From NCBI RefSeq assembly GCF_001006305.1, contig NZ_LBHJ01000003.1, positions 248,001 to 312,000 of the forward strand: a stretch of DNA of 64,000 bases. Reading direction: 5' to 3'. Below, one piece after another: positions 1 to 64,000 of the stretch (positions are counted from its first letter, which is position 1; each line of letters starts with the position of its first letter). The notes under the pieces are model-generated. The model had not been told where the DNA came from and did not search any database. It worked only from the letters and a program-made list of their open reading frames with translations. The translations under genes and the position numbers were made by a program. The stretch comes from Silvibacterium bohemicum. GTDB lineage: Bacteria > Acidobacteriota > Terriglobia > Terriglobales > Acidobacteriaceae.

Positions 1-1
1 C

Positions 2-277
2 AGTGAAGCCCAGAATTTTTGGGTGTACGGGGATCGTATAAAGGTTCAACATGCAGTCGGGTCATCCAGCAGACACAACTTCTTATTCGCCTGGGATGAG
101 TTGTTTTACTTCTCGGACACACACTCCTGGCAGCGGAATAGGCTTGAAGTAGGCATTCACAAGTACATTTCCGATTCTCTAGCTCTCGAATCCTACTATT
201 TACACCAAACAGACGGTCATAGCCGACCCGGGGAGATCGATACGGTTGGTCTTAGTCTGGTGCTGCGTGTCCGCTAA
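2..277 (+). CDS. DUF2490 family protein, C-terminal part (cut by window start)
   Basis: The reading frame is open from the first bases of the window, so this is the last about 91 residues of a longer gene. The segment has the alternating aromatic/charged pattern of outer-membrane beta strands and resembles the end of DUF2490 proteins (YGDR, FAWDELFYFSD, SWQRNR, YYLHQTDGHSRPG). It ends in an arginine/valine-rich strand, as outer-membrane proteins often do. Function is unknown for the family. Its transcription unit ends before the promoter-like site at 324. Confidence 0.6.
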   Translation, partial: SEAQNFWVYGDRIKVQHAVGSSSRHNFLFAWDELFYFSDTHSWQRNRLEVGIHKYISDSLALESYYLHQTDGHSRPGEIDTVGLSLVLRVR

Positions 278-323
278 GGCGTGAGGACAGTGAGTCGGCG
301 CAAGGTCCGTCTTCTTGTAAAGA

Positions 324-366
324 TGAGCTGGGTTGTACAGAAATTAATTCGCCACAAGACGAACAT
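324..366 (+). promoter_or_regulatory. Crp-type class II promoter, site A (amidohydrolase)
   Basis: Dyad TGAGC-TGGGTT-GTACA at 324-339, then a 21-bp gap and hexamer GAACAT at 361-366. Predicted transcript start is about 373, giving a leader of about 160 nt before the amidohydrolase at 535. The spacer lacks the AAAA seen in most other sites, so this is one of the weaker members. The 257-bp gap 278-534 holds nothing else recognisable. Confidence 0.45.
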
Positions 367-534
367 CGAAGCGTGTGTGGGCCATTGCCTTCGATAAAGT
401 CGCGGCTACGGAAAAGAACCAAGACGAAGCTTGATCTTAGGGCAGGAGTGAAGAAGTTTCTCCCGACCGTAAAGCAACAATGATGTCGTTATCGTATTAA
501 GTCGTTCTGCGCAGGTCAAACCTTGGGAGAAGCA

Positions 535-1473
535 ATGTCTAATACACGAATTGACGTACACACCCACCTTATCCCGCCATTCTGGGCAGAAGAGCTTAAA
601 ACGCATGGTGGAGACCCGTCCGGATGGGGTGCTCCGGAATGGAGTCCTGAGCAACTCCTTCGTTTTATGGATGAGGAAGGGATTGCTGTTTCTGTGCTTT
701 CGCTCACGGCACCCGGCGTGGAGGGATGGAAGGGAGACGATCGTATCAAGATGACTCGTCGCGTAAATGACTATGGAGCAAACCTGATAGTTCAAAATGC
801 CAAACGGTTCGGCTACTTGGCAACGCTTCCATTACCAAACATCCAAGCTTCCCTATCCGAAATAAAGCGAGCTTACGACGAGCTTGACGTCGACGGCGTG
901 ACCCTGCACAGCAACTATGATGACATCTACCTTTCAGATCCGCGCTTGGATCCGATTTGGGAAGAGCTGGAGGGGCGCTCCGCTACAATTTTTCTACATC
1001 CCACACGACCACCTATGCCTGTACTCCCAGGCGCACCCAGCCCCCTTGCCGACTATCCAGCCGACACGACACGTTGCGCCGTTGATCTGGTTCTGAAGGG
1101 CCACCGCAAGCGGTTCGCTTCAACGAAGGTCATCTTGTCACACGGTGGCGGATACCTTCCGTTCGCCGCAACCCGCTTTGCCGAATTGGGAGCCTCTTTA
1201 TCCAAGGACCGGAACGCAGAAGACTTTATGACCGACATCCGCAGCTTTTACTACGACACGGCCCTTGTCTCACCGAGCGGACTTCCGAGCCTTCTCGGCA
1301 CGATCCCCTGCGAGCACATAGTCTTTGGCACTGATTACCCATACGCATCTGAGAAGGTTTCTAAGATCTTCACTGCGAACCTAGACCAATCAGCAGAAGT
1401 CGATGCTGATTCTCTTGAAGCAATCAACAGGAATGCAGCTAGCTTGATACAAAGACTCCGGTTGAGCGCTTGA
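535..1473 (+). CDS. amidohydrolase family 2 (ACMSD-like decarboxylase/hydrolase)
   Basis: A 312-residue metal-dependent TIM-barrel enzyme. It shows the N-terminal metal pair DVHTH (His9, His11), the strand-end histidines in IFLHPT and LSHGGG, and the C-terminal catalytic aspartate in FGTDYPYA. This set is typical of amidohydrolase-2 / ACMSD-like proteins, which decarboxylate or hydrolyse aromatic-derived acids; the actual substrate cannot be told. The ATG at 535 is preferred over an upstream in-frame GTG because GGGAGAAG lies just before it. There is no signal peptide, so it is cytoplasmic. It stands alone, with the alpha/beta hydrolase 97 bp downstream on the same strand, possibly one transcript. 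Confidence 0.85.
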   Translation: MSNTRIDVHTHLIPPFWAEELKTHGGDPSGWGAPEWSPEQLLRFMDEEGIAVSVLSLTAPGVEGWKGDDRIKMTRRVNDYGANLIVQNAKRFGYLATLPLPNIQASLSEIKRAYDELDVDGVTLHSNYDDIYLSDPRLDPIWEELEGRSATIFLHPTRPPMPVLPGAPSPLADYPADTTRCAVDLVLKGHRKRFASTKVILSHGGGYLPFAATRFAELGASLSKDRNAEDFMTDIRSFYYDTALVSPSGLPSLLGTIPCEHIVFGTDYPYASEKVSKIFTANLDQSAEVDADSLEAINRNAASLIQRLRLSA

Positions 1474-1569
1474 GCGGAATAAGGTACGACGCAGTACCCG
1501 GATATCAGTTGTGGAGGTTCCGATGGTCGCAAAGGCGAAATAACCGGTACGCACGAGCAAGGAGGTTTA

Positions 1570-2810
1570 GTGTTGGCGTCAAATTCAACAGAGAACGGAG
1601 CTGCGTATATGGATCTCAGTGAAGACGCAATCCTAAGTCGTTTTCCAGTTGGGTACTATTCATTCCACCCAAATGTCTCGCTGAATTTCCAGATGAATCG
1701 ATTCTGGAACTGGGTGGGCGACAAGCAGATGCTGGAGGAGCTGAAGGCGGCCGGTACCCGCATCAAAAATTACGATGATTGGGCGCGAGAGATGTCCGAG
1801 CTCAGCGATAGCAGCCTGGCGGCTGGCCGTCGCCTACCTGCCGCTTATTACGCCAAAATGGCTATATTCTTCCTTGATCCCGCCGATGCACGGGTCGAGC
1901 CTGCCTTCCAAAGATTCATGGACATCGTTCTAAAGGAGAACGGCGTCACGCCGGAAAACCATCACCTTGTCCCCTATCAGGGAAAGCAGCTGTCAGCTTA
2001 CCGGTTCACGCCGCCTGTGGTGCGAGGGAAGATCGTCGTCTTTGGCGGCTACGACAGCTACATCGTTGAATGGCTGCCTGCGGCGCTGGCCTTGCGCAAT
2101 TTAGGCCTCGACACGATCATCTTCGACGGCCCCGGCCAGGGCACGGCGCTGGACGCGGGCATTCCTATGACACCGGACTGGCATTTACCGGTCGCCGCGA
2201 TCGCGGATCACTTCGACCTTTCGGATTTCACCCTGATCGGTTTCTCCCTCGGCGGCGGTCTGGTCATCCGCGCCGCGGCTCGCGAACCAAGGGTCAGCCG
2301 CGTGATCGCGATGGACATCTGCACTAGCCTCTTCGTTGCGGCGACGAAGGGTTCACCGCTTCCGGGCTCTCCGTCATCGCGGCGAACTCCGATCAAATGC
2401 CGGCGCCGCTGGTCAACGCGGCCGTTGCCTCGGTCAGGAAGACGGACCTGCTGACGGACTGGGTCATTGCTCAAGGCGAGCGTGTCATGGGTAGCGCCAC
2501 GCCGGCCGACGTGTTTGCGGCCTGGCGCGAATATCGCACGGATGACATCTCCTCTCTGGTCACCCAGGACGTTCTTCTGATGGCTGGGAGCAAAGACCAC
2601 TACATGCCGCTAAGCATACTGCCGGACCAGTTGATGGCGCTGACCGCGGCGCATTCTGTCAGCGCCAGGGTTTTCACTGAAGCCGAGTCAGCCCAGAATC
2701 ATTGCCAGATCGGCAATATGGGCCTAGCCCTGAAGGTGATCCTCGACTGGCTGGACGAGACTGGAGGGCGTGTGGCCAACCGCGCGGCACCGACCAAAGA
2801 TGTCGCATGA
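1570..2810 (+). pseudogene. alpha/beta hydrolase, broken by a -1 frameshift
   Basis: The first part (from GTG 1570, AAGGAGG at 1559-1565) carries an N-terminal helical region and an alpha/beta-hydrolase core with FGGYDSY, FDGPGQG and the nucleophile elbow GFSLGG. Near 2350 the frame is lost: reading continues sensibly (FTASGLSVIAANSDQ, then the acid/His region with AGSKDHYMP and NHCQIGN) only in the next frame, through to 2810. One T appears to be missing in aagggttcacc. Joined, the protein would be about 413 residues, the usual size for FrsA-like or dihydroxypseudooxynicotine-hydrolase-like members. Unless the base is a sequence error, the gene is inactive: the truncated product keeps the serine but loses the catalytic histidine. 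Confidence 0.8.
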
Positions 2811-2872
2811 CCACTGACTTGGACTGAAGTACGCGCGTCACGACGCGTTTTCGAGAGATCGCAATGAGTCGC

Positions 2873-2896
2873 CGTGGAGGGCGGAAATCCTCCACG
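2873..2896 (+). terminator. hairpin after the hydrolase gene
   Basis: Perfect 8-bp inverted repeat CGTGGAGG with an 8-nt loop and CCTCCACG. There is no T-run after it, so it may be a Rho-dependent stop or an RNA-stability hairpin rather than an intrinsic terminator. The rest of 2811-3098 shows no convincing gene. Confidence 0.4.
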
Positions 2897-3098
2897 CCGC
2901 CCTTGAAGAAGCTGCCAATGCGTTCACGACCCAGACCGAAGTTCTGTTTCAGGAACACTTCGTCTGTCTGGTCTCTGAAGAAGCGTTGGGCAACCGCGCA
3001 AGATACGAATGTTTGCTTCGCACACTTCCAAATGAACGATGCTCTTGTCGTCTCGCGGTTGCAGCTAAGGCCTGGCGGTCACAGCATAGAATCATCAC

Positions 3099-3593
3099 AT
3101 GTCAATTTCCGAAGCTTCAGGACAGAGTGTCAACCAACTTCTGGAGCTCGGCCTTGCGTTTGTCCTCTCCGCCTTGATCGGCTTGGAGCGCGAGATTCGC
3201 CACAAAAGCGCAGGGCTCCGCACCTATACGATCGTAGGTACAACAGCTGCTCTTTTCCTGCTGATCTCGAAATACGGGTTTTCCGACATTCTGATCAATG
3301 ACCGAATTGTGCTCGATCCGTCCCGCGTGGCGGCGCAGGTCGTGACGGGGATCGGTTTCATTGGAGCAGGACTGATCTTTGTAAGGGGAGACCGCGTGGC
3401 CGGCCTCACGACTGCGGCGACTGTCTGGCTTGTCACCGGAATCGGAATGGCCTGTGGTGCTGGACTTCCTCTCCTGGCGGTCGCGGTCACGGTGGCTTAT
3501 TTCATCGTGGCTTTGCTCTTTCCCCTGATTTCCCGTCGTCTTCCCGGCAGCAATGCCCCGGCTGAGCTGAGTCAGAACACACAACACGATTAA
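3099..3593 (+). CDS. MgtC/SapB family membrane protein
   Basis: A 164-residue inner-membrane protein with four hydrophobic segments. It has the family hallmark IGLERE (residues about 28-33) followed by KSAGLRTY, then GIGFIGAG and GLTTAATVW. This matches the MgtC/SapB core; in pathogens MgtC is a virulence and magnesium-starvation factor that influences the F-type ATP synthase, while soil homologues are mostly uncharacterised. It lacks the long C-terminal cytoplasmic ACT-like domain of true MgtC. ATG 3099 sits at the family's usual start. No site of the promoter family described below is seen in front of it. Confidence 0.85.
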   Translation: MSISEASGQSVNQLLELGLAFVLSALIGLEREIRHKSAGLRTYTIVGTTAALFLLISKYGFSDILINDRIVLDPSRVAAQVVTGIGFIGAGLIFVRGDRVAGLTTAATVWLVTGIGMACGAGLPLLAVAVTVAYFIVALLFPLISRRLPGSNAPAELSQNTQHD

Positions 3594-3729
3594 CCGACTG
3601 ACAGCCGCTGAGCCCCAGGTCTCCATTTGCCTGACAGGGAGCCCTATGTTTGCGACCGCCCTGCCCCGAATTCAGGTTTCTCTCTCTATCGAAACGGCGC
3701 AGAACTTGCGCGCAGCATGGCCCGTGGCA

Positions 3730-3772
3730 TGAGCAAAATCGAACAGATAGGAGGTCTCACTGGTGCGAAGCT
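3730..3772 (+). promoter_or_regulatory. Crp-type class II promoter, site B (GT4/GH130 operon)
   Basis: Dyad TGAGC-AAAATC-GAACA at 3730-3745, gap of 21, hexamer GAAGCT at 3767-3772, predicted start about 3779. It is read in the + direction, toward the glycosyltransferase operon. The gap 3594-4132 otherwise holds only a doubtful TTG-started open frame at 3789-4076. Confidence 0.65.
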
Positions 3773-4132
3773 CTAACGCAGAGGGTATTTGAGTTCGCCA
3801 GCCATCCAGCCGATCTGGCAATGCCTTCTGATAGCCGGCTTCTTCGATCGGATAGAGCGTTATCGATGCCGTTGGAGTGGACTGCGAGAAGAGATCGCAC
3901 TCTGTTATTACGTCGTCTCGGACCTCACGCAAGCGGAAGAGCGAAGGCAGAGTTCAGATGCTTCTATGTATATCGCTAAACCCTATCGGGAAGATTCCGG
4001 CACCATCGACCTGATATTCCCCTTGTTCGGAAGCTCACATAGATGCTTGGTATCGCGAGTGCAGCAATCACAGTAGCGGGAAGGGTGGGAGCCATGCCTC
4101 ATGCGGGGATACTTCATAACGGAGAGACGGCA

Positions 4133-6445
4133 GTGTCCTGTTTAGCAGAGACTCATCCGCTGCCTCTGCCGACGCGCATCGCTGTTATCGGCAATTATCT
4201 GCCGCGACAGTGTGGCATCGCCACATTCACGACAGACCTATGCGCCGCAATTGCCATGGAATATGGCAACAATCGCCTTTTCGCGATACCTGTCAACGAT
4301 CCGGAATCACGCTATCAGTATCCCGAACGAGTACGGATAGAGCTTGAACAGGACGATTACGCCTCTTATGTGCGTGTTGCTGAGTTTCTCAATTTCAACA
4401 GTAACGACTTGGTGTGTCTGCAGCACGAATACGGGATCTTCGGCGGTGTCGCAGGCAGCTACATCCTGGCGTTGCTTCGGAAATTGAAAATGCCGCTGGT
4501 GACGACACTTCACACGGTTCTGCGCGAGCCGGACTCGAGTCAGCGTGCGGTGCTCGAAGAGATCGCCCATCTGTCTGATCGTTTGATTGTGATGAGCGAA
4601 CACGCTGTGCATCTTCTGCGCGACGTGTACGACGTGCCAGGTGGAAAGATCGACCTCATTCCTCATGGCGTGCCGGACCTGACATTCATGGACCCTAATT
4701 ACTTTAAGGATCAGTTCGGCACTGAGGGAAAGTTTGTTCTGCTTACCTTCGGCCTGCTGTCTCCGAATAAGGGAATCGAAAACGTCATCCGCGCGCTGCC
4801 AGCCATCCTCAAGAAACACGAAAACCTGGTGTACATCGTTTCCGGAGCGACGCACCCGCACATCAGACGGCGGGAAGGCGAGCGGTACAGGGAAGAGTTG
4901 CAGGCTCTGGCGGTGGAATTAGGCGTAGCCTCGCATGTCATCTTCAACAACCGTTTCGTGAGCGCCGAGGAGTTGGTCGAACACGTCGGCGCAGCGGACC
5001 TCTACATCACGCCCTATCGCCAGGAGGCGCAGGTCGTTTCCGGAACGCTCGCGATCGCTCTCGGTGCGGGAAAGGCTATTATTTCGACGCCTTATTGGCA
5101 CGCCAAAGAGCTTCTTGCCGACGGCAGAGGCGTCCTCGTTCCATTTGACGATCCCGGCTCCATTGCCGAGGCAGCGATACGATTGCTGGACAACGATGCC
5201 GAGCGCCATGCGATGCGAAAACGTGCTTATCTGCATTCGCGCGGCACAACCTGGCAGAAGACAGCACAGGCCTATATGGCGAGCTTCCAGCGCGCACGAA
5301 GAGAAAGAAGTTTGCGTCCGCGGGCCGCTCCGCAAGATATCTTCTCATCAACAACGCCTACGGATAGCTTGCCACAGTTCGATACAACACACTTGTCGAA
5401 CATGACAGACGACACGGGCATATTGCAGCATGCCATATTCACGGTGCCCAACAGCTTCGAAGGCTACACAACCGACGACAACGCCCGTGCGCTCATTGTT
5501 ACAACTCTGCTGAACGAATCTATCCTGGCCTGCCGCTCGGAATATACAGCGCTATCCCGCCGCTATCTGGCTTTTCTGTGGCTTGCCTTTCACGGAGAGA
5601 CGGGCAGATTCAGAAACTTCCTGAGCTACGACCGCAAGTGGCTGGAAAAGGTCGGCTCCGAAGACAGCCACGGCCGCGCCCTCTGGGCATTGGGGACGGT
5701 GTTTTGCCATTCGCAAGACGCCGGCCTGAGAGGCGCGGCGGGCAGGCTCTTCGAAGCCGCCGTCCCCGTGGCGCTCACGTTTACAAGTCCTCGCGCATGG
5801 GCCTTCTCCGTATTGGGTATGCAGGCCTATCTGGACTGCTTCCCCGGAGACCGGTTGATCCAGGGGACTCGAAATACGCTCGCCAATCTTTTGTTGGATG
5901 TCTATGAGCGCACTCATTCACCAACATGGGATTGGTTTGAGAAGAGCCTCTCCTACTCCAACGCGAGGCTGCCCCAGGCGCTCCTGGTCGCAGGATCGGA
6001 AAGCGACAACAAGCGGATGGTCGAAGCAGGATGCGATTCTCTCAGGTGGCTTGTCGCTGAGCAGCGCCGAGGTGACGTCTTCATGCCGATTGGCTCCCGC
6101 GGATTCTTTACGCAAGGCGGCGAGAAGGCGAGCTTCGATCAACAGCCGGTCGAGGCGTGCGGAACCATCTCTGCCTGCCTCCAGGCCTATCGGATCACTA
6201 ACGAGGATCAGTGGCTTGAGGAGGCATGGCGTGCCTTCCGCTGGTTTCTCGGCAAGAACGATCTCGAGGTTCCGCTTTACGACCCCACCACCGGCGGCTG
6301 TCGAGACGGTCTTCACCCAGACCGCGTTAACGAAAATCAGGGAGCAGAATCAACGCTTTCGTTCCTGATGGCGCTTCTCGAAATGCAAGGTATGGAAATG
6401 CCAACCGCAAAAGAACAGCATCAGGAAATGAGCGTCTCCCTTTGA
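4133..6445 (+). CDS. GT4-family glycosyltransferase fused to a C-terminal alpha/alpha-barrel domain
   Basis: Two-part protein of about 770 residues. The first half is a GT-B glycosyltransferase of family 4: RIAVIGNYLPRQCGIATF at the donor-domain start, FGLLSPNKGIENVI, and the nucleotide-sugar loop SGTLAIALGAGKAIIS. The second half (after the NMTDDTGILQHA segment) is a helical domain with FEGYTTDDNARALI, DSHGRALWALG and FDQQPVEACG, resembling six-hairpin glycosidase folds. The start is uncertain: GTG 4133 follows GGAGAG at a good distance; ATG 4094 and ATG 4043 are also open. It overlaps or abuts the GH130 gene, suggesting joint synthesis or turnover of a mannose-type glycan. Acceptor and linkage are unknown. 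Confidence 0.8.
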   Translation: MSCLAETHPLPLPTRIAVIGNYLPRQCGIATFTTDLCAAIAMEYGNNRLFAIPVNDPESRYQYPERVRIELEQDDYASYVRVAEFLNFNSNDLVCLQHEYGIFGGVAGSYILALLRKLKMPLVTTLHTVLREPDSSQRAVLEEIAHLSDRLIVMSEHAVHLLRDVYDVPGGKIDLIPHGVPDLTFMDPNYFKDQFGTEGKFVLLTFGLLSPNKGIENVIRALPAILKKHENLVYIVSGATHPHIRRREGERYREELQALAVELGVASHVIFNNRFVSAEELVEHVGAADLYITPYRQEAQVVSGTLAIALGAGKAIISTPYWHAKELLADGRGVLVPFDDPGSIAEAAIRLLDNDAERHAMRKRAYLHSRGTTWQKTAQAYMASFQRARRERSLRPRAAPQDIFSSTTPTDSLPQFDTTHLSNMTDDTGILQHAIFTVPNSFEGYTTDDNARALIVTTLLNESILACRSEYTALSRRYLAFLWLAFHGETGRFRNFLSYDRKWLEKVGSEDSHGRALWALGTVFCHSQDAGLRGAAGRLFEAAVPVALTFTSPRAWAFSVLGMQAYLDCFPGDRLIQGTRNTLANLLLDVYERTHSPTWDWFEKSLSYSNARLPQALLVAGSESDNKRMVEAGCDSLRWLVAEQRRGDVFMPIGSRGFFTQGGEKASFDQQPVEACGTISACLQAYRITNEDQWLEEAWRAFRWFLGKNDLEVPLYDPTTGGCRDGLHPDRVNENQGAESTLSFLMALLEMQGMEMPTAKEQHQEMSVSL

Positions 6446-6453
6446 ATCCAATT

Positions 6454-7467
6454 ATGTCGCCTTCACCACCAGACCAGGCCAAGAGTCTCCAGCAGGAGTC
6501 CGCAGCGCGCGTAGACACTCCCTTGTTTACCCGTTATTCCGGCAATCCGATCCTCAGCCGGAAAGAGTGGCCTTATCCGATTAACACTGTCTTTAACGCC
6601 GGCGCGACGCGGTTGGCCGATGGAGACACCTTGCTGCTCTGCCGAGTCGAAGAGCGAACGGGTTTGTCCCACTTGTGTGCTGCGCGTTCCGCGAACGGAA
6701 TCGATGGATGGCGTATTGATCCCCGGCCGACGTTGATGGCGAATCCCAGCGAGTATCCCGAGGAGATCTGGGGCATCGAGGATCCACGCATCACGTATGT
6801 CCCGGAGCTCGAGCAATATGCGATTGCTTACACCTCCTTTGCGCGAGGCGGCCCCGGAGTCTCGCTGGCAATGACTAAAGACTTCAAGAGCTTTGAGCGG
6901 TATGGCGTGATCATGACGCCTGAGGACAAGGATGCTGCTTTGCTACCTCGGAGGCTTGGAGGTCGCTGGGCTCTGATTCATCGGCCTGTGACGACGCTCG
7001 GCGCTCACATGTGGATCTCGTACTCACCGGACCTGCGGCACTGGGGCAGTCATAAAGTGATGCTTGCGGCGCGGCGCGGAGGATGGTGGGACGCGAACAA
7101 GATTGGGCTTTGCTCTCCGCCCATTGAAACCGCCAAGGGTTGGCTGGTGCTCTATCACGGCGTCCGGAATACAGCGTCCGGCAGTATCTATCGGTTGGGT
7201 CTCGCTCTTTTCGACATCGACGAGCCGGACATCTGCCTGCAGCGGGGAGATTCTTGGATGTTCGGTCCCGAAGCTCCGTACGAGCGGGAAGGAGACGTAA
7301 ATAATGTCGTCTTTCCCTGCGGACAGACCATCGGCGCCGATGGAGATACGATTCATCTCTATTACGGGGCGGCCGACGAATGTGTGGCGATGGCGACCGG
7401 AAGCATCCGCGCTCTTCTCTCTTGGCTGGATGCAAATTCCGGCGCCGGTTGCGAGAGCGGATTGTAA
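6454..7467 (+). CDS. GH130 glycoside phosphorylase/hydrolase (first copy)
   Basis: A 337-residue five-bladed propeller enzyme of the GH130 type, whose characterised members phosphorolyse or hydrolyse beta-mannosides. Seen: NPILSRKEWPYP, FNAGATRL, CRVEERTG, the catalytic-acid region GIEDPRITY, AYTSF, RPVT, the hydrophobic KIGLCSPPIET and GWLVLYHGV, and the closing NVVFPCG and HLYYGAAD. An in-frame TTG at 6442 overlaps the stop of the preceding gene (TTGA); ATG 6454 is the conservative choice, with translation coupled to the glycosyltransferase. It is co-transcribed with a GT4 fusion, so it may trim or recycle the glycan made by it. Whether it is a phosphorylase or a hydrolase cannot be read from the sequence. 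Confidence 0.85.
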   Translation: MSPSPPDQAKSLQQESAARVDTPLFTRYSGNPILSRKEWPYPINTVFNAGATRLADGDTLLLCRVEERTGLSHLCAARSANGIDGWRIDPRPTLMANPSEYPEEIWGIEDPRITYVPELEQYAIAYTSFARGGPGVSLAMTKDFKSFERYGVIMTPEDKDAALLPRRLGGRWALIHRPVTTLGAHMWISYSPDLRHWGSHKVMLAARRGGWWDANKIGLCSPPIETAKGWLVLYHGVRNTASGSIYRLGLALFDIDEPDICLQRGDSWMFGPEAPYEREGDVNNVVFPCGQTIGADGDTIHLYYGAADECVAMATGSIRALLSWLDANSGAGCESGL

Positions 7468-7503
7468 CGATATCCTGTCGTCCGCATCGTGAGGAGCTCT
7501 TCT

Positions 7504-7716
7504 ATGGATCTAGCAGAAGTAAACTGGCCCAGCAGCCTTCCACGATTGTTGTGGAAGCGTCCAGACTGTCCCTTGTGCAGCTCGATCGAATTCCGTGAGG
7601 CCGAGCAGCATCCTCTCGATGGCGTGCTGGTCTTGTTTGCACTAAGTCCGGTTCGCTGCGTCAATTGCTGGCGGCGCTATTACCGCTTCGGGAAGAGAAG
7701 CCCGGACAAGACATGA
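7504..7716 (+). CDS. small protein with two CxxC knuckles (zinc-ribbon-like)
   Basis: A 70-residue protein with CPLC (about residues 27-30) and CVNC (about 55-58), spaced as in a rubredoxin/zinc-ribbon knuckle pair, followed by the basic end WRRYYRFGKR. A ribosome-binding sequence GTGAGGAG lies before ATG 7504. It sits 36 bp after the GH130 gene and 22 bp before the dehydrogenase, so it is part of the operon. No enzymatic function can be assigned; zinc binding is inferred only from the four cysteines. Confidence 0.65.
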   Translation: MDLAEVNWPSSLPRLLWKRPDCPLCSSIEFREAEQHPLDGVLVLFALSPVRCVNCWRRYYRFGKRSPDKT

Positions 7717-7738
7717 CGGCTGGGATGAGAGAATTACG

Positions 7739-8722
7739 ATGACCAAGGTAGCAGTTCTGGACGACTGGCAGGGTGTGGCGCGGAGCAGCGCGGACTGGTC
7801 GCCGCTGTTGGCGCGTGCCGAAGTAGTCTTCTTTGCGGGGGCCTTCGCGGATGAAGACGAGGCGGCTCGAAAGCTGGCTGACTTTGAGATTGTTCTGTCG
7901 ATGCGCGAGCGCACGCCGCTTCCGGCCTCGCTCATTAACCGCTTGTCTAAGCTGCGCATGCTGGGCATAACGGGCGCGCGTAATGCTTCGCTCGACATAT
8001 CTGCCTGCACCGCGCGAGGCGTGATCGTGTGCAACACGGTTGGGGGAACAGCCAATCAGGCCGCGACTGCGGAGTTGGCGCTTGGCCTGTTGCTGGCGGC
8101 TGCCCGGGCGATCCCAGCCGCCGACGCGAATATTCGCGCAGGACGATTTCAGGAGGGCCTGCCGGTCGGAGTCAGCCTTGCGGGAAAGACCATCGGGATC
8201 ATCGGACTTGGCCGTCTTGGATCGTACATGGCCAACTACTGCCGGGCGCTGAACATGACCGTCTTGGCGTGGAGCGAAAACCTGACTGCGGAGCGTGCGC
8301 AAGCGGCGGGCGCTACGTTGGTTTCAAAAGAAGCACTCTTGTCGCGTTCTGATGCGGTCAGCATCCATCTGGTGCTGTCCCCACGCTCGCGGGGCTTAAT
8401 CGGTGCCTCTGATATCGCCCGGATGAAGATCGGCGCAATCCTGATCAATACCTCTCGTGGCCCGATCGTGGACGAGGCTGCGCTCATCGAGGCGGTGCAA
8501 TCACGTCGCATCATCGCAGCTCTCGATGTCTATGACCGCGAACCACTGCTGGCGAGCCATCCGCTACGCACCGCGCCTAACACGGTGTTGACGCCGCATC
8601 TCGGCTATGGCGTGCAGGAGACCTGGCGAGAGTTTTATCCGCAGAGCGTGGAGAACGCGCTTGCCTTCCTCGATGAGAAGCCAGTAAGAATAGTGAACTC
8701 CGAAGTACTTCGAGGGGGGTGA
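7739..8722 (+). CDS. D-2-hydroxyacid dehydrogenase
   Basis: A 327-residue NAD(P)-dependent dehydrogenase of the D-isomer 2-hydroxyacid family. Seen: N-terminal catalytic-domain half, the Rossmann motif GKTIGIIGLGRLGSYMA, the GATLVSKEALL lid region, HLVLSPRSRGLI with its conserved substrate Arg, INTSRGPIVDEAAL, the ALDVYDREPL helix and TPHLGYG carrying the catalytic His. The family interconverts 2-oxoacids and D-2-hydroxyacids; the substrate here is unknown. It is the last gene of the + operon driven by site B and converges with the DUF2950 gene. Confidence 0.87.
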   Translation: MTKVAVLDDWQGVARSSADWSPLLARAEVVFFAGAFADEDEAARKLADFEIVLSMRERTPLPASLINRLSKLRMLGITGARNASLDISACTARGVIVCNTVGGTANQAATAELALGLLLAAARAIPAADANIRAGRFQEGLPVGVSLAGKTIGIIGLGRLGSYMANYCRALNMTVLAWSENLTAERAQAAGATLVSKEALLSRSDAVSIHLVLSPRSRGLIGASDIARMKIGAILINTSRGPIVDEAALIEAVQSRRIIAALDVYDREPLLASHPLRTAPNTVLTPHLGYGVQETWREFYPQSVENALAFLDEKPVRIVNSEVLRGG

Positions 8723-8765
8723 AGACGATGTATTTACGTGAGAGATGATACTAAAGCAGCTGTCC

Positions 8766-9803
8766 TTAGTCCGCCTTCCGCCAGGTCGAGTCGCGATCGT
8801 ATCGCGTCAGGGACTTTACAGTCTCCTCAGTGCGCCGGCCAAGATCTTTTTCATAGACAACGCCATCCTGGTCCACGAGGAAGGTCATGACTCCTGACGA
8901 CCGGTATTCTGCCGGGTATGCCAGGAATGCGAAACCGCGAGTCATTTTCCCGTCTACGATATAGCTTCGGTCGCCGCCCGCCGCGTGTCCTCCCTGGCCC
9001 GTCAATATTCGAAAATAATAGCCGTGAAACGGCTCCGGCTTCTGACTCGCATCCTGCGTATAGCCTTCGCTCTCCGCAGACGCCACAAGAGGGCCAAGCG
9101 GGCTATCCGTGTCCCCGGAGGCAGTTTTCCAGTAAAGGCCGTTTTGTTTATCTGGATCGCTTGAGATCTTCTGAGCATATTGTCGCTCGGAGCTACCGTC
9201 ATGCGGTTTTGCGTAGTATTCCTTCTGCGCGTCCACCAGTTCATCGCATATATGGATGACAGTCAGTTCGTTTTCTCCAATCCTGCGATATAGGATCTCC
9301 TGCTTGCCGGCTGCGGTGTCGAAATACCATGCGGAGCCTTTGTGCATGAGGGGAATAGGCGTCGGCCAGTTTTCGGCGCCGATGTACAGTGTCGTCATAC
9401 CGTCCGGCTCTGTTACCAGACGATGCATCTGCTGGTACTTTTGCACAAACTGCTCTCTCCTGCCCTTGTCTTCAGCTTCATCTCCCGACGAAACGATGTC
9501 CTTTGCATTCGGCCCGAGCACCTTCAACAACGTCTGCTGGTCATCCTTCTGAAGCGCCGTGACTAACGCCTGGCTCGCTTCTGCCGCGGACGCAAAAGTT
9601 TGTTGACCGGCTTCGGCTGGGTGCACCGGAAGCCTTCGCGCTGCCGGGGCCGCCTGCGGTTGGCTGGTGGACTGCCCCGTAGCCGTTCCCGGAACGATAC
9701 CCAGGCAGGCCGCGAAGGTGAACACGGCAGTTGTGTTGGCAATTGCGACCAGATATCTTCTTTTAGGATTGTGTCTTTCCGGCGAAATCATTGTTGTCTC
9801 CAT
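8766..9803 (-). CDS. DUF2950 family exported protein
   Basis: A 345-residue secreted or periplasmic protein: positively charged N-terminus, hydrophobic stretch (AIANTTAVFTFAACLGIV), then AQ-rich linker and the DUF2950 body with EASQALVTALQKDD, GPNAKDIVSSGD, WYFDTAAGKQEI, GYYFRILTGQG and TFLVDQDGVVYEKDLG. ATG 9803 is chosen because GGGAGAAG stands eight bases before it. The gene lies 63 bp after the DUF3300 gene; the two families commonly occur together, so a shared envelope role is likely, but neither has a known biochemical function. Confidence 0.82.
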   Translation of the reverse strand: METTMISPERHNPKRRYLVAIANTTAVFTFAACLGIVPGTATGQSTSQPQAAPAARRLPVHPAEAGQQTFASAAEASQALVTALQKDDQQTLLKVLGPNAKDIVSSGDEAEDKGRREQFVQKYQQMHRLVTEPDGMTTLYIGAENWPTPIPLMHKGSAWYFDTAAGKQEILYRRIGENELTVIHICDELVDAQKEYYAKPHDGSSERQYAQKISSDPDKQNGLYWKTASGDTDSPLGPLVASAESEGYTQDASQKPEPFHGYYFRILTGQGGHAAGGDRSYIVDGKMTRGFAFLAYPAEYRSSGVMTFLVDQDGVVYEKDLGRRTEETVKSLTRYDRDSTWRKAD

Positions 9804-9866
9804 CCTGGCTTCTCCCAACCTGCACTGTGCCTGCGGTGATTCCGCCGACGGCTACTTCCCTGGTCT

Positions 9867-11009
9867 TTACCGATGACCGCCGCCCCCGCCATGCATCCCT
9901 CCACCACCTCCGCGCATGCCGCCGCCTCCGCCGCGCATCCCACCGCCCATACTCGACATTCCACGGGAAGAAAAGCCTCGAGCATCTCCACCGCGGCTGA
10001 TTCCGCCGAAGGCTCCTTGACGCGCGCCTCCGTTTTGTCTGCCACCATTTTCTCGGCCGCTGTTATTTCTGCCACTGTTCTCCCGGCCGGCCTGGCCGCT
10101 GAAACCGCGCAAACTGCGGTCTCCGCGCGCGAACGACTGGCCTCCGCGGTAGTTCCCGTGGAAGTATGCATTGCGGTCATAAAACGCATGGCTCTGGAAC
10201 GCATATCGGCCACCGCCATACATCAAGCCTCTGTGTCGCCAGTCGAAGCCCCATGCGTTCCAGCCCCAGCCATACCCAAAGAACGGCTCGATGCCGAATC
10301 CAATACCGAAAGAGAGGTACGGACCATCGACGTCCCACCAGGGATAGAATCCCGGCCAAAGTCCTATGGGATACCCGTAAGCTAGTTCGGGATCGTAATC
10401 CGGCACGTAAACTACGTCTGGGTTTGCCGGTTGAATGACGACCGTGCTCCCATCGTTCGTTACGTTCTGTTGCGGAGTGGTTTTCAGATTGCCGGCTGCT
10501 TGTGCTTTCCCACGCATGAACTGGACGGCTGCCATGACATCCGCCTGCTGGTTGTAATTCGCGTCGCCGAGTTCGGAGGTCCACGAGAGGTTCTTATCCA
10601 AATCCGCAAGGACAGAAGGGAACTGAGTCAGGGCCTTCACGCTCGGATCCCAGTCCTGCTGGTTTACCTGGGTCCCCAGCGCCGCGCCTGTCAGGTTCGG
10701 ATTCTGCTGAAGGAACCGTTCCGCTTCGACAATCTGTGTTGGGTAAGTCGAAGCCGCAAGAATCTGCGCAACCAGTGCATCCGGGTAGAGCGCGATTGGC
10801 GAAACCAGGTCCTGCAGCTGCTCCGGGGTTAACGGCGCCGAGGTTGGTTGTCCCATGCCTGGCGGCGGGGCCTGAGCTGCAGGGGCGGCATCCTGACCGT
10901 GAAGCGGCGAGACCCACAGACTTGCCGCGCCCGTGATCAGGAGGAACGCAACCGTGTACGGAATAAAGCTGCTGATAATCTTCTTGCGACGACCGACGGG
11001 CGTTTTCAT
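9867..11009 (-). CDS. DUF3300 family exported protein with Gly/Met/His-rich tail
   Basis: A 380-residue protein. A signal peptide (KKIISSFIPYTVAFLLITG) leads into the DUF3300 core: LTPEQLQDLVSPIALYPDAL, VAQILAASTYPTQIVEA, QFPSVLADLDKNL, and NPDVVYVPDYDPE. The last 100 residues are low-complexity: aromatic GYGWGWN, then Asn/Gly/Arg repeats and a tail of GGGGGM units ending in HGGGGGHR. The tail could bind metal or cell-wall material; that is inference. ATG 11009 has GGAG six bases upstream. Site C lies 195 bp upstream. DUF2950 follows in the same operon. Confidence 0.82.
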   Translation of the reverse strand: MKTPVGRRKKIISSFIPYTVAFLLITGAASLWVSPLHGQDAAPAAQAPPPGMGQPTSAPLTPEQLQDLVSPIALYPDALVAQILAASTYPTQIVEAERFLQQNPNLTGAALGTQVNQQDWDPSVKALTQFPSVLADLDKNLSWTSELGDANYNQQADVMAAVQFMRGKAQAAGNLKTTPQQNVTNDGSTVVIQPANPDVVYVPDYDPELAYGYPIGLWPGFYPWWDVDGPYLSFGIGFGIEPFFGYGWGWNAWGFDWRHRGLMYGGGRYAFQSHAFYDRNAYFHGNYRGGQSFARGDRSLRGFSGQAGRENSGRNNSGRENGGRQNGGARQGAFGGISRGGDARGFSSRGMSSMGGGMRGGGGGMRGGGGGMHGGGGGHR

Positions 11010-11177
11010 CGTGCGCTCCGGTAAAGCTGAATGGATCGCCGGCGCCGCTAGGAGACCCTGTTCTCCCGAGTTGTCCCGGGACCCATGCGGCACAGCTCCA
11101 AAGGGCGCATTCTCACATGTTGCGACAATTGGCCTGCCTCCTGAACGTGATTCCTGCGGAATTACTTTCATACGGAT

Positions 11178-11220
11178 ATTCAATACTGCATGGTTCGAGC
11201 GTGCTGATCTCTTTTGCACA
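11178..11220 (-). promoter_or_regulatory. Crp-type class II promoter, site C (DUF3300-DUF2950)
   Basis: Read on the minus strand: dyad TGTGC-AAAAGA-GATCA at 11220-11205, 21-bp gap, hexamer TTGAAT at 11183-11178, start about 11171, leader about 160 nt. The left half is the full TGTGC form; the hexamer lacks the usual A at position 2. Confidence 0.5.
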
Positions 11221-11323
11221 CTCTCATCGGGATTCCCCGTGAGCAGAAAGCAAAATTGCTTCGCGCAGACGCTGACTTTCTCGATAACGATCGGCGACCG
11301 AAGACGGGCTCGCACACTCCCGG

Positions 11324-11956
11324 CTAAGAGGCCTTCACTGGAGGCTCGTGATATCGCCAAAGTGGGTATGGCACGCCGGCCAGCCGATTGATCGCCAGAG
11401 CCTGTGCTGTAAGCAGGACGACGGCGATCTCGATGATGACAAGGTCCCTGGGTTGCGAGATGATGCCGAGAGAAACGATGAGAGTCGTCGCTCCCGCAGG
11501 CGGATGGCTCACTCGGAACAGAACCATGAAGGCTCCTGTAGCCGAGAGCGAGAGCGCGGCAGCCAGAACTCTGGGGCCGTGGACGCCGGCGTGCATTGCG
11601 AAGGGCGGGCTGGAAGCTGTCGTAAGCGCGAAGGCGGCATAGCCGCAGATGAGGCCGATAGCGTGCCCCAAGATGGCATTGCGGGGACTGGAGGTCTCCG
11701 CCAGCGGCGAAAAGAAGAAGAGATACGCGGTCGGACCGAGCGATGGAAAGACAAATGGGCTGCCTGTAATCAGGGCAAGCAATGCGAGCAGCCCGATTGT
11801 AATGAAGCAGTTTACGCAGACATAAGCAGCCCAAACGAGGCGGGAAGAGAAGTGCCGCAGCAGCCACTCCAGCCGCAGGTGTGCAAGTAGCACACCAACG
11901 TGCTCGAAGTTCCCGTGCTCGGCGCGCGCATGACTCCGCTTATCGATGTAGGTCAT
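11324..11956 (-). CDS. HPP family membrane protein
   Basis: A 210-residue integral membrane protein of the HPP family, with about five transmembrane segments. It contains the name-giving motif in SHPPAGATTLIVSLG, plus FPSLGPTAYLFFFSPLAETSSPRNAILGH near the first half. Some plant and cyanobacterial HPP proteins move nitrite across membranes; here transport is only a possibility. Its ATG overlaps the stop of the upstream oxidoreductase gene by one base (TGATG), so the two are translationally coupled and may act together. Confidence 0.85.
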   Translation of the reverse strand: MTYIDKRSHARAEHGNFEHVGVLLAHLRLEWLLRHFSSRLVWAAYVCVNCFITIGLLALLALITGSPFVFPSLGPTAYLFFFSPLAETSSPRNAILGHAIGLICGYAAFALTTASSPPFAMHAGVHGPRVLAAALSLSATGAFMVLFRVSHPPAGATTLIVSLGIISQPRDLVIIEIAVVLLTAQALAINRLAGVPYPLWRYHEPPVKAS

Positions 11957-13623
11957 CAGATATTCGGGAGCAGATCGAAGTATTCGTCGTCTTCATTCTT
12001 CCCGCCTTCTCCCAGACCGATGGACTTCTCCGACTCGATGAACTCGATCCGCTCAATCCACTTGACCATCTTGTAGCCAAGTTGATTCTCAACTCGCAGC
12101 CTCAAGGGAGCCCCATAGACCTCAGGCAATGGCTTTCCATTCATCTCGGATGCAAGGAGGCATTCTGCTTGAAGTACATTTTCAAGGCTCTGGGTGTCGT
12201 AGTACGCGCCGCCATAAAGGGATCCGCCAAAGGAGAAGAACGCGACTGCCTTGGCATTCGGCTTCGGACGGACCAACTCGACAAGAGACTTCATGGGGAG
12301 GCCACCCCACTTCGCAATGCCCGTCCAACCCTGGATGCAGTGATGCATAGTGATGTGTTCCGTCTTTCCCAGGCTCTCGATATCAGCGAGAGAAAGCTCA
12401 ACCGGGTGGTCGACGAGGCCGCCCACTTTGAGCCTAAATCCCCGGAACCCACTTTTGGCCAGCTGTTTCCAATCCTCGCGCTCGGGCATCTTGCCGTTCG
12501 GCCAAAAGCGTGGAGAGATGTCATCCTCGCTGTAATGCTCACTGGGCGGAAGACGGTTCAGAGTCGTCAATAGCAGAGGGTAGGTAATGAACTTCTGCGC
12601 GTGCTGCAGGGAGCGGGGATAAAACCACGATACGTAATGCGCCGCGACCCAGGAGAGAAGGACCACGCCGATGCCGACGAAGCCCAGAATCATTCCCCGG
12701 CGAGTCAGGTCGTCTGTGCCCATCACGATGTGGTTCATGTTGCGAGCGAAGCCCGTCATAACGATCAGCGTCACATGCACGACGATGAACGCTAAGAAAC
12801 CGAGCATAGTCAGGAAGTGGATGGACCGCGCCGATTGCCTGCCGCCAAAGAGCTTCGCGTACCAGGGAAAGCGGTTGACCGCGGCAGGCGACATGGCAAT
12901 GCCAGTCAGGATGGCCAGAGGGCCGAAGACAAAGACGACAGAAAAATACGCGATTTGCTGTAGTGCATTGTAGCCATAGAAGCCGTTGAACTCGGGCGGC
13001 AAGTGGAATGTCGCATAATGCACCCAGGTATTCCAGGCCTGCAGCAGCACGAGCGGAGATTGTGGAACGAGCCGATGCCACTGCTCCGTATCGAAGAGCA
13101 TGATTACGAAGAAGAAGCCGGTGAGGATGAAGCCGTACACATTGAGGAAATGCCATGAGCGGGCAATTCCGACGGTGTGCCGATAGCCCGGCGTAGCAAC
13201 GACGGGCGAGATGTAACGAGCATCGTCCTTCGCCGTCCATATCCGATCCGTAGGAACCTTGATAGGCGTCAACCGGATCCATTCGCTGCCGGGTGTGCAG
13301 TTGTTGTTGAAATAGAGGCGAGGATGATCGACCAAGATCGACAGACCGCTCCGGATCAGCATCGTCACAAACACAAAGTTGAAGAAGTGGCAGTAGCGCA
13401 CCCACAACGGAAAGCCATGAGGTCCGGCAAAGTTATTGGGATAGATCTGGGGGACGGCGGGGATATGGGGAAGGCCGAAAACGAGAAACTCGATCCATGC
13501 CGCAAGCAGAGGCAGCAGCGCCAGCGCAATGGCAGTCATCAGGAACGAGGGCCGGACCCAGATGCGAAAGCGGCGATCGGAAGGGTAATGGACGGCGGCA
13601 TGTGCCGCATCGAACGAGATCAT
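11956..13623 (-). CDS. cytochrome b561-like membrane domain fused to a molybdopterin oxidoreductase
   Basis: A 555-residue fusion. Residues about 25-340 form a di-heme cytochrome b-like membrane module with several hydrophobic helices and histidines in RYCHFFN, ARSWHFLNVYG and IHFLTMLGFLAFIVVHV. Residues about 370-555 resemble the sulfite-oxidase-type Mo-cofactor domain: GFRLKVGGLVDHPVELSLADI, MHHCIQGWTGIAKWGG with the Mo-ligand-type cysteine, and GAPLRLRVENQLGYKMVKWIERIEF. The pairing recalls YedY-YedZ (MsrP-MsrQ), here in one chain. No Tat signal is seen, so the topology is unclear. HPP protein is coupled downstream. Substrate unknown. Confidence 0.8.
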   Translation of the reverse strand: MISFDAAHAAVHYPSDRRFRIWVRPSFLMTAIALALLPLLAAWIEFLVFGLPHIPAVPQIYPNNFAGPHGFPLWVRYCHFFNFVFVTMLIRSGLSILVDHPRLYFNNNCTPGSEWIRLTPIKVPTDRIWTAKDDARYISPVVATPGYRHTVGIARSWHFLNVYGFILTGFFFVIMLFDTEQWHRLVPQSPLVLLQAWNTWVHYATFHLPPEFNGFYGYNALQQIAYFSVVFVFGPLAILTGIAMSPAAVNRFPWYAKLFGGRQSARSIHFLTMLGFLAFIVVHVTLIVMTGFARNMNHIVMGTDDLTRRGMILGFVGIGVVLLSWVAAHYVSWFYPRSLQHAQKFITYPLLLTTLNRLPPSEHYSEDDISPRFWPNGKMPEREDWKQLAKSGFRGFRLKVGGLVDHPVELSLADIESLGKTEHITMHHCIQGWTGIAKWGGLPMKSLVELVRPKPNAKAVAFFSFGGSLYGGAYYDTQSLENVLQAECLLASEMNGKPLPEVYGAPLRLRVENQLGYKMVKWIERIEFIESEKSIGLGEGGKNEDDEYFDLLPNI

Positions 13624-13771
13624 TGCGTATGCCTTGAAATAGCTTCATGTACCCGGCAATAGTGGACCTGCAGAGTTTTACGTTTCCCCGTCGTGCCTGG
13701 GCCTGGTACCGGCGTGAGTAACCGTCAGCATGAACCGAAGCTCAAACGAATTCTCACTAAAACACCTCCAA

Positions 13772-14893
13772 CTAAGAACTGGAACCGACTGAACAACTGA
13801 GATTTCCGATAGCCGGATAGTCCGTATAGCCCCTTGCTCCGCCGCCGTAAAATGTTGCCGGGTCGGGGGCATTGAGCGGCTCATTCGCGCGAAAGCGCTC
13901 TACCAGATCGGGATTGGCTATGAACGGTCCCCCGAACGCCACCAGGTTGGCGTCGCCTGCCTCTATGCATTGAGCGGCAAGCTCGAGGGTATATCCATTA
14001 TTCGCCATATAGGTTCGATGAAACTTCTGACGCAGCGCGTGGAAATCGAAGCTCGGATCGATATCCCTCGGTCCGTTTGTCTGTCCTTCGATCACGTGAA
14101 GATAGACCGGCTTGAGACGGTCGAGCACCTTAACCACATCGGAGAATAGCTCTGTTGGATTGCTGTCATGAGCATCGTTGACCGAGCTTACCGGCGAGAT
14201 CCGCACCCCGACGCAATCCTCGCTCGCCTCTTCGATCACTCCCTGCATCACCTCAGTCAGGAAGCGGGTGCGGTTCTCGATCGATCCTCCATACTCGTCG
14301 GTTCTCTCGTTCGATCCGTCGCGGAGGAATTGGTCGATCAGATAGCCATTTGCAGCATGCACTTCAACCCCATCGAAGCCCGCCCACAACGCGTTTCGAG
14401 TCGCCAGAACGTATGCATCCACGATCTCCCGAATTTCATTCCTTTCAAGCGCGCGCGGTTCGGAGACCTCGACGAAACGGCCGTCGATGAAAGTCTGTGC
14501 TTTTGCGGGGATTGCGGACGGCGCCACTGGCGCTCTGTTATCCGGCTGTAAAGACGTATGGGAGATGCGACCTACATGCCAGAGTTGAAGAAAGATCCTG
14601 CCGCCGCAGGTATGTACGGCATGCGTCACCAATTCCCAGCCTGCGATCTGGGCCTCAGTGTATATCCCCGGTGTTCCATCGTAGCCGCGGCCCTCGGCGC
14701 TGATCTGTGTAGCTTCCGCGATGATTAGTCCAGCCGAGGCGCGTTGCGCGTAATACTCGGCCATGAGCGGAGTCGGTACGCCACCTTCTGCGGCGCGGCT
14801 CCTGGTCAGCGGAGCCATGACGATCCGGTTCGGAAGATCCAGGTCCCCGAGCGTGTAGTGTGAAAGAAGTAGTTCCGTAGTGTGCTTTGACAT
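13772..14893 (-). CDS. old yellow enzyme family alkene reductase
   Basis: A 373-residue FMN enzyme of the OYE/NemA type, which reduces activated C=C bonds and nitro compounds with NAD(P)H. Seen: LPNRIVMAPLTRSRA, the early TQIS loop, FLQLWHVGRISH, the active-site HAANGYLIDQFLRDGSN (His and Asn that bind the substrate carbonyl), RTDEYGGSIENR, VGVRISP, and the FMN-phosphate loop FGGPFIANPDLV. GGGGAG precedes ATG 14893. It follows the small gene at 14954-15295 by 60 bp, so both are probably transcribed from site D. Confidence 0.9.
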   Translation of the reverse strand: MSKHTTELLLSHYTLGDLDLPNRIVMAPLTRSRAAEGGVPTPLMAEYYAQRASAGLIIAEATQISAEGRGYDGTPGIYTEAQIAGWELVTHAVHTCGGRIFLQLWHVGRISHTSLQPDNRAPVAPSAIPAKAQTFIDGRFVEVSEPRALERNEIREIVDAYVLATRNALWAGFDGVEVHAANGYLIDQFLRDGSNERTDEYGGSIENRTRFLTEVMQGVIEEASEDCVGVRISPVSSVNDAHDSNPTELFSDVVKVLDRLKPVYLHVIEGQTNGPRDIDPSFDFHALRQKFHRTYMANNGYTLELAAQCIEAGDANLVAFGGPFIANPDLVERFRANEPLNAPDPATFYGGGARGYTDYPAIGNLSCSVGSSS

Positions 14894-14953
14894 GTGTGCT
14901 CCCCGAAACGCGATTTGATGCCGTGCCAGTGCCTGGCTCGAACATCCGGTCTT

Positions 14954-15295
14954 CTACAATCTCTTGTTCGTCTGTGCGCCCTGTTTCCAAAAGCCAGTGT
15001 CCGTCGGCAACAGAACCCACGTGGAACGGAACACCAATCGAAGGTCGTTAGGACCATCGGATCGCGGGGAGGCTCGGGTTCTTGATTGTGGTGTCACAAC
15101 CACACCGCCAGACGGATCCGTTTCAAGGGTAAGGCGAGTAGCACAAGAGGCACACAGCCAGATGTATTCCTTGTGATGCGGCGAGCGGACTGTCCTTCCC
15201 GGTCCAAGGGCGTAAAGTGCGCCGGCGCCAAATGCAGCTGCACCAAAAAGGTTCCAGCGTACAGCACACTGCGGATTGACGCATCGGCTATCCAT
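14954..15295 (-). CDS. small acidobacterial-type protein with two Cys pairs
   Basis: A 113-residue protein with CVNPQC near the N-terminus, a short hydrophobic GAAAFGAGALYALG, and IWLCASCATRLTLE (residues about 48-61). The Cys pairs and the WLCxxC motif look like a zinc-knuckle protein of unknown function. ATG 15295 is chosen because AGAGAG lies before it and the sequence upstream of it lacks similarity to the rest; a TTG at 15328 is possible. It lies between site D and the OYE gene. Confidence 0.6.
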   Translation of the reverse strand: MDSRCVNPQCAVRWNLFGAAAFGAGALYALGPGRTVRSPHHKEYIWLCASCATRLTLETDPSGGVVVTPQSRTRASPRSDGPNDLRLVFRSTWVLLPTDTGFWKQGAQTNKRL

Positions 15296-15503
15296 GTGTA
15301 TCTCTCTGGCAAATCCCTCTCTCGGCAATATAAGGGACCTGGAGGCTGCAGAGATGTGATGAGCGTCACCGGGACGAGTGGCCGAACTTGAAGCTTGCGC
15401 CCACTAGCTGAATTCATCTTCTCAATTTCATCCCGCCGATACGGATGCTGGATGTCGCAACGGTCTAAGCCTCGACGATCCCCTTGAATCGCGTCTCTTG
15501 GCG

Positions 15504-15546
15504 ATTGTCTCCCTCTGAAGATGGCGAAGCTGTACAGTTTTGCTCA
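15504..15546 (-). promoter_or_regulatory. Crp-type class II promoter, site D (small Cys protein-OYE)
   Basis: Minus strand: dyad TGAGC-AAAACT-GTACA at 15546-15531, 21-bp gap, hexamer GACAAT at 15509-15504, start about 15497, leader about 200 nt. The gap between 15296 and 15821 contains no other gene that I can support, and no comparable site faces the CHAD gene. Confidence 0.68.
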
Positions 15547-15821
15547 CGGAGGGTGGGGCCGTCAAAGCTCATAATTACGCTCGCTCGGTCCTCTTCATCG
15601 CGGAGGTACTCGCATCTCTTGGCACTACAAAACAATGAAGTGATGCGCGGCAGAGACGACTAGGATCGCTCGGATTGATATCGGAATAAAAGCGCATTGC
15701 TACCTCTTGGCTCCTCACACAACGATTCTCATCAGAAGATCGCTAACGCTGGATCGGCACTCAAAATGCTATCGTTTCCAAGTCGCTTCTCGTATCGAAT
15801 GAAGTGTCTGGAGGAGTTACG

Positions 15822-16772
15822 ATGAGTAAGCCTCGGCCCTTGCTCGTGTCTTCTCCGACCATCATCAGATTTCCGATGAACACGTTTCCAGATCGGGTGG
15901 CGGCACTCAATGGCGCGATTTCGACCTGTACCGCTAAACCAACGGTAGTAGCAGTGCAAGGCTTGCGGAAAGCTGTTCGGCAGGTGGAAGCACAGTTGAC
16001 ACTCCTTGATCTCATTCGAGATCGACTTCCACATCGTGCTGCTCAGTCACGCGAGGCCTGGCTTCTCCTCAAGAAGGTCCGGGGCGCAGCCGGTACGGTA
16101 CGCGATCTAGACGTTCAAGGCGACCTGATTCACAAAGACACTTCGATAAAATCGAACGCGCGACTTGGCTCTCAGAATGACAACAAGAGAGGTGAAACAA
16201 AACATCTGCACAGGCAGCTAGCAAAGCGGCGAGAAGCCAAGGCTCTGAGGCTGGTGCGGGTTCTGGCTCAAAATGGTCATTCTTTGGCAGTCGCATTGCA
16301 AAGTCTCCAGCAGGCTCTCGAAGAGGTTAAGGAGCCGATCATCTCTGTTACCGAACTGGCCAGCCGCATTGGGAACTGGTTTGGGGCCAATACGATCCAT
16401 CTTCCTCAACGCATCGCGGCGAGAAGGACTCACGCGGAACTAGAGAGTCGAGCCGGAAGAGAACGTGCGATTAGTCTGCTGGAGATGCATGAACTGCACA
16501 ATTTGCGCAAGACCGCAAAATTATGCCGATATCTGGTTCAGGTTCTTCCGATCTCTTCTAAAACAACTCAAAAGTTGATAAAGCAGCTTAGAGCAATTCA
16601 GAAGACAGGGGGAAAGTGGCATGACTGGTTCTTGCTGGCGGAGATTGCGACCAGACATGAAGGTAAAAAGAGCAGCTTGACGGAACGGTACGTCCAACTG
16701 CGAGACAACGCCCGCATAAACTACATTCAGAAGTTGGCTAGTTTCTCATGGGTTGATCCAGCCAAAGCCTAA
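15822..16772 (+). CDS. CHAD domain protein
   Basis: A 316-residue, strongly basic helical protein. The central and C-terminal parts match the CHAD domain, a helical bundle with conserved basic residues that binds inorganic polyphosphate: VQGLRKAVRQVEAQL, RGAAGTVRDLDVQGD, HNLRKTAKLCRYLVQVL and KTGGKWHDWFLLAEI. ATG 15822 is chosen over an upstream GTG because GGAGGAG lies six bases before it. A PPK2 polyphosphate kinase is encoded elsewhere in the window, so a link to polyphosphate is plausible. It is a single-gene unit. Confidence 0.82.
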   Translation: MSKPRPLLVSSPTIIRFPMNTFPDRVAALNGAISTCTAKPTVVAVQGLRKAVRQVEAQLTLLDLIRDRLPHRAAQSREAWLLLKKVRGAAGTVRDLDVQGDLIHKDTSIKSNARLGSQNDNKRGETKHLHRQLAKRREAKALRLVRVLAQNGHSLAVALQSLQQALEEVKEPIISVTELASRIGNWFGANTIHLPQRIAARRTHAELESRAGRERAISLLEMHELHNLRKTAKLCRYLVQVLPISSKTTQKLIKQLRAIQKTGGKWHDWFLLAEIATRHEGKKSSLTERYVQLRDNARINYIQKLASFSWVDPAKA

Positions 16773-17178
16773 TTCTGGGAATTTCCGTTCAGGGTGCCTC
16801 GTCCGGGGCATATCCTCGGACTCGATCGCATCCTCTGATCGAAGCTTTGGCGCCCACCTTGGTCAGCTAGGCTGTCGACGCGATGAGATGGTTTGCGCGC
16901 TGTCTGCCACCTGCATCCGTGAATATTTCGGACGACTGAGCCCAATTGCTCAGCCCCGTCTAGCTCTGCATGAAATTCTGCTCTGGCTTGCTGTTAAAGG
17001 CACACAACGATTACGGATATCGTCTGTCTGAATTGCCGACTGGCAGGGAGTGAATGCAGACACCGAACGGGATGTTACCCTCCAACCGCGGGTAGACGGT
17101 CATGGGAAGAGATTCCGAGTTGAGAATCTGCGAATCTCAGGGTAGGACACTAGTAGCCGCATCGCGAGGAGACGCATT
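16773..17178 (+). other. intergenic stretch without recognisable gene
   Basis: About 400 bp between the CHAD gene and the acidic-protein gene. An open frame reaching 17031 has no family resemblance and no ribosome-binding site. No clear hairpin or promoter dyad was found. Confidence 0.5.
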
Positions 17179-17451
17179 ATGAACCGATACATACAGCCAT
17201 CGAATACAGATCGTGCCACTACGTCGCGAAGAGTCGGGTCTGGGCTAGCAGCTAAGGTTGACGACGGAGCCAAAGAGTCAAGCGTCGATGCCATTCTTAA
17301 GGCCGATGAAGAGAAGCAAATCAGACGGGATGTAGATCCGGATGAAGACCTCCGATTAGCCCTCGATGATGATGCTGCAGAGGAAGAAGACGACGATGAG
17401 TTGGAACAGGAAGAAGAAGTAGACGAAGAGGCCAGAGCAAATGAGCGTTGA
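17179..17451 (+). CDS. small acidic hypothetical protein
   Basis: A 90-residue protein whose C-terminal half is almost entirely Asp/Glu (runs such as EEEDDDELEQEEEVDEE), preceded by a mixed basic N-terminus. A clear GAGGAG lies eight bases before ATG 17179. The acidic tail suggests a chaperone-like, divalent-cation or basic-protein binding role, but this is a guess. The serine-rich open frame on the other strand is its mirror image and not a gene. It converges with the proton-ATPase gene. Confidence 0.5.
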   Translation: MNRYIQPSNTDRATTSRRVGSGLAAKVDDGAKESSVDAILKADEEKQIRRDVDPDEDLRLALDDDAAEEEDDDELEQEEEVDEEARANER

Positions 17452-17559
17452 TCCACGCTCGCGCGTCATACGTTGTGGCGCGCAATCCATTGGATCTGAT
17501 ATCGACATGAAAGCCTGAAGACGAATTCATCCGATCTGCTCCGGGGCTGCTCCTTTCTC

Positions 17560-19932
17560 CTAGGCGATTTTGAGACGGGCAAAGATGGGGATCTTCAACC
17601 CATCGAGGATGAGTCCGAAGACGACGGCCGCAGCAAATTCACAGGCAAGCACCGATATGGGCAGCGGAGCCATGGCGATCCCACGAAGCGCCAGGGTCGA
17701 GATAATCAGGATGTCAGCCGCAGAAGAGGATACGAGCCATATAGTTGGTCGCAGCCCCCAAAGGTGGCGGCGTTCTCGTATGGCATAGATGGTGGCCTGG
17801 CAGCCGTAGACGATCGCGACAACCGAAAGGGTTTGCAATGCCGCGATTCCAAGGCGCAGTTCAAATTTGCCAACAGCCAAGACAGCGACGCAAAATGCCA
17901 GAAAGCAGCCTCCCACAATGGCCGATGCACTCGTGATCCTGCCAATTTGCCAGGAATTCGGCATCGTCGATGGTCGCACTCTGTCCGTAGTCAAGGACAT
18001 TGCCAGGAAGTCACCGGTGATCATGACGATGACCATCAGCATCGGAGTCAAAACCGCGTGTCCGGTCATGACGAGGCCTATTGCGAGCAACAGTACCTGC
18101 ACGATCTTCTTGAGAACGGAGTTCAGCGTGTAGGTGAGAATGCGCTGAAAGGTGATCCGGCCCTCCTTGACCGCAGCGACAATGCCGCCCAGTCCGGCCT
18201 CTGTAAGTACAACACCCGCAGCCGACTTGGCGACATCGGTTGCTGTCGATACAGCGATGCCGATCTGTGCCTGACGCAGCGCTGGCGCGTCGTTGGCGCC
18301 GTCACCGCACATGCCAACCGTGTGTCCATCCTTCTGGAATGCCTTGACGAGGTCATATTTTCCTTCCGGAAGGATGCTCGCGAATACGGCAAAGTCTTGT
18401 GGCTTGACGTCTTTGGGAATCGGTCCCGGCGGGCAGACAGCGCCCTCCAGTCCCACGGCATGGGCGACGATCGCCGCCGTCGCCGGAGCATCGCCCGTCA
18501 CCATGACGGTGCGCACGCCCAGGGTCTTAAGTTCCGAGATGAGTGACGTCGATTCGGCACGGGGTGGATCGCTGAGTGCGATAAAGCCCACAATCTGCAT
18601 CGAGGTTGGGGCTCCCGCAGCAACCGCCAATACTCGGAAGCCTTGTTTTTCGAGTTCGTCCGCGATGCCCGACGCAGCGGGGGACGGAGCCGCGAGGCCG
18701 GTGACGGCCGAAAAGGCTCCCTTGACGATGCGTTGTTCGCCGCCTTTCGCATCGGTCGCCGTCGCTTCCGACGTTTTCTTCGCAGGGTCGAATGGCACAA
18801 ACTTGGTTAGTTTCGGCAGGTCCGCTACCGGCTTCTTCGAGGAGGCAGAGCGAATCGCCACGTCGACAGAGTCCTGTCCGCCATCGGAGCTGGCCAGAGC
18901 CGCCAGCCCGAGGACGTGGGCCTCGTCGAAACCGGGCATGGGCCGAATGCTTGTGACCGAAAGCTCGTTGCGGGTCAGCGTTCCCGTCTTGTCCGAACAC
19001 AAAACATCGATGGTCGCTGCTTCATCGACCGCAGAGAGCCGCGTCGGCAGAACGCCCAGCTTGGCCAGGGCGCGTGCGCCGAGCGCTGTCGCCAGAGTAA
19101 AGGTTGCGGGCAACGCCACAGGGATCGCCGCAAGAACCGATGTGAGCAACAGGGAGACGATTTCACTCCACGGCAGCGAATGAAAGTAGGCATACGCTCC
19201 TATCAGGAGGATCACGACGCCATTGAAGATAGCAAGATTGCGCACGATCTTTAGCACGGCTTTTTGCTGTGAGCTGACAACGTGCGCGGTGCGAACAAGC
19301 TCCGCGGTACGACCGAATTTGGTATGAACGCCCGTCGCGGTCACCTCTGCTGTGGCTTCTCCGCGTCGAACGAGTGCCCCCGCATAGGTGTCCACACCGG
19401 CACCCGCTTCTTTGGGCAGGGATTCGCCGGTGAGCATCGATTGATCGAGCAGGACAGATCCGTCGATCAGATGCACATCGGCTGCAACTACGCCGCCGAG
19501 CGACAACTTCACCAAGTCCCCACGCACCAACTCCGCCGCCGGCACCGTCTTCCAGGCGCCATCGCGGCGGACGGAAGCGTTCAGGGCAAGACGCGATTTC
19601 AGGGCAGTGAGCGTCGCCTGGGCGCGGCTTTCCTGGAAATACGCCAGAGCTGCGTTGAAAACCAGCAGACCGGCAATGACCGCGGCCTCAAGATCCTTAT
19701 GAAGCATGAGCTGAAGCGCGATGGCCGCTTCGAGCAACCAAGGGACAGGCGCCCAGAACTTGGACAATGCGTTGCGAAGCGGATGAGCGGATGTGTCAGG
19801 CATGGCATTGGGTCCGTCTTTTTGAAGACGGCTCTTTGCCTCGTCGCTCGTGAGTCCGTTTGAAGAAGTGCCAGGGCCCGGCTTCGCGGGTGCACTTGGC
19901 GCTGTTGCTAAAGCAGCTTTGTCTGCGCTCAT
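17560..19932 (-). CDS. plasma-membrane-type proton P-type ATPase (P3A-like), first copy
   Basis: A 790-residue P-type ATPase. Seen: cation-ATPase N-terminal segment LTSDEAKSRLQKDGPNAM, actuator-domain loop LTGESLP (normally TGES), the TM4 region AAIPVALPATFTL, phosphorylation motif CSDKTGTLT, MVTGDAPATA and hinge GDGANDAPALRQA. The overall layout and lack of CPx or metal-binding domains fit a P3A proton pump, exporting H+ at the cost of ATP. It lies 46 bp downstream of the CopA-type ATPase and is probably co-transcribed from site E. A second pump of this class is at 37708, on the other strand. Confidence 0.87.
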   Translation of the reverse strand: MSADKAALATAPSAPAKPGPGTSSNGLTSDEAKSRLQKDGPNAMPDTSAHPLRNALSKFWAPVPWLLEAAIALQLMLHKDLEAAVIAGLLVFNAALAYFQESRAQATLTALKSRLALNASVRRDGAWKTVPAAELVRGDLVKLSLGGVVAADVHLIDGSVLLDQSMLTGESLPKEAGAGVDTYAGALVRRGEATAEVTATGVHTKFGRTAELVRTAHVVSSQQKAVLKIVRNLAIFNGVVILLIGAYAYFHSLPWSEIVSLLLTSVLAAIPVALPATFTLATALGARALAKLGVLPTRLSAVDEAATIDVLCSDKTGTLTRNELSVTSIRPMPGFDEAHVLGLAALASSDGGQDSVDVAIRSASSKKPVADLPKLTKFVPFDPAKKTSEATATDAKGGEQRIVKGAFSAVTGLAAPSPAASGIADELEKQGFRVLAVAAGAPTSMQIVGFIALSDPPRAESTSLISELKTLGVRTVMVTGDAPATAAIVAHAVGLEGAVCPPGPIPKDVKPQDFAVFASILPEGKYDLVKAFQKDGHTVGMCGDGANDAPALRQAQIGIAVSTATDVAKSAAGVVLTEAGLGGIVAAVKEGRITFQRILTYTLNSVLKKIVQVLLLAIGLVMTGHAVLTPMLMVIVMITGDFLAMSLTTDRVRPSTMPNSWQIGRITSASAIVGGCFLAFCVAVLAVGKFELRLGIAALQTLSVVAIVYGCQATIYAIRERRHLWGLRPTIWLVSSSAADILIISTLALRGIAMAPLPISVLACEFAAAVVFGLILDGLKIPIFARLKIA

Positions 19933-19978
19933 TAGTTGATTTCTGCCTTTCTGCGTTATACAACCCCCTCTTTGAAAA

Positions 19979-22234
19979 CTAGAGCTTCGCCGTTCGGAGT
20001 CTCAGCGCGTTTGCGATCACGCAAACCGAGCTGAAGCTCATGGCTGCCGCTGCAATCATGGGGTTAAGGAGCAAGCCAAATACCGGATACAAGACACCAG
20101 CGGCGACAGGCACGCCGAGTGCGTTGTAGATAAACGCGAAGAACAGGTTCTCGCGGATGTTGCCCATAGTGCGTTTGCTCAACTGTCGTGCCTTCACGAT
20201 CTCGCGCAGGTCGCCTTTGACCAGTGTGATTCCTCCGGTCTCCATCGCCACATCGGTTCCGGTTCCCATGGCTATGCCGACCTGCGCCTGTGCCAGTGCG
20301 GGTGCATCATTCACGCCGTCTCCGGCCATAGCCACTACGGCTCCTTGCGACTGAAGCTTCTTCACCACCTCCGCTTTCTTCTCCGGCAGCACGTCGGCTT
20401 CAAACGCAATGCCCAGCTTTCGAGCTACGGCGGCCGCGGTCGTATGGTTGTCGCCGGTGACCATCACGACCTTGATACCTGCCTGCTTCAATTGCTCGAT
20501 CGCCTGAAGCGACGAGGCTTTGATCGGATCGGCGACGGCAATGAGACCGGCAAAACGCCCATCGGATGCTACGAACATGACGGTCTGGCCTTCCTTTCGG
20601 AGGCTCTCCGCCCGCTCCTGCAGGGCCTCAGCGGACGCGCCAAGGTCCTTCATCAAAGCCGTGTTCCCAATACCAATCCGCTTGCCCTGCAGGGTTCCGG
20701 TCACGCCTTTTCCTGTAATCGACTGAAACTCTGCGACTGTGACTAGCTCGATGTGCTTCTCCCTGGCTCCGGCGAGGATGGCCGCGGCCAGTGGATGCTC
20801 GCTCGCTTTTTCGAGGCTGGCTACCGACTGGAGAAGTTGCGTTTCGTCGAAACCCTCCGCCGGGATAACCGCTGTGAGGCGCGGCTTGCCTTCGGTGAGC
20901 GTTCCGGTCTTGTCCACCACAAGGGTGTCTACCCTCTCAAAGATCTCCAGGGCCTCGGCGTTTCGGATGAGGATGCCTTCGCCGGCTCCGCGGCCTGTAC
21001 CCACCATGATGGACATCGGCGTGGCCAGTCCCAGAGCGCACGGGCAGGCGATGATGAGCACCGCTACCGCATTCACCAGTGCGTGCGCATAGTGGGGCTG
21101 AGGGCCAAAGACCGCCCAGACGGCAAATGTGATCACAGCCGAGAGCAAAACTGCGGGGACGAAGTACTTCGCTACCCTGTCCGCAAGCCGTTGAATCGGC
21201 GCTCGCGTCCTTTGCGCTGCGCTCACCATCTTTACGATCTGCGCCAAAAGGGTATCGGCTCCCACCCGTTCCACCTTCATCACGAAGCTTCCGGTTCCAT
21301 TGATGGTGCCGCCGACTACCTTTGCGCCGACCGTCTTCTCGACAGGAATTGGTTCGCCGCTGACCATCGACTCGTCCACAGAGCTGCGACCTTCGATCAC
21401 CGAACCATCTGTGGGGACCTTCTCGCCTGGCCTAACACGCAGGTGGTCCCCCACCTGAATCTCGCTCAAAACGACATCGGCTTCTTTTCCATCCCGGGAG
21501 ATTCTTCGTGCCGTCTTTGGGGCAAGCCCGAGGAGCGCCTTAATCGCGCTGCTCGTCCGGCTGCGGGCTTTCAACTCCAATACCTGCCCCAGCAGCACCA
21601 ATGTGGTAATCACGGCCGCCGCTTCAAAGTACAAGGCAAGATTGCCGGACATATCTCTGAAGGTCCTCGGGAAGAGGCCTGGCGCGAAAACGGCTGCAAC
21701 ACTGTAGAGATACGCAGCACCGGCACCCATTGCAATCAGAGTGAACATATTTGGGCTGCGATGAACGACAGAGGCCCAGCCGCGCTCGAAGAATGGCCAG
21801 CCAGCCCATAACACCACCGGTGTCGCAAACGCAAACTCAACCCATCCGAGCCATCGCCCCGGCAGGAGATGTTCGAGCGGATGACCGGGCAGCAGGTCCG
21901 AGACCATGACGGCGAGCAGGGGAAGCGTGAGCGCGACGGCGATCCAGAAGCGCTTCGTCATATTGGTTAGTTCAGGATTCTCCGTATCGGCCGATACGTT
22001 GCGCGGCTCAAGCGCCATGCCGCAAATGGGACAACTGCCCGGCTGATCGCGCACGATTTCCGGGTGCATGGGGCAGGTGTACTCGGTAGGTCCGGCAGTG
22101 GAAGCGGGATCGACGGGTTCGAGGGTCATGCCGCACTTCGGACAGTATCCCGGCTTCTCCGCCCGCACCTCCGGGTGCATGGGGCAGGTGAATTTACCCG
22201 GTGGAATGGAGCGAGGAACAGCTTTTTCGGACAT
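19979..22234 (-). CDS. copA: copper-type P1B ATPase with two CPMHPE/CPxCGM metal-binding repeats
   Basis: A 751-residue heavy-metal exporter. The N-terminus carries two short metal-binding repeats ([21 protein letters not shown] and a second copy ending CPICGM) instead of a classical HMA domain. Then follow TGES-type actuator ([11 protein letters not shown]), the TM6 metal site [19 protein letters not shown]-like [10 protein letters not shown], the P1B-specific HP in SEHPLAAAI, and [11 protein letters not shown]. The TM7 YN and TM8 [16 protein letters not shown] signatures point to Cu(+) transport (P1B-1). GAGGAG stands six bases before ATG 22234. Site E begins 83 bp upstream and gives a leader of about 34 nt. 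Confidence 0.9.
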
Positions 22235-22274
22235 AAGAATCTCCTCGCCGCGCCACGGAAGTGGTTTGAGCCCT

Positions 22275-22317
22275 ATTCTTGTTGGTCAGATGAGGGAAAA
22301 CTGTGCTCTTTTAGACA
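22275..22317 (-). promoter_or_regulatory. Crp-type class II promoter, site E (copA-proton ATPase)
   Basis: Minus strand: dyad TGTCT-AAAAGA-GCACA at 22317-22302, 21-bp gap, hexamer AAGAAT at 22280-22275, start about 22268. Shortest leaders of the set are found here and at site F, where the dyad lies at the same distance from the start codon (68 bp from dyad to ATG). Confidence 0.65.
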
Positions 22318-22384
22318 TGTTTCTGTCGGCCATTCTCAACCGGCGGATGTTGAGAGACGAGTTTTCGTGTTGTTTCTTCAACTG

Positions 22385-22570
22385 TCAGCCGCTCTGCATC
22401 CTCGCTGTAGGGTAGCTGGTTCTCCCTCTCTTCAATTGTCTCTTCTTCAATCTCCTCCTGAATTTCGTCTTGGTGGCACGCGCTCCATGGCGATAATCTC
22501 GTCGAGATATTTGCAACGCTGGAGGGATCCGAGCCAGGAGTTCGCTATGCTCGTTGCCCTCTCTGCTCAT
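22385..22570 (-). CDS. small basic hypothetical protein (doubtful)
   Basis: An open frame of 61 residues starting ATG 22570, overlapping the last 26 bases of the pseudo-receiver gene. The C-terminal half is very basic (KTKFRRRLKKRQLKR). No family is recognised. It could be a short coupled gene, or the remnant of the upstream gene's C-terminus after a frame change; the rest of the gap down to copA holds only site E. Confidence 0.25.
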   Translation of the reverse strand: MSREGNEHSELLARIPPALQISRRDYRHGARATKTKFRRRLKKRQLKRGRTSYPTARMQSG

Positions 22571-23165
22571 CTCCGGGTGTATCGGGTGAGTATTCTTTCT
22601 CCGGGTCCAAGTCGTGAGGTTCTGCTTTGGTTGGGTCGCTCTCGAGCGGCTTCGATGGAGAAGAAGGCAAAGGTACCTCAGAGCCCCAGGCTACTCCGGG
22701 ACTCGCACCAAAGAGTCGCAGCCTTTGGTTCCAGGGATCGTCAGCGAGCTTTACAAGCGCGTCGAGAAGCGCCTTTGGGCGGAAAGGATAGTCGATTGTC
22801 TCATCATAGAGGTGGTCTTCCAGCCGTGATTCCACGCGCCTTAAGATAAGGATCCGTGCTTCGGGCCACGTCCTTCTCACGCATATGGCGACCGAGCGAA
22901 GAGCTGGTGGACCGAGAGTGTCATTCAGGACCGCAAGTGAAAACCCGGCATCACGGTGAAGCTTCGAAACGCTATCGTGGCTGCTAACTGTGGTTACAGA
23001 ATAGCTCGAGGCGGTAAGCAACAGAGCTCTGCTGGCGGACAAGTCGAACTCTGGTTCAACCAGAAGCAGCCTTGACTGAAAGGGAGTCCGAGTGGAGGGA
23101 CCTGGAAAAGCACTGGGGTGCAGCGTCTTCGATCGTATGGGAGAAGGGGCGGGCGCATTGGACAT
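22545..23165 (-). CDS. pseudo-receiver (response-regulator-like) protein
   Basis: A 206-residue protein. Residues about 32-143 look like a CheY-type receiver: strand RLLLVEPEF, helix, SVTTVSSH, then FSLAVLNDTLGPP, where the phospho-acceptor Asp position is Asn, followed by ARILILRR and DYPFRPKALLDALVKL at the end of the fold. The acidic pair of strand 1 is reduced to EPEF. It therefore probably does not take up phosphate and may act as a protein-protein module. The tail is Pro/Asp/Glu-rich and disordered. No output domain. It is transcribed from site F with a leader of about 33 nt. Confidence 0.6.
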   Translation of the reverse strand: MSNAPAPSPIRSKTLHPSAFPGPSTRTPFQSRLLLVEPEFDLSASRALLLTASSYSVTTVSSHDSVSKLHRDAGFSLAVLNDTLGPPALRSVAICVRRTWPEARILILRRVESRLEDHLYDETIDYPFRPKALLDALVKLADDPWNQRLRLFGASPGVAWGSEVPLPSSPSKPLESDPTKAEPHDLDPEKEYSPDTPGDEQRGQRA

Positions 23166-23204
23166 AGTGATTTCCTAACCGAACCACAGTAGTGGTTGCC
23201 TCAT

Positions 23205-23248
23205 ATTTTCGCGGGGTCGGAAGGGAGAAAACTGTGCTGTTTGGGACA
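23205..23248 (-). promoter_or_regulatory. Crp-type class II promoter, site F (pseudo-receiver)
   Basis: Minus strand: dyad TGTCC-CAAACA-GCACA at 23248-23233, 22-bp gap, hexamer GAAAAT at 23210-23205, start about 23198. It forms a divergent pair with site P, 92 bp away on the other strand. Confidence 0.6.
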
Positions 23249-23339
23249 TTGGGGCGACTGGCACTCCACACCAAGCGTCATCGCTTCTCACACACGAACG
23301 CCCAACCTGCCAGTCCAGTGTGACTAGGAAATGATCCGC

Positions 23340-23382
23340 TGTATCCAATTGCACAGAACGTCATCGTTCAGAGTGAAAGACT
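23340..23382 (+). promoter_or_regulatory. Crp-type class II promoter, site P (YflT-like stress protein)
   Basis: Plus strand: dyad TGTAT-CCAATT-GCACA at 23340-23355, 21-bp gap, hexamer AAGACT at 23377-23382, start about 23389, leader about 143 nt. Its spacer differs from the AAAA type, yet the half-sites, gap and hexamer all fit. The gap 23166-23531 holds only sites F and P. Confidence 0.6.
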
Positions 23383-23531
23383 CAGCCCACGAGCGCCAAG
23401 AAGACTCGCGTGGGAGCAAAAGGGAAGCAGTGCGCCAACCTAGCAACGAAAAGCTCAATCGCCGCACACACTTTCAGAGATGCAGCGGCGCGACAACATT
23501 TCAATTCAACCCGAGAACCTGGAGAAAGCAA

Positions 23532-24077
23532 ATGTCCAATGTCAATTCCGTTGTAGCGATCTACGATACGCACGAGCAGGCAGAGCAGGCGGTTAAGGAG
23601 CTTCAAGAGGCTGGCGTTGACATGAAGAGCCTGTCGATTGCAGCGAAAGACATGCACACGGATGAACAGGTCGTAGGCTACTACAACATCGGCGATCGCA
23701 TGAAGCACTGGGGTAAGGTGGGAGCCTTCTGGGGCGGATTCTGGGGCCTGTTATTCGGATCGGCGCTCTTCGCTATCCCGGGCATTGGGCCGATTCTCGT
23801 TGCCGGTCCGCTGGTGGCCTGGATCGTAGCAGGTCTTGAGGGAGCGGTCGTTGTCGGAGGCGTCAGCGCACTCGGTGCAGGGCTGGTGAGCATCGGTATC
23901 CCGAAGGATAGCGTCATCAAATACGAAACCGCCCTAAAGACCGACAAGTTTCTATTGATCGTTCATGGAACACGCGACGCGGTGGAGAAGGCGAAAGACA
24001 TTATCGGAGGAACAAGCCACAGCTCTTACACCGTTCACGGCGAGATCGTTCATGGCGAGCCGGTTCTGAGCAGATAG
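23532..24077 (+). CDS. YflT-like general stress protein with membrane segment
   Basis: A 181-residue protein. The N-terminal 45 residues (VVAIYDTHEQAEQAVKELQEAGV, MKSLSIAAKD) are the ferredoxin-like half of the general-stress YflT/17M type. Residues about 60-125 form a Gly-rich hydrophobic region (WGGFWGLLFGSALFAIPGIGP and on) that could span the membrane twice. The end VIKYETALKTDKFLLIVHGT closes the fold. ATG 23532 is used because GGAGAAAG precedes it; the frame is open further upstream but that part covers promoter P. Such proteins accumulate under general stress; molecular role unknown. Confidence 0.72.
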   Translation: MSNVNSVVAIYDTHEQAEQAVKELQEAGVDMKSLSIAAKDMHTDEQVVGYYNIGDRMKHWGKVGAFWGGFWGLLFGSALFAIPGIGPILVAGPLVAWIVAGLEGAVVVGGVSALGAGLVSIGIPKDSVIKYETALKTDKFLLIVHGTRDAVEKAKDIIGGTSHSSYTVHGEIVHGEPVLSR

Positions 24078-24259
24078 TCATTGCTCTCCGCGTGCGGGAC
24101 AAATAAACACCGTGACCGTGCTGGAGCCAGAGCGACTCCTTTGGATATCCAGCCGGTCACGTCCGCGCCAGGCGGCATTCGTTGTTTTCTTCGCCGGTGG
24201 AAGGATCGACCGCAGACAGAACTCCTCCATAACAGCATCTAACTTGCCAGGAGAACAAG

Positions 24260-24460
24260 ATGTCTCAGAGCACGCATGATCGAGCTGCAGAACTTCATAA
24301 CTTTGCGGCTCACGCCCACAACGCCGCCGCCACCGCTCATGGCAAGGGAGACCATCTCACCGCTCACGAACTCTCCAAACAGGCCCTTGAGCACTCCAGG
24401 AATGCACATAAGCACAGCGAAGAGCTAGTGGTCGAGAGCACGCACTCCGAAAAGAAATAA
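24260..24460 (+). CDS. small His-rich stress-associated protein
   Basis: A 66-residue, soluble, helical protein with eleven histidines (DRAAELHNFAAHAHN, KGDHLTAHELSKQALEHS). An excellent AGGAGA precedes ATG 24260. The pattern is that of a small uncharacterised family seen beside stress genes in soil bacteria; metal binding by the histidines is likely but unproved. It follows the YflT-like gene by 182 bp and is closed by the hairpin at 24462. Confidence 0.6.
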   Translation: MSQSTHDRAAELHNFAAHAHNAAATAHGKGDHLTAHELSKQALEHSRNAHKHSEELVVESTHSEKK

Positions 24461-24461
24461 G

Positions 24462-24487
24462 GCGCAGAACAGCTAACTGTTCTGTGC
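24462..24487 (+). terminator. hairpin after the His-rich gene
   Basis: Stem CAGAACAG / CTGTTCTG with a 4-nt loop, extended by three more pairs including one G-T. No T-run follows. It lies just behind the stop codon and opposite the end of the convergent dehydrogenase gene, so it may serve both strands. Confidence 0.55.
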
Positions 24488-24539
24488 TGGGACTCCTCAA
24501 TAGGGACTTAGTTCGACAGAGATGAGTGTTCTCTTTTTT

Positions 24540-25532
24540 TCAGGGGACGATCACCGATGACCCATGCTCGGTCTCTTCTTTGACCGCCAGCAGAGCTTTG
24601 TTCGCATCTTCAAGAGAGAAGACTGTGACTTGCGGACGAATATTCAGTTCGTGCGCAATCTTGAGGAAGTCACGCGCATCCTGCCGTGTCATATTGGCCA
24701 CACTGCGTATCTGCCGCTCGCCCCAAAGCAGTTTGTCATAGTCGAAGGCGGGCATGTGGTCGAGATGAATGGCATTGATGGCAACTACTCCACCTTTACG
24801 CAAGCTGGAGAGGGCGCTCACTACCACCTTTCCGCTGGGAGCAAACGTGATGGCGCGGTCGAGCGGCACGGGCGGCATCTCATCTTCTTTGCCCACCCAG
24901 GTCGCCCCGAGCGAAGATGCCAGACTTCGATGGGATTCGCCTCGGGTCGCAACATAGATTTCGCAGTTCCAGGATTGCAGAATGGTAATCGCCAGGCTTG
25001 CGGAGCTCCCAAAACCAAAAAGCCCAACCCGCTCACCATGCTGAACGCCCGCGACACGTAAGCTGCGAAAGCCGATGATGCCGGCACACAGGAGGGGGGC
25101 AACATGAACGTCGTCTAAACCAGGGGGCAACGGAAATGTGAAGTCCGCGCGCGCAAGAGCGTACTCAGCATAGCCTCCGTTCACCGTATATCCGGTAAAG
25201 GTAGGCTTATCGCACAGATTCTCCATTGCGTGATGGCAGTACCAGCAATCGCCATCGACGCCGCCCATCCAGGAAACACCGACCCTAGATCCCAGTGGCA
25301 ACTCCGCTGTCGCGCCTTCGACTATCTCTCCCACGATCTGGTGACCAGGGATGAGTCGCGACTGGATCGGCGGTAGATCTCCTTCAACGATGTGCAGGTC
25401 AGTGCGACAAACTCCGCAAGCAACGACCCGAAGCAAAACCTGCCCGGATTCCGGACGCGGACGCGGAACATCCTGGATTTGAAGGAACTGTCCCCGGGCT
25501 GAGTTGGCCGAGGCAAATACGGCGGTTTTCAT
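24540..25532 (-). CDS. zinc-dependent alcohol dehydrogenase family protein
   Basis: A 330-residue medium-chain dehydrogenase. Catalytic zinc region CGVCRTDLHIVEG and GHQIVGEIVE; structural-zinc loop with CWYCHHAMENLC, which has only three of the four usual cysteines in the classical spacing; cofactor motif GLFGFGSSASLA; C-terminal ANMTRQDARDFLKIA. It resembles AdhA-type enzymes that act on primary alcohols and aldehydes, as in fermentation. The gene lies 168 bp after the response-regulator gene on the same strand; no class II site is seen in that gap, so it may be read through from site G. Confidence 0.88.
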   Translation of the reverse strand: MKTAVFASANSARGQFLQIQDVPRPRPESGQVLLRVVACGVCRTDLHIVEGDLPPIQSRLIPGHQIVGEIVEGATAELPLGSRVGVSWMGGVDGDCWYCHHAMENLCDKPTFTGYTVNGGYAEYALARADFTFPLPPGLDDVHVAPLLCAGIIGFRSLRVAGVQHGERVGLFGFGSSASLAITILQSWNCEIYVATRGESHRSLASSLGATWVGKEDEMPPVPLDRAITFAPSGKVVVSALSSLRKGGVVAINAIHLDHMPAFDYDKLLWGERQIRSVANMTRQDARDFLKIAHELNIRPQVTVFSLEDANKALLAVKEETEHGSSVIVP

Positions 25533-25699
25533 GTGTTTCCATCCTTCCGAACTTCAATCCAGCCAGCGGGCGTAGCGGGCTGCACGGGGGTTCGAGCTTG
25601 CTCGAGATTCCTCGGTGACAAGTTTAAGGTCATTCGGGCTGCACAACGGATCCGCAAGAGCATCGCTAGTCCGGTTATGCAAGGGATTGCTCCTTGCTC

Positions 25700-26368
25700 C
25701 TACTTGCACGCCGTGAAATTGGGCACACCAGGAGGCGCCAGGACTCTCGCGGCGGGTTTCCGCTGAAGAGCCTGTTGAGATGGCGTGTCTGCAGACTGGA
25801 CGATTGCGTAGTGAATCAAACTGCAACAATGGGCGCAACCTGTTTCACAGATCGGATGGGCAGCATCGTCGAGAACCTGAGGAAATGTTCTCAGGCACTC
25901 CGGGCAAGTAACCATCACATACTCCGCCCCGGTTGGATCGTGCCCATTTTTCGGAATCCAGATGGGCGCCGGCGTATTTGGATGCTGGATCGACGAGCGC
26001 TCCATCTGAGCCATGGCTTGTACCGTCTCCAACAGGGTGCCCGGATTGCTACCCTTTTCGTAAAAGACATCGGCCGCAACTCCGAGTGGCACACTGTCGC
26101 CTGAGAACGCTCCGCTCATCGCGATCACCTGGATTGCGGGGAAGCGACGGCGGACCACGGAGAGGAATTCAAAGCCAGACATACCCGGCATGTTGAGGTC
26201 GGAGATAAGGACATCGGGAAGCTCATTCCGCATCTCAACGAGCGCGGAGAACCCATCTTCTGCTGACCGGACGCTATGTCCAAATGTCGTAAAGATCAGA
26301 GACAATGAGGCTCGAAGCGACGCCTCGTCATCCACAATAAGGAGCTTTACTTTTGCACTGGGCATCAT
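25700..26368 (-). CDS. response regulator with receiver domain and Cys-rich C-terminal tail
   Basis: A 222-residue protein. The receiver domain (residues about 7-125) is intact: DDE at 13-15, phospho-acceptor Asp57 in ISDLNMPGMSG, AMSGAFS and the strand-5 lysine in YEKGSNPG. There is no DNA-binding domain. Instead the tail (residues about 165-200) holds CPEC, then CETGCAHCC, a possible zinc site. ATG 26368 starts the fold directly. It lies 69 bp after the Crp-family gene, probably one transcript, so it may link a histidine kinase outside the window to the Crp regulon through protein contact. Confidence 0.75.
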   Translation of the reverse strand: MMPSAKVKLLIVDDEASLRASLSLIFTTFGHSVRSAEDGFSALVEMRNELPDVLISDLNMPGMSGFEFLSVVRRRFPAIQVIAMSGAFSGDSVPLGVAADVFYEKGSNPGTLLETVQAMAQMERSSIQHPNTPAPIWIPKNGHDPTGAEYVMVTCPECLRTFPQVLDDAAHPICETGCAHCCSLIHYAIVQSADTPSQQALQRKPAARVLAPPGVPNFTACK

Positions 26369-26437
26369 ATGCCTTTCCCCAAGCATCAAATGAACGCCGG
26401 AAGCATAAGTATCCCATCCCACTAACGTCGATTCTGT

Positions 26438-27187
26438 TCACTTTTGCTCGCGTAAGGCGCGCATGGCTATCTTCGATCGAGCCTGTGGCAAGTCCACGAT
26501 CGGCGGCTTTTCCGCATTCTGCTCCGGTAGTTGATCATGCAGGATGATATTGAGCAGCGATTTGTGCACCCGGATGCGGCCGTTGTAGTCCACCAAGCCC
26601 ATTTTGCGGAAGCGGTTCATGAAGAAGCTGACGCGGGACCTGGTTGTGCCGATCATATCAGCGAGGGTTCCCTGGGTGATCTTCGGAATCAGCATTTCCG
26701 GTTCACCCGGTTCGCCGAATTCCGCCATCAACAGGAGGATCCTCGCCAAACGTTTTTCGCTGGAATTGAAAAGCTGATCCACCAGATCGGCCTGGGTCCG
26801 CATACTGCGGGCGAGCAGGAACTTCACAAACAGATCGGAGAAGGCATGCTCCTCGTGCATCACGCGGATCATCTCTGTCCGCTCAATCTTGAGCGCCGTA
26901 CAGGTAGTAATCGCAGTGGCGGTCGCCAGACGAAGCCCAACCGCTCCGGCAATCGACTCCTCGCCGATGAAGTCGCGGGCAGAGAGAAGCGTGACGGTCG
27001 CCTCTTTACCTTTTTCCGAAAGGACTGTTAGTTTTGCGCGTCCCTTCTGAAGATAGAAAACAGAGTCGGCAGGATTGCCCTGCGAAAAGAAGACGTGCTT
27101 CGCCTTGACTCGAACGATTCTGCGTCCGAGTCCTGCCTTCGCTAGAAAGGTGGTGGCGTCAAATTTGGCGTGTTCTGGTTCCATCAT
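26438..27187 (-). CDS. Crp/Fnr-family transcription regulator, first copy
   Basis: A 249-residue regulator. N-terminal effector domain (about 20-130: VFFSQGNPADSVFYLQKG, DFIGEESIAG), dimer helix ARSMRTQADLVDQLF, and winged helix (ITQGTLADMIGTTRSRVSFFMNRFRKMG, NGRIRVHKSLL). The FNR iron-sulfur cysteines are absent and the cAMP-type Arg-Ser pair is not conserved, so the signal is unknown. Compared with the copy at 62576 it has about 30 extra C-terminal residues; the recognition helix is the same. ATG 27187 starts the conserved part; a TTG at 27268 would add an unlikely basic leader. Site G lies upstream: probable autoregulation. Confidence 0.88.
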   Translation of the reverse strand: MMEPEHAKFDATTFLAKAGLGRRIVRVKAKHVFFSQGNPADSVFYLQKGRAKLTVLSEKGKEATVTLLSARDFIGEESIAGAVGLRLATATAITTCTALKIERTEMIRVMHEEHAFSDLFVKFLLARSMRTQADLVDQLFNSSEKRLARILLLMAEFGEPGEPEMLIPKITQGTLADMIGTTRSRVSFFMNRFRKMGLVDYNGRIRVHKSLLNIILHDQLPEQNAEKPPIVDLPQARSKIAMRALREQK

Positions 27188-27370
27188 CTGAATGGCCTCG
27201 TCGGTACGAGATATCCGTCTGGGGAATGGTCGATTCCTTGATAGGCGGGTGTCTCCAAATCGGAGCAAGAAACATCATGGCGAAGACCTCAGAGTCTGGG
27301 ACTGCCGTCCTCTTTTACCATGAGGGAGAACCGCTCCGCGCTGGGGCACATTTGTGCTCGCGCTTGATGC

Positions 27371-27414
27371 AGCATCGGCTTCAACAGGAACAGACGTCTG
27401 TTCCATTTTGCTCA
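27371..27414 (-). promoter_or_regulatory. Crp-type class II promoter, site G (crp-family gene itself)
   Basis: Minus strand: dyad TGAGC-AAAATG-GAACA at 27414-27399, 22-bp gap, hexamer GATGCT at 27376-27371, start about 27364, leader about 177 nt to ATG 27187. The gap 27188-27509 contains nothing else recognisable. Confidence 0.65.
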
Positions 27415-27509
27415 ATGCCAGCGAATAGCCAGGAAGCCCGCCTAACCTCATTTTGCAAGGCCGAAGGAGACGTACGGTAGAGTGTCGTCCTTCATCCCCC
27501 TTTTCGGAT

Positions 27510-28592
27510 TCAAGCAGCCTTGAGCGCTTCGCTCTTGGACGCGATGCAGTCGATCAGGTCTTTCCACGACTTGACGAAGGATTCGGCTCCTTCGTCCTGG
27601 AGTTGCTCGCCCAACGCGTCAACATCGATGCCAGCCTTTTCAAACTTGGCCAGCACTTCGTCACCCTTGCAGGCACGCACGGGTAAGCTCCCGTCGATCT
27701 CCCCGTGGTCGGCCAAGGCTTTCAACGTCGCCTCGGGCATGGTATTCACGGTGAATGGCGCAGCAAGCGCCTCGATGTACAGCGTGTCGGAGGCTTTGGG
27801 GTCCTTGGTTCCAGTGCTCGCGAAGAGAAGGCGCTGGGCGCGGGCGCCAGTATTGAAGATGCGCTGCCAGCGCGGAGAGTCGAGCAAATGCCGGTACCTT
27901 TCGTGGGTCTGCCACGCAACTGCGATGCCGAGTTGGTTGCGCAGCCATTCAGGCTCTTTACCGACGACCGCAACGTCCCAGCGGCTGACGAACAGCGAGG
28001 CAACAGAGCCCACGTCGGGATTCAACCCGGCCGTGATGCGGCGCTCGATGCCGCGGAGATATGCCTCGGCTGCCGCAACATACTGCGCACGGGAGAACAG
28101 TAGTGTCACGTTGATCGGCACACCCGCGAAGATCGCTTCTTCGATGGCGGGTAAGCCTTCCTTGGTCCCCGGTATTTTGATGAAGAGATTAGGCCGCGCC
28201 GCCTTCGCATGCAGAGCTTTGGCCGCGGCGAGAGTGCCGGAAGTGTCATGGGCCAATAAGGGCGAGACCTCGAGAGACACCCATCCGTCCACGCCGTTTG
28301 TCCGTTCGTGGATCGGGCGAAAGAGGTCGGCGGCCTGTCTAAGGTCCTCGATCGCCAGCTCGAAGAAGAGCGCCTCGCCCGATTTGCCCTCCTTCACCTT
28401 CTGTCGGATGGCAGCGTCGTAGTCACGACTGTTCTTGATGGCGTGATCGAAGATCGTGGGATTCGAGGTGAGCCCTGTGACTGAGAATTCCTGGATGTAG
28501 CTGTGGAGGGTTCCGCTGACCAGCAGACCACGGGTGATGTTGTCGAGCCAAAGGCTTTGGCCCAATTCGCAGAGTTTTCTGGTCGCTTTCAT
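27510..28592 (-). CDS. tal: transaldolase
   Basis: A 360-residue transaldolase of the large, actinobacterial/cyanobacterial type: moves dihydroxyacetone units between sedoheptulose-7-P and glyceraldehyde-3-P in the pentose-phosphate pathway. Seen: QSLWLDNITRGLLVSG, GLTSNPTIFDHAI, VSLEVSPLLAHDT, the Schiff-base lysine in NLFIKIPGTKEGL, NVTLLFSRAQYV, SVASLFVSRWD, LFASTGTKDP and TVNTMPEATL. ATG 28592 has GAGGAG before it and overlaps the zwf stop (ATGA), so the two are translationally coupled. It is last in the gnd-zwf-tal group. Confidence 0.93.
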   Translation of the reverse strand: MKATRKLCELGQSLWLDNITRGLLVSGTLHSYIQEFSVTGLTSNPTIFDHAIKNSRDYDAAIRQKVKEGKSGEALFFELAIEDLRQAADLFRPIHERTNGVDGWVSLEVSPLLAHDTSGTLAAAKALHAKAARPNLFIKIPGTKEGLPAIEEAIFAGVPINVTLLFSRAQYVAAAEAYLRGIERRITAGLNPDVGSVASLFVSRWDVAVVGKEPEWLRNQLGIAVAWQTHERYRHLLDSPRWQRIFNTGARAQRLLFASTGTKDPKASDTLYIEALAAPFTVNTMPEATLKALADHGEIDGSLPVRACKGDEVLAKFEKAGIDVDALGEQLQDEGAESFVKSWKDLIDCIASKSEALKAA

Positions 28593-29983
28593 GATTTCTC
28601 CTCGGGCTTGGGATTGTGCCAACGATCGCCTGCAGCGAGGATAGTGTCAGCCTCTTTCGGTCCCCAGCTGCGTCGCTTGTAGATGCGCGTCCGGGGGTGG
28701 TTCTTGAGGACCGGATCAACGACGGCCCAGGCCGCCTCGACCGCGTCCTCACGAGTGAAGAGGGCTCCATCGCCACGCATGGCGTCGCCCAACAAGCGTT
28801 CGTACGGAGACTCCTGACCTGGCCGCTGTTCGGACAGGTAGAGTTCTCGTTGGTCCCCGATGAAGTCTTTCCCTGCCACTTTAACGCGAGCGGCGAGTGC
28901 GATGGCCGAGTCGGGGGAGATCCGAAAGCGCAGATAGTTGGCCCTGCCAGTGCTCGGTTCGGAGTCTGCGAAAAGATTCTGCGGTGAAGGCTTCAACTCC
29001 ACCAGCACCTCTGTCGCGTTTTCTGCCAGGTATTTACCCGACCGGAGGTACCACGGCACCCCTTGCCAACGCCATGAGTCGATGAAAAGCCGCAAAGCAC
29101 AGAAGGTCTCGACGTCAGAGTTCTTCGCCACGTCTTTTTCCTTACGGTAGCCGTCGTATTGGCCGCGGACTATATCGCTGGACTTCAAGGGGCGCATGGC
29201 CTGAAAGACCTTGGCCTTCTCGGTCTGTACGGCTCCGAAGTCCCGAGTGGCCGGCGGTTCCATGGCCAGCAGCGCGACGACCTGGAAGAGGTGGTTCTGG
29301 ATCACGTCGCGCAGACAGCCGGCGGTTTCATAGAACGCTCCGCGGCCTTTCACGCCGAAGGTTTCGGACAGAGTCACCTGGATGCTGGCAACATAGTTGC
29401 GATTCCAGATCGGCTCGAGGAAGGAATTGGCGAACCGGAAGTACAGGATATTCATGATCGCCTCCTTCCCAAGGAAGTGGTCGATGCGGAAGATCGAGTC
29501 TTCCGGAAAGACCGTGTGCGCGACGCGGTTGAGCTCCCGTGCGGAGGCAAGGTCACGTCCGAACGGTTTTTCGACGATGACACGCGCGTGTTGGGCCAGG
29601 CCCGCTTCACCAAGCCCCTTGATGACTGTCTCGAAGAGCGACGGCGGAATGGCGAGGTAGTGCGCCGGACGCCGGGCGTTGCCCAACTCCTTCTTGATCG
29701 CGGTGAACGTGGCCGGGTCTTTGTAATCGCCGCTCACATATCGGAATAAGGATAGAAGAGTGTGGAGGGCCTGCTTGTCGTCAATTCCGCCCGATCGCTC
29801 GATGCTGTCTGTCACGCGTTTATGCAAACGCTCAAGACTCCATTTTGGGAAGGCGACACCGATGACCGGCACCTTGAGTGCGCCGTGTTTCACCATGGCA
29901 TAGAGGGCCGGGAAGGTCATCTTGTGAGCGAGATCCCCAGTTACCCCGAAAAGCACCAGCGCGTCAGATTGGGAAGGGGCCAT
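28589..29983 (-). CDS. zwf: glucose-6-phosphate 1-dehydrogenase
   Basis: A 464-residue enzyme that oxidises glucose-6-P to 6-phosphogluconolactone with NADP(+). Seen: nucleotide motif LFGVTGDLAHKMTFPALYAM, EKPFGRDLASA, the active-site signature FRIDHFLGKEAIMN, RNYVASIQVTLSE, GAFYETAGCLRDVIQNHLFQ, and WYLRSGKYLAENATEV. Its first base shares the last base of the gnd stop (TGATG) and its stop overlaps the tal start (ATGA). No 6-phosphogluconolactonase gene lies in the cluster. Length is a little short of the typical 490. Confidence 0.95.
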   Translation of the reverse strand: MAPSQSDALVLFGVTGDLAHKMTFPALYAMVKHGALKVPVIGVAFPKWSLERLHKRVTDSIERSGGIDDKQALHTLLSLFRYVSGDYKDPATFTAIKKELGNARRPAHYLAIPPSLFETVIKGLGEAGLAQHARVIVEKPFGRDLASARELNRVAHTVFPEDSIFRIDHFLGKEAIMNILYFRFANSFLEPIWNRNYVASIQVTLSETFGVKGRGAFYETAGCLRDVIQNHLFQVVALLAMEPPATRDFGAVQTEKAKVFQAMRPLKSSDIVRGQYDGYRKEKDVAKNSDVETFCALRLFIDSWRWQGVPWYLRSGKYLAENATEVLVELKPSPQNLFADSEPSTGRANYLRFRISPDSAIALAARVKVAGKDFIGDQRELYLSEQRPGQESPYERLLGDAMRGDGALFTREDAVEAAWAVVDPVLKNHPRTRIYKRRSWGPKEADTILAAGDRWHNPKPEEKS

Positions 29984-31014
29984 CAGGCAGCTTCCTTTTG
30001 TGGGGCAGTCTTTTCCTTATGGCCGCCAAACTGGAAGCGCAGGGCGGACAACAGCTTGTCGGCAAAGTCATCCTCGCCGCGCGAACTGAAGCGTTCATAG
30101 AGCGCCGCGCTGAGGACGGGTGCCGGAACGGACTCGTCGATCGCCGCTTTGATCGTCCAGCGTCCTTCCCCTGAGTCCGACACACGGCCGGCAAATTTCG
30201 CGAGATCCGGGTTATCGAGCAGCGAAGTTGCGGCCAGATCCAATAGCCACGAAGCGATGACGCTGCCGCGCCGCCAGACCTCGGTGATGTCGGCCAAGTT
30301 TAGATCGTACGCATAGTGTTCGGGATCGCGCAGCGGCGTGGTCTCGGCGTCGACCGTGCTCTTCTGCTTGCCTACGTTGGCACGATGCAGGATATTCAAG
30401 CCTTCCGCGTAGGAGGCCATCATGCCGTACTCGATGCCGTTGTGAATCATCTTGACGAAGTGGCCTGCGCCACTTGGCCCGCAGTGGAGATAGCCATGTT
30501 CTGCGGTGCCACCGACCTTCTCGCGACCGGGTGTGCGCGGAGCTTCTTCGATTCCCGGGGCCAGAGCGCTAAAGATCGGTTCTAGACCTCGAACGACAGC
30601 GTCATCGCCGCCGATCATCAGGCAGTAGCCACGTTCCGAACCCCAGACCCCGCCGCTGGTTCCGACATCCACATAGTGGATACCCTTCGGTTTCAAATCG
30701 GCGGCGCGGCGGATGTCATCGTGGTAGTAGGAATTGCCGCCATCGATAAGTATGTCTCCGGGCTCGAGGAGTGGGAGAATGGTCTTCAACGTTGTATCGA
30801 CCGCAGCCGCAGGCACCATCATCCAGACGGCACGAGGCTTTTTCAACTTTTTCGCAAAGTCTTCGAGTGAAGTTGCACCGACCGCGCCCTCTTTCGCGAG
30901 CCCCTGCACAGTTTCCTGATTAGTGTCGTAAACGACGCAATGGTGGCCGGCTTTCTGAAGCCGCAGCACCATATTGGTTCCCATCCTGCCCAGTCCGATC
31001 ATGCCCAGTTCCAT
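29983..31014 (-). CDS. gnd: 6-phosphogluconate dehydrogenase, decarboxylating, short (YqeC-type)
   Basis: A 343-residue enzyme that converts 6-phosphogluconate to ribulose-5-P and CO2. Seen: [55 protein letters not shown], the catalytic Lys region [14 protein letters not shown], and [19 protein letters not shown]. The length and C-terminal part fit the short, often NAD-linked form. First gene of the overlapping gnd-zwf-tal group; 153 bp separate it from the SHOCT gene, with the hairpin 31132-31151 between them. Confidence 0.93.
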
Positions 31015-31131
31015 GGAGTTCCTTTCGATACCTTCTGCTGTTCGAGCGCCCGCACTTCCCCACGATCAGGCGAACAAGCATCCTGGGAGAGTCCGGAACG
31101 TATACCACGAATTTCGTTCGTGACGATGCAT

Positions 31132-31151
31132 TGCTCCGATTCTGCGGAGCA
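31132..31151 (-). terminator. hairpin between SHOCT gene and gnd
   Basis: Stem TGCTCCG / CGGAGCA with a 6-nt loop, just behind the stop of the SHOCT gene. No T-run. It may attenuate transcription from site H into gnd. Confidence 0.4.
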
Positions 31152-31167
31152 TGGGCTTGAATCAGAC

Positions 31168-31404
31168 TTATCTGATCTTCGTATCCCGCAGAAGTTTACC
31201 CCTGCGTTCCTCATATTCCTCGGAGGTGATCTCGCCGGCGGCATACCTCCTTTGCAGGATTTGCAGAGGCGTTTGCATGTCCCGGTAGCTCGCCCAGTTG
31301 CTTCGCCTCACCGGCATCATGAAGGAGAAGAACAATATCCATAGGATGAGCCAGAAAATCCACCAATATGTATGCATTCCCGCCCAGTAATAGCCGTTCA
31401 TCAT
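31168..31404 (-). CDS. small membrane protein with SHOCT domain
   Basis: A 78-residue protein: one transmembrane helix (WWIFWLILWILFFSFMMPV), a short linker and a C-terminal SHOCT motif (PLQILQRRYAAGEITSEEYEERRGKLL), a short domain that oligomerises. ATG 31404 (tandem ATG ATG) follows GAGGAGG. Function unknown. It lies between the metallothionein gene and gnd and is probably part of that transcript. Confidence 0.75.
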   Translation of the reverse strand: MMNGYYWAGMHTYWWIFWLILWILFFSFMMPVRRSNWASYRDMQTPLQILQRRYAAGEITSEEYEERRGKLLRDTKIR

Positions 31405-31568
31405 AGACGCCTCCTCGGTTCTGTTAGGCAATATTCTGAATCTCGACCCTTTGTATCTAGCCGTGGGGCGACGGTCGTTGCAAGTGCTGTCGAAGCTGTC
31501 ATGGTCGCCCTGTGTCTCTACTCGTTGTGCGGGAACATAGTCTGCGTGTGGAAGTCTCTACGAATCGA

Positions 31569-31727
31569 TTACGACTTCAATGACTGGCCCTGGCACGCAG
31601 GATGCTGGCATTGGCAGGTCAGTTCCGTCACGCCTTTCGCATCGGCACAGGTGGCGCTACAGTATTTCTTTCCGTCGGCCGGGACGCAGTTACAAGCAGG
31701 ACGCGCGCATTTCGATGTTGCAGTCAT
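31569..31727 (-). CDS. bacterial metallothionein-like protein
   Basis: A 52-residue Cys-rich protein: Cys at positions 7, 12, 14, 23, 27, 38, 40 and 45 plus a His at 42, in the order KC-x4-CNC, then YCSATC, then CQCQHPAC. This matches the SmtA/BmtA-type bacterial metallothionein, a small cytoplasmic zinc/cadmium/copper buffer; the family typically has nine Cys, here eight. AAGGAG stands six bases before ATG 31727. The gene is short enough to be missed by gene finders. It is preceded by site H and sits between tpiA and the SHOCT gene. Confidence 0.85.
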   Translation of the reverse strand: MTATSKCARPACNCVPADGKKYCSATCADAKGVTELTCQCQHPACQGQSLKS

Positions 31728-31847
31728 AAGAACTCCTTGCTGTCGAACGTGATCTTTAGAAGAAACATTGTGCGAGAAACCTGCTCATTCGATCGGGCGG
31801 GCGCCCGTGCTCCACGTCGGAGCACTTTAGTACTTGCACTTGAGACG

Positions 31848-31890
31848 AGCATCGCACCGGCGCAACCCGCAATCTGTTCGGTTTTGCTCA
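31848..31890 (-). promoter_or_regulatory. Crp-type class II promoter, site H (metallothionein-SHOCT-gnd-zwf-tal)
   Basis: Minus strand: dyad TGAGC-AAAACC-GAACA at 31890-31875, 21-bp gap, hexamer GATGCT at 31853-31848, start about 31841, leader about 114 nt. Shares extra identity with site I: CCGGTGCGAT before the hexamer and GTGCAAGTAC at the predicted start. The remainder of 31892-32158 shows no gene. Confidence 0.72.
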
Positions 31891-32158
31891 TCGTTGTCGG
31901 CTATCTTCGCGCTGTATCCAAGGGAATATTGGTGAGTCCCGACCGTCTCGCCATAGCCTTCCCGATAGAAGTTCCCTAAAACAAAGGACACGGAGTGGAC
32001 GCAGAGGATGACATCGGCAAGTTGACGCGTGAAGGCAGCATGTACGACAGGTTTTAGTCCTCGTTGGACTGGCGCCGCTTCTCTACCTATACCGTTTCGG
32101 CCCGAACATTCAGGAGCAGAAACGGAAATGATTGCTCCTGAGAGCAAAAATGTGCCAT

Positions 32159-32938
32159 TTATGAATCCTCCTTCGCAGCGCGGATGATGGCCAGAAATTG
32201 GTCGGCCTTCATGCTGGCTCCGCCGATCAGGGCGCCGTCCACGCCATTACGGCGAAGAAATGCGGCGGCGTTCTCCGGATCGACGCTGCCACCGTACTGA
32301 ATCGCGACGGCTTCAGCCGCTTCCTCGCCAAATAGGTTCGCGAATCGGCCGCGGAGTATGGCATGCGCATCCTCAGCCTGCTGTGGGGTGGCATGGTGAG
32401 CGGCATTGCCGATCGCCCACACCGGCTCGTACGCGATGCTAATACGGGGCAAGGCATCGGCTGGCACGTCGGCCAATCCCAGGCTGAGTTGCCGGTCGAG
32501 CAGCGCTTCCGTCTGGTTGGCCTTACGTTGCTCCAGGGTTTCGCCTACGCACAAGATGACGCCCAGGCCAGAAGCCAGGGCAAATCGAACTTTTTGATTG
32601 ATGAACATATCCGATTCGCCCAACTTGTGCCGGCGCTCACTGTGTCCTAGGATGACGTACTTGCAGCCCAGGTCGAGCAGCATCATCGGGCTGACTTCGC
32701 CGGTGAATGCTCCTTCCTTTTCGGGATACATGTTTTGTGCTCCGAGCGCAATGCGGCTGCCCTTGAGGATCTCCCGGACCAAGGCCAGATAGGGGAAGGG
32801 CGGACACAGAATGACAGATACGTCATCCTCATTGCCCAAACCATTGGCGACTCCCTTGGCCAATTGCCTGGCCTCGGCGGAGGTCGTATGCATCTTCCAG
32901 TTACCGACAACAACCTTCCGGCGCTTGCCCGGTTTCAT
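32159..32938 (-). CDS. tpiA: triosephosphate isomerase
   Basis: A 259-residue TIM barrel interconverting dihydroxyacetone-P and glyceraldehyde-3-P. All landmarks are visible: NWKMH (catalytic Lys), GAQNMY, GHSERR (catalytic His), AYEPVWAIGN (catalytic Glu), the flexible-loop region and YGGSV with GALIGGAS at the phosphate site. Its ATG overlaps the aldolase stop (ATGA), so it is coupled to it. Genomes usually have a housekeeping tpiA elsewhere; this copy belongs to the phosphoketolase operon. Confidence 0.95.
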   Translation of the reverse strand: MKPGKRRKVVVGNWKMHTTSAEARQLAKGVANGLGNEDDVSVILCPPFPYLALVREILKGSRIALGAQNMYPEKEGAFTGEVSPMMLLDLGCKYVILGHSERRHKLGESDMFINQKVRFALASGLGVILCVGETLEQRKANQTEALLDRQLSLGLADVPADALPRISIAYEPVWAIGNAAHHATPQQAEDAHAILRGRFANLFGEEAAEAVAIQYGGSVDPENAAAFLRRNGVDGALIGGASMKADQFLAIIRAAKEDS

Positions 32939-34014
32939 CGGGCGCTTCCTGCGGCTTCTAACGTTGAAACGGCGAGTGGCGCATTATCCCGGTTACCTGC
33001 TTCAACTGCGGCGTTGTATTCGCCAAGGCGCGCAGCCCGGTCGCACATGGCTCGATGGTAGAGGGCTTGCTGTGCCGCCGCCGCGTTGCGTTGATCGCCA
33101 TGCCATATCTCTAAAGCCGGCTCCTGGATGGCGCGCCCAAACGAAAACGCCAAGGCCCAAGGGAGCCGCGACTTGAATCTGACATTCATGGCATTCAAAC
33201 GGGCGGAGGCAAGTTCGCCGGTTTGGCCGCCCGACAAGAATGCAACCCCTGGCATGGCGGCGGGGACGGCTCGCAGCAGACACCTCACGGTAGCGTCGGC
33301 TACCTCATCCACTGTCTCCTGCTTTGGGCATGTCGATCCTGGCAGCACCATGTTGGGCTTCAGAATCAATCCTTCCAGCGTCACGCGTTGCGAGTAGAGT
33401 TCTTTGAATACGGCTCTCAGAACTTCTTCCGTCACTTCGCTGCACGTTTCGAGGGTGTGAGCACCGTCCATGAGCACTTCCGGCTCGACTACGGGGACCA
33501 ACCCGGCTTCCTGGCACAACGCCGCATAGCGGGCTAACGCATGTGCGTTTGCCCCGATGCATCCTTGACTCGGAATGCCATCGCCAATGGCAAGCACCGC
33601 CCGCCACTTGGCGAAACGCGCGCCCATCTGCGCGTACTCCGCCAGACGCGCGCGCAGTCCATCCAGGCCCTCGGTGATCTTCTCGCCAGGGAAACCAGCC
33701 ATCTCCTTCGCTCCTGTGTCGACCTTGATACCCGGAATGATTCCCACGTCGACGAGCGCTTTCGCAAACGGAGTGCCATCGTCCTTCCGCTGACGGATGG
33801 TTTCGTCATAGAGGATTGCGCCACTGATCGATTCGCCAAGGCCGGGAGTGCTTACGATCAACTCTCGATATTTGCGCCGCGTCTCCGCAGTCTGCGGGAT
33901 CCCCCACTTCGCAAATCGTTTGTTACAGGTTCCAGTGCTTTCATCGATCGCTATCAGTCCCTTGCCGTCGGCGACGATCCTCTTCGCGGTTGCTTCAAGA
34001 GCTTGCGTATTCAT
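32935..34014 (-). CDS. fba: fructose-bisphosphate aldolase, class I
   Basis: A 359-residue Schiff-base aldolase of the eukaryote-like class I: cleaves fructose-1,6-bisP to two triose phosphates without metal. Seen: [57 protein letters not shown], the Schiff-base lysine in [12 protein letters not shown], and FLSGGQTG. It overlaps both neighbours by ATGA, forming a rigid xfp-fba-tpiA block. The order suggests that triose phosphate from phosphoketolase is rebuilt to hexose or passed to lower glycolysis. Confidence 0.94.
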
Positions 34015-36455
34015 CTAACGGCGCTCCATTCCCAGTTTCGGATCTCCGGCATGTCCTGGCCATGAGCGTCGATGTAGTGTTTGTGCTCGATGAGTTTGTC
34101 CTGCATCTGCTGTTTCAGGTAGTCGCCTTTGGAGCCGAGATTCGGTACACGATCCACCACGTCCATCACCAGGTGGAAACGGTCCAGGTCGTTTTGTACC
34201 CTCATGTCAAAAGGCGTTGTAATCGTGCCCTCTTCCTTATAACCCCGTACGTGCAGGTTGTGGTTAGTGCGGGCATAGGTCAACCGATGGATCAGCCACG
34301 GATACCCATGAAATCCGAAGATGATGTGCTTGTTCTTCGTGAAAAGAGAGTCGTAATTCTTCTCGGTCAGCCCGTGGGGGTGTTCGGTGCTGGGCTGCAG
34401 CTTCATCAGATCGACGACATTGACCACACGGATCTTCAGTTCAGGCAGATGTTCGCGAAGGATGGAGACGGCGGCGAGAATCTCCAGGGTGGGCGTGTCT
34501 CCGCAGCAGGCCATGACCACGTCCGGCTCGCTCTCCTGGTCATTGCTAGCCCATTGCCAGATCCCGACGCCCTCCGTGCAATGCACCACCGCCTCATCCA
34601 TCGTTAGCCATTGGGGAAGCGCATGTTTTCCTGCCACTACCACGTTGACGTAGTTCCGGCTACGCAGGCAGTGATCGAAGACGGACAGCAGGCAGTTGGC
34701 ATCGGCCGGGAGGTAACAACGCACGATATCGGCCTTCTTGTTGATGACGTGGTCGAGAAAGCCGGGATCCTGGTGCGTGAATCCGTTGTGGTCCTGCTGC
34801 CAGACATGGGAAGCGAGCAGATAGTTCAGCGAAGAGATGTCGCGTCGCCACGGCAGTTCCCGGCATACCTTGAGCCACTTCGCGTGCTGGCTGAACATCG
34901 AGTCGACGATGCGAATGAAGGCTTCATAGCTGTTGAACAGTCCGTGCCGTCCAGTCAGGAGATACCCTTCCAACCAACCCTCGCACTGGTTCTCGCTGAG
35001 CATGGAATCCAGCACACGGCCAGCCGGCGCGAGGAACTCGTCGTTGCCGTATTCACGCGCATCCCACTGCCGATTGGTGACCTCAAAGACGGCCTGCAAA
35101 AGGTTTGAGACGGTCTCATCCGGACCGAAGACGCGGAAGTTATGCTTGTCTTTATTCAGCTTGGCAACATCGCGCAGGAACGAACCCAGCACGAGCGTGT
35201 CTTCGATCTGCACTGCACCCGGTGAAGTCACCTTGACCGCGTGGTCATGGAAGTCCGGCATGCGCAGATCGTGAAGAAGAATGCCGCCGTTCGCGTGTGG
35301 ATTGGCGCCCATCCGGCGGGTGCCCTGTGGGGCCAGTTCAGCCAGTTCTTGGATAAGCCGCCCATTCTCGTCGAACAACTCCTCGGCCTTATAGCTCTTC
35401 ATCCAGTCCTCGAGGAGCTTGACGTGATTAGGATGCTGGGGATCGACCAGCAACGGCACCTGGTGGGATCGAAATGTCCCCTCGATCTGCAGGCCGTCGA
35501 CAACCTTCGGCCCCGTCCAGCCCTTGGGCGATTTGAGGACGATCACGGGCCAGCGCGGCCGAGTCGCCTCGTTCTTGCTTCGGGCATCGCGTTGGAATCG
35601 ATGGATGTCCTCGATGGCCTTGTCGAGGGTGGCGGCCATGAGTTCGTGCATCTTTTCCGGCTCATCTCCTTCCACAAAGTAGGGCGTCCAACCGCAGCCT
35701 CTTAGGAATTGATCCAGTTCCTCATGCTCGATGCGTGAGAGGACGGTTGGATTGCTGATCTTGTACCCATTCAGGTGCAGGATCGGCAGCACCGCCCCAT
35801 CGGTCTTTGGATCGAGAAACTTGTTGGACTGCCACGAGGTCGCCAGGGAAGCCGTTTCTGCCTCGCCGTCTCCAATGATGCAGGCGACGATCAGATCGGG
35901 ATTATCGAATGCCGCACCAAAGGCATGACTGAGCGAGTAACCCAGCTCGCCGCCTTCGTGAATCGATCCAGGCGTTGTTGGGGCAACATGGCTGGAGATT
36001 CCTCCGGGAAAGGAGAACTGCTTGAACAACTCTTTCAGCCCGGCTTCGTCCTGGGTGACGTTCGGGTACACCTCGCTCCAGGTGCCTTCAAGGTAGACGT
36101 TACCCACAATCGCTGGACCGCCGTGGCCGGGGCCTGCGATGTAGAACATATTCAGGTCGTACTTCTTGATGGCCCGGTTCAGATGAACGTAGATGAAGTT
36201 CTGGCCTGGCGTTGTGCCCCAGTGGGAGACCACCAGCGGCTTGACATGCTCCAGCTTCAGCGGCTCCTTCAGCAGCGGGTTTTCATAAAGGTATATCTGG
36301 CCCACCGACACATAATTGGCCGCGCGCCAGTAGGCATTCATTTTTCGAAGCAACTCCGGATCCAGCGTGTGCGTGTCCTTGATGGACTCTTCTTTGCTTA
36401 ACGCTTCGGGTGTCTCGTGGAGCAGTTCCTCGGTGGTGAGCATGTCGGTCGGCAT
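34011..36455 (-). CDS. xfp: phosphoketolase (xylulose-5-P/fructose-6-P)
   Basis: An 814-residue thiamin-diphosphate enzyme that splits xylulose-5-P or fructose-6-P with phosphate into acetyl-P plus a sugar phosphate. Seen: [38 protein letters not shown], the ThDP site [27 protein letters not shown], and later [26 protein letters not shown] and [12 protein letters not shown]. Length is normal. ATG 36455 is chosen because GGGAG stands eight bases before it, in place of an upstream ATG at 36479. It lies behind the HAD gene and is coupled to fba. Acetyl-P can feed the acetate kinase at 55427. Confidence 0.95.
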
Positions 36456-36508
36456 CGTTTGATCTCCCTTTGTTTCCATGAGCGTGAGAAAGCATGGTTG
36501 AACTCGTG

Positions 36509-37147
36509 TTATGACTGGATTTCTTGCTGCGTGTGCAGTCCGAAAGAAGCCAGCCTGGCGCAGGTGGACTCGTAATCGACATGATGAATGCTTCGAATGC
36601 CGAGGCCCTCCGCGATCTGGACGAACATCGGCGTGTTGTCGATAAAGACAGCCTGCGCCGCGGGCGTCTGGGCTAGGTCGAGAGCAAGCCGAAAGATCTC
36701 GGCGTCAGGCTTGCGCATGTGAACAAAACAGGAAGAGATGAACGTATCGACAAGCCGGTCAAGCCTGAAGGTGCGAATGCGATACGCATTCACCTCACGC
36801 GATTCATTGCTGACCACAACGATTTTGAGGTTGTGCCGCGCCTTGAGCCTGGTGACAAGCTCGATCATCTTTGGATAGGCCTTCGATTGAGCAAACATGA
36901 AGTCTCGAAACTGGTTCCGCGTGAACGGCCGCTTTTTATAAAAGACCACCCACCCCACGTACTCTTCGAAGGAAAGCTTTCCCTCTTCATGCGTCTCAAA
37001 GACCAGGCGGTGGCGCTCCTCCATCTCCGCCCAATCCAGCTTGAAGTTCCTGGCCGCTCTTCTCCGAGCGAGATGATCCCACCCGTTGGTAAGCAGAACG
37101 TCGCCGACATCCACAAACAGTGCCGTAATCGGGATCGCTCGCTTCAC
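36509..37147 (-). CDS. HAD-superfamily hydrolase
   Basis: A 212-residue haloacid-dehalogenase-type phosphatase. Motif I is [10 protein letters not shown]: the nucleophile Asp is there, but the second Asp of DxD is Gly, as in several subgroups with altered chemistry. Motif II VVVSNES, Lys in RKPDAEIF, motif IV VFIDNTP. A helical cap (residues 20-90) follows motif I. GTG 37147 with GGAGG four bases before it is a convincing start. First gene of the xfp-fba-tpiA operon, behind site I; a sugar-phosphate phosphatase role is likely. Confidence 0.82.
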
Positions 37148-37314
37148 TCGTCCTCCGTCAGCAATCCTTCTTGTGCAGGCCGATCCAGTGCCTCCGGTTG
37201 ACTATCCCAACCGCCTGCGAATAGCTCACGGTCGATTCGCGAGGAAAGCCTCTTCACCCGTGTGCGCCTGTCCGTGTGCCGTTCCCGGGCACACCCGTAC
37301 TTGCACCTAATGAG

Positions 37315-37357
37315 AGGATCGCACCGGGGCTGGCAACAACCTGTTCTGTTTTGCTCA
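37315..37357 (-). promoter_or_regulatory. Crp-type class II promoter, site I (HAD-xfp-fba-tpiA)
   Basis: Minus strand: dyad TGAGC-AAAACA-GAACA at 37357-37342, 21-bp gap, hexamer GATCCT at 37320-37315, start about 37308, leader about 161 nt. Divergent partner of site O, 148 bp away. Confidence 0.72.
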
Positions 37358-37505
37358 TGACTTCGAGGGCTATTTGAAGATTCGGTTAATCGGTCAATCT
37401 CAATGCTGTTATGGAGACATGGAAGCACATCGCGCAGTTCGTCGTCGTAAGTCCATATTTGCCGCCATCGCGGGTCCCCAGACGAATGGCCCGGGCGGCC
37501 ATTTG

Positions 37506-37548
37506 TGAGCAAACTTGCACAGCCTCCACGTTTCCGCGGGACGATACT
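37506..37548 (+). promoter_or_regulatory. Crp-type class II promoter, site O (proton ATPase-PPK2-glucan phosphorylase)
   Basis: Plus strand: dyad TGAGC-AAACTT-GCACA at 37506-37521, 21-bp gap, hexamer GATACT at 37543-37548, start about 37555, leader about 153 nt. Sites I and O fill the 560-bp gap 37148-37707, in which no gene is seen. Confidence 0.7.
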
Positions 37549-37707
37549 CTCCATAAGTGCCGTACGCGGCCTCGCAAGGCTGGGAAGGCCTCGTCATGCT
37601 GGCGAGGTTCCTGGGATTCCGGATCACATCTGGGTGCAATTGACGAATAGCAGCTTCTCCATGCCAGCCCGACTCGTCACGCACGGAGAGCAGGAGACAA
37701 ATTCATC

Positions 37708-40395
<2,688 letters not shown>

Positions 40396-40436
40396 ACCCG
40401 TCTGGTACATGCGGTCGATGACGCGGGAGGAGAAAG

Positions 40437-41309
40437 ATGAAAATCGATGTGAAGGATTTCCGTGTCCCATCCGGGAAAAAGGTCAGGCTCTCGAAGTGGC
40501 CAACCGTTGTGAAACCCGTTTACACCTCGAAAGCGGAGTACCAGGAGCTCCTCGAAAAGCATGTTGCAGAGTTGAGTTCTCTGCAACAGCTCCATTACGC
40601 TTCCAACCGCTATGCGTTGCTGCTGATCTTTCAGGGAATGGATTCTGCCGGCAAGGACGGCGCCATTCGCCATGTCATGTCCGGGGTCAATCCGGAAGGC
40701 TGTGAGGTCTTCAGCTTCAAACAGCCGAGCGCGGAAGAACTGGAACATGATTTTCTCTGGCGCACAACGTGCCACCTTCCCGAACGTGGGCGGATCGGCA
40801 TCTTCAATCGGTCCTATTACGAGGAAGTGCTGGTGGTCCGCGTGCATCCGGAGATTCTCCGCAATCAGGGACTTTCCGAAGAACTCCGCGACGAGAAGAC
40901 CATCTGGGAGGAGCGGTACCGCTCGATTGTGGATCTGGAGAGGCACCTCCATCGTAATGGCACGAAGATCGTCAAGATATTCCTCCATCTCTCCGAGGAG
41001 GAGCAACGAAAGCGGTTCCTCGCCCGCATCGATGAGCCGGACAAGAACTGGAAGTTCAGCCTTGCGGACATTCATGAGAGGAAGTATTGGAAGGATTACG
41101 TCAAGACGTATGAGGCTTGCCTGGAAGCGACAAGTACCCGTCACGCACCCTGGTACGTCGTTCCCGCCGACGATAAGGAAAACGCCCGTCTGATCGTATC
41201 CCGAATCGTGCTCGACGCGCTTGAGGACCTCAAGATGGCCTATCCCAAGACCACTGCGAAGCGACGCGCAGAATTGCAATCGATCCGCAAACAGCTACAG
41301 AAGAAATAA
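40437..41309 (+). CDS. PPK2-family polyphosphate:nucleotide phosphotransferase
   Basis: A 290-residue kinase of the PPK2 family, which transfers phosphate between polyphosphate and nucleotides. Seen: Walker [57 protein letters not shown] (Walker-B-like and lid), [13 protein letters not shown], and [25 protein letters not shown] lies before ATG 40437. Subclass (NMP or NDP phosphorylation) cannot be decided. Placed after an ATP-driven proton pump: polyphosphate could supply nucleotide triphosphates when respiration stops. Confidence 0.9.
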
Positions 41310-41367
41310 GGTTTGACTACCGCAGCCGGGTTCTCAGGGCGGCGCAAAGTAGAGAGGATCATTCAGT

Positions 41368-41490
41368 ATGGCTACCAGAGAGCAAGTTCTTACCGTCGAT
41401 GAGGACAGCAGTCCGGCATCGCGTGGCCAGTGCGAGAAAGTATTCACGCCATCCACTGTTGTCTTTAATGCCGGGTTGGAGGCGAATTGA
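41368..41490 (+). CDS. short ORF translationally coupled to glucan phosphorylase
   Basis: A 40-residue open frame (MATREQVLTVDEDSSPASRG, ending LEAN) whose stop TGA overlaps the phosphorylase TTG start. AGAGAGG stands nine bases before its ATG. No family recognised. It may be a leader cistron that helps start the TTG gene, or a real small protein. Confidence 0.35.
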   Translation: MATREQVLTVDEDSSPASRGQCEKVFTPSTVVFNAGLEAN

Positions 41491-44003
41491 GCGATCCTAA
41501 CGCATTTACCATTTGGCCGAAGATCGAAGGAATCGATGCATTAGCGGAACTGGCGTTCAACCTGCACTGGTCCTGGAACCATGCGGCCGACGAACTGTGG
41601 GAAGATCTCGACCCTGAACTATGGGAGACCACGCAAAACCCATGGGTGATCCTGCGGACAGTTTCGACAGACAAGATCAAATCGCTATTGGCGCAGCCGG
41701 AGTTTCATAAGCGTCTCGACGATTTGCTGCGCGAGAATCGCGAATCCTTCAGCTCGAAAGCATGGTTCCAGAAGAAGCACCCGGACGCCGCACTCACATC
41801 GGTCGCTTATTTCAGCATGGAGTTCATGCTGAGCGAAGCGCTGCCCATCTACTCGGGCGGACTTGGCAATGTAGCGGGCGACCAGATGAAAGCGGCCAGC
41901 GACCTGGGCGTGCCGGTGGTCGGAGTCGGCCTGCTCTACGGGCAGGGGTATTTCCGCCAGGACTTCGATTCGGAAGGCAGGCAGCGCGCACTTTACCCGG
42001 TCAATGATCCTGGACAGCTGCCCATCCGGCCACTGCGGCGGCCGAATGGCGAGTGGTTGCGGATAGTGATTCAACTGCCCGGATCGAAGATCTGGCTCCG
42101 CTGCTGGGAAGTATCGGTTGGAAGGACGAAGCTTTACCTGCTCGACGCCAATGACTTCTCGAATACCGCAGCTCACCGCGGGATTACAAGTCAGCTCTAC
42201 GGTGGCGACGCCGAGATGCGGCTGAAGCAGGAGATCATTCTCGGTATCGGCGGCTGGCGTTTGTTGCGGGCACTCGGGTTGCAGCCTGAGGTGTGCCATC
42301 TCAACGAAGGCCATGCAGCGTTTGCCGTGCTCGAGAGGGCGCGCTTCTACATGGAAGATAACAAGAGGCCGTTTGATTTGGCTTTGAACGTCACCCGAGC
42401 CGGAAATCTCTTTACGACGCATACCGCAGTTGCCGCCGGCTTTGACCGTTTCGATCCCGAACTCGTCCGCAAATATCTCAGTCACTATGCACAGGATGAG
42501 CTCGCCATCCCACTTGAGGATCTGCTCGCGTTGGGAAGGCAGAACTCCGGAGATGCTTCAGAACCCTTCAATATGGCCTACCTTGCGGTGCATGGCAGCG
42601 GCCAGGTCAATGGCGTCAGCAAGCTCCACGGGCGGGTGAGCCAGCATATCTTCCAGCCGCTCTTCCCGCGCTGGCCCGAGCAGGAGGTTCCGATTGGCTC
42701 GGTGACCAACGGCATTCATGTGCCGACCTGGGACTCGGCAGCGGCAGATGCGCTCTGGAGTACAGCGTGCGGCAAGAAACGTTGGCATGGAAACCGCCCA
42801 GCCGAAGAGGACATCCGCAGGCTCACCGACGCACAGCTGTGGCAAATGCGTACGGGGGGAAGAAAGACATTGATCGGTCGCATGCGCAAGCGGTATGCGC
42901 GTCAGCTTGCCGCAGAAGGTGGAAGTCCGTCGGAGGCCGGCGGCGTCTTCGATGAAAAGGTGCTGACACTGGGATTCGCGCGCCGCTTTGCCACCTACAA
43001 GCGTCCCAATCTTCTCCTGCACGACCCTGAGCGCCTGATTCGTCTTCTCTCCGATCCGCACCGTCCTGTGCAGTTGCTTCTCGCCGGGAAAGCGCATCCT
43101 CAGGATTTGCCTGGACAGGCACTGATCGAGCAGTGGAATGACTTCCTCAAACGGCCGGAAATTCGCGGCCGTGTCGTCTTCCTCAGCGATTACGACATGA
43201 TGCTCGCGCAGGAGTTGGTCCAGGGTATCGATCTATGGATCAACACACCGCGACGCCCGTGGGAGGCCTGTGGAACGAGTGGAATGAAGGTCCTCGTCAA
43301 CGGTGGGCTAAATCTGTCAGAGCTGGACGGCTGGTGGGCGGAAGCCTATTCCCCCGAAGTCGGCTGGGCCATCGGCGACGGCCGTGAGCACGGCGACGAT
43401 CCGGCGTGGGATGCTCAGGAGGCCGAAGCCCTATATACGCTGTTGGAGCAAGAGGTTATCCCGGAGTTTTATGAGCAGAATGAAAAGGGCATGCCATCAA
43501 AGTGGCTGGGACTTATCCGCGAGAGTATGGCGCGGCTCACGCCGGAATTCTCCGCCGGCCGTGCCATCCGCGAATACACAGAGAGTCACTATCTCCCTGC
43601 GGCCGCTGGGTATCATGAGCGCGCAGCCTGGGAGAGTAAGGTTGGCGCAAGCCTGCTTCAGTGGCAAGAGGGCATCGCGCGGCATTGGAATAGTGTGCGC
43701 TTCGGCAACGTCAGGATCGAGACGCACGACGGCCGACATTCTTTCCGGGTAGAGATATTTGTTGGGGACCTCAAACCGGAGGATCTGAGCGTCGAGCTCT
43801 ATGCGGACCCGATGCAGAAGAGAGAACCTGCGATTGAAACTATGACGGTAGGCGAGGCCCGCGTGGATTCCCCTGGCGCGTTCATCTATTCGTCTGAGAT
43901 ACCTGCAACTCGTCCTGCAGGTGACTACACGCCGCGCGTCATTCCTCACCATACAAGCGCTTCTGTGCCACTCGAAGCTGCGCAGATCCTGTGGCAACGC
44001 TGA
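41487..44003 (+). CDS. glgP: alpha-glucan (glycogen/maltodextrin) phosphorylase, GT35
   Basis: An 838-residue phosphorylase with the N-terminal DUF3417 region (LAELAFNLHWSWNHAADELW), releasing glucose-1-P from glycogen. Seen: YFSMEFMLSEALPIYSGGLG, HLNEGHAAF, TTHTAVAAGFD, GSVTNGIHVPTW, FARRFATYKRPNLL, and the PLP/phosphate region ACGTSGMKVLVNGGLNLSELDGWW. The C-terminal 100 residues form an extra beta domain. TTG 41487 is supported by GGAGG five bases upstream. Part of the glycogen-use set with the debranching enzyme (47217) and amylase (60324). Confidence 0.93.
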   Translation: MSDPNAFTIWPKIEGIDALAELAFNLHWSWNHAADELWEDLDPELWETTQNPWVILRTVSTDKIKSLLAQPEFHKRLDDLLRENRESFSSKAWFQKKHPDAALTSVAYFSMEFMLSEALPIYSGGLGNVAGDQMKAASDLGVPVVGVGLLYGQGYFRQDFDSEGRQRALYPVNDPGQLPIRPLRRPNGEWLRIVIQLPGSKIWLRCWEVSVGRTKLYLLDANDFSNTAAHRGITSQLYGGDAEMRLKQEIILGIGGWRLLRALGLQPEVCHLNEGHAAFAVLERARFYMEDNKRPFDLALNVTRAGNLFTTHTAVAAGFDRFDPELVRKYLSHYAQDELAIPLEDLLALGRQNSGDASEPFNMAYLAVHGSGQVNGVSKLHGRVSQHIFQPLFPRWPEQEVPIGSVTNGIHVPTWDSAAADALWSTACGKKRWHGNRPAEEDIRRLTDAQLWQMRTGGRKTLIGRMRKRYARQLAAEGGSPSEAGGVFDEKVLTLGFARRFATYKRPNLLLHDPERLIRLLSDPHRPVQLLLAGKAHPQDLPGQALIEQWNDFLKRPEIRGRVVFLSDYDMMLAQELVQGIDLWINTPRRPWEACGTSGMKVLVNGGLNLSELDGWWAEAYSPEVGWAIGDGREHGDDPAWDAQEAEALYTLLEQEVIPEFYEQNEKGMPSKWLGLIRESMARLTPEFSAGRAIREYTESHYLPAAAGYHERAAWESKVGASLLQWQEGIARHWNSVRFGNVRIETHDGRHSFRVEIFVGDLKPEDLSVELYADPMQKREPAIETMTVGEARVDSPGAFIYSSEIPATRPAGDYTPRVIPHHTSASVPLEAAQILWQR

Positions 44004-44093
44004 TGGAGGACTCGGGACGCAGGAGCGAACGCGGCAAATTTGAATATGACGGCACTGGGATTGACGGGCGGACCTGTGCAAGAGAGGACGGCA

Positions 44094-44500
44094 TGATCAA
44101 CACTGTAAACTCGATGGCACCGAAGATCGGCCAACCGTTCGACTCGCCGCCGCCGTGGCTCGAAACGCAAGCCGAAGTCACCGCCTGCCACTACGAATTC
44201 GCCAGGATGAACACCCTCACCCTCGGCATAGCCCCCGACTCCAATCGTTTCTCAATCTCCTTCACGTACTATGCCCATGCCAGGACCTTCCGCGGCGAGT
44301 TCACCTCACCCGTTGCCATGGAAGAGGGTAAGACCTTTCCAGTCTTTTACAACCCCTTGAATCCGCAGGAGAGCAGGCAGTCCGAATCCGGAGCCACCGG
44401 ATCAGGCCTGACGAGCAGAAGCCCTCTCTTCGCCATCGGCATTGCCGGATCCGTCGTCATTTCGCTCCTATACCTTGCCATGATGCACGGCTGCAATTAG
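44094..44500 (+). CDS. DUF3592-like small membrane protein
   Basis: A 135-residue protein with a soluble beta-rich part (ITFS-like SISFTYYAHARTFRGEF, FPVFYNPLNPQESRQ, typical of DUF3592) and one C-terminal transmembrane helix (FAIGIAGSVVISLLYLAMM). GAGGACGGC precedes ATG 44094. Function unknown. It lies 90 bp after the phosphorylase on the same strand. Confidence 0.6.
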
Positions 44501-44568
44501 ACGCTCTTGATCTCTGTTCCGCCGCTTTGCACAAGATAGAAGAGCTGCAATTCCTCCCAAGGCCTGCT

Positions 44569-45174
44569 TCACCTTCCGACCAAGGGTGAAATCATCGCCC
44601 ACTTCTTGCCGAAGACGAAAGTATCGATCGGCTTCCGCGAACGCCGGGCCTGGTCTTCCTGTTGATACGACTGAGGAAGGCGCCAGTCGTCACCGGCGTA
44701 ACCGATCGCTAACCCGGTCAACGGCCGCACATCCTCGGGGATTTCGTAGAGTTCCTTAGCCCGGTCGCGGTGAATGTGGATCATCTGGTGAACTCCCAAT
44801 CCGCGGGCGGTCGCTTCGAAGACCAGGTTGGCAGAGGCAAGTCCCAGATCGTGTTCTGCTGTGGCGTAGGGCAGGCCGGTATGCTCGAAGGTCAACCGGG
44901 TGCAGCCTAGGACTAGAACGGGAGCAAACTTTGCCCAGGGCTGGTTAATATCCTCGACACAGGAGAGCATTCGTGCAAACTCTTCAGGCTGGTCTCGTGT
45001 AGCCACGATGTAGCTCCAGGGTTGCTCATTCGCAGCCGAGGCGGACCAGCGGGCCGCCTCGAACAGCGCGCGGAGATTTTCTTCGGAGACGGAGCGGTCC
45101 TCGAAGGCGAAAGGGCTCCAACGCTTGCTGAGCAGCTCGTTGATGGGGAATGCGGATTGGACTGAGACGGACAT
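44569..45174 (-). CDS. nitroreductase family protein
   Basis: A 201-residue FMN oxidoreductase of the nitroreductase fold. Seen: RWSPFAFEDRSVSEENLRALFEAARWSASAANEQPW (FMN-phosphate region), DLGLASANLVFEATARGLGVHQM, and IPEDVRPLTGLAIGYAG. ATG 45174 has GGGAG before it. The physiological substrate is unknown; redox detoxification is likely. It follows the bicupin gene by 162 bp on the same strand, so it may share site J. Confidence 0.87.
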   Translation of the reverse strand: MSVSVQSAFPINELLSKRWSPFAFEDRSVSEENLRALFEAARWSASAANEQPWSYIVATRDQPEEFARMLSCVEDINQPWAKFAPVLVLGCTRLTFEHTGLPYATAEHDLGLASANLVFEATARGLGVHQMIHIHRDRAKELYEIPEDVRPLTGLAIGYAGDDWRLPQSYQQEDQARRSRKPIDTFVFGKKWAMISPLVGR

Positions 45175-45336
45175 GTTCGATTTCTCCCTCATGGGAAAGA
45201 AATGAGCGACCACTGCGGGATGTGGTGGCGGTTACGCATCGTTTCGCTCGTATCGGTCTCAGAAAACGCGCTTCAGACCTATCGTTCCTGCCTAAACCTT
45301 GGCCGCATGGAGGCGTATTCGTCGTGATCGTCCGAT

Positions 45337-46500
45337 TTAGGCCCCTACGACGGGTGTTTTTTCCGTCGAAACCTTCGCCAGCGCCGACTTGTCGATGTGC
45401 AGATGAGCCTGCACCAGCTCGAATGGTGTAAATGCCAACCATTGTGCCAGCGAAACGTCGGCAAAGTGATCGGACTGCCACAGTTCGAGATACCGCAGCG
45501 TCGTCGTGCCCGTGTTCTCGATATAGTGGGGCATGCTTTTGGGCACGTATCCGACGTCGCCGGCTTGATAGTTGAAGGTGCCAGCGTTGGTATTGGATGC
45601 GTACACGGTCATCCGCCCTTCGCCCTCGATGTAATACTGCAACTCGTCCGAATTCGGGTGCCAGTGCAGCTCGCGCATCCCGCCCGGCTCGACCTCGACT
45701 CGTCCGGCGGCGATCATCTTGGCCGCGGGGAAATTGTTGGAGTCGACAATGCGGACCAGTCCGCCTCTCGTGCGGACTGGCGCCTGGGCCATGAACTTGT
45801 GGCTGAAGGTCGAAGGCACGGGTCCGGCGCCGACGACACGATCGGCCTCGAGCGGCCCCGGGACCTTCTCCTGGAAGATGTAGAGTTCCTTCTTAGGGAT
45901 GTTGGCGAAGGCGCTTTCGGGCACGCCGAAGTTCTTGGCCAGGACCTCTTTGGGGATGTGGGCCAGAAAGTCCGTGACCAGGAAGGTCTCGTCTTCATTG
46001 AAGTTGCCGTCATTGAAGACGAGCAGGAACTCGGTGCCCGCACCGGCGAGTCCCTGGATGGAGTGGGGTATGCCGCCAGGAAAGTTCCAGATGTCTCCCT
46101 CGTCCACATCATCCTGAAATGCGTGGCCATTCTCGTCGACCGCGGTGATTCGCACACGTCCCTTGATCACGTAACCCCACTCATCCGGCTTATGCCAATG
46201 CAGCTCGCGGACCACTCCAGCCTTGAGCCTCATGTTGACGCAGTTGAGAGCTTGCGCAATCGGAAGCTCTCGCCCGGTCGTCTGCCGAGCCCATCCGCCT
46301 TCCTCTAATCTGTTATGGCTATCGGCGAAGGACCATTTAAGACTGGGAAGCGTACCGTGGTCCGTGCTTGGCGGTGAGAGTCTGTCGCGACTTTGGGCCT
46401 CACGTTCAGGATTTGTCGGGCCAATGATCGATGCGCCTTCGTTGCCGCGGATCGGTTTAGGTGCATCGTGGTGTGTTGTTTCTAAGACTGCCGTAGTCAT
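45337..46500 (-). CDS. oxdC: bicupin oxalate decarboxylase
   Basis: A 387-residue protein with two cupin domains. Metal sites: ELHWHKPDEWGYVIKG with ...GIPHS in the first, ELHWHPNSDELQYYIEG with MPHY in the second, each giving three His and one Glu for Mn. The lid region reads NEDETFLVTDFLAH, keeping the catalytic-type Glu next to a TFL motif as in OxdC. It converts oxalate to formate and CO2, consuming a proton, an acid-tolerance reaction. No signal peptide, so probably cytoplasmic. AAGGGG precedes ATG 46500. Site J lies 165-181 bp upstream. Confidence 0.88.
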   Translation of the reverse strand: MTTAVLETTHHDAPKPIRGNEGASIIGPTNPEREAQSRDRLSPPSTDHGTLPSLKWSFADSHNRLEEGGWARQTTGRELPIAQALNCVNMRLKAGVVRELHWHKPDEWGYVIKGRVRITAVDENGHAFQDDVDEGDIWNFPGGIPHSIQGLAGAGTEFLLVFNDGNFNEDETFLVTDFLAHIPKEVLAKNFGVPESAFANIPKKELYIFQEKVPGPLEADRVVGAGPVPSTFSHKFMAQAPVRTRGGLVRIVDSNNFPAAKMIAAGRVEVEPGGMRELHWHPNSDELQYYIEGEGRMTVYASNTNAGTFNYQAGDVGYVPKSMPHYIENTGTTTLRYLELWQSDHFADVSLAQWLAFTPFELVQAHLHIDKSALAKVSTEKTPVVGA

Positions 46501-46637
46501 GGATAATCCCCTTCAATTGCAATTTAGAAGGTTCATCAGAGCGGTAAAAGCTCCGAGGGTGATCGGGCGAGGCTCTACCCATCGGTGCCTCCGCGGGTGC
46601 AGCCAGATCGCACCACGCGATCGGACGGTTCCTAGCA

Positions 46638-46680
46638 AGTCTTTCTCCGCCAGGCAATGAATGTTGTACTGTTCTGCTCA
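46638..46680 (-). promoter_or_regulatory. Crp-type class II promoter, site J (oxalate decarboxylase-nitroreductase)
   Basis: Minus strand: dyad TGAGC-AGAACA-GTACA at 46680-46665, 21-bp gap, hexamer AAGACT at 46643-46638, start about 46631, leader about 131 nt. Divergent partner of site Q, 156 bp away. Confidence 0.65.
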
Positions 46681-46836
46681 CGCGGGCAAGAAACCACCAA
46701 AGAGGTCCTTAGAAGGATGCCGAATTTGCGGCCTGTCTTCCTGAAGTGTCAAGGAGCGTTTGAAATACAACGTGCCGTTGATACTCGAACGAAACACATT
46801 CGCGACCCACCAAGCGTGGGGGTTGTCACATCCATG

Positions 46837-46880
46837 TGAGCAGAAAGGAACAGCAACCGCTCAGCCCAATGCAGTAGCGT
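46837..46880 (+). promoter_or_regulatory. Crp-type class II promoter, site Q (glycogen debranching enzyme)
   Basis: Plus strand: dyad TGAGC-AGAAAG-GAACA at 46837-46852, 22-bp gap, weak hexamer TAGCGT at 46875-46880, start about 46887. The leader to ATG 47217 would be about 330 nt. Confidence 0.5.
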
Positions 46881-46995
46881 AAGACACCATGCGTTGCGCT
46901 TTGGGGAAAAGTTCTCAATGCTTGACGAGACGCTCGCTCCACTCGGATATTCCCAAATCCCGCTATTGCCGGGGGCGGAGATTCCAAGCTAAGCA

Positions 46996-47043
46996 GACCC
47001 TTTTGAGGGGTCAGCAACCGTATAGCCTCCGGCTCTGCCGGAG
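46996..47043 (+). promoter_or_regulatory. hairpin-rich leader of the debranching-enzyme gene
   Basis: In the 330-nt leader two stable stems stand close together: GACCC/GGGTC at 46996-47012 and CTCCGGC-tct-GCCGGAG at 47027-47043, with a smaller AGGCG/CGCCT stem behind. No known riboswitch class is recognised. The gap 46501-47216 holds no gene besides sites J and Q and this region. Confidence 0.4.
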
Positions 47044-47216
47044 CCTACTAACCGTAGGCAAAAGAGGCGTTCCGCCTTCAGTCGAGGCAACAAGGAGCAA
47101 TCGTCGTGCAAGCGTCTCATCGACCCGGCTCACCCCGTCTAGGAAGGTATTGGCTGACAACCGCTCTAACCATAGCCAAAGGATTGGTCGGATAAGAGCC
47201 GCATTTGGAGTAGAAG

Positions 47217-49352
47217 ATGGATGCACATCAGAAGTCCGTTGAGTTTCACGATCCTGTTGCCAAGGACATGACTGTCAGCCATCCCTATCCGCTCGGCTCG
47301 AGCATATGTCCTGAAGGAACAAACTTCAGCGTCTTTTCCGCCAATGCCACAGAAATTGAGATCGTCCTCTTTGACCATCCTGATGATCCTCAGCCGTCCC
47401 GCCTCATTGGTCTGGATCCGGCCCTCCATCGCACGTCCCACTACTGGCACATCTTCGTGCCCGGAATCAAGCCTGGACAACTCTACGGGTACCGCGTCGA
47501 CGGACCGAATGATCCACCCGCCGGGCATCGATTTGATCGTGACAAAGTCCTGATCGATCCGTATGGCAAGAGTGTTTCTGTCGGTCGGAACTACAGTCGA
47601 GCCGATGCCTGCAAGCCGGGAGACAACGCAGCCACCTCGATGAAAAGTGTCGTGGCGGATCTCAGTACGTTCGATTGGGAGGGGGATGTACCTCTCAGGC
47701 GGTCGTTCCGCGGGACAGTCATCTACGAGATGCACGTGGCGGGATTCACGCGCCACCCTGCTTCCGGAGTCTCTCCCGCCAGACGGGGTAGTTATCTCGG
47801 GGTCATTGATAAGATTCCTTATCTTCAGGCATTGGGGATCACGGCGGTTGAGCTCTTGCCCGTCTTCCAGTTCGATGCCCAGGATGCTCTCCCGGGCCTC
47901 AGTAATTACTGGGGATACAGCCCAGTGTCTTTTTTCGCTCCCCATTTGGGCTACAGCACAGGCAACGACCCGCTGATCTGTCTGGATGAGTTTCGGACCA
48001 TGGTGAAAGAGCTGCACCGTGCCGGCATCGAAGTCATCCTGGACGTGGTCTACAACCACACCGCCGAAAGGGACGAGCGAGGACCAACACTCTGCTTTCG
48101 AGGGCTGGAGAACAGTTTTTACTACATCCTGAACAAGGACAAGGCCACCTACGCCAACTTCACCGGCGTCGGGAACACTCTCAAGGCAAACCACTCCATC
48201 GTCAAACGGCTCATTCTCGACAGCTTGAGGTACTGGGTTTCCGAAATGCACGTCGACGGATTTCGTTTTGATCTTGCGTCGGTCTTCTCGCGCAACGAGT
48301 CGGGCGAGCCGATGATAAATCCTCCAATACTCTGGGAGATCGATTCCGATCCTGTCCTTGCGGGAACCAAGCTCATCGCCGAGGCATGGGATGTAGGTGG
48401 TCTGTATCAGGTCGGCAGTTTCGGACTGGACAAGTGGAAGGAGTGGAATGGGCAATTCCGCGACGACATTCGCAGTTTTATCAAGGGAGACAAAAGGACT
48501 GCCGTGAAACTCCGGGAGCGTATCTCCGGGAGTCTCGACTTGTACGGAGAAGGGCATCGACCTGTAGGTCAGAGCATTAATTTCGTCACTTGCCATGATG
48601 GCTTCACGCTCAACGATCTGGTTTCGTACAACTTCAAACACAATGAGGCAAACCATGAGCTGAATAACGACGGTACGGACGCCAATTTCAGCTGGAACTG
48701 TGGCGTTGAGGGTCCGTCCACCAGCAAAGACGTCGAGATACTGCGAACACAACAGATCAAAAACTTCTTCGCCCTCACTTTGCTTTCGGTTGGAACCCCG
48801 ATGCTGCTCATGGGCGATGAAGTGCGGCGCACGCAAAGAGGAAACAACAATGCCTATTGCCAGGACAATGAAACCAGCTGGTTCGACTGGAATCTTTGCG
48901 CCGCCAACGCAGATCTATTACGGTTCGTGCAGCATATGATCCAGGTTCGTCTCGACTTCGACCATGGAATCAAAGGCGGCCGGATTACCCTCGAGGAATA
49001 TCTCAGTAAGGCTCGTATCGAATGGCATGGCATTGAACTTGGGAAGCCCGACTGGAGCGACGACTCCCACAGCATCGCGTTCACCCTGCATAGTTTCGCC
49101 AGCAGCCAGGTACGATACATCGCGATCAATGCCTATTGGAAGCCGCTGGAGTTTGCGCTTCCTCCTGTCACTGGCAAACCGGATGCCGGCTGGCTTCGCC
49201 TGATAGACACTTCGCTGCCATCCCCGAACGACATTATTGAAGAGACAGTGGGTTTGCCCGTCACTGGAGCTAAGTACGTCGTCAATCCACGGTCCATCAT
49301 TATGCTGCATTACAACTACGTGACACAAGATCACGCGACAGGGAAGGTATAG
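47217..49352 (+). CDS. glgX: glycogen debranching enzyme GlgX (GH13)
   Basis: A 711-residue GH13 isoamylase-type enzyme that hydrolyses alpha-1,6 branches of phosphorylase-limit glycogen. N-terminal carbohydrate-binding module (YPLGSSICPEGTNFSVFSANA), then VIYEMHVAGFTRHP, GITAVELLPVFQFD, NYWGYSPVSFFAPH, VVYNHTAE, the nucleophile in HVDGFRFDLASV, acid/base in KLIAEAWDVGG, and FVTCHDGFTLNDLV. C-terminal beta domain is complete. ATG 47217 is accepted although its ribosome-binding site is weak. It complements the phosphorylase at 41487. Confidence 0.94.
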   Translation: MDAHQKSVEFHDPVAKDMTVSHPYPLGSSICPEGTNFSVFSANATEIEIVLFDHPDDPQPSRLIGLDPALHRTSHYWHIFVPGIKPGQLYGYRVDGPNDPPAGHRFDRDKVLIDPYGKSVSVGRNYSRADACKPGDNAATSMKSVVADLSTFDWEGDVPLRRSFRGTVIYEMHVAGFTRHPASGVSPARRGSYLGVIDKIPYLQALGITAVELLPVFQFDAQDALPGLSNYWGYSPVSFFAPHLGYSTGNDPLICLDEFRTMVKELHRAGIEVILDVVYNHTAERDERGPTLCFRGLENSFYYILNKDKATYANFTGVGNTLKANHSIVKRLILDSLRYWVSEMHVDGFRFDLASVFSRNESGEPMINPPILWEIDSDPVLAGTKLIAEAWDVGGLYQVGSFGLDKWKEWNGQFRDDIRSFIKGDKRTAVKLRERISGSLDLYGEGHRPVGQSINFVTCHDGFTLNDLVSYNFKHNEANHELNNDGTDANFSWNCGVEGPSTSKDVEILRTQQIKNFFALTLLSVGTPMLLMGDEVRRTQRGNNNAYCQDNETSWFDWNLCAANADLLRFVQHMIQVRLDFDHGIKGGRITLEEYLSKARIEWHGIELGKPDWSDDSHSIAFTLHSFASSQVRYIAINAYWKPLEFALPPVTGKPDAGWLRLIDTSLPSPNDIIEETVGLPVTGAKYVVNPRSIIMLHYNYVTQDHATGKV

Positions 49353-49481
49353 AAAGAAGTGGACATTTTCACCTGGGCGATTCACTCCAGTTGGCTGAGC
49401 ATCTTATGAATTGAAGCCTTCAGTGCCGGGGAGGCTGGTGGTACGACCCACTCTGTGGGTTCGAGCCTCGAAGGTGGCGCC

Positions 49482-50327
49482 ATGAAGCTCCACGAAACCG
49501 ATATCCGAGTGCGCTCCTCAAAAAAGACGCAGGTCTCGTCCCATTCCGTTTTGTTCATGTTGACGCTTCTGCTCTCGATTGGACTAAGACCAAGTGCGGG
49601 TGGGCAACAAGTCAGCACGTCAACCTCGGTTGCAAATGCTCCGCTCAGCGTGGAACAAGTCGTAGCTAATCTGGTTGCGATGAATCGCGAGCGGGCTCAG
49701 GCGCTGCATGCCTACCACGGAAGCCGAATTTACCGGGTGGAATACCACGGTTTTCCAGGCACTCGCAGCGCGGAGTTACTCGTGGACGTGAAGTACCAAT
49801 CGCCAGGAACCAAGGAATTCACCATCCTGTCGTCGACTGGATCCAAAATGATCATCGACAAGGTTTTCGAGAAGCTGATGCAGGCTGAAACGGAGGCACT
49901 GGCCGCGAAGGCCCAAAGGCGCGCAGCTCTGAATAGCGATAATTACGACTTCACATTAGCCGGATACGAGACCACACCCTCCGGTTCCGCGTACCTGCTC
50001 ATTGTCGAGCCCAGGACGACGAACAAGTTCCTTTACCGCGGCCGAATCTGGGTGGATGCGAAAGACTTTGCTGTGACTCGGCTAGAGGCAGAGCCGGCGA
50101 AAAACCCTTCCTTCTGGACCAGAAACAGTGAAATCGAAGAGGTGTACATGAAGGTGAACGATTTCTGGCTCCCCGCGCGCAACCATAGCGTCACCGCCAT
50201 CCGACTTGGGGGCCGTGCCGAATTGACGATTCAGTACAAGAACTACCAGATCACAAACGCGGATCCGATCGGTGGCTTGCCGACGCTGGAGACTCGCTCG
50301 GTTGACGCGGGTGGCGCACAACCTTAG
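49482..50327 (+). CDS. exported protein resembling outer-membrane lipoprotein-sorting proteins
   Basis: A 281-residue protein with a signal peptide (FMLTLLLSIGLRPSAGG) and a LolA/MucB-like beta-rich body: LSVEQVVANLVAMNRERAQAL, RIYRVEYHGFPGTRSAELLVDV, SGSAYLLIVEPRTTNKFLYRGRIWVDAKDFAVTRLEAEP, NDFWLPARNHSVTAIRLGGRAELTIQYKNY. The second stretch is the half-barrel typical of proteins that bind lipid acyl chains. No lipobox Cys. Probably periplasmic. It follows the debranching gene by 129 bp; the hairpin at 50316 ends the unit. Confidence 0.65.
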   Translation: MKLHETDIRVRSSKKTQVSSHSVLFMLTLLLSIGLRPSAGGQQVSTSTSVANAPLSVEQVVANLVAMNRERAQALHAYHGSRIYRVEYHGFPGTRSAELLVDVKYQSPGTKEFTILSSTGSKMIIDKVFEKLMQAETEALAAKAQRRAALNSDNYDFTLAGYETTPSGSAYLLIVEPRTTNKFLYRGRIWVDAKDFAVTRLEAEPAKNPSFWTRNSEIEEVYMKVNDFWLPARNHSVTAIRLGGRAELTIQYKNYQITNADPIGGLPTLETRSVDAGGAQP

Positions 50328-50344
50328 GAGATCTCTGGTTGTGC
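50316..50344 (+). terminator. hairpin at the end of the debranching-enzyme unit
   Basis: Perfect 8-bp stem GCACAACC / GGTTGTGC with a 13-nt loop that spans the stop codon of the exported-protein gene. No T-run; it may work Rho-dependently. The rest of 50328-50613 shows no gene. Confidence 0.45.
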
Positions 50345-50613
50345 AACTCGCGGCGCGTATTTGTTGGTCTGGGACGACAAGCCCACGCCGCATCGGCGTC
50401 TAAAAACAGAGATGCGTACGCGGGGCGACCAACGTGGAAGGCCAATGATGAAGATTGCTTTTCTCCCAGAAAGAAGTCGAAGTCAATCTTGAACGCCCCT
50501 TCGGAGACCCCGGCGAGCGCTGCAAGAATGGATGGCGGCCGCTCGGCCACGCTACCTTACGTAGTCCGCTGAAACACCGCACAACAGAACGCGCCATGCA
50601 CACGGGATCGACG

Positions 50614-51723
50614 TTATACGTTCGCATCCGGTGGATCGGCGATTCCTCCGGGCGGCAAGAGATCAGGCATGTCCATGCGCGCCACGCCAATCCGGTTGTC
50701 GGCCATTCCGTAATAGACATCGAAACGATCCACTAAGCCCAGATCGTCACGACAGTCGATGCCAGTTGGGAACACGACGTTGTCAATGGTGCCGCTGCGT
50801 TCCTGCGACAGCTCCGGTTTCAACACTGGCTCCGCCGAGCGATAGCGGATCACTTGCGGGTGCTGCTTTGAGAGCACCATCACCCCGGCCGAATAACAGA
50901 GTTGATGCGCTTCGCTGCCCGGCTGTGCCAAATCGCTGACACCGTGGTAAACAATCAACCAGCCGTGCCGGGTCAGGATGGGCGGAGTGCCGCCGCCGAT
51001 CTTGAGCCGTTCCCAAGGCGACACCGGGGTCGCCAGCCGGTGATGCGAGGTAAACGGGCCGAGCCGATCGGGTCCGCTATCCTCCAATACCATTGGGCAG
51101 TAGGAAATCCAAATGCTCTCACGGTCGAGATCCAGATCGCGGGATTCCGGGCGGCTGGCAGTCTCCTCCGGGCGCGTGCCGGGGAAAAGCGGGCGGTGCA
51201 GGATGGCCAGTTCCGGTTTCCCGGATGGATTCGGAATGGTGACAGGGAAGAAGCTGGCGTCTTTGTCATCCACATCGTCGAACTCGATGCCGTGGCATGG
51301 AGCGAAACGCGCGAGTCCCAGCCGCTGCCACTGGAAGAGGTCTTCCGATAGGGCTATGGCGATCCGCGGGCCCCGGGGTGAAAACGCTGTATAGGTCATG
51401 ACATAGCGCTGAAGGGGTTCGACGAAGGTGACACGAGGATCCTCGCAGCCACCACCGCCATCGGGCCTTCGCTCATAATCGGCTTCCGGCTCCAGTGCAA
51501 TGCCAAGCCGTTCGACGCCAACCGGATCGCCGGCCTCGTTGAATCGCACTCGCGCTATGCCGATGCGCGAATAATTTCCTTTCGCGACCAGCCGTGGGAA
51601 GAGATAGAGCTGCCCATCAGGGCCGCGAACGGCAGCCGGATTCAGAACGCCTTCGACCTCCTGTGGGTTGCCCGGCTCCGGTTCCATCAACATGCCGATG
51701 CGCTGTAGCTTGAACCCGCTCAT
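50614..51723 (-). CDS. GH130 glycoside phosphorylase/hydrolase (second copy)
   Basis: A 369-residue GH130-type propeller. Seen: NPAAVRGPDGQLYLFPRLV, the EDPRVTFVEPLQRYVMTYTAF catalytic blade, KDASFFPV, ELAILHRPLFP, GGGTPPILTRHGWLIVYHGV and NVVFPTGIDCR with DVYYGMAD. It differs strongly from the copy at 6454. Its ATG overlaps the stop of the HAD gene (ATGA), so manA, HAD and GH130 form a coupled set that looks like mannose or mannoside utilisation. Confidence 0.86.
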   Translation of the reverse strand: MSGFKLQRIGMLMEPEPGNPQEVEGVLNPAAVRGPDGQLYLFPRLVAKGNYSRIGIARVRFNEAGDPVGVERLGIALEPEADYERRPDGGGGCEDPRVTFVEPLQRYVMTYTAFSPRGPRIAIALSEDLFQWQRLGLARFAPCHGIEFDDVDDKDASFFPVTIPNPSGKPELAILHRPLFPGTRPEETASRPESRDLDLDRESIWISYCPMVLEDSGPDRLGPFTSHHRLATPVSPWERLKIGGGTPPILTRHGWLIVYHGVSDLAQPGSEAHQLCYSAGVMVLSKQHPQVIRYRSAEPVLKPELSQERSGTIDNVVFPTGIDCRDDLGLVDRFDVYYGMADNRIGVARMDMPDLLPPGGIADPPDANV

Positions 51724-52499
51724 TGAAGTCCCGCCTGAAAGTCAGCCTGTTGGTCGCCTCCTAAACAGGCGATGATCGCTTCGATCACCCGCTTCGTATC
51801 TTCAGGCCCACGAACCGGAATCGAAATCACTCCGACTTTTTCTGCAGGATAGTCGTTGCCTCCCGGAAACAGAGCATCCCCAACGTAGATCATCTCTTTC
51901 AGGGAAATGCCCAGAATGTCTCGCAGCTTGCGAATGCCGTAGGCCTTGTCGATCCCGGGCTTGGTTACATCGATGGACGTTGCGCCGCCAAGCCGCACGG
52001 AGAAGCCGGGAATCAAAGGGTCAAGAATCGCTTTGATCTTCTTCCGCTTCGCGAATACTGGGTCCCACTTTATCTTTTCCGCCAGTGGAGCCTGCTGACC
52101 CAATGCGGAGAGCGTAATCTGGCTTCCGCGGTCTTCAACGACTTCTCCCCAGACCTTTTCGACTTTGAAGCCCGCTGCCTGGAATGCTTCATTCAGAGAG
52201 TCGATGATTTTCTTCTTTTCGTCCGCCGTGAAATCCTCCGAATAGATCTTCTTCCAGTCTCCAGAGTACTGAAAGAACTTGGTTCCGCACGTTGGAAGGA
52301 GGGACAGATTCGCGAGTCGTTCGTCATGAGGAAGATGGGAGAGCACTTGCGTTTCAAACTGTGGCCAATCGCCTCCGGAAATCACGGCCACTTTCGTGAC
52401 ATCGAGAAGGTCGCGCAGCAGCGTCGACATCTCGGCGTCCAGAGACGATTTACTTTCGGCAAGCGTTCCGTCGAGATCAAAAACAATCAGCTTTTTCAT
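51720..52499 (-). CDS. HAD-IIB hydrolase, phosphomannomutase-like
   Basis: A 259-residue HAD with the type IIB cap. Seen: LIVFDLDGTLAESK (DxD intact), VISGGDWPQFE, LPTCGTKFF, the cap with GSQITLSALGQQAP, and SVRLGGATSIDVTKPGIDKAYGIRKLRD, then YVGDALFPGGNDYP. The order is that of eukaryote-type phosphomannomutases and related sugar phosphatases. Located between mannose-6-P isomerase and GH130, it probably turns mannose-6-P into mannose-1-P or removes its phosphate; which of the two is uncertain. Confidence 0.82.
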   Translation of the reverse strand: MKKLIVFDLDGTLAESKSSLDAEMSTLLRDLLDVTKVAVISGGDWPQFETQVLSHLPHDERLANLSLLPTCGTKFFQYSGDWKKIYSEDFTADEKKKIIDSLNEAFQAAGFKVEKVWGEVVEDRGSQITLSALGQQAPLAEKIKWDPVFAKRKKIKAILDPLIPGFSVRLGGATSIDVTKPGIDKAYGIRKLRDILGISLKEMIYVGDALFPGGNDYPAEKVGVISIPVRGPEDTKRVIEAIIACLGGDQQADFQAGLQ

Positions 52500-52513
52500 T
52501 CGCTATGCATCCC

Positions 52514-53536
52514 TCAACTCTTACTATCCTGACTGCTTTCGGGCTTCGGCGGTATTGCGATTTCCAGTAAGTTCACAGTCCCGCTCGGGCGAAAAGTACA
52601 CGCGCCCACTGCCGCAGGCAAGAGCCATACCTCGCCTTTGCGGACGGCATACGTCTCGCCACGGTGCTCGATCTGTCCCGTGCCCTCGGTGCATACCAGT
52701 ACACGCGGTACGTCCACGGCTCCCACCGCAAACGGCAATTCTCCGCGGAGGCGCCACAGCCAGAACGGATCGCAATGAAAAAGTCTCTCGCGCTCCACCG
52801 GCGTCTCTGTCTCCACTACGGGCGTCACTAGCCCGGCCGCGCCATCTAGAAAATCAATGCAAGCAAGAGCCTGATCGACTTCGAGCTCCCGTGGCTGGCC
52901 CGTCTTCGTGTCGACATGACCCCAGTCGTACAGGCGGAATGTCGTGTCGCTGTTCTGCTGAACCTCGAACACAACGACGTCTCCACCCAGAGAGTGAACC
53001 GTCCCAGCCGGGATAAAGACGCCATCGCCAGGTTTCGGAACGATCGATACAAGATGGTCAGCCAGTGTCCCGTTCGTGACCGACTGCCGCAGGATGTCGG
53101 CGGTTGTGTGAGGCTTCAGGCCCGCGTAGATGCGGCTTTCTTCCCCTGATTCGAGCACAACCCACGCTTCGGTCTTCGCAGTTCCGTCCGCCGCTGGCGG
53201 GTATGCGCGCGCATACCCGGGATGCACCTGGACGGAGAGCATCTCATGCGCGTCGAGGAACTTCAGCAGCAAGGGGAATCGTTGAAAACGCCGGGCCAGC
53301 TTTCCCATCAATTGTTCCTGCGACTGCTGCATCACCCGACCGATGGTCTGCCCCTGGAGCGGTCCATTGGCAATTTTGCTCGGATGGTCATCGCGGTCGC
53401 TGAGGATCCAGGCTTCGCCGATCGGGCCGTCGTCCGGAAGCGGCGCAGAGAGCAGTGATGCCAAACGCCGGCCGCCCCAAAGTCGGTACTGGTAAATCGG
53501 TTCAAATCGCAGTGGATACAAACTCATCTCGGTCAT
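52514..53536 (-). CDS. manA: mannose-6-phosphate isomerase, class I
   Basis: A 340-residue cupin-type zinc isomerase linking fructose-6-P and mannose-6-P. Seen: FEPIYQYRLWGGRRL, GEAWILSDRDDHPS, LLKFLDAHEMLSVQVHP (zinc His), KTEAWVVLES (zinc Glu), FIPAGTVHSLGG (zinc His), VFEVQQNSDTTFRLYDWG. The C-terminal second cupin half is complete. First gene of the coupled manA-HAD-GH130 group; 101 bp separate it from the small membrane protein upstream. Confidence 0.92.
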   Translation of the reverse strand: MTEMSLYPLRFEPIYQYRLWGGRRLASLLSAPLPDDGPIGEAWILSDRDDHPSKIANGPLQGQTIGRVMQQSQEQLMGKLARRFQRFPLLLKFLDAHEMLSVQVHPGYARAYPPAADGTAKTEAWVVLESGEESRIYAGLKPHTTADILRQSVTNGTLADHLVSIVPKPGDGVFIPAGTVHSLGGDVVVFEVQQNSDTTFRLYDWGHVDTKTGQPRELEVDQALACIDFLDGAAGLVTPVVETETPVERERLFHCDPFWLWRLRGELPFAVGAVDVPRVLVCTEGTGQIEHRGETYAVRKGEVWLLPAAVGACTFRPSGTVNLLEIAIPPKPESSQDSKS

Positions 53537-53637
53537 TGGAGCTCTCGTAGCCGTCCGACGGCGTCTGAATCGTTAGTCGAAGCTCGCGCCGCTCTTTGCG
53601 AGGGCTCGATTGGAGAGCGGGAATCCGGATAGCTCGG

Positions 53638-53850
53638 CTACTGGCCGACGGGAACGGAATGAGGGTGCTTGTTTGGCACTAGCGACAGGTCGACAGTCGT
53701 CACATAAATGAACAAGGCCGCGCCGATGAAGAAGACGGCTACCCAGAACCGCCAATCACGATGCGCGCGCTTCCAGTACGGACGATGATCATGGTGAACG
53801 TCTTTTTGGTGCGACCCCTGCTCGTGATGCGTGTGCGTGCTCTCACTCAT
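53638..53850 (-). CDS. small His-rich single-pass membrane protein
   Basis: A 70-residue protein. The N-terminal 30 residues hold nine histidines (STHTHHEQGSHQKDVHHDH), followed by one transmembrane helix (FWVAVFFIGAALFIYVTTV) and a short outer tail. Function unknown; the His cluster on the cytoplasmic side could bind metal. It lies 49 bp behind the slipin gene, so the two probably form one unit. Confidence 0.6.
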   Translation of the reverse strand: MSESTHTHHEQGSHQKDVHHDHRPYWKRAHRDWRFWVAVFFIGAALFIYVTTVDLSLVPNKHPHSVPVGQ

Positions 53851-53899
53851 TCGCTCCCTGCATTCTCAATCGCTTCCGATGCCTCGAATCTTTGCCGCG

Positions 53900-54884
53900 T
53901 CATGCCGCGGCGGGGACAGGCGGGACTTCCAACGACTCACCTGTGGATAGTGGCTTGGAACCGTTGCTGGTTACGAGCTGGCCCTCCTTTTCCTTGACCG
54001 CACGGTCCTGGCCGATGCCCATGGTCAGCGCTGTCAGCCCAGCAAGACCGCCGAGTTGCATGGTTTCAATCGCGGAACTGGGAACAATGACGATTGTTGA
54101 ATTTTGCTTCAAACCCTCATACAGCATGTTCATGCCATCTTAGATGGAAAGCAATGGGATCGTTGGCATAGGTCCTGGCCGCTTCTACGAACTTCTCCGC
54201 CACCTGACGTTCCGAATCGCCCAGAATCACGCGGGCCTGACGCTCTCTCTCGGCCTGGGCCTGCATCGACATCGCATTCTCCAGAGCGGGTGGAATCAAC
54301 ACATCCTTAACCTCGACGGAAATGACGTTGATGCCCCACGGCTCAGTGCGCTCATCGATAATTGCCCGCAATACGCTGCTGATCTTGTCCCTGCCTTCGA
54401 GCATCTCCGAAAGCATGGTCTTGCCGATGACATCGCGGAGGGCAGTTTGCGAAGCCCAACTGATCGCGCTTTGATAGTCGGCTACATCGAGCGCCGCCTT
54501 CTTCGGATCCACAATCTTCCAAAACAACACCGCGTCCACGTCTACAGGCACCGTATCTTTGGTCAGGGTCTTTTCCGCTTTGAACGAACTGGTGAGGACG
54601 CGGGTGTCGATCCAGTAGGGAATGGTGTCGATGAGCGGAATGATCAGAAAGAGTCCCGGTCCTCTAAGAGCATGGAAATTGCCGAGCCGCAAGACAACTG
54701 CTCTGCTCCATTGATCCGCAACCTGAATGGCGGAAGAGACAATGCAGGCAAGGACAAAGGCGACAACCGCTATCCATATACTGGCGGAGTTGGCCGACAC
54801 TCTATAGGAGGTATATCCGAGCCCCGCGCCGATGCCCAGAATTACGATGAAGATCAAACCCTGAAACGACCTGTTCTTTGTCAC
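53900..54884 (-). pseudogene. slipin (SPFH/stomatin-like), frameshifted near the C-terminus
   Basis: N-terminal membrane hairpin (WIAVVAFVLACIVSSAIQV), then the SPFH domain: AVVLRLGNFHALRGPGLFLIIP, IDTRVLTSSFKAEKTLTKD, LRDVIGKTMLSEMLEGRD, WGINVISVEVKDVLIP. After ANDPIAFHLR (54138) one extra base shifts the frame to an early stop; the expected continuation GMNMLYEGLKQNSTIVIVPS runs on in the next frame to 53900. The extra base is about 54137. GTG 54884 with AAGAGAAG-type signal is the start. Slipins organise membrane microdomains. The truncated form would retain the whole SPFH domain. Confidence 0.85.
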
Positions 54885-55261
54885 TTCTCTTACCCCTTTT
54901 CAGTTTCTTTGATTCGCGAGACCCTCGGAACTTCCATTGTGGGTCTCCTTGCAATTGCACGAGGGATCATTTCAAGGTTCCAGCTGGTTTCAATGATCGC
55001 GGTCGTCTATTCGACGATGCGGCCTTTGCTTTGATCGCCGGCTGGTTTGCATTAGTGAGAGCTGGCGCCGTGTTCACGACAAAATAAACCCTGGCGTTCG
55101 TTCCAGACATGGAACTAGGCGGAGCAACCGTCTTCAGAGGATCGACCAGCAGCAGTGAAGAGTTATAGCGGCGCCATTCAAGACCATGTCCTCGCTATGC
55201 ATAGGGAGCTTTCATTGGGCATCATGCACCTCTCCAAGGCGCTACATCATAGCGTGTAGAA

Positions 55262-55304
55262 AGTATTCCACCGCGTTTATCCCCATACTGGTCAATTTTG
55301 TACA
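55262..55304 (-). promoter_or_regulatory. Crp-type class II promoter, site K (slipin operon)
   Basis: Minus strand: dyad TGTAC-AAAATT-GACCA at 55304-55289, 21-bp gap, hexamer AATACT at 55267-55262, start about 55255. The leader would be 371 nt, the longest of the set, and no gene is seen in 54885-55255 apart from a 15-codon open frame just before the slipin start. It may drive slipin, the His-rich protein and manA-HAD-GH130. Confidence 0.62.
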
Positions 55305-55426
55305 GGCTGGTCTCTCAGCGCCTCAAGGAAGCGCCCAGTTGCTTTCCGGCGAAGAAACCGGTCCAGAAGGACGCCAGGAGTTGCCGTCGTGCAAGAGTGG
55401 GAGGGAGCAGTTGCAGATCGCTCGAA

Positions 55427-56643
55427 CTATGTTCCCGACCGAGCCATCTGGTCCACATGCATGGCAATCATAAGATCCTCCTGTGCAGGAACGACGAATA
55501 CCGTCGTTTTCGATTCGGAAGCGCTGATCCTGCGGACGCCACTTGCCTTCGCCTCATTCAACGAGGAGCTGATGGAGATTCCGAGGTCCTGAAGATCAGC
55601 GAGGATTTCAGCGCGTCCCGGCGCATCGTGTTCTCCAACCCCTCCCGCAAAGACAATTGAATCCAGTCCACCCAGAGCCAGGAGAACCCTCCGATAGCCT
55701 TTGTCACACTCCGCGTGAAGATCTTCAGCGCCAGCAAGGCTTGCTCATTGCCCCTGGCAGCCGCCTTCCGCACTTCTTTCATATCGCCCGCCATTCCCGC
55801 CAGCGCCACCATCCCCGATGAGTGATTCAACATCGTCTCGACCGCCGAGATCGCTTCGTCGCTGGCGGCTTTCTGTTGTCGCAGGAGATACAAGATCAGC
55901 CCAGGATCGAGGTCGCCAGGACGTGTTTCCATGACGACTCCCCCGGTCGGGGTCAGACCCATGGTCGTGTCCACGGAGCAACCGTCGATCAACGCCGTGA
56001 TGCTACACCCACTGCCGAGGTGGGCAATCACCATGCGCCTGGGAAATATATCGCCCTCTGCACGTATTTGCCGCACAATCGACTCACAGCTCAATCCATG
56101 AAAGCCGTACCGCCGCGCTCCCTTGTCGCGATAGACCTCAGGTACAGGATATGTCGTCGCTTCCGCCGGCATGGTCCGGTGAAACGCCGTGTCGAAGCAT
56201 GCGTAGTGGGCGACATTGGGAAACCGCTTCATCCCACTGCGGATGACGGCAATCGCGGCTGGCTCATGTAGCGGAGCGAATACTACCGCGTCCTCAAGAT
56301 CGCTTAGAACGTGCGCCGTGATCCTCTGATGCCCGTGCAGCTTCGCACCAGGATGCACTACGCGATATCCGACGGCTTCCACGGCGGGCATCCGTGGCTC
56401 ACAGACCGCGTCCAGGACCATCCGCATCGCATCCTCCGGCTTCGATGCGGTCACACTGGAGTGCTCGTTGCTCAGGTTCGTGTCCCCCGTTCCTCGAAGT
56501 TCGAGTGTTGCGTCCGGCTCCCCGATGTTGCTCACCTGCCCGTCGAAAAGGCACTTTGGTTCAGAGAGGCTCTGATCGGGGTCGGAATCGAACATCGAAA
56601 ACTTGATGGATGAAGATCCGCTATTCACGACCAGGATGTGCAT
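55427..56643 (-). pseudogene. ackA: acetate kinase, broken by a -1 frameshift
   Basis: Converts acetyl-P and ADP to acetate and ATP. From ATG 56643: MHILVVNSGSSSIKFS, YRVVHPGAKL, CFDTAFHRTMP, RRYGFHGLS, IAHLGSGCS, DTTMGLTPTGG, MLNHSSG. At IGGFS (about 55680) the frame breaks; the proper continuation LALGGLDSIVFAGGVGEHD ... FVVPAQEDLMIA follows in the next frame to the stop at 55427. One C seems to be missing in the tCCTGG run. Unrepaired, the protein would lose its last 85 residues including the GGVGE nucleotide site. AAGGCGG precedes the ATG. Confidence 0.88.
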
Positions 56644-56688
56644 AGTCCGCCTTATTGGTGCCTTCTCCATTGATGGAGTGAGCATGAA

Positions 56689-57285
56689 CTAAGTACGAAG
56701 GTGACAAGTATCGTCCCAAAGTCGAATCACTGGTTGGGATCGGTTCTCCTCGTACCCGAGAGCGCTCAGACTGGCCGTACTCAAGAGAAAGAACCTTCCG
56801 TCCTCCGGCCCGAGGCCAAGCCAGCGGGCAGCCAGCATCCGTAGGAAGCGCCCGCTCGAGAACAGCAGCACGTTCCCCTCAACGGTCCGTACCCGGCTCA
56901 CTACCTGGTCTGCCCGGGCGCTGACCTATTCCGCCGTTTCGCCGCCAGGGTAGCCGCCGCGGAACATCTGCCAGCCGGGCCGCTCCTTGAGGAGCTCCTC
57001 GGTTGTCTTGCCCTCGTCATCGCCATAGTTCCACTCGAGCAAGTCCGGATCGTCCACGGCTACAGCCTTAAAGCCGGCCAGCTCGCACGTCTTGGACACG
57101 CGCTGCAGGGGGCTGGTGAAGACCTTGGCGAAGGTCAATCCCCGCAGCCGTTGCCCCAACTGTCGGGCGGTGTGCTCGCCGTGCGCCGTCAGCGGCAAAT
57201 CTACCAGTCCTGCATGCTGACCCGTAAGGGTCCAAGCTGTCTCGCCGTGTCGGGCCAGGTAAATAACAGGAAGCGTCTCGTTCAT
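56689..57285 (-). pseudogene. histidine phosphatase (phosphoglycerate-mutase-like) with in-frame TAG
   Basis: Family marker LARHGETAWT near the N-terminus, then TSPLQRVSKTCELAG and LLEWNYGDDEGKT. At 56926-56928 a TAG follows GGETAE; the same frame then continues as VSARADQVVSRVR, LLFSSGRFLRMLAARWLG and ends at 56689. In relatives this codon usually reads Gln, so CAG to TAG is the likely change. As it stands the product lacks the second catalytic region (usually SHG, here FSSGRF). Lies between the His-rich gene and acetate kinase. Confidence 0.8.
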
Positions 57286-57354
57286 GACATGCTCCGGAAA
57301 TGCCGGCCATGGCTAGCGCCTGCCGGGCGATCGTGATTTCATCACGGTAGAGTT

Positions 57355-57708
57355 TTATGCCGCCGCTTCCAGCTTGCCGTGGTCGTCGCAGTGCTTCCCG
57401 TGGGGATGATGCAGGTGGCCCCTCACCAGATAATCCACATGATCTCCGTGCGGCACACGCTCATGACCACACTTTGGACCGTGAACGTGATTTACCTCAT
57501 GTGCGCCACAGCTATGCTCCGGCGTGCACTTGTCCTGATTTGTGGCACTCGTTGACAGCTTGTGTTCGTCGACGTGACTCCCGTGGACGTGATGCAAGTG
57601 GCCGTCGTGGAGATAGTCCGTATGGCCCTCGTGCTTTACAGCCAAATGGCCACAGTTCGGGCCGTGGACGTGCGAATGCTCCTCATGTTTGGTGCACGTT
57701 GCGGTCAT
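57355..57708 (-). CDS. His/Cys-rich protein with two HVHGPxCGH repeats
   Basis: A 117-residue soluble protein built from two copies of a 38-residue unit: HVHGPNCGH, KHEGHTDYLHDGHLHHVHG, and HVHGPKCGH, PHGDHVDYLVRGHLHHPHG. About a quarter of all residues are His, with four Cys in CxCGH-like settings. GGAGG eight bases before ATG 57708 is an excellent start signal. Function unknown; zinc, nickel or copper storage is the natural guess. First gene of a unit that continues with the histidine phosphatase and acetate kinase. Confidence 0.7.
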   Translation of the reverse strand: MTATCTKHEEHSHVHGPNCGHLAVKHEGHTDYLHDGHLHHVHGSHVDEHKLSTSATNQDKCTPEHSCGAHEVNHVHGPKCGHERVPHGDHVDYLVRGHLHHPHGKHCDDHGKLEAAA

Positions 57709-57803
57709 CGCTTGTACCTCCGAGGCATCTAAAGTGGAAGTTCCGGTTCCGAGGCATTCATTCGCACGAACGCTCGGACGGCATATCCCTTCAATGCAAC
57801 CCC

Positions 57804-57874
57804 AATCTAGGCTTGGCCAAAACCTATAGCTGTTCCATTTTGTACAGGCTGCCATGTGCGTGGCCAAACATACT
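57804..57874. promoter_or_regulatory. Crp-type class II promoter, site L, apparently bidirectional
   Basis: Nearly perfect dyad CTGTAC-AAAATG-GAACAG (core 57831-57846). Minus direction: 21-bp gap, hexamer TAGATT at 57809-57804, start about 57797, leader about 89 nt to the His-rich gene. Plus direction: 22-bp gap, hexamer CATACT at 57869-57874, start about 57881, leader about 87 nt to mscS. Confidence 0.68.
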
Positions 57875-57967
57875 GGTTGGAGTCATCGTGGCTTCTGCGC
57901 CATAGCCGGACTCCGTGGCTCGTGGGACAGCCAGAGTGCGGTCGTCGGCTTGAAAGGAGTCACTCAG

Positions 57968-58975
57968 ATGAAAATGAGTCTCGAAAATCGGCTTATCCTT
58001 TTGGGAAGCGCGGTAGTCGCGGGATTGGTGGGCTGGGGACTTTTGCGGCGGCCGATATCCACATCCCTCGTCGGCATGCTGAACAGCGACGTGCGCCGGT
58101 TTTTGCAATGGCCCCTTTTCACCCTCGGGAAGGTGCCGCTGACGCCTCTGTTTCTCGTCAAGTGCATCGTGTTCTTGATCGCCCTGTCGCTCTTTTCGCG
58201 GTTGTTTCGCAGCTTCCTTGCCAGGAAAGTCCTGACTCACACGTCGATGGACCGTGGACATCAATATGCGTTTGTGCGTGTGTCGGGCTATATCATTTTC
58301 GTGCTCGGCCTGGTGATTGGTCTGGACACGGCAGGCTTGAATCTAAGCAGCCTTCTGGTAGTGGGTGGCGCGCTCGGCGTTGGTATAGGATTCGGGTTGC
58401 AGAACATTGTGGCTAATTTCGTAGCGGGCATCGTGATTCTGTGGGAAGGGCCGATCAAACTGGGAGATTTCATCGATATAGGCAACATCGGCGGTTCCGC
58501 CGAGTTGACGGTCTCCCATGGCGAAGTAATCCGGATCGGCGCACGCGGCACATGGGTGCGGACGTTCGACAACGAAGTAATCATCGTGCCGAACTCCCAA
58601 CTCATCAACAACCGGGTAGCAAACTGGACGGCGAGCGACCGGACCGTGCGATTCACCATCCCCGTTGGAGTTTCTTACGACAGCGATCTCGATGTGGTGC
58701 GCTCTGTGCTGCTGGATATTGCAAAACACAGTGAGCATGTTCTGTCAGATCCCTCGCCTGTCGTACTTGTTACTGGGTTTGGCGATCACAGCGTCAACAT
58801 CAGCTTGCGCGTTTCGACGATCACCATGACCGAACGCACCGTTATGCTAAAGAGCGATTTGCTCATGGAAATCTTCCGGGTGTTCCGTGAAAAGAAGATT
58901 GATCTGCCGTTCCCCGTTGCCCACCCGCCGGGAAGAACAACTGAAGCGGCTGCTGCCGGAACAAATGTGGCGTGA
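57968..58975 (+). CDS. MscS-family mechanosensitive channel
   Basis: A 335-residue small-conductance channel. Several hydrophobic helices (residues 8-130), the pore helix GGALGVGIGFGLQNIVANFVAGI (Gly/Ala packing typical of TM3), then the beta domain with GPIKLGDFIDIGNIGG and IRIGARGTWVRTFDNEVIIVPNSQLINNRVANWT, and the alpha-beta C-domain. It releases solutes on hypo-osmotic shock. AAAGGAG stands eight bases before ATG 57968. Divergent from the His-rich gene and sharing site L with it. Confidence 0.9.
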   Translation: MKMSLENRLILLGSAVVAGLVGWGLLRRPISTSLVGMLNSDVRRFLQWPLFTLGKVPLTPLFLVKCIVFLIALSLFSRLFRSFLARKVLTHTSMDRGHQYAFVRVSGYIIFVLGLVIGLDTAGLNLSSLLVVGGALGVGIGFGLQNIVANFVAGIVILWEGPIKLGDFIDIGNIGGSAELTVSHGEVIRIGARGTWVRTFDNEVIIVPNSQLINNRVANWTASDRTVRFTIPVGVSYDSDLDVVRSVLLDIAKHSEHVLSDPSPVVLVTGFGDHSVNISLRVSTITMTERTVMLKSDLLMEIFRVFREKKIDLPFPVAHPPGRTTEAAAAGTNVA

Positions 58976-59089
58976 TCGCAGTATCTCTCCAAGATGCAAA
59001 TCAAGATTCGGGCACCAGGCTCTCAAAAGCGGCCGCGCAAGATGGCCTTTGCGCAGCGATACATCGAAAACCTGACGGATGAGGATCCA

Positions 59090-60064
59090 TTATTCGCGAC
59101 CAGCGTTTGCATAACCGCGCCCTGCAAGGGTCTCATCCATCGAAATTACACTCGTGTCATCCTTTGGGACTTTACTTATCGCATCAATCGTGGATTTCAG
59201 ACTGACAGTCTTGACATGTCTCGCAAGGCCGACGCTCTCAAGAAGATGGATACCGTAATAGTTGACATCAACCTCGTACCAGGCGAGCCCGTGACGGGCC
59301 GAAACCGGGTAGGCATGATGGTTGTTGTGCCATCCCTCGCCACCGGTCAGCAAGGCCACCCACAGATTGTTGCGCGAGTCGTCGCTGGTAGAGAAACGCC
59401 GTGAGCCCCAAAGGTGAGTCACGGAATTGACCATCCAGGTGACGTGAAAACCGATCGTTACAGGTAGAACGGCACCCCATAGGAGCCAGGACCACCCTCC
59501 GAGCGCAAACAGGGCAACCCCAACTGCAGTCAGTGGAACCCAGTGATATCGATTTAACCAACGGTAGTAACGCTCTCGGGCGAGATCCGGAGCATACTGC
59601 CTGAGAGCCTCCGTTTCATTCCGGAGCGAGCCATTCAGAATCCATCCCAGGTGGGACCACCACTTGCCGTCGCGCGGTGAGTGCGGGTCCCCACTCTTAT
59701 CGGTGTATCTGTGATGCATGCGATGGACAGCGACCCAGTAGATCGGTCCTCCCTGGAGAGCAAGCGTGCCGCAGGTGGCGATCAAATACTCCAACCACTT
59801 CGGAGTCGAGTATCCACGGTGAGTCAACAGGCGGTGGTAGCCCATGGCTATCCCGACATTCTGTGCCAAAATCCACACAACGAGAAAGACAACCAGTGCA
59901 GACCATCGAAAGTAAAACAAAGCAGCGATCGCGCCAAGATGGAAGCCCACGATGGTAATTGCAAAAATCCAATTGATTCCAAGACTCACCGTCTGGGCAT
60001 GAAGACCCGTTTTGTCTTCAACTGGATGCTCGGGGAGCGACTCTTCCAGGGTGGTGTCGCTCAT
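59090..60064 (-). CDS. fatty-acid (acyl-CoA type) desaturase
   Basis: A 324-residue membrane di-iron desaturase. The three His boxes are present: HRLLTH, HRMHH and HNNHH, with four hydrophobic helices in pairs and DPHSPRDGKWWSH behind the second box. It introduces a double bond, typically delta-9, into acyl chains. ATG 60064 is used because GAGGAC-AAGG stands directly before it; the frame is open for some 60 codons more, up into site M. Note that the enzyme needs O2. Confidence 0.92.
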   Translation of the reverse strand: MSDTTLEESLPEHPVEDKTGLHAQTVSLGINWIFAITIVGFHLGAIAALFYFRWSALVVFLVVWILAQNVGIAMGYHRLLTHRGYSTPKWLEYLIATCGTLALQGGPIYWVAVHRMHHRYTDKSGDPHSPRDGKWWSHLGWILNGSLRNETEALRQYAPDLARERYYRWLNRYHWVPLTAVGVALFALGGWSWLLWGAVLPVTIGFHVTWMVNSVTHLWGSRRFSTSDDSRNNLWVALLTGGEGWHNNHHAYPVSARHGLAWYEVDVNYYGIHLLESVGLARHVKTVSLKSTIDAISKVPKDDTSVISMDETLAGRGYANAGRE

Positions 60065-60206
60065 GGCCTTGTCCTCTCGATGCGTTTTAGATGACGACTG
60101 CGAACTTAGCCTTTGGAGCCAGTGGCGTCGGCGAAGCGCTGACCTTCGGAAGATGAAGCGATGCAAGCGGCATCCCTGTCGACCATAGGTGGCAGTGCTA
60201 GCAGCC

Positions 60207-60249
60207 AGTATTCGACTGCGGAGATGTGAAAGCTGTTCAGTTTTGCTCA
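60207..60249 (-). promoter_or_regulatory. Crp-type class II promoter, site M (desaturase)
   Basis: Minus strand: dyad TGAGC-AAAACT-GAACA at 60249-60234, 21-bp gap, hexamer AATACT at 60212-60207, start about 60200, leader about 136 nt. Strongly similar to site N also between dyad and hexamer (CTCCGCAG shared). Confidence 0.72.
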
Positions 60250-60323
60250 GGGATGCAATCCACGAACGCGAAACTGGTCATTCGGTGACGCCGCCGAACA
60301 CGTATTCACCCAACTTCGATCGA

Positions 60324-61661
60324 CTACTGCTCCGAAATGGGAGCATAGACGCAGTATCCTCTCGGTGGCGCGGGAAACTCCGCATTTCCCTTGTCGTCAG
60401 TCGTACGCTCATCTGGATGAGCCGTATCATGACCATCCCAGGCCACCGGCTTGAACTTCTGTTTGCTCCATTTCGTCTTTACCGAGGTGCCGCTCCACTG
60501 ATTTCCAAGGTTGTTGAGCACATAGACCAGACCACTCTGTGCTTCTGTCCCATGACGCTGCATGATGTACAGATCGGGATCGGCATGCAGGATCGTGGAC
60601 TCGCCGCCCGCGTAGCGATGATGCACGTCGATCAGTGCGTCGATTCCATTCGGTGTACGAGGCCGTGCGAGTTCGCAATTGAAGTAGTCCCACCAGAAGA
60701 CGCACGGATATCCGTCACCCGTCAGAATGAACGAATACCCAAGCATCTTGTCGTTCATAACTTCATTGCCGCCCATGTCGTGGTTTTCGGTAAACGTGAC
60801 CGCATTAAACGGCCGGCCGGCGGAAACCGATTGGCCATCGGTGAGCCGGCGCAGATCGTAATTCGGCGTGTCGCAAACGTCCTTGAGTTTGTAGCGCAAC
60901 GGAAAATCGAACGCGGCGATCTGATCATCCGTGACCGCCCGCACTTCATCGAGCCAACCGTCGATAGCCTGAGGTCCGGACCAATACTCTCCCACCACGA
61001 ACGGGGTGAATTCACGGCCGTCTTTCTTCTGGTACTGATACTTCGCGAGCAGTCCGATCATCCACGCCCCGAAGCCCTTCACAAAATCGAACCGGAGACC
61101 GTCGAAGTCTAGTTCCTCGATGGCAAGGCGCGCGTACTCGAACATCGCCTCATACACGCGTGGGTTGCGATGACACAAGTGCGGAAATCCCGCGAACTTC
61201 TCGCCCTCGATCATGACGCGTTCATATCGGCTCGGATGAAAGCAGTTCCAGTCGCGAGGAAACTTCCCGCTTTTCGGCGTGAACTTCGTCCATCGCTTCT
61301 TCCCGTCGAGTGGGTTAGTCTCTTCCTCATCGGCCCCCGAGCAATGGTTGATCACCATGTCGGCGATCGCACCGATCTTGTGTTCCCGCATCACCTGGAT
61401 CAGTTTCTCGAGTTCCGCACGATTGCCGTATAGCGTCTTTACGGAGTCCTTTTGATCGAAGTCGCCCAGATCGAAATAATCGTATGGATCGTAGCCATTT
61501 GAGGCAGGGTTTGTAGCTTTGCTGAAAGGCGGCAGCCACATGGAATTGATTCCGGATGCTGCCAGTTGAGGTACTTTCTCCGCGAGGAAGTTCCACCACT
61601 CCCCGCGCTTGTTCTCTTTAACCGGAGCGTCCCAATAAAACGCCTGCATCATTACGGCCAT
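60324..61661 (-). CDS. alpha-amylase family enzyme (GH13), cytoplasmic
   Basis: A 445-residue GH13 amylase. Seen: MMQAFYWD at the barrel start, GINSMWLPPFSKA, GYDPYDYFDLGDF, ADMVINHCSG, nucleophile in LDFDGLRFDFVKGFG, acid/base in PFVVGEYWSG, FTENHDMGG with the third carboxylate, and a short C-terminal beta domain. No signal peptide, so it acts inside the cell, in line with glycogen or maltodextrin breakdown. It resembles bacterial GH13 subfamily 5 (liquefying amylase type). Confidence 0.92.
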   Translation of the reverse strand: MAVMMQAFYWDAPVKENKRGEWWNFLAEKVPQLAASGINSMWLPPFSKATNPASNGYDPYDYFDLGDFDQKDSVKTLYGNRAELEKLIQVMREHKIGAIADMVINHCSGADEEETNPLDGKKRWTKFTPKSGKFPRDWNCFHPSRYERVMIEGEKFAGFPHLCHRNPRVYEAMFEYARLAIEELDFDGLRFDFVKGFGAWMIGLLAKYQYQKKDGREFTPFVVGEYWSGPQAIDGWLDEVRAVTDDQIAAFDFPLRYKLKDVCDTPNYDLRRLTDGQSVSAGRPFNAVTFTENHDMGGNEVMNDKMLGYSFILTGDGYPCVFWWDYFNCELARPRTPNGIDALIDVHHRYAGGESTILHADPDLYIMQRHGTEAQSGLVYVLNNLGNQWSGTSVKTKWSKQKFKPVAWDGHDTAHPDERTTDDKGNAEFPAPPRGYCVYAPISEQ

Positions 61662-61920
61662 TCGCGATCTCTCGATTCAGATGTTGTCTCTCAAATCTTC
61701 GACACTGTGCGGCACCCATGGATGGGACTCTTGCCACCGACGCCCATCGCCGCGGCAGACAAATCAAAGGCTTTGCCCGCTCAGGTGCGTCCTTCTAGTG
61801 CCGCTCGCGGCAAGCACCGCTAGCACTGGCAGCTTTGATGAGTTGCTGGCACTTGCGAGATGAAACCGCACAAAGCTGCATCGCTGACGTCACAAAGTAG
61901 TTATGGTGACGCTCGCAGAC

Positions 61921-61963
61921 AGTATCGTGCTGCGGAGCTGTAAAAGTTGTACAGTTTTGCTCA
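61921..61963 (-). promoter_or_regulatory. Crp-type class II promoter, site N (alpha-amylase)
   Basis: Minus strand: dyad TGAGC-AAAACT-GTACA at 61963-61948, 21-bp gap, hexamer GATACT at 61926-61921 (the consensus form), start about 61914, leader about 253 nt. Nothing else is seen in 61662-62049. Confidence 0.72.
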
Positions 61964-62049
61964 TCCATCCAGGGAAGTGGATCGCCTTGAGTGCCACTCA
62001 GAGACCCTAAACAATTAGGGTGTCACATAGAACTTGATTTCGGGACTGG

Positions 62050-62262
62050 CTAGCGGCCAATCAGTTCTTTTAGAGATATTTCAAGAGCGTCGGCGATTCG
62101 CTCCAGAGCCCGAAGTCCTGGCTCTGCCCGCCCGGTTTCTATAGCTGAAATGTGTTCCCGGGCAAGTTCGGCGTGATCGGCGAGGATCTGCTGAGTCCAA
62201 CCGCGCTTCAGGCGCAGTTTACGGATCCGTCCTCCCACCCATACGCAGATGTCGGTTGCCAT
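62050..62262 (-). CDS. small XRE-family helix-turn-helix regulator
   Basis: A 70-residue protein that is just a lambda-repressor-type HTH: RIRKLRLKRGWTQQILADHAEL, AREHISAIETGRAEPGLRALERIADALEISLKEL. No sensor domain, as in antitoxin or phage-type repressors; no partner gene is seen. It stands head to head with the palindrome at 62294, which is likely its own operator. Confidence 0.82.
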   Translation of the reverse strand: MATDICVWVGGRIRKLRLKRGWTQQILADHAELAREHISAIETGRAEPGLRALERIADALEISLKELIGR

Positions 62263-62293
62263 ACCATCAAGGATGGCCGTAGGATGAGACTGT

Positions 62294-62315
62294 GATGTGA
62301 AGCATACTTCACATC
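62294..62315. promoter_or_regulatory. perfect palindrome, likely XRE operator
   Basis: GATGTGAAG-cata-CTTCACATC, a perfect 9-bp inverted repeat with a 4-bp centre, 32 bp upstream of the XRE start codon. The centre-to-half spacing (TGTGA-N8-TCACA) does not fit Crp sites (N6), so I assign it to the XRE protein. The remaining 62316-62575 stretch before the Crp-family gene shows no site of the class II type. Confidence 0.6.
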
Positions 62316-62575
62316 GAAATCACTAAAGCGAGGTTTTGCTGGAGGTCTGTTCCCAAGCCTTCATTTGAGAATCACGATCTACAAAGAAAGAAACAGACCA
62401 CAGAAGATGTGCGCCTGCGATCTACACATGCAGATTGACTCTGTTTCTCAAGCAGGTGCTTAAAGCAGAGACTTCCGCTATCAAAAGGATTCCTCTTTTT
62501 CTTAGATTCGGATGCCGTCTCGTATCCTTTTGAGCTTCTCCTGGACGAGGCCGCCTTCGGGGAAGCTACCTCCAA

Positions 62576-63232
62576 ATGGTTGAACTGAAGAAGACCACAT
62601 TTGATGCCACCACGTTTCTGACGAGCGCAGGCCTCGGGCGAAGGATCGTCCGATTGAAGCCGAAGGAGGCCTTCTTTTCGCAGGGAAGTTTGGCAGACTC
62701 CGTCTTCTATCTGCAAAAGGGCCGCGCAAAACTGACTGTGGTTTCGCAAGGCGGGAAAGAGGCCACGATCGCGCTCCTCTTTGCCGGCGACTTCGTTGGA
62801 GAGGAGTCGGTTGCGGGAGTGGTCGGGTTGCGATTAGCAACGGCCACCGCGATTACCGCGTGTGTGGCGCTCAAGATCACCAGGCAGGAAGTGCTGCGCG
62901 TGCTGCACGAGGAGCATACCTTCTCCGATCTGTTTCTGAAGTTTCTGTTGGCCCGCAGCATGCGAACCCAGGCCGATCTTGTCGATCAGCTTTTCAACTC
63001 CAGCGAAAAGCGCTTGGCGCGAGTGCTCCTGTTGATGGCGGAGTTTGGCAGGCCCGGAGAATCGGAAAGATTGATTCCGAAGATCACACAGGAAGCGCTG
63101 GCGGAAATCATCGGAACCACTCGGTCCCGAGTCAGCTTCTTCATGAACCGCTTCCGCAGCCTCGGCTTCATTGAATATAACGGCGGTATCCGGGTGCATA
63201 AATCGCTGCTCAATGTGATTCTGCATGACTGA
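62576..63232 (+). CDS. Crp/Fnr-family transcription regulator, second copy
   Basis: A 218-residue regulator closely similar along its whole length to the protein at 26438. Effector domain: AFFSQGSLADSVFYLQKG, GDFVGEESVAG; dimer helix ARSMRTQADLVDQLFNSSEKRLAR; winged helix with GTTRSRVSFFMNRFRSLG, identical to the first copy in the DNA-reading part, then NGGIRVHKSLLN. Lacks the 30-residue C-terminal extension of the first copy. No FNR-type cysteines. ATG 62576; ribosome-binding site weak. Probably binds the same operators; the signal could differ. Confidence 0.88.
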   Translation: MVELKKTTFDATTFLTSAGLGRRIVRLKPKEAFFSQGSLADSVFYLQKGRAKLTVVSQGGKEATIALLFAGDFVGEESVAGVVGLRLATATAITACVALKITRQEVLRVLHEEHTFSDLFLKFLLARSMRTQADLVDQLFNSSEKRLARVLLLMAEFGRPGESERLIPKITQEALAEIIGTTRSRVSFFMNRFRSLGFIEYNGGIRVHKSLLNVILHD

Positions 63233-63670
63233 GCGCAACTCGTCCCTGTTCCACGGTCTGTCTACTCAGATCCGACACGAACACGGAAGTAGCCCCCCAA
63301 TGGTACGACCAACTGCTGAAGAGCAGCCCCAGCTCATAACCTGGCGGCGGAACCGACAATTCCGAACAAATGGAAGAGCTTCTCACTGTCTAGAAGCGTA
63401 GCCTTAGAGATGCAATGGCCTGCCTGCGAACGGCTGTTTTGGAGAGGCAACGGAATCTGCTGCTGAAGCGGTTCTAGAGACGCAACGTGCGCCCGTACCA
63501 CGATCTGAAATCTTTCCCGGTCCCACAGAGCTTCGACACTATGAGCCATCCTGTCGATGACGAAGGGACAGAGTATTCCGTGAATCGGATGACGGCCGCG
63601 TAGACGCCCGCCTACCAGGATCCTTTCGCTTCGCCGTATCTACCTTGTTGCGTCTTAAGTAAGAGGGATC
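63233..63670 (+). other. intergenic stretch without recognisable gene
   Basis: About 440 bp between the Crp-family gene and the universal stress protein gene. No supported gene and no convincing class II site; one TGAGC half-site at about 63542 has no matching right half. Confidence 0.45.
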
Positions 63671-64000
63671 ATGAGAATCTTAGTGGGAGTTGACGAGTCA
63701 AAGGTCGCCGGAGATATATTGCGGGCTATTGTCGCCCAGTTTCGGACGGAGAACACGGAGATCCTGGTCTTGCATGTGTTGGAGCCAGTTGGGCCGACTC
63801 CCCTTCAGATGGACCCAGGCTACGCGCCCGAGTTGGAGGGCCAGAGAAAGCCAGCTCACGCGTTGGTCGAGCGAATTGCGAAAGGGTTGCAGAGCGCCGG
63901 ATTTAAGGCCGACACTGCGGTCGAGCTAGGTGACATCAGAGAGGGCATCATCAATTACGCGGAGCGATGGCGCGCCGATCTGATCGTCATTGGTTCGCAT
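63671..64000 (+). CDS. universal stress protein, N-terminal part (cut by window end)
   Basis: The frame from ATG 63671 (AAGAGGGATC before it) runs to the window end: MRILVGVDESKVAGDILRAI at the start, then ILVLHVLEPVG, ALVERIAKGLQSAGFKADTAVELGDIREGIINYAERWRADLIVIGSH. This is a UspA-type fold; the last residues are the beginning of the ATP-binding G-x2-G motif, cut by the window edge. UspA proteins support survival in growth arrest and energy or oxygen limitation. Confidence 0.88.
   Translation, partial: MRILVGVDESKVAGDILRAIVAQFRTENTEILVLHVLEPVGPTPLQMDPGYAPELEGQRKPAHALVERIAKGLQSAGFKADTAVELGDIREGIINYAERWRADLIVIGSH

Follow-up and report, generated by a model that had tools for sequence, protein, structure and literature searches.

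The window, i.e., the whole stretch of 64,000 nucleotides that was analysed within an assembly of 6.46 Mb, harbors on its minus strand a coding sequence of 52 residues (31569..31727) which starts with ATG and encodes eight Cys (positions 7, 12, 14, 23, 27, 38, 40, and 45) together with His42. It is assigned as metallothionein-like on the basis of conservation, dN/dS, and profile-profile alignment. An open reading frame (ORF) of this length had been claimed in the initial annotation with its strand unstated; translation of the plus strand over the same interval meets an early stop, so that only the minus strand carries it. The good ribosome-binding site claimed together with the ORF can be read as AAGGAG (31733..31738, minus strand), ending five bases 5' of the ATG, and AAGGAG is also found 5' of the start codon in the close relatives displayed in the upstream alignment. 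The gene lies between tpi (32938-32159), its upstream neighbour, and a SHOCT-gnd-zwf-tal block (31431-27510) downstream, all on the minus strand. This position before SHOCT-gnd-zwf-tal, also noted beforehand, was borne out when the neighbours were read and assigned with Pfam: a SHOCT-domain protein of 87 amino acids (31168..31431; PF09851, 38.4 bits vs. a cut-off of 27), the 6-phosphogluconate dehydrogenase gene gnd (29983..31014; NAD_binding_2 and 6PGD), the glucose-6-phosphate dehydrogenase gene zwf (28589..29983; G6PD_N and G6PD_C), and the transaldolase gene tal (27510..28622; TAL_FSA). The same strand also carries CRP1 (26438..27268; cNMP_binding and HTH_Crp_2), a CRP/FNR-family regulator and candidate activator.

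Judged at the codon level, the 52-residue ORF is a real gene under purifying selection. Homologues were found in 38 of the 100 genomes searched, and all eight Cys as well as His42 are invariant in 30/30 aligned homologues (one for each genome, taken from 51 listed places), Ser24 being nearly invariant; frame and Cys pattern are thus kept in relatives, which the initial annotation had proposed as a check. Because a Cys-rich query favours Cys-rich matches, a codon-level comparison was added. Codon differences among relatives are concentrated at third positions. A dN/dS value could be computed for 16 of 36 close pairs and ranges there from 0.06 to 0.36; the remaining 20 pairs have saturated dS, and several of the 16 have a dS above 1. 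That the stretch would be regulatory DNA or a chance ORF rather than a gene has next to no probability: a conserved DNA box further upstream, discussed below, also spells an apparent MSKTEQIA peptide, which illustrates how conservation alone can mislead, but the third-position changes, the low dN/dS, and the retention of all eight Cys argue for a protein, the ORF is retained in L031-L033 where the box is absent, and Rfam matched nothing in the window.

From its anatomy, the protein is here called a divergent metallothionein, a remote relative of SmtA that falls below the Pfam membership cut-off. Prokaryotic metallothionein PF02069 scores it at 16.2 bits vs. a curated cut-off of 33 and matches 8 of 30 relatives at E ≤ 0.1 (best 0.00044); a PF02069 search of its own genome gave no match at E ≤ 0.001, and NCBIfam matched none of 30 family members. 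Aligned by hhalign with six SmtA-type proteins, it reaches a probability of 96.1 (E 3.5e-9, 45 columns), a score possibly inflated by shared Cys-rich composition; seven of SmtA's nine Cys and its His49 are paired with Cys and His42 of the 52-residue protein. L051, another member of the phylum, passes Pfam at 35.1 bits with the Cys spacing of the window family and provides a bridge to the SmtA type. Neither the protein nor the family profile A1 retrieved a metallothionein from the PDB by sequence search, and the single AlphaFold2 model (11 alignment rows) is poor (pLDDT 61, pTM 0.35), Foldseek giving no match to it at E ≤ 0.001. The SmtA/BmtA-like Cys order claimed in the initial annotation stands as regards the eight Cys and their similar order; the likeness is approximate, with seven of nine Cys aligned and a score under the Pfam cut-off.

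Like SmtA of Synechococcus (PDB 1jjd; PF02069), the protein is small and Cys-rich, and the C-x-C, CxxxC, and CxHxxC elements of the two align. Unlike SmtA, it has eight Cys rather than nine: the second N-terminal Cys of SmtA gives way to Arg9, many relatives having His or Asn at this place. At the C-terminus, the window protein carries CxCxHxxC where SmtA has CxHxxCxC. While the cyanobacterial SmtA type has an adjacent SmtB/ArsR repressor gene, the neighbours of the window gene are tpi and SHOCT; no ArsR/SmtB gene was found among its neighbours in the window, where two small upstream ORFs lack a Pfam match. According to the available part of PMC7387436, Pseudomonas metallothioneins likewise have no ArsR/SmtB repressor next door, and the metallothionein of P. 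fluorescens Q2-87 (PDB 6gv6, 6grv) also resembles the present case in lacking a metal-sensing repressor, in belonging to a larger operon, and in being tied to growth state. It differs, in the same part of that source, in its neighbours, which are proteins of unknown function rather than pentose-phosphate genes, and in its cluster of nine Cys and one His (PMC7387436).

The main new result is that a tie to pentose-phosphate genes is kept across several gene orders in one metallothionein-like group. The initial annotation had regarded the position before SHOCT-gnd-zwf-tal as unusual; the gene does stand at the head of pentose-phosphate genes, but this is no one-off, being the rule in its own group. 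Flanks of homologues were searched with the window genes, tkt, and rpiB, and in a second set also with a ROK-family kinase. In a protein tree of 70 rows, rough because of the short alignment, the window gene falls in a fork of 20 (support 89/82). A pentose-phosphate gene (zwf, gnd, rpiB, or tkt) is located at most 1.5 kb downstream on the same strand in 16/20 rows of this group vs. 0/50 outside it, where in four rows (L041, L131, L196, and L203) the contig ends within 1.5 kb downstream, as it does in L195 (after 1.05 kb) within the group. The counts are partly non-independent, L031-L033 coming from one genus and the proteins of L068, L069, and L191 being similar; duplicates were counted once (L187 = L068, L189 = L070, L163 = L063), and many flanks come from metagenome-assembled genomes (MAGs) with short contigs. 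Nineteen of the 20 rows had been picked by eye before the second tree, which united all 19 and added L112; it omitted four long or odd rows (L135, L137, L140, and L141), none of which has a listed pathway gene nearby. Nine members known at the time of the first tree (60 rows) had grouped at 96/97.

Numerous gene orders can be found downstream within the group. Besides SHOCT-gnd-zwf-tal in the window, zwf follows in L031, L032, L033, and L193, rpiB in L068 and L191, rpiB-tal in L192, tkt-rpiB-zwf-tal in L070, and tkt-rpiB-gnd-zwf-tal in L194; tkt follows in L069, L199, and L204, at or near contig ends. In L112, from another family of the class, a ROK-family kinase precedes zwf, and in L190 a universal stress protein gene precedes rpiB-tal. 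L062 carries rpiB, a gnd remnant, and zwf, the remnant (5576-5839) being an 87-residue ORF between the other two whose similarity to gnd is confined to disjoint pieces. The exceptions are L063 and L202, with a CRP gene downstream, L188, with YflT and SPFH proteins, and L195, with nothing recognised in its 1.05 kb. As judged by eye, the flanks of L033 (G062) contain GC-rich stretches whose translations show recurring Pro/Arg/Gly-rich words, resembling interspersed repeats. Beyond the group, the homologue at L138 7987 is trailed after 49 bases by the gene of a protein that clusters with the stress-type proteins beside zwf in L031-L033.

Such a persistent association can be accounted for in more than one way. 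It might be positional only, an operon head with a strong promoter driving any neighbour and the product having a metal or stress role unrelated to NADPH. The CRP gene next in L063 and L202, the YflT and SPFH genes of L188, and the universal stress protein gene of L190 are consistent with this, as is the presence, outside the group, of acetate kinase within 7 kb in L116, L133, and L138, with phosphoketolase as well in L133 and L138; but 16 of 20 members, among them L031-L033 which have no box, do have pathway genes next, and this explanation is considered rather unlikely. Alternatively, the product could be a small zinc-finger-like protein whose Cys and His serve a fold contacting DNA, RNA, or a pathway enzyme rather than a metal store, e.g., a redox-switched, CP12-like partner of glucose-6-phosphate dehydrogenase, CP12 itself acting on Calvin-cycle enzymes. 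Constancy beside pathway genes through several rearrangements would suit such a partner, as would the score under the Pfam metallothionein cut-off and the YCSxxC stretch, which is presumably of the kind found in zinc knuckles. Against this, family members at large carry the same Cys set and mostly lie at a distance from the pathway (none of the 50 outside rows has it), and the top profile match is the SmtA-type metallothionein, so that this second alternative is held to be unlikely.

Regarding precedents, no bacterial metallothionein in a pentose-phosphate operon was found in the open-access literature, several of the searches being too broad as a test. The sole open-access match for "bacterial metallothionein" together with "glucose-6-phosphate dehydrogenase" is a study which, in its available part, names Zwf and SmtA as entries of a proteome rather than as products of one operon (PMC3865332).

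Upstream of the metallothionein-like gene, alignment of the homologues' upstream regions revealed a conserved TGAGCAAAACnGAACAGA. In the window it corresponds to a putative class II activator box, TGAGCAAAACCGAACAGA (31873..31890, minus strand), with the dyad TGAGC-N6-GAACA, supported by the upstream alignment, by enrichment, and by its spacing from a -10-like hexamer. This hexamer, GATGCT (31848..31853, minus strand), lies 19 bases after the box and is preceded by TGC as in an extended -10; its position predicts a transcript start at about 31841, and with GATGCT taken as the -10 the dyad is centred at -41.5. In class II promoters dependent on CRP or FNR the dyad is likewise at -41.5. The class II site announced in the initial annotation is thus real as judged by its geometry (31890-31873, minus strand), sharing with CRP/FNR-dependent promoters a 5-6-5 dyad at -41.5 from an extended -10-like hexamer. 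It differs from them in its half-sites, TGAGC and TGTTC instead of TGTGA or TTGAT, and its regulator is a candidate. An ECF sigma promoter was considered and rejected: the GAAC of the box stands 22 bases before the -10-like hexamer, which is too long for the shorter -35/-10 spacing of ECF promoters, and the dyad fits CRP. A leader peptide encoded by the MSKTEQIA ORF (31891-31724) was also dropped, as a by-product of a DNA box that recurs at other promoters; it is further disfavoured by L070, where TTG instead of ATG occupies that frame position. A scan of 27200-32400 on the minus strand found no terminator-like site, which makes read-through from the metallothionein-like gene into SHOCT-gnd-zwf-tal plausible. 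This is tempered by a sigma-70-like site at 31427-31400 (minus strand), one of three such sites in the scan vs. 1.4 expected, from which SHOCT-gnd-zwf-tal could start separately.

The box is shared by most close relatives. With at most three mismatches it is present upstream of 14/19 of them vs. 4/3800 nearly dinucleotide-preserving shuffles (about 0.1%); six of the 19 had helped to define it, and among ten relatives fetched later and not used for its definition it occurs in eight. The hexamer at 19 bases agrees with NATNCT at three or more of four positions in 12 of the 14 and at all four in nine, and the box ends 143-154 bases 5' of the start codon in 9/14. At this threshold, no box was found among the 19 in L031-L033, L191, and L193; outside the 19, two homologues have it, L122 and L133 (at most three mismatches, 500 bases upstream). 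In L193, a perfect dyad TGTGC-N6-GCACA starts 128 bases 5' of the metallothionein-like gene, with AAGACT 19 bases past the 18-base stretch; having six mismatches to the box it was scored as absent, and it is perhaps the same type of site with other half-sites.

A 17-base form of the box (at most three mismatches) has 13 sites in the window vs. 1.76 expected and a maximum of five among 100 shuffles. With at most one mismatch this form occurs 12 times in its own genome and its reversed control not at all, nine of the 12 sites falling in C12:176-326 kb, around the window. Besides the box described above, one precedes CRP1 (27397..27414, minus strand; one mismatch, with its -10-like hexamer at 20 instead of 19 bases), and seven others with at most three mismatches to the 18-base box precede a response regulator gene (26450, within the terminal part of CRP1), the HAD gene upstream of phosphoketolase (37357), and the genes of a glycosyltransferase (3730), a CBM48/amylase protein (46837, with a weak -10), a fatty-acid desaturase (60249), an alpha-amylase (61963), and a small ORF without a Pfam match (15546). 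In 6/9 window sites, 19 bases separate the 18-base box from the start of a hexamer matching NATNCT at three or more of four positions, whereas each of the other spacings between 8 and 26 is seen in at most one of the nine. These nine class II-type boxes likely form a regulon centred on the window island. Further boxes (at most four mismatches) occur on both flanks in the same genome (L207, L208, and L209; C12:175-190, 232-248, and 312-330 kb), which suggests that the putative regulon extends well past the window. A perfect palindrome, GGAACAGACGTCTGTTCC, with two GAACAGA halves (27387-27404) overlaps the box before CRP1 and is possibly an extra operator for self-control of CRP1.

The strict box TGAGCAAAANNGAACAG was found in 3/100 genomes, eight times in its own and once in each of two others, where it lies 98 and 151 bases 5' of the aligned part of CRP-family genes. 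Considering that it precedes such genes in both other genomes, this suggests that CRP-family regulators of the kind of CRP1 read the box; the -10 place at 19 bases is occupied there by CAAAAT and TAAACT, not NATNCT. The closest relatives of the protein in named genomes belong to Acidobacteriota, mostly MAGs (several labelled Acidobacteriaceae), and include Acidipila rosea, which places the host in that phylum. Same-genus homologues are only 40-57% identical, and the strict box is absent from 8/8 same-genus genomes searched, which together would fit a patchy or transferred cluster; single-query searches gave no match in plasmids, phages, or viral contigs. The genome has three family copies in total, the two others being located at C13:293240-293383 (50% identical) and C12:996579-996719 (37% identical), with no box in the 500 bases upstream of either.

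The reading given slightly more belief than doubt is that a CRP/FNR-family activator switches on a metal/thiol buffer jointly with the pathway that supplies NADPH. It builds on a gene, a conservation, a promoter geometry, and a conserved gene order that are observed, and metal binding, co-transcription, the identity of the regulator, its signal, and the physiological role are inferred from there. The eight Cys with one or more His would probably ligate Zn(II) (or Cu(I)) in a small thiolate cluster, and the metallothionein-like gene would be the first of a unit extending to the genes of the oxidative pentose-phosphate branch. CRP1 or a paralogue is the probable activator; as a dimer of the CRP/FNR family, it would bind TGAGC-N6-GAACA at -41.5 and recruit RNA polymerase to the extended -10. 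Energy, carbon, or oxygen stress is a likely trigger, since boxes precede CRP1, the response regulator, the HAD-phosphoketolase unit, and amylase-type enzymes. With the regulon on, the cell would produce a metal buffer rich in thiols alongside the enzymes that generate NADPH, the buffer taking up zinc freed by turnover or oxidation of metalloproteins and NADPH keeping its thiols reduced. Delivery of zinc to the enzymes of the cluster appears unlikely because its aldolase belongs to class I, which works without metal, and zinc is not required by the enzymes of the pentose-phosphate pathway; an NADPH-dependent zinc/thiol buffer is the simplest reading.

For a buffer of this kind, a precedent for a role linked to growth state can be seen in the Pseudomonas metallothionein without a metal sensor which, in the available part of its report, is induced in stationary phase and helps long-term starvation (PMC7387436). 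The same part describes it as dispensable for metal resistance and for oxidative stress, which by analogy would weaken the redox side of the buffer reading (PMC7387436). Also against the buffer stand the score below the Pfam cut-off, the lack of an NCBIfam match, and the poor model without a fold match; the loci without a box (L031-L033, L191, and L193) or without a pathway neighbour (L063, L188, L195, and L202); and the possible separate start at 31427-31400 together with the off-consensus -10 in the two other genomes. A stronger form, in which the metallothionein group would be a dedicated metal-redox module working with the pentose-phosphate pathway and retained beside its genes through repeated operon reshuffling, is put forward as unlikely. 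The protein would then serve as a zinc/thiol reservoir that is charged by NADPH and adjusted to the flux of the pathway, or else as a regulatory subunit of the pathway enzymes that carries metal.

Roles have been tested for only a few metallothioneins of bacteria, and members lacking a metal-sensing repressor are puzzling, as far as the available part of PMC7387436 goes. A group beside pentose-phosphate genes, with a promoter seemingly read by a CRP-family regulator and not by a metal sensor, offers for such proteins a concrete hypothesis, namely metal or thiol buffering within a redox or starvation programme. Genes of this type are easily missed, since PF02069 detects a member in 1 of 149 genomes of the phylum whereas the A1 profile does so in 21 of 149.
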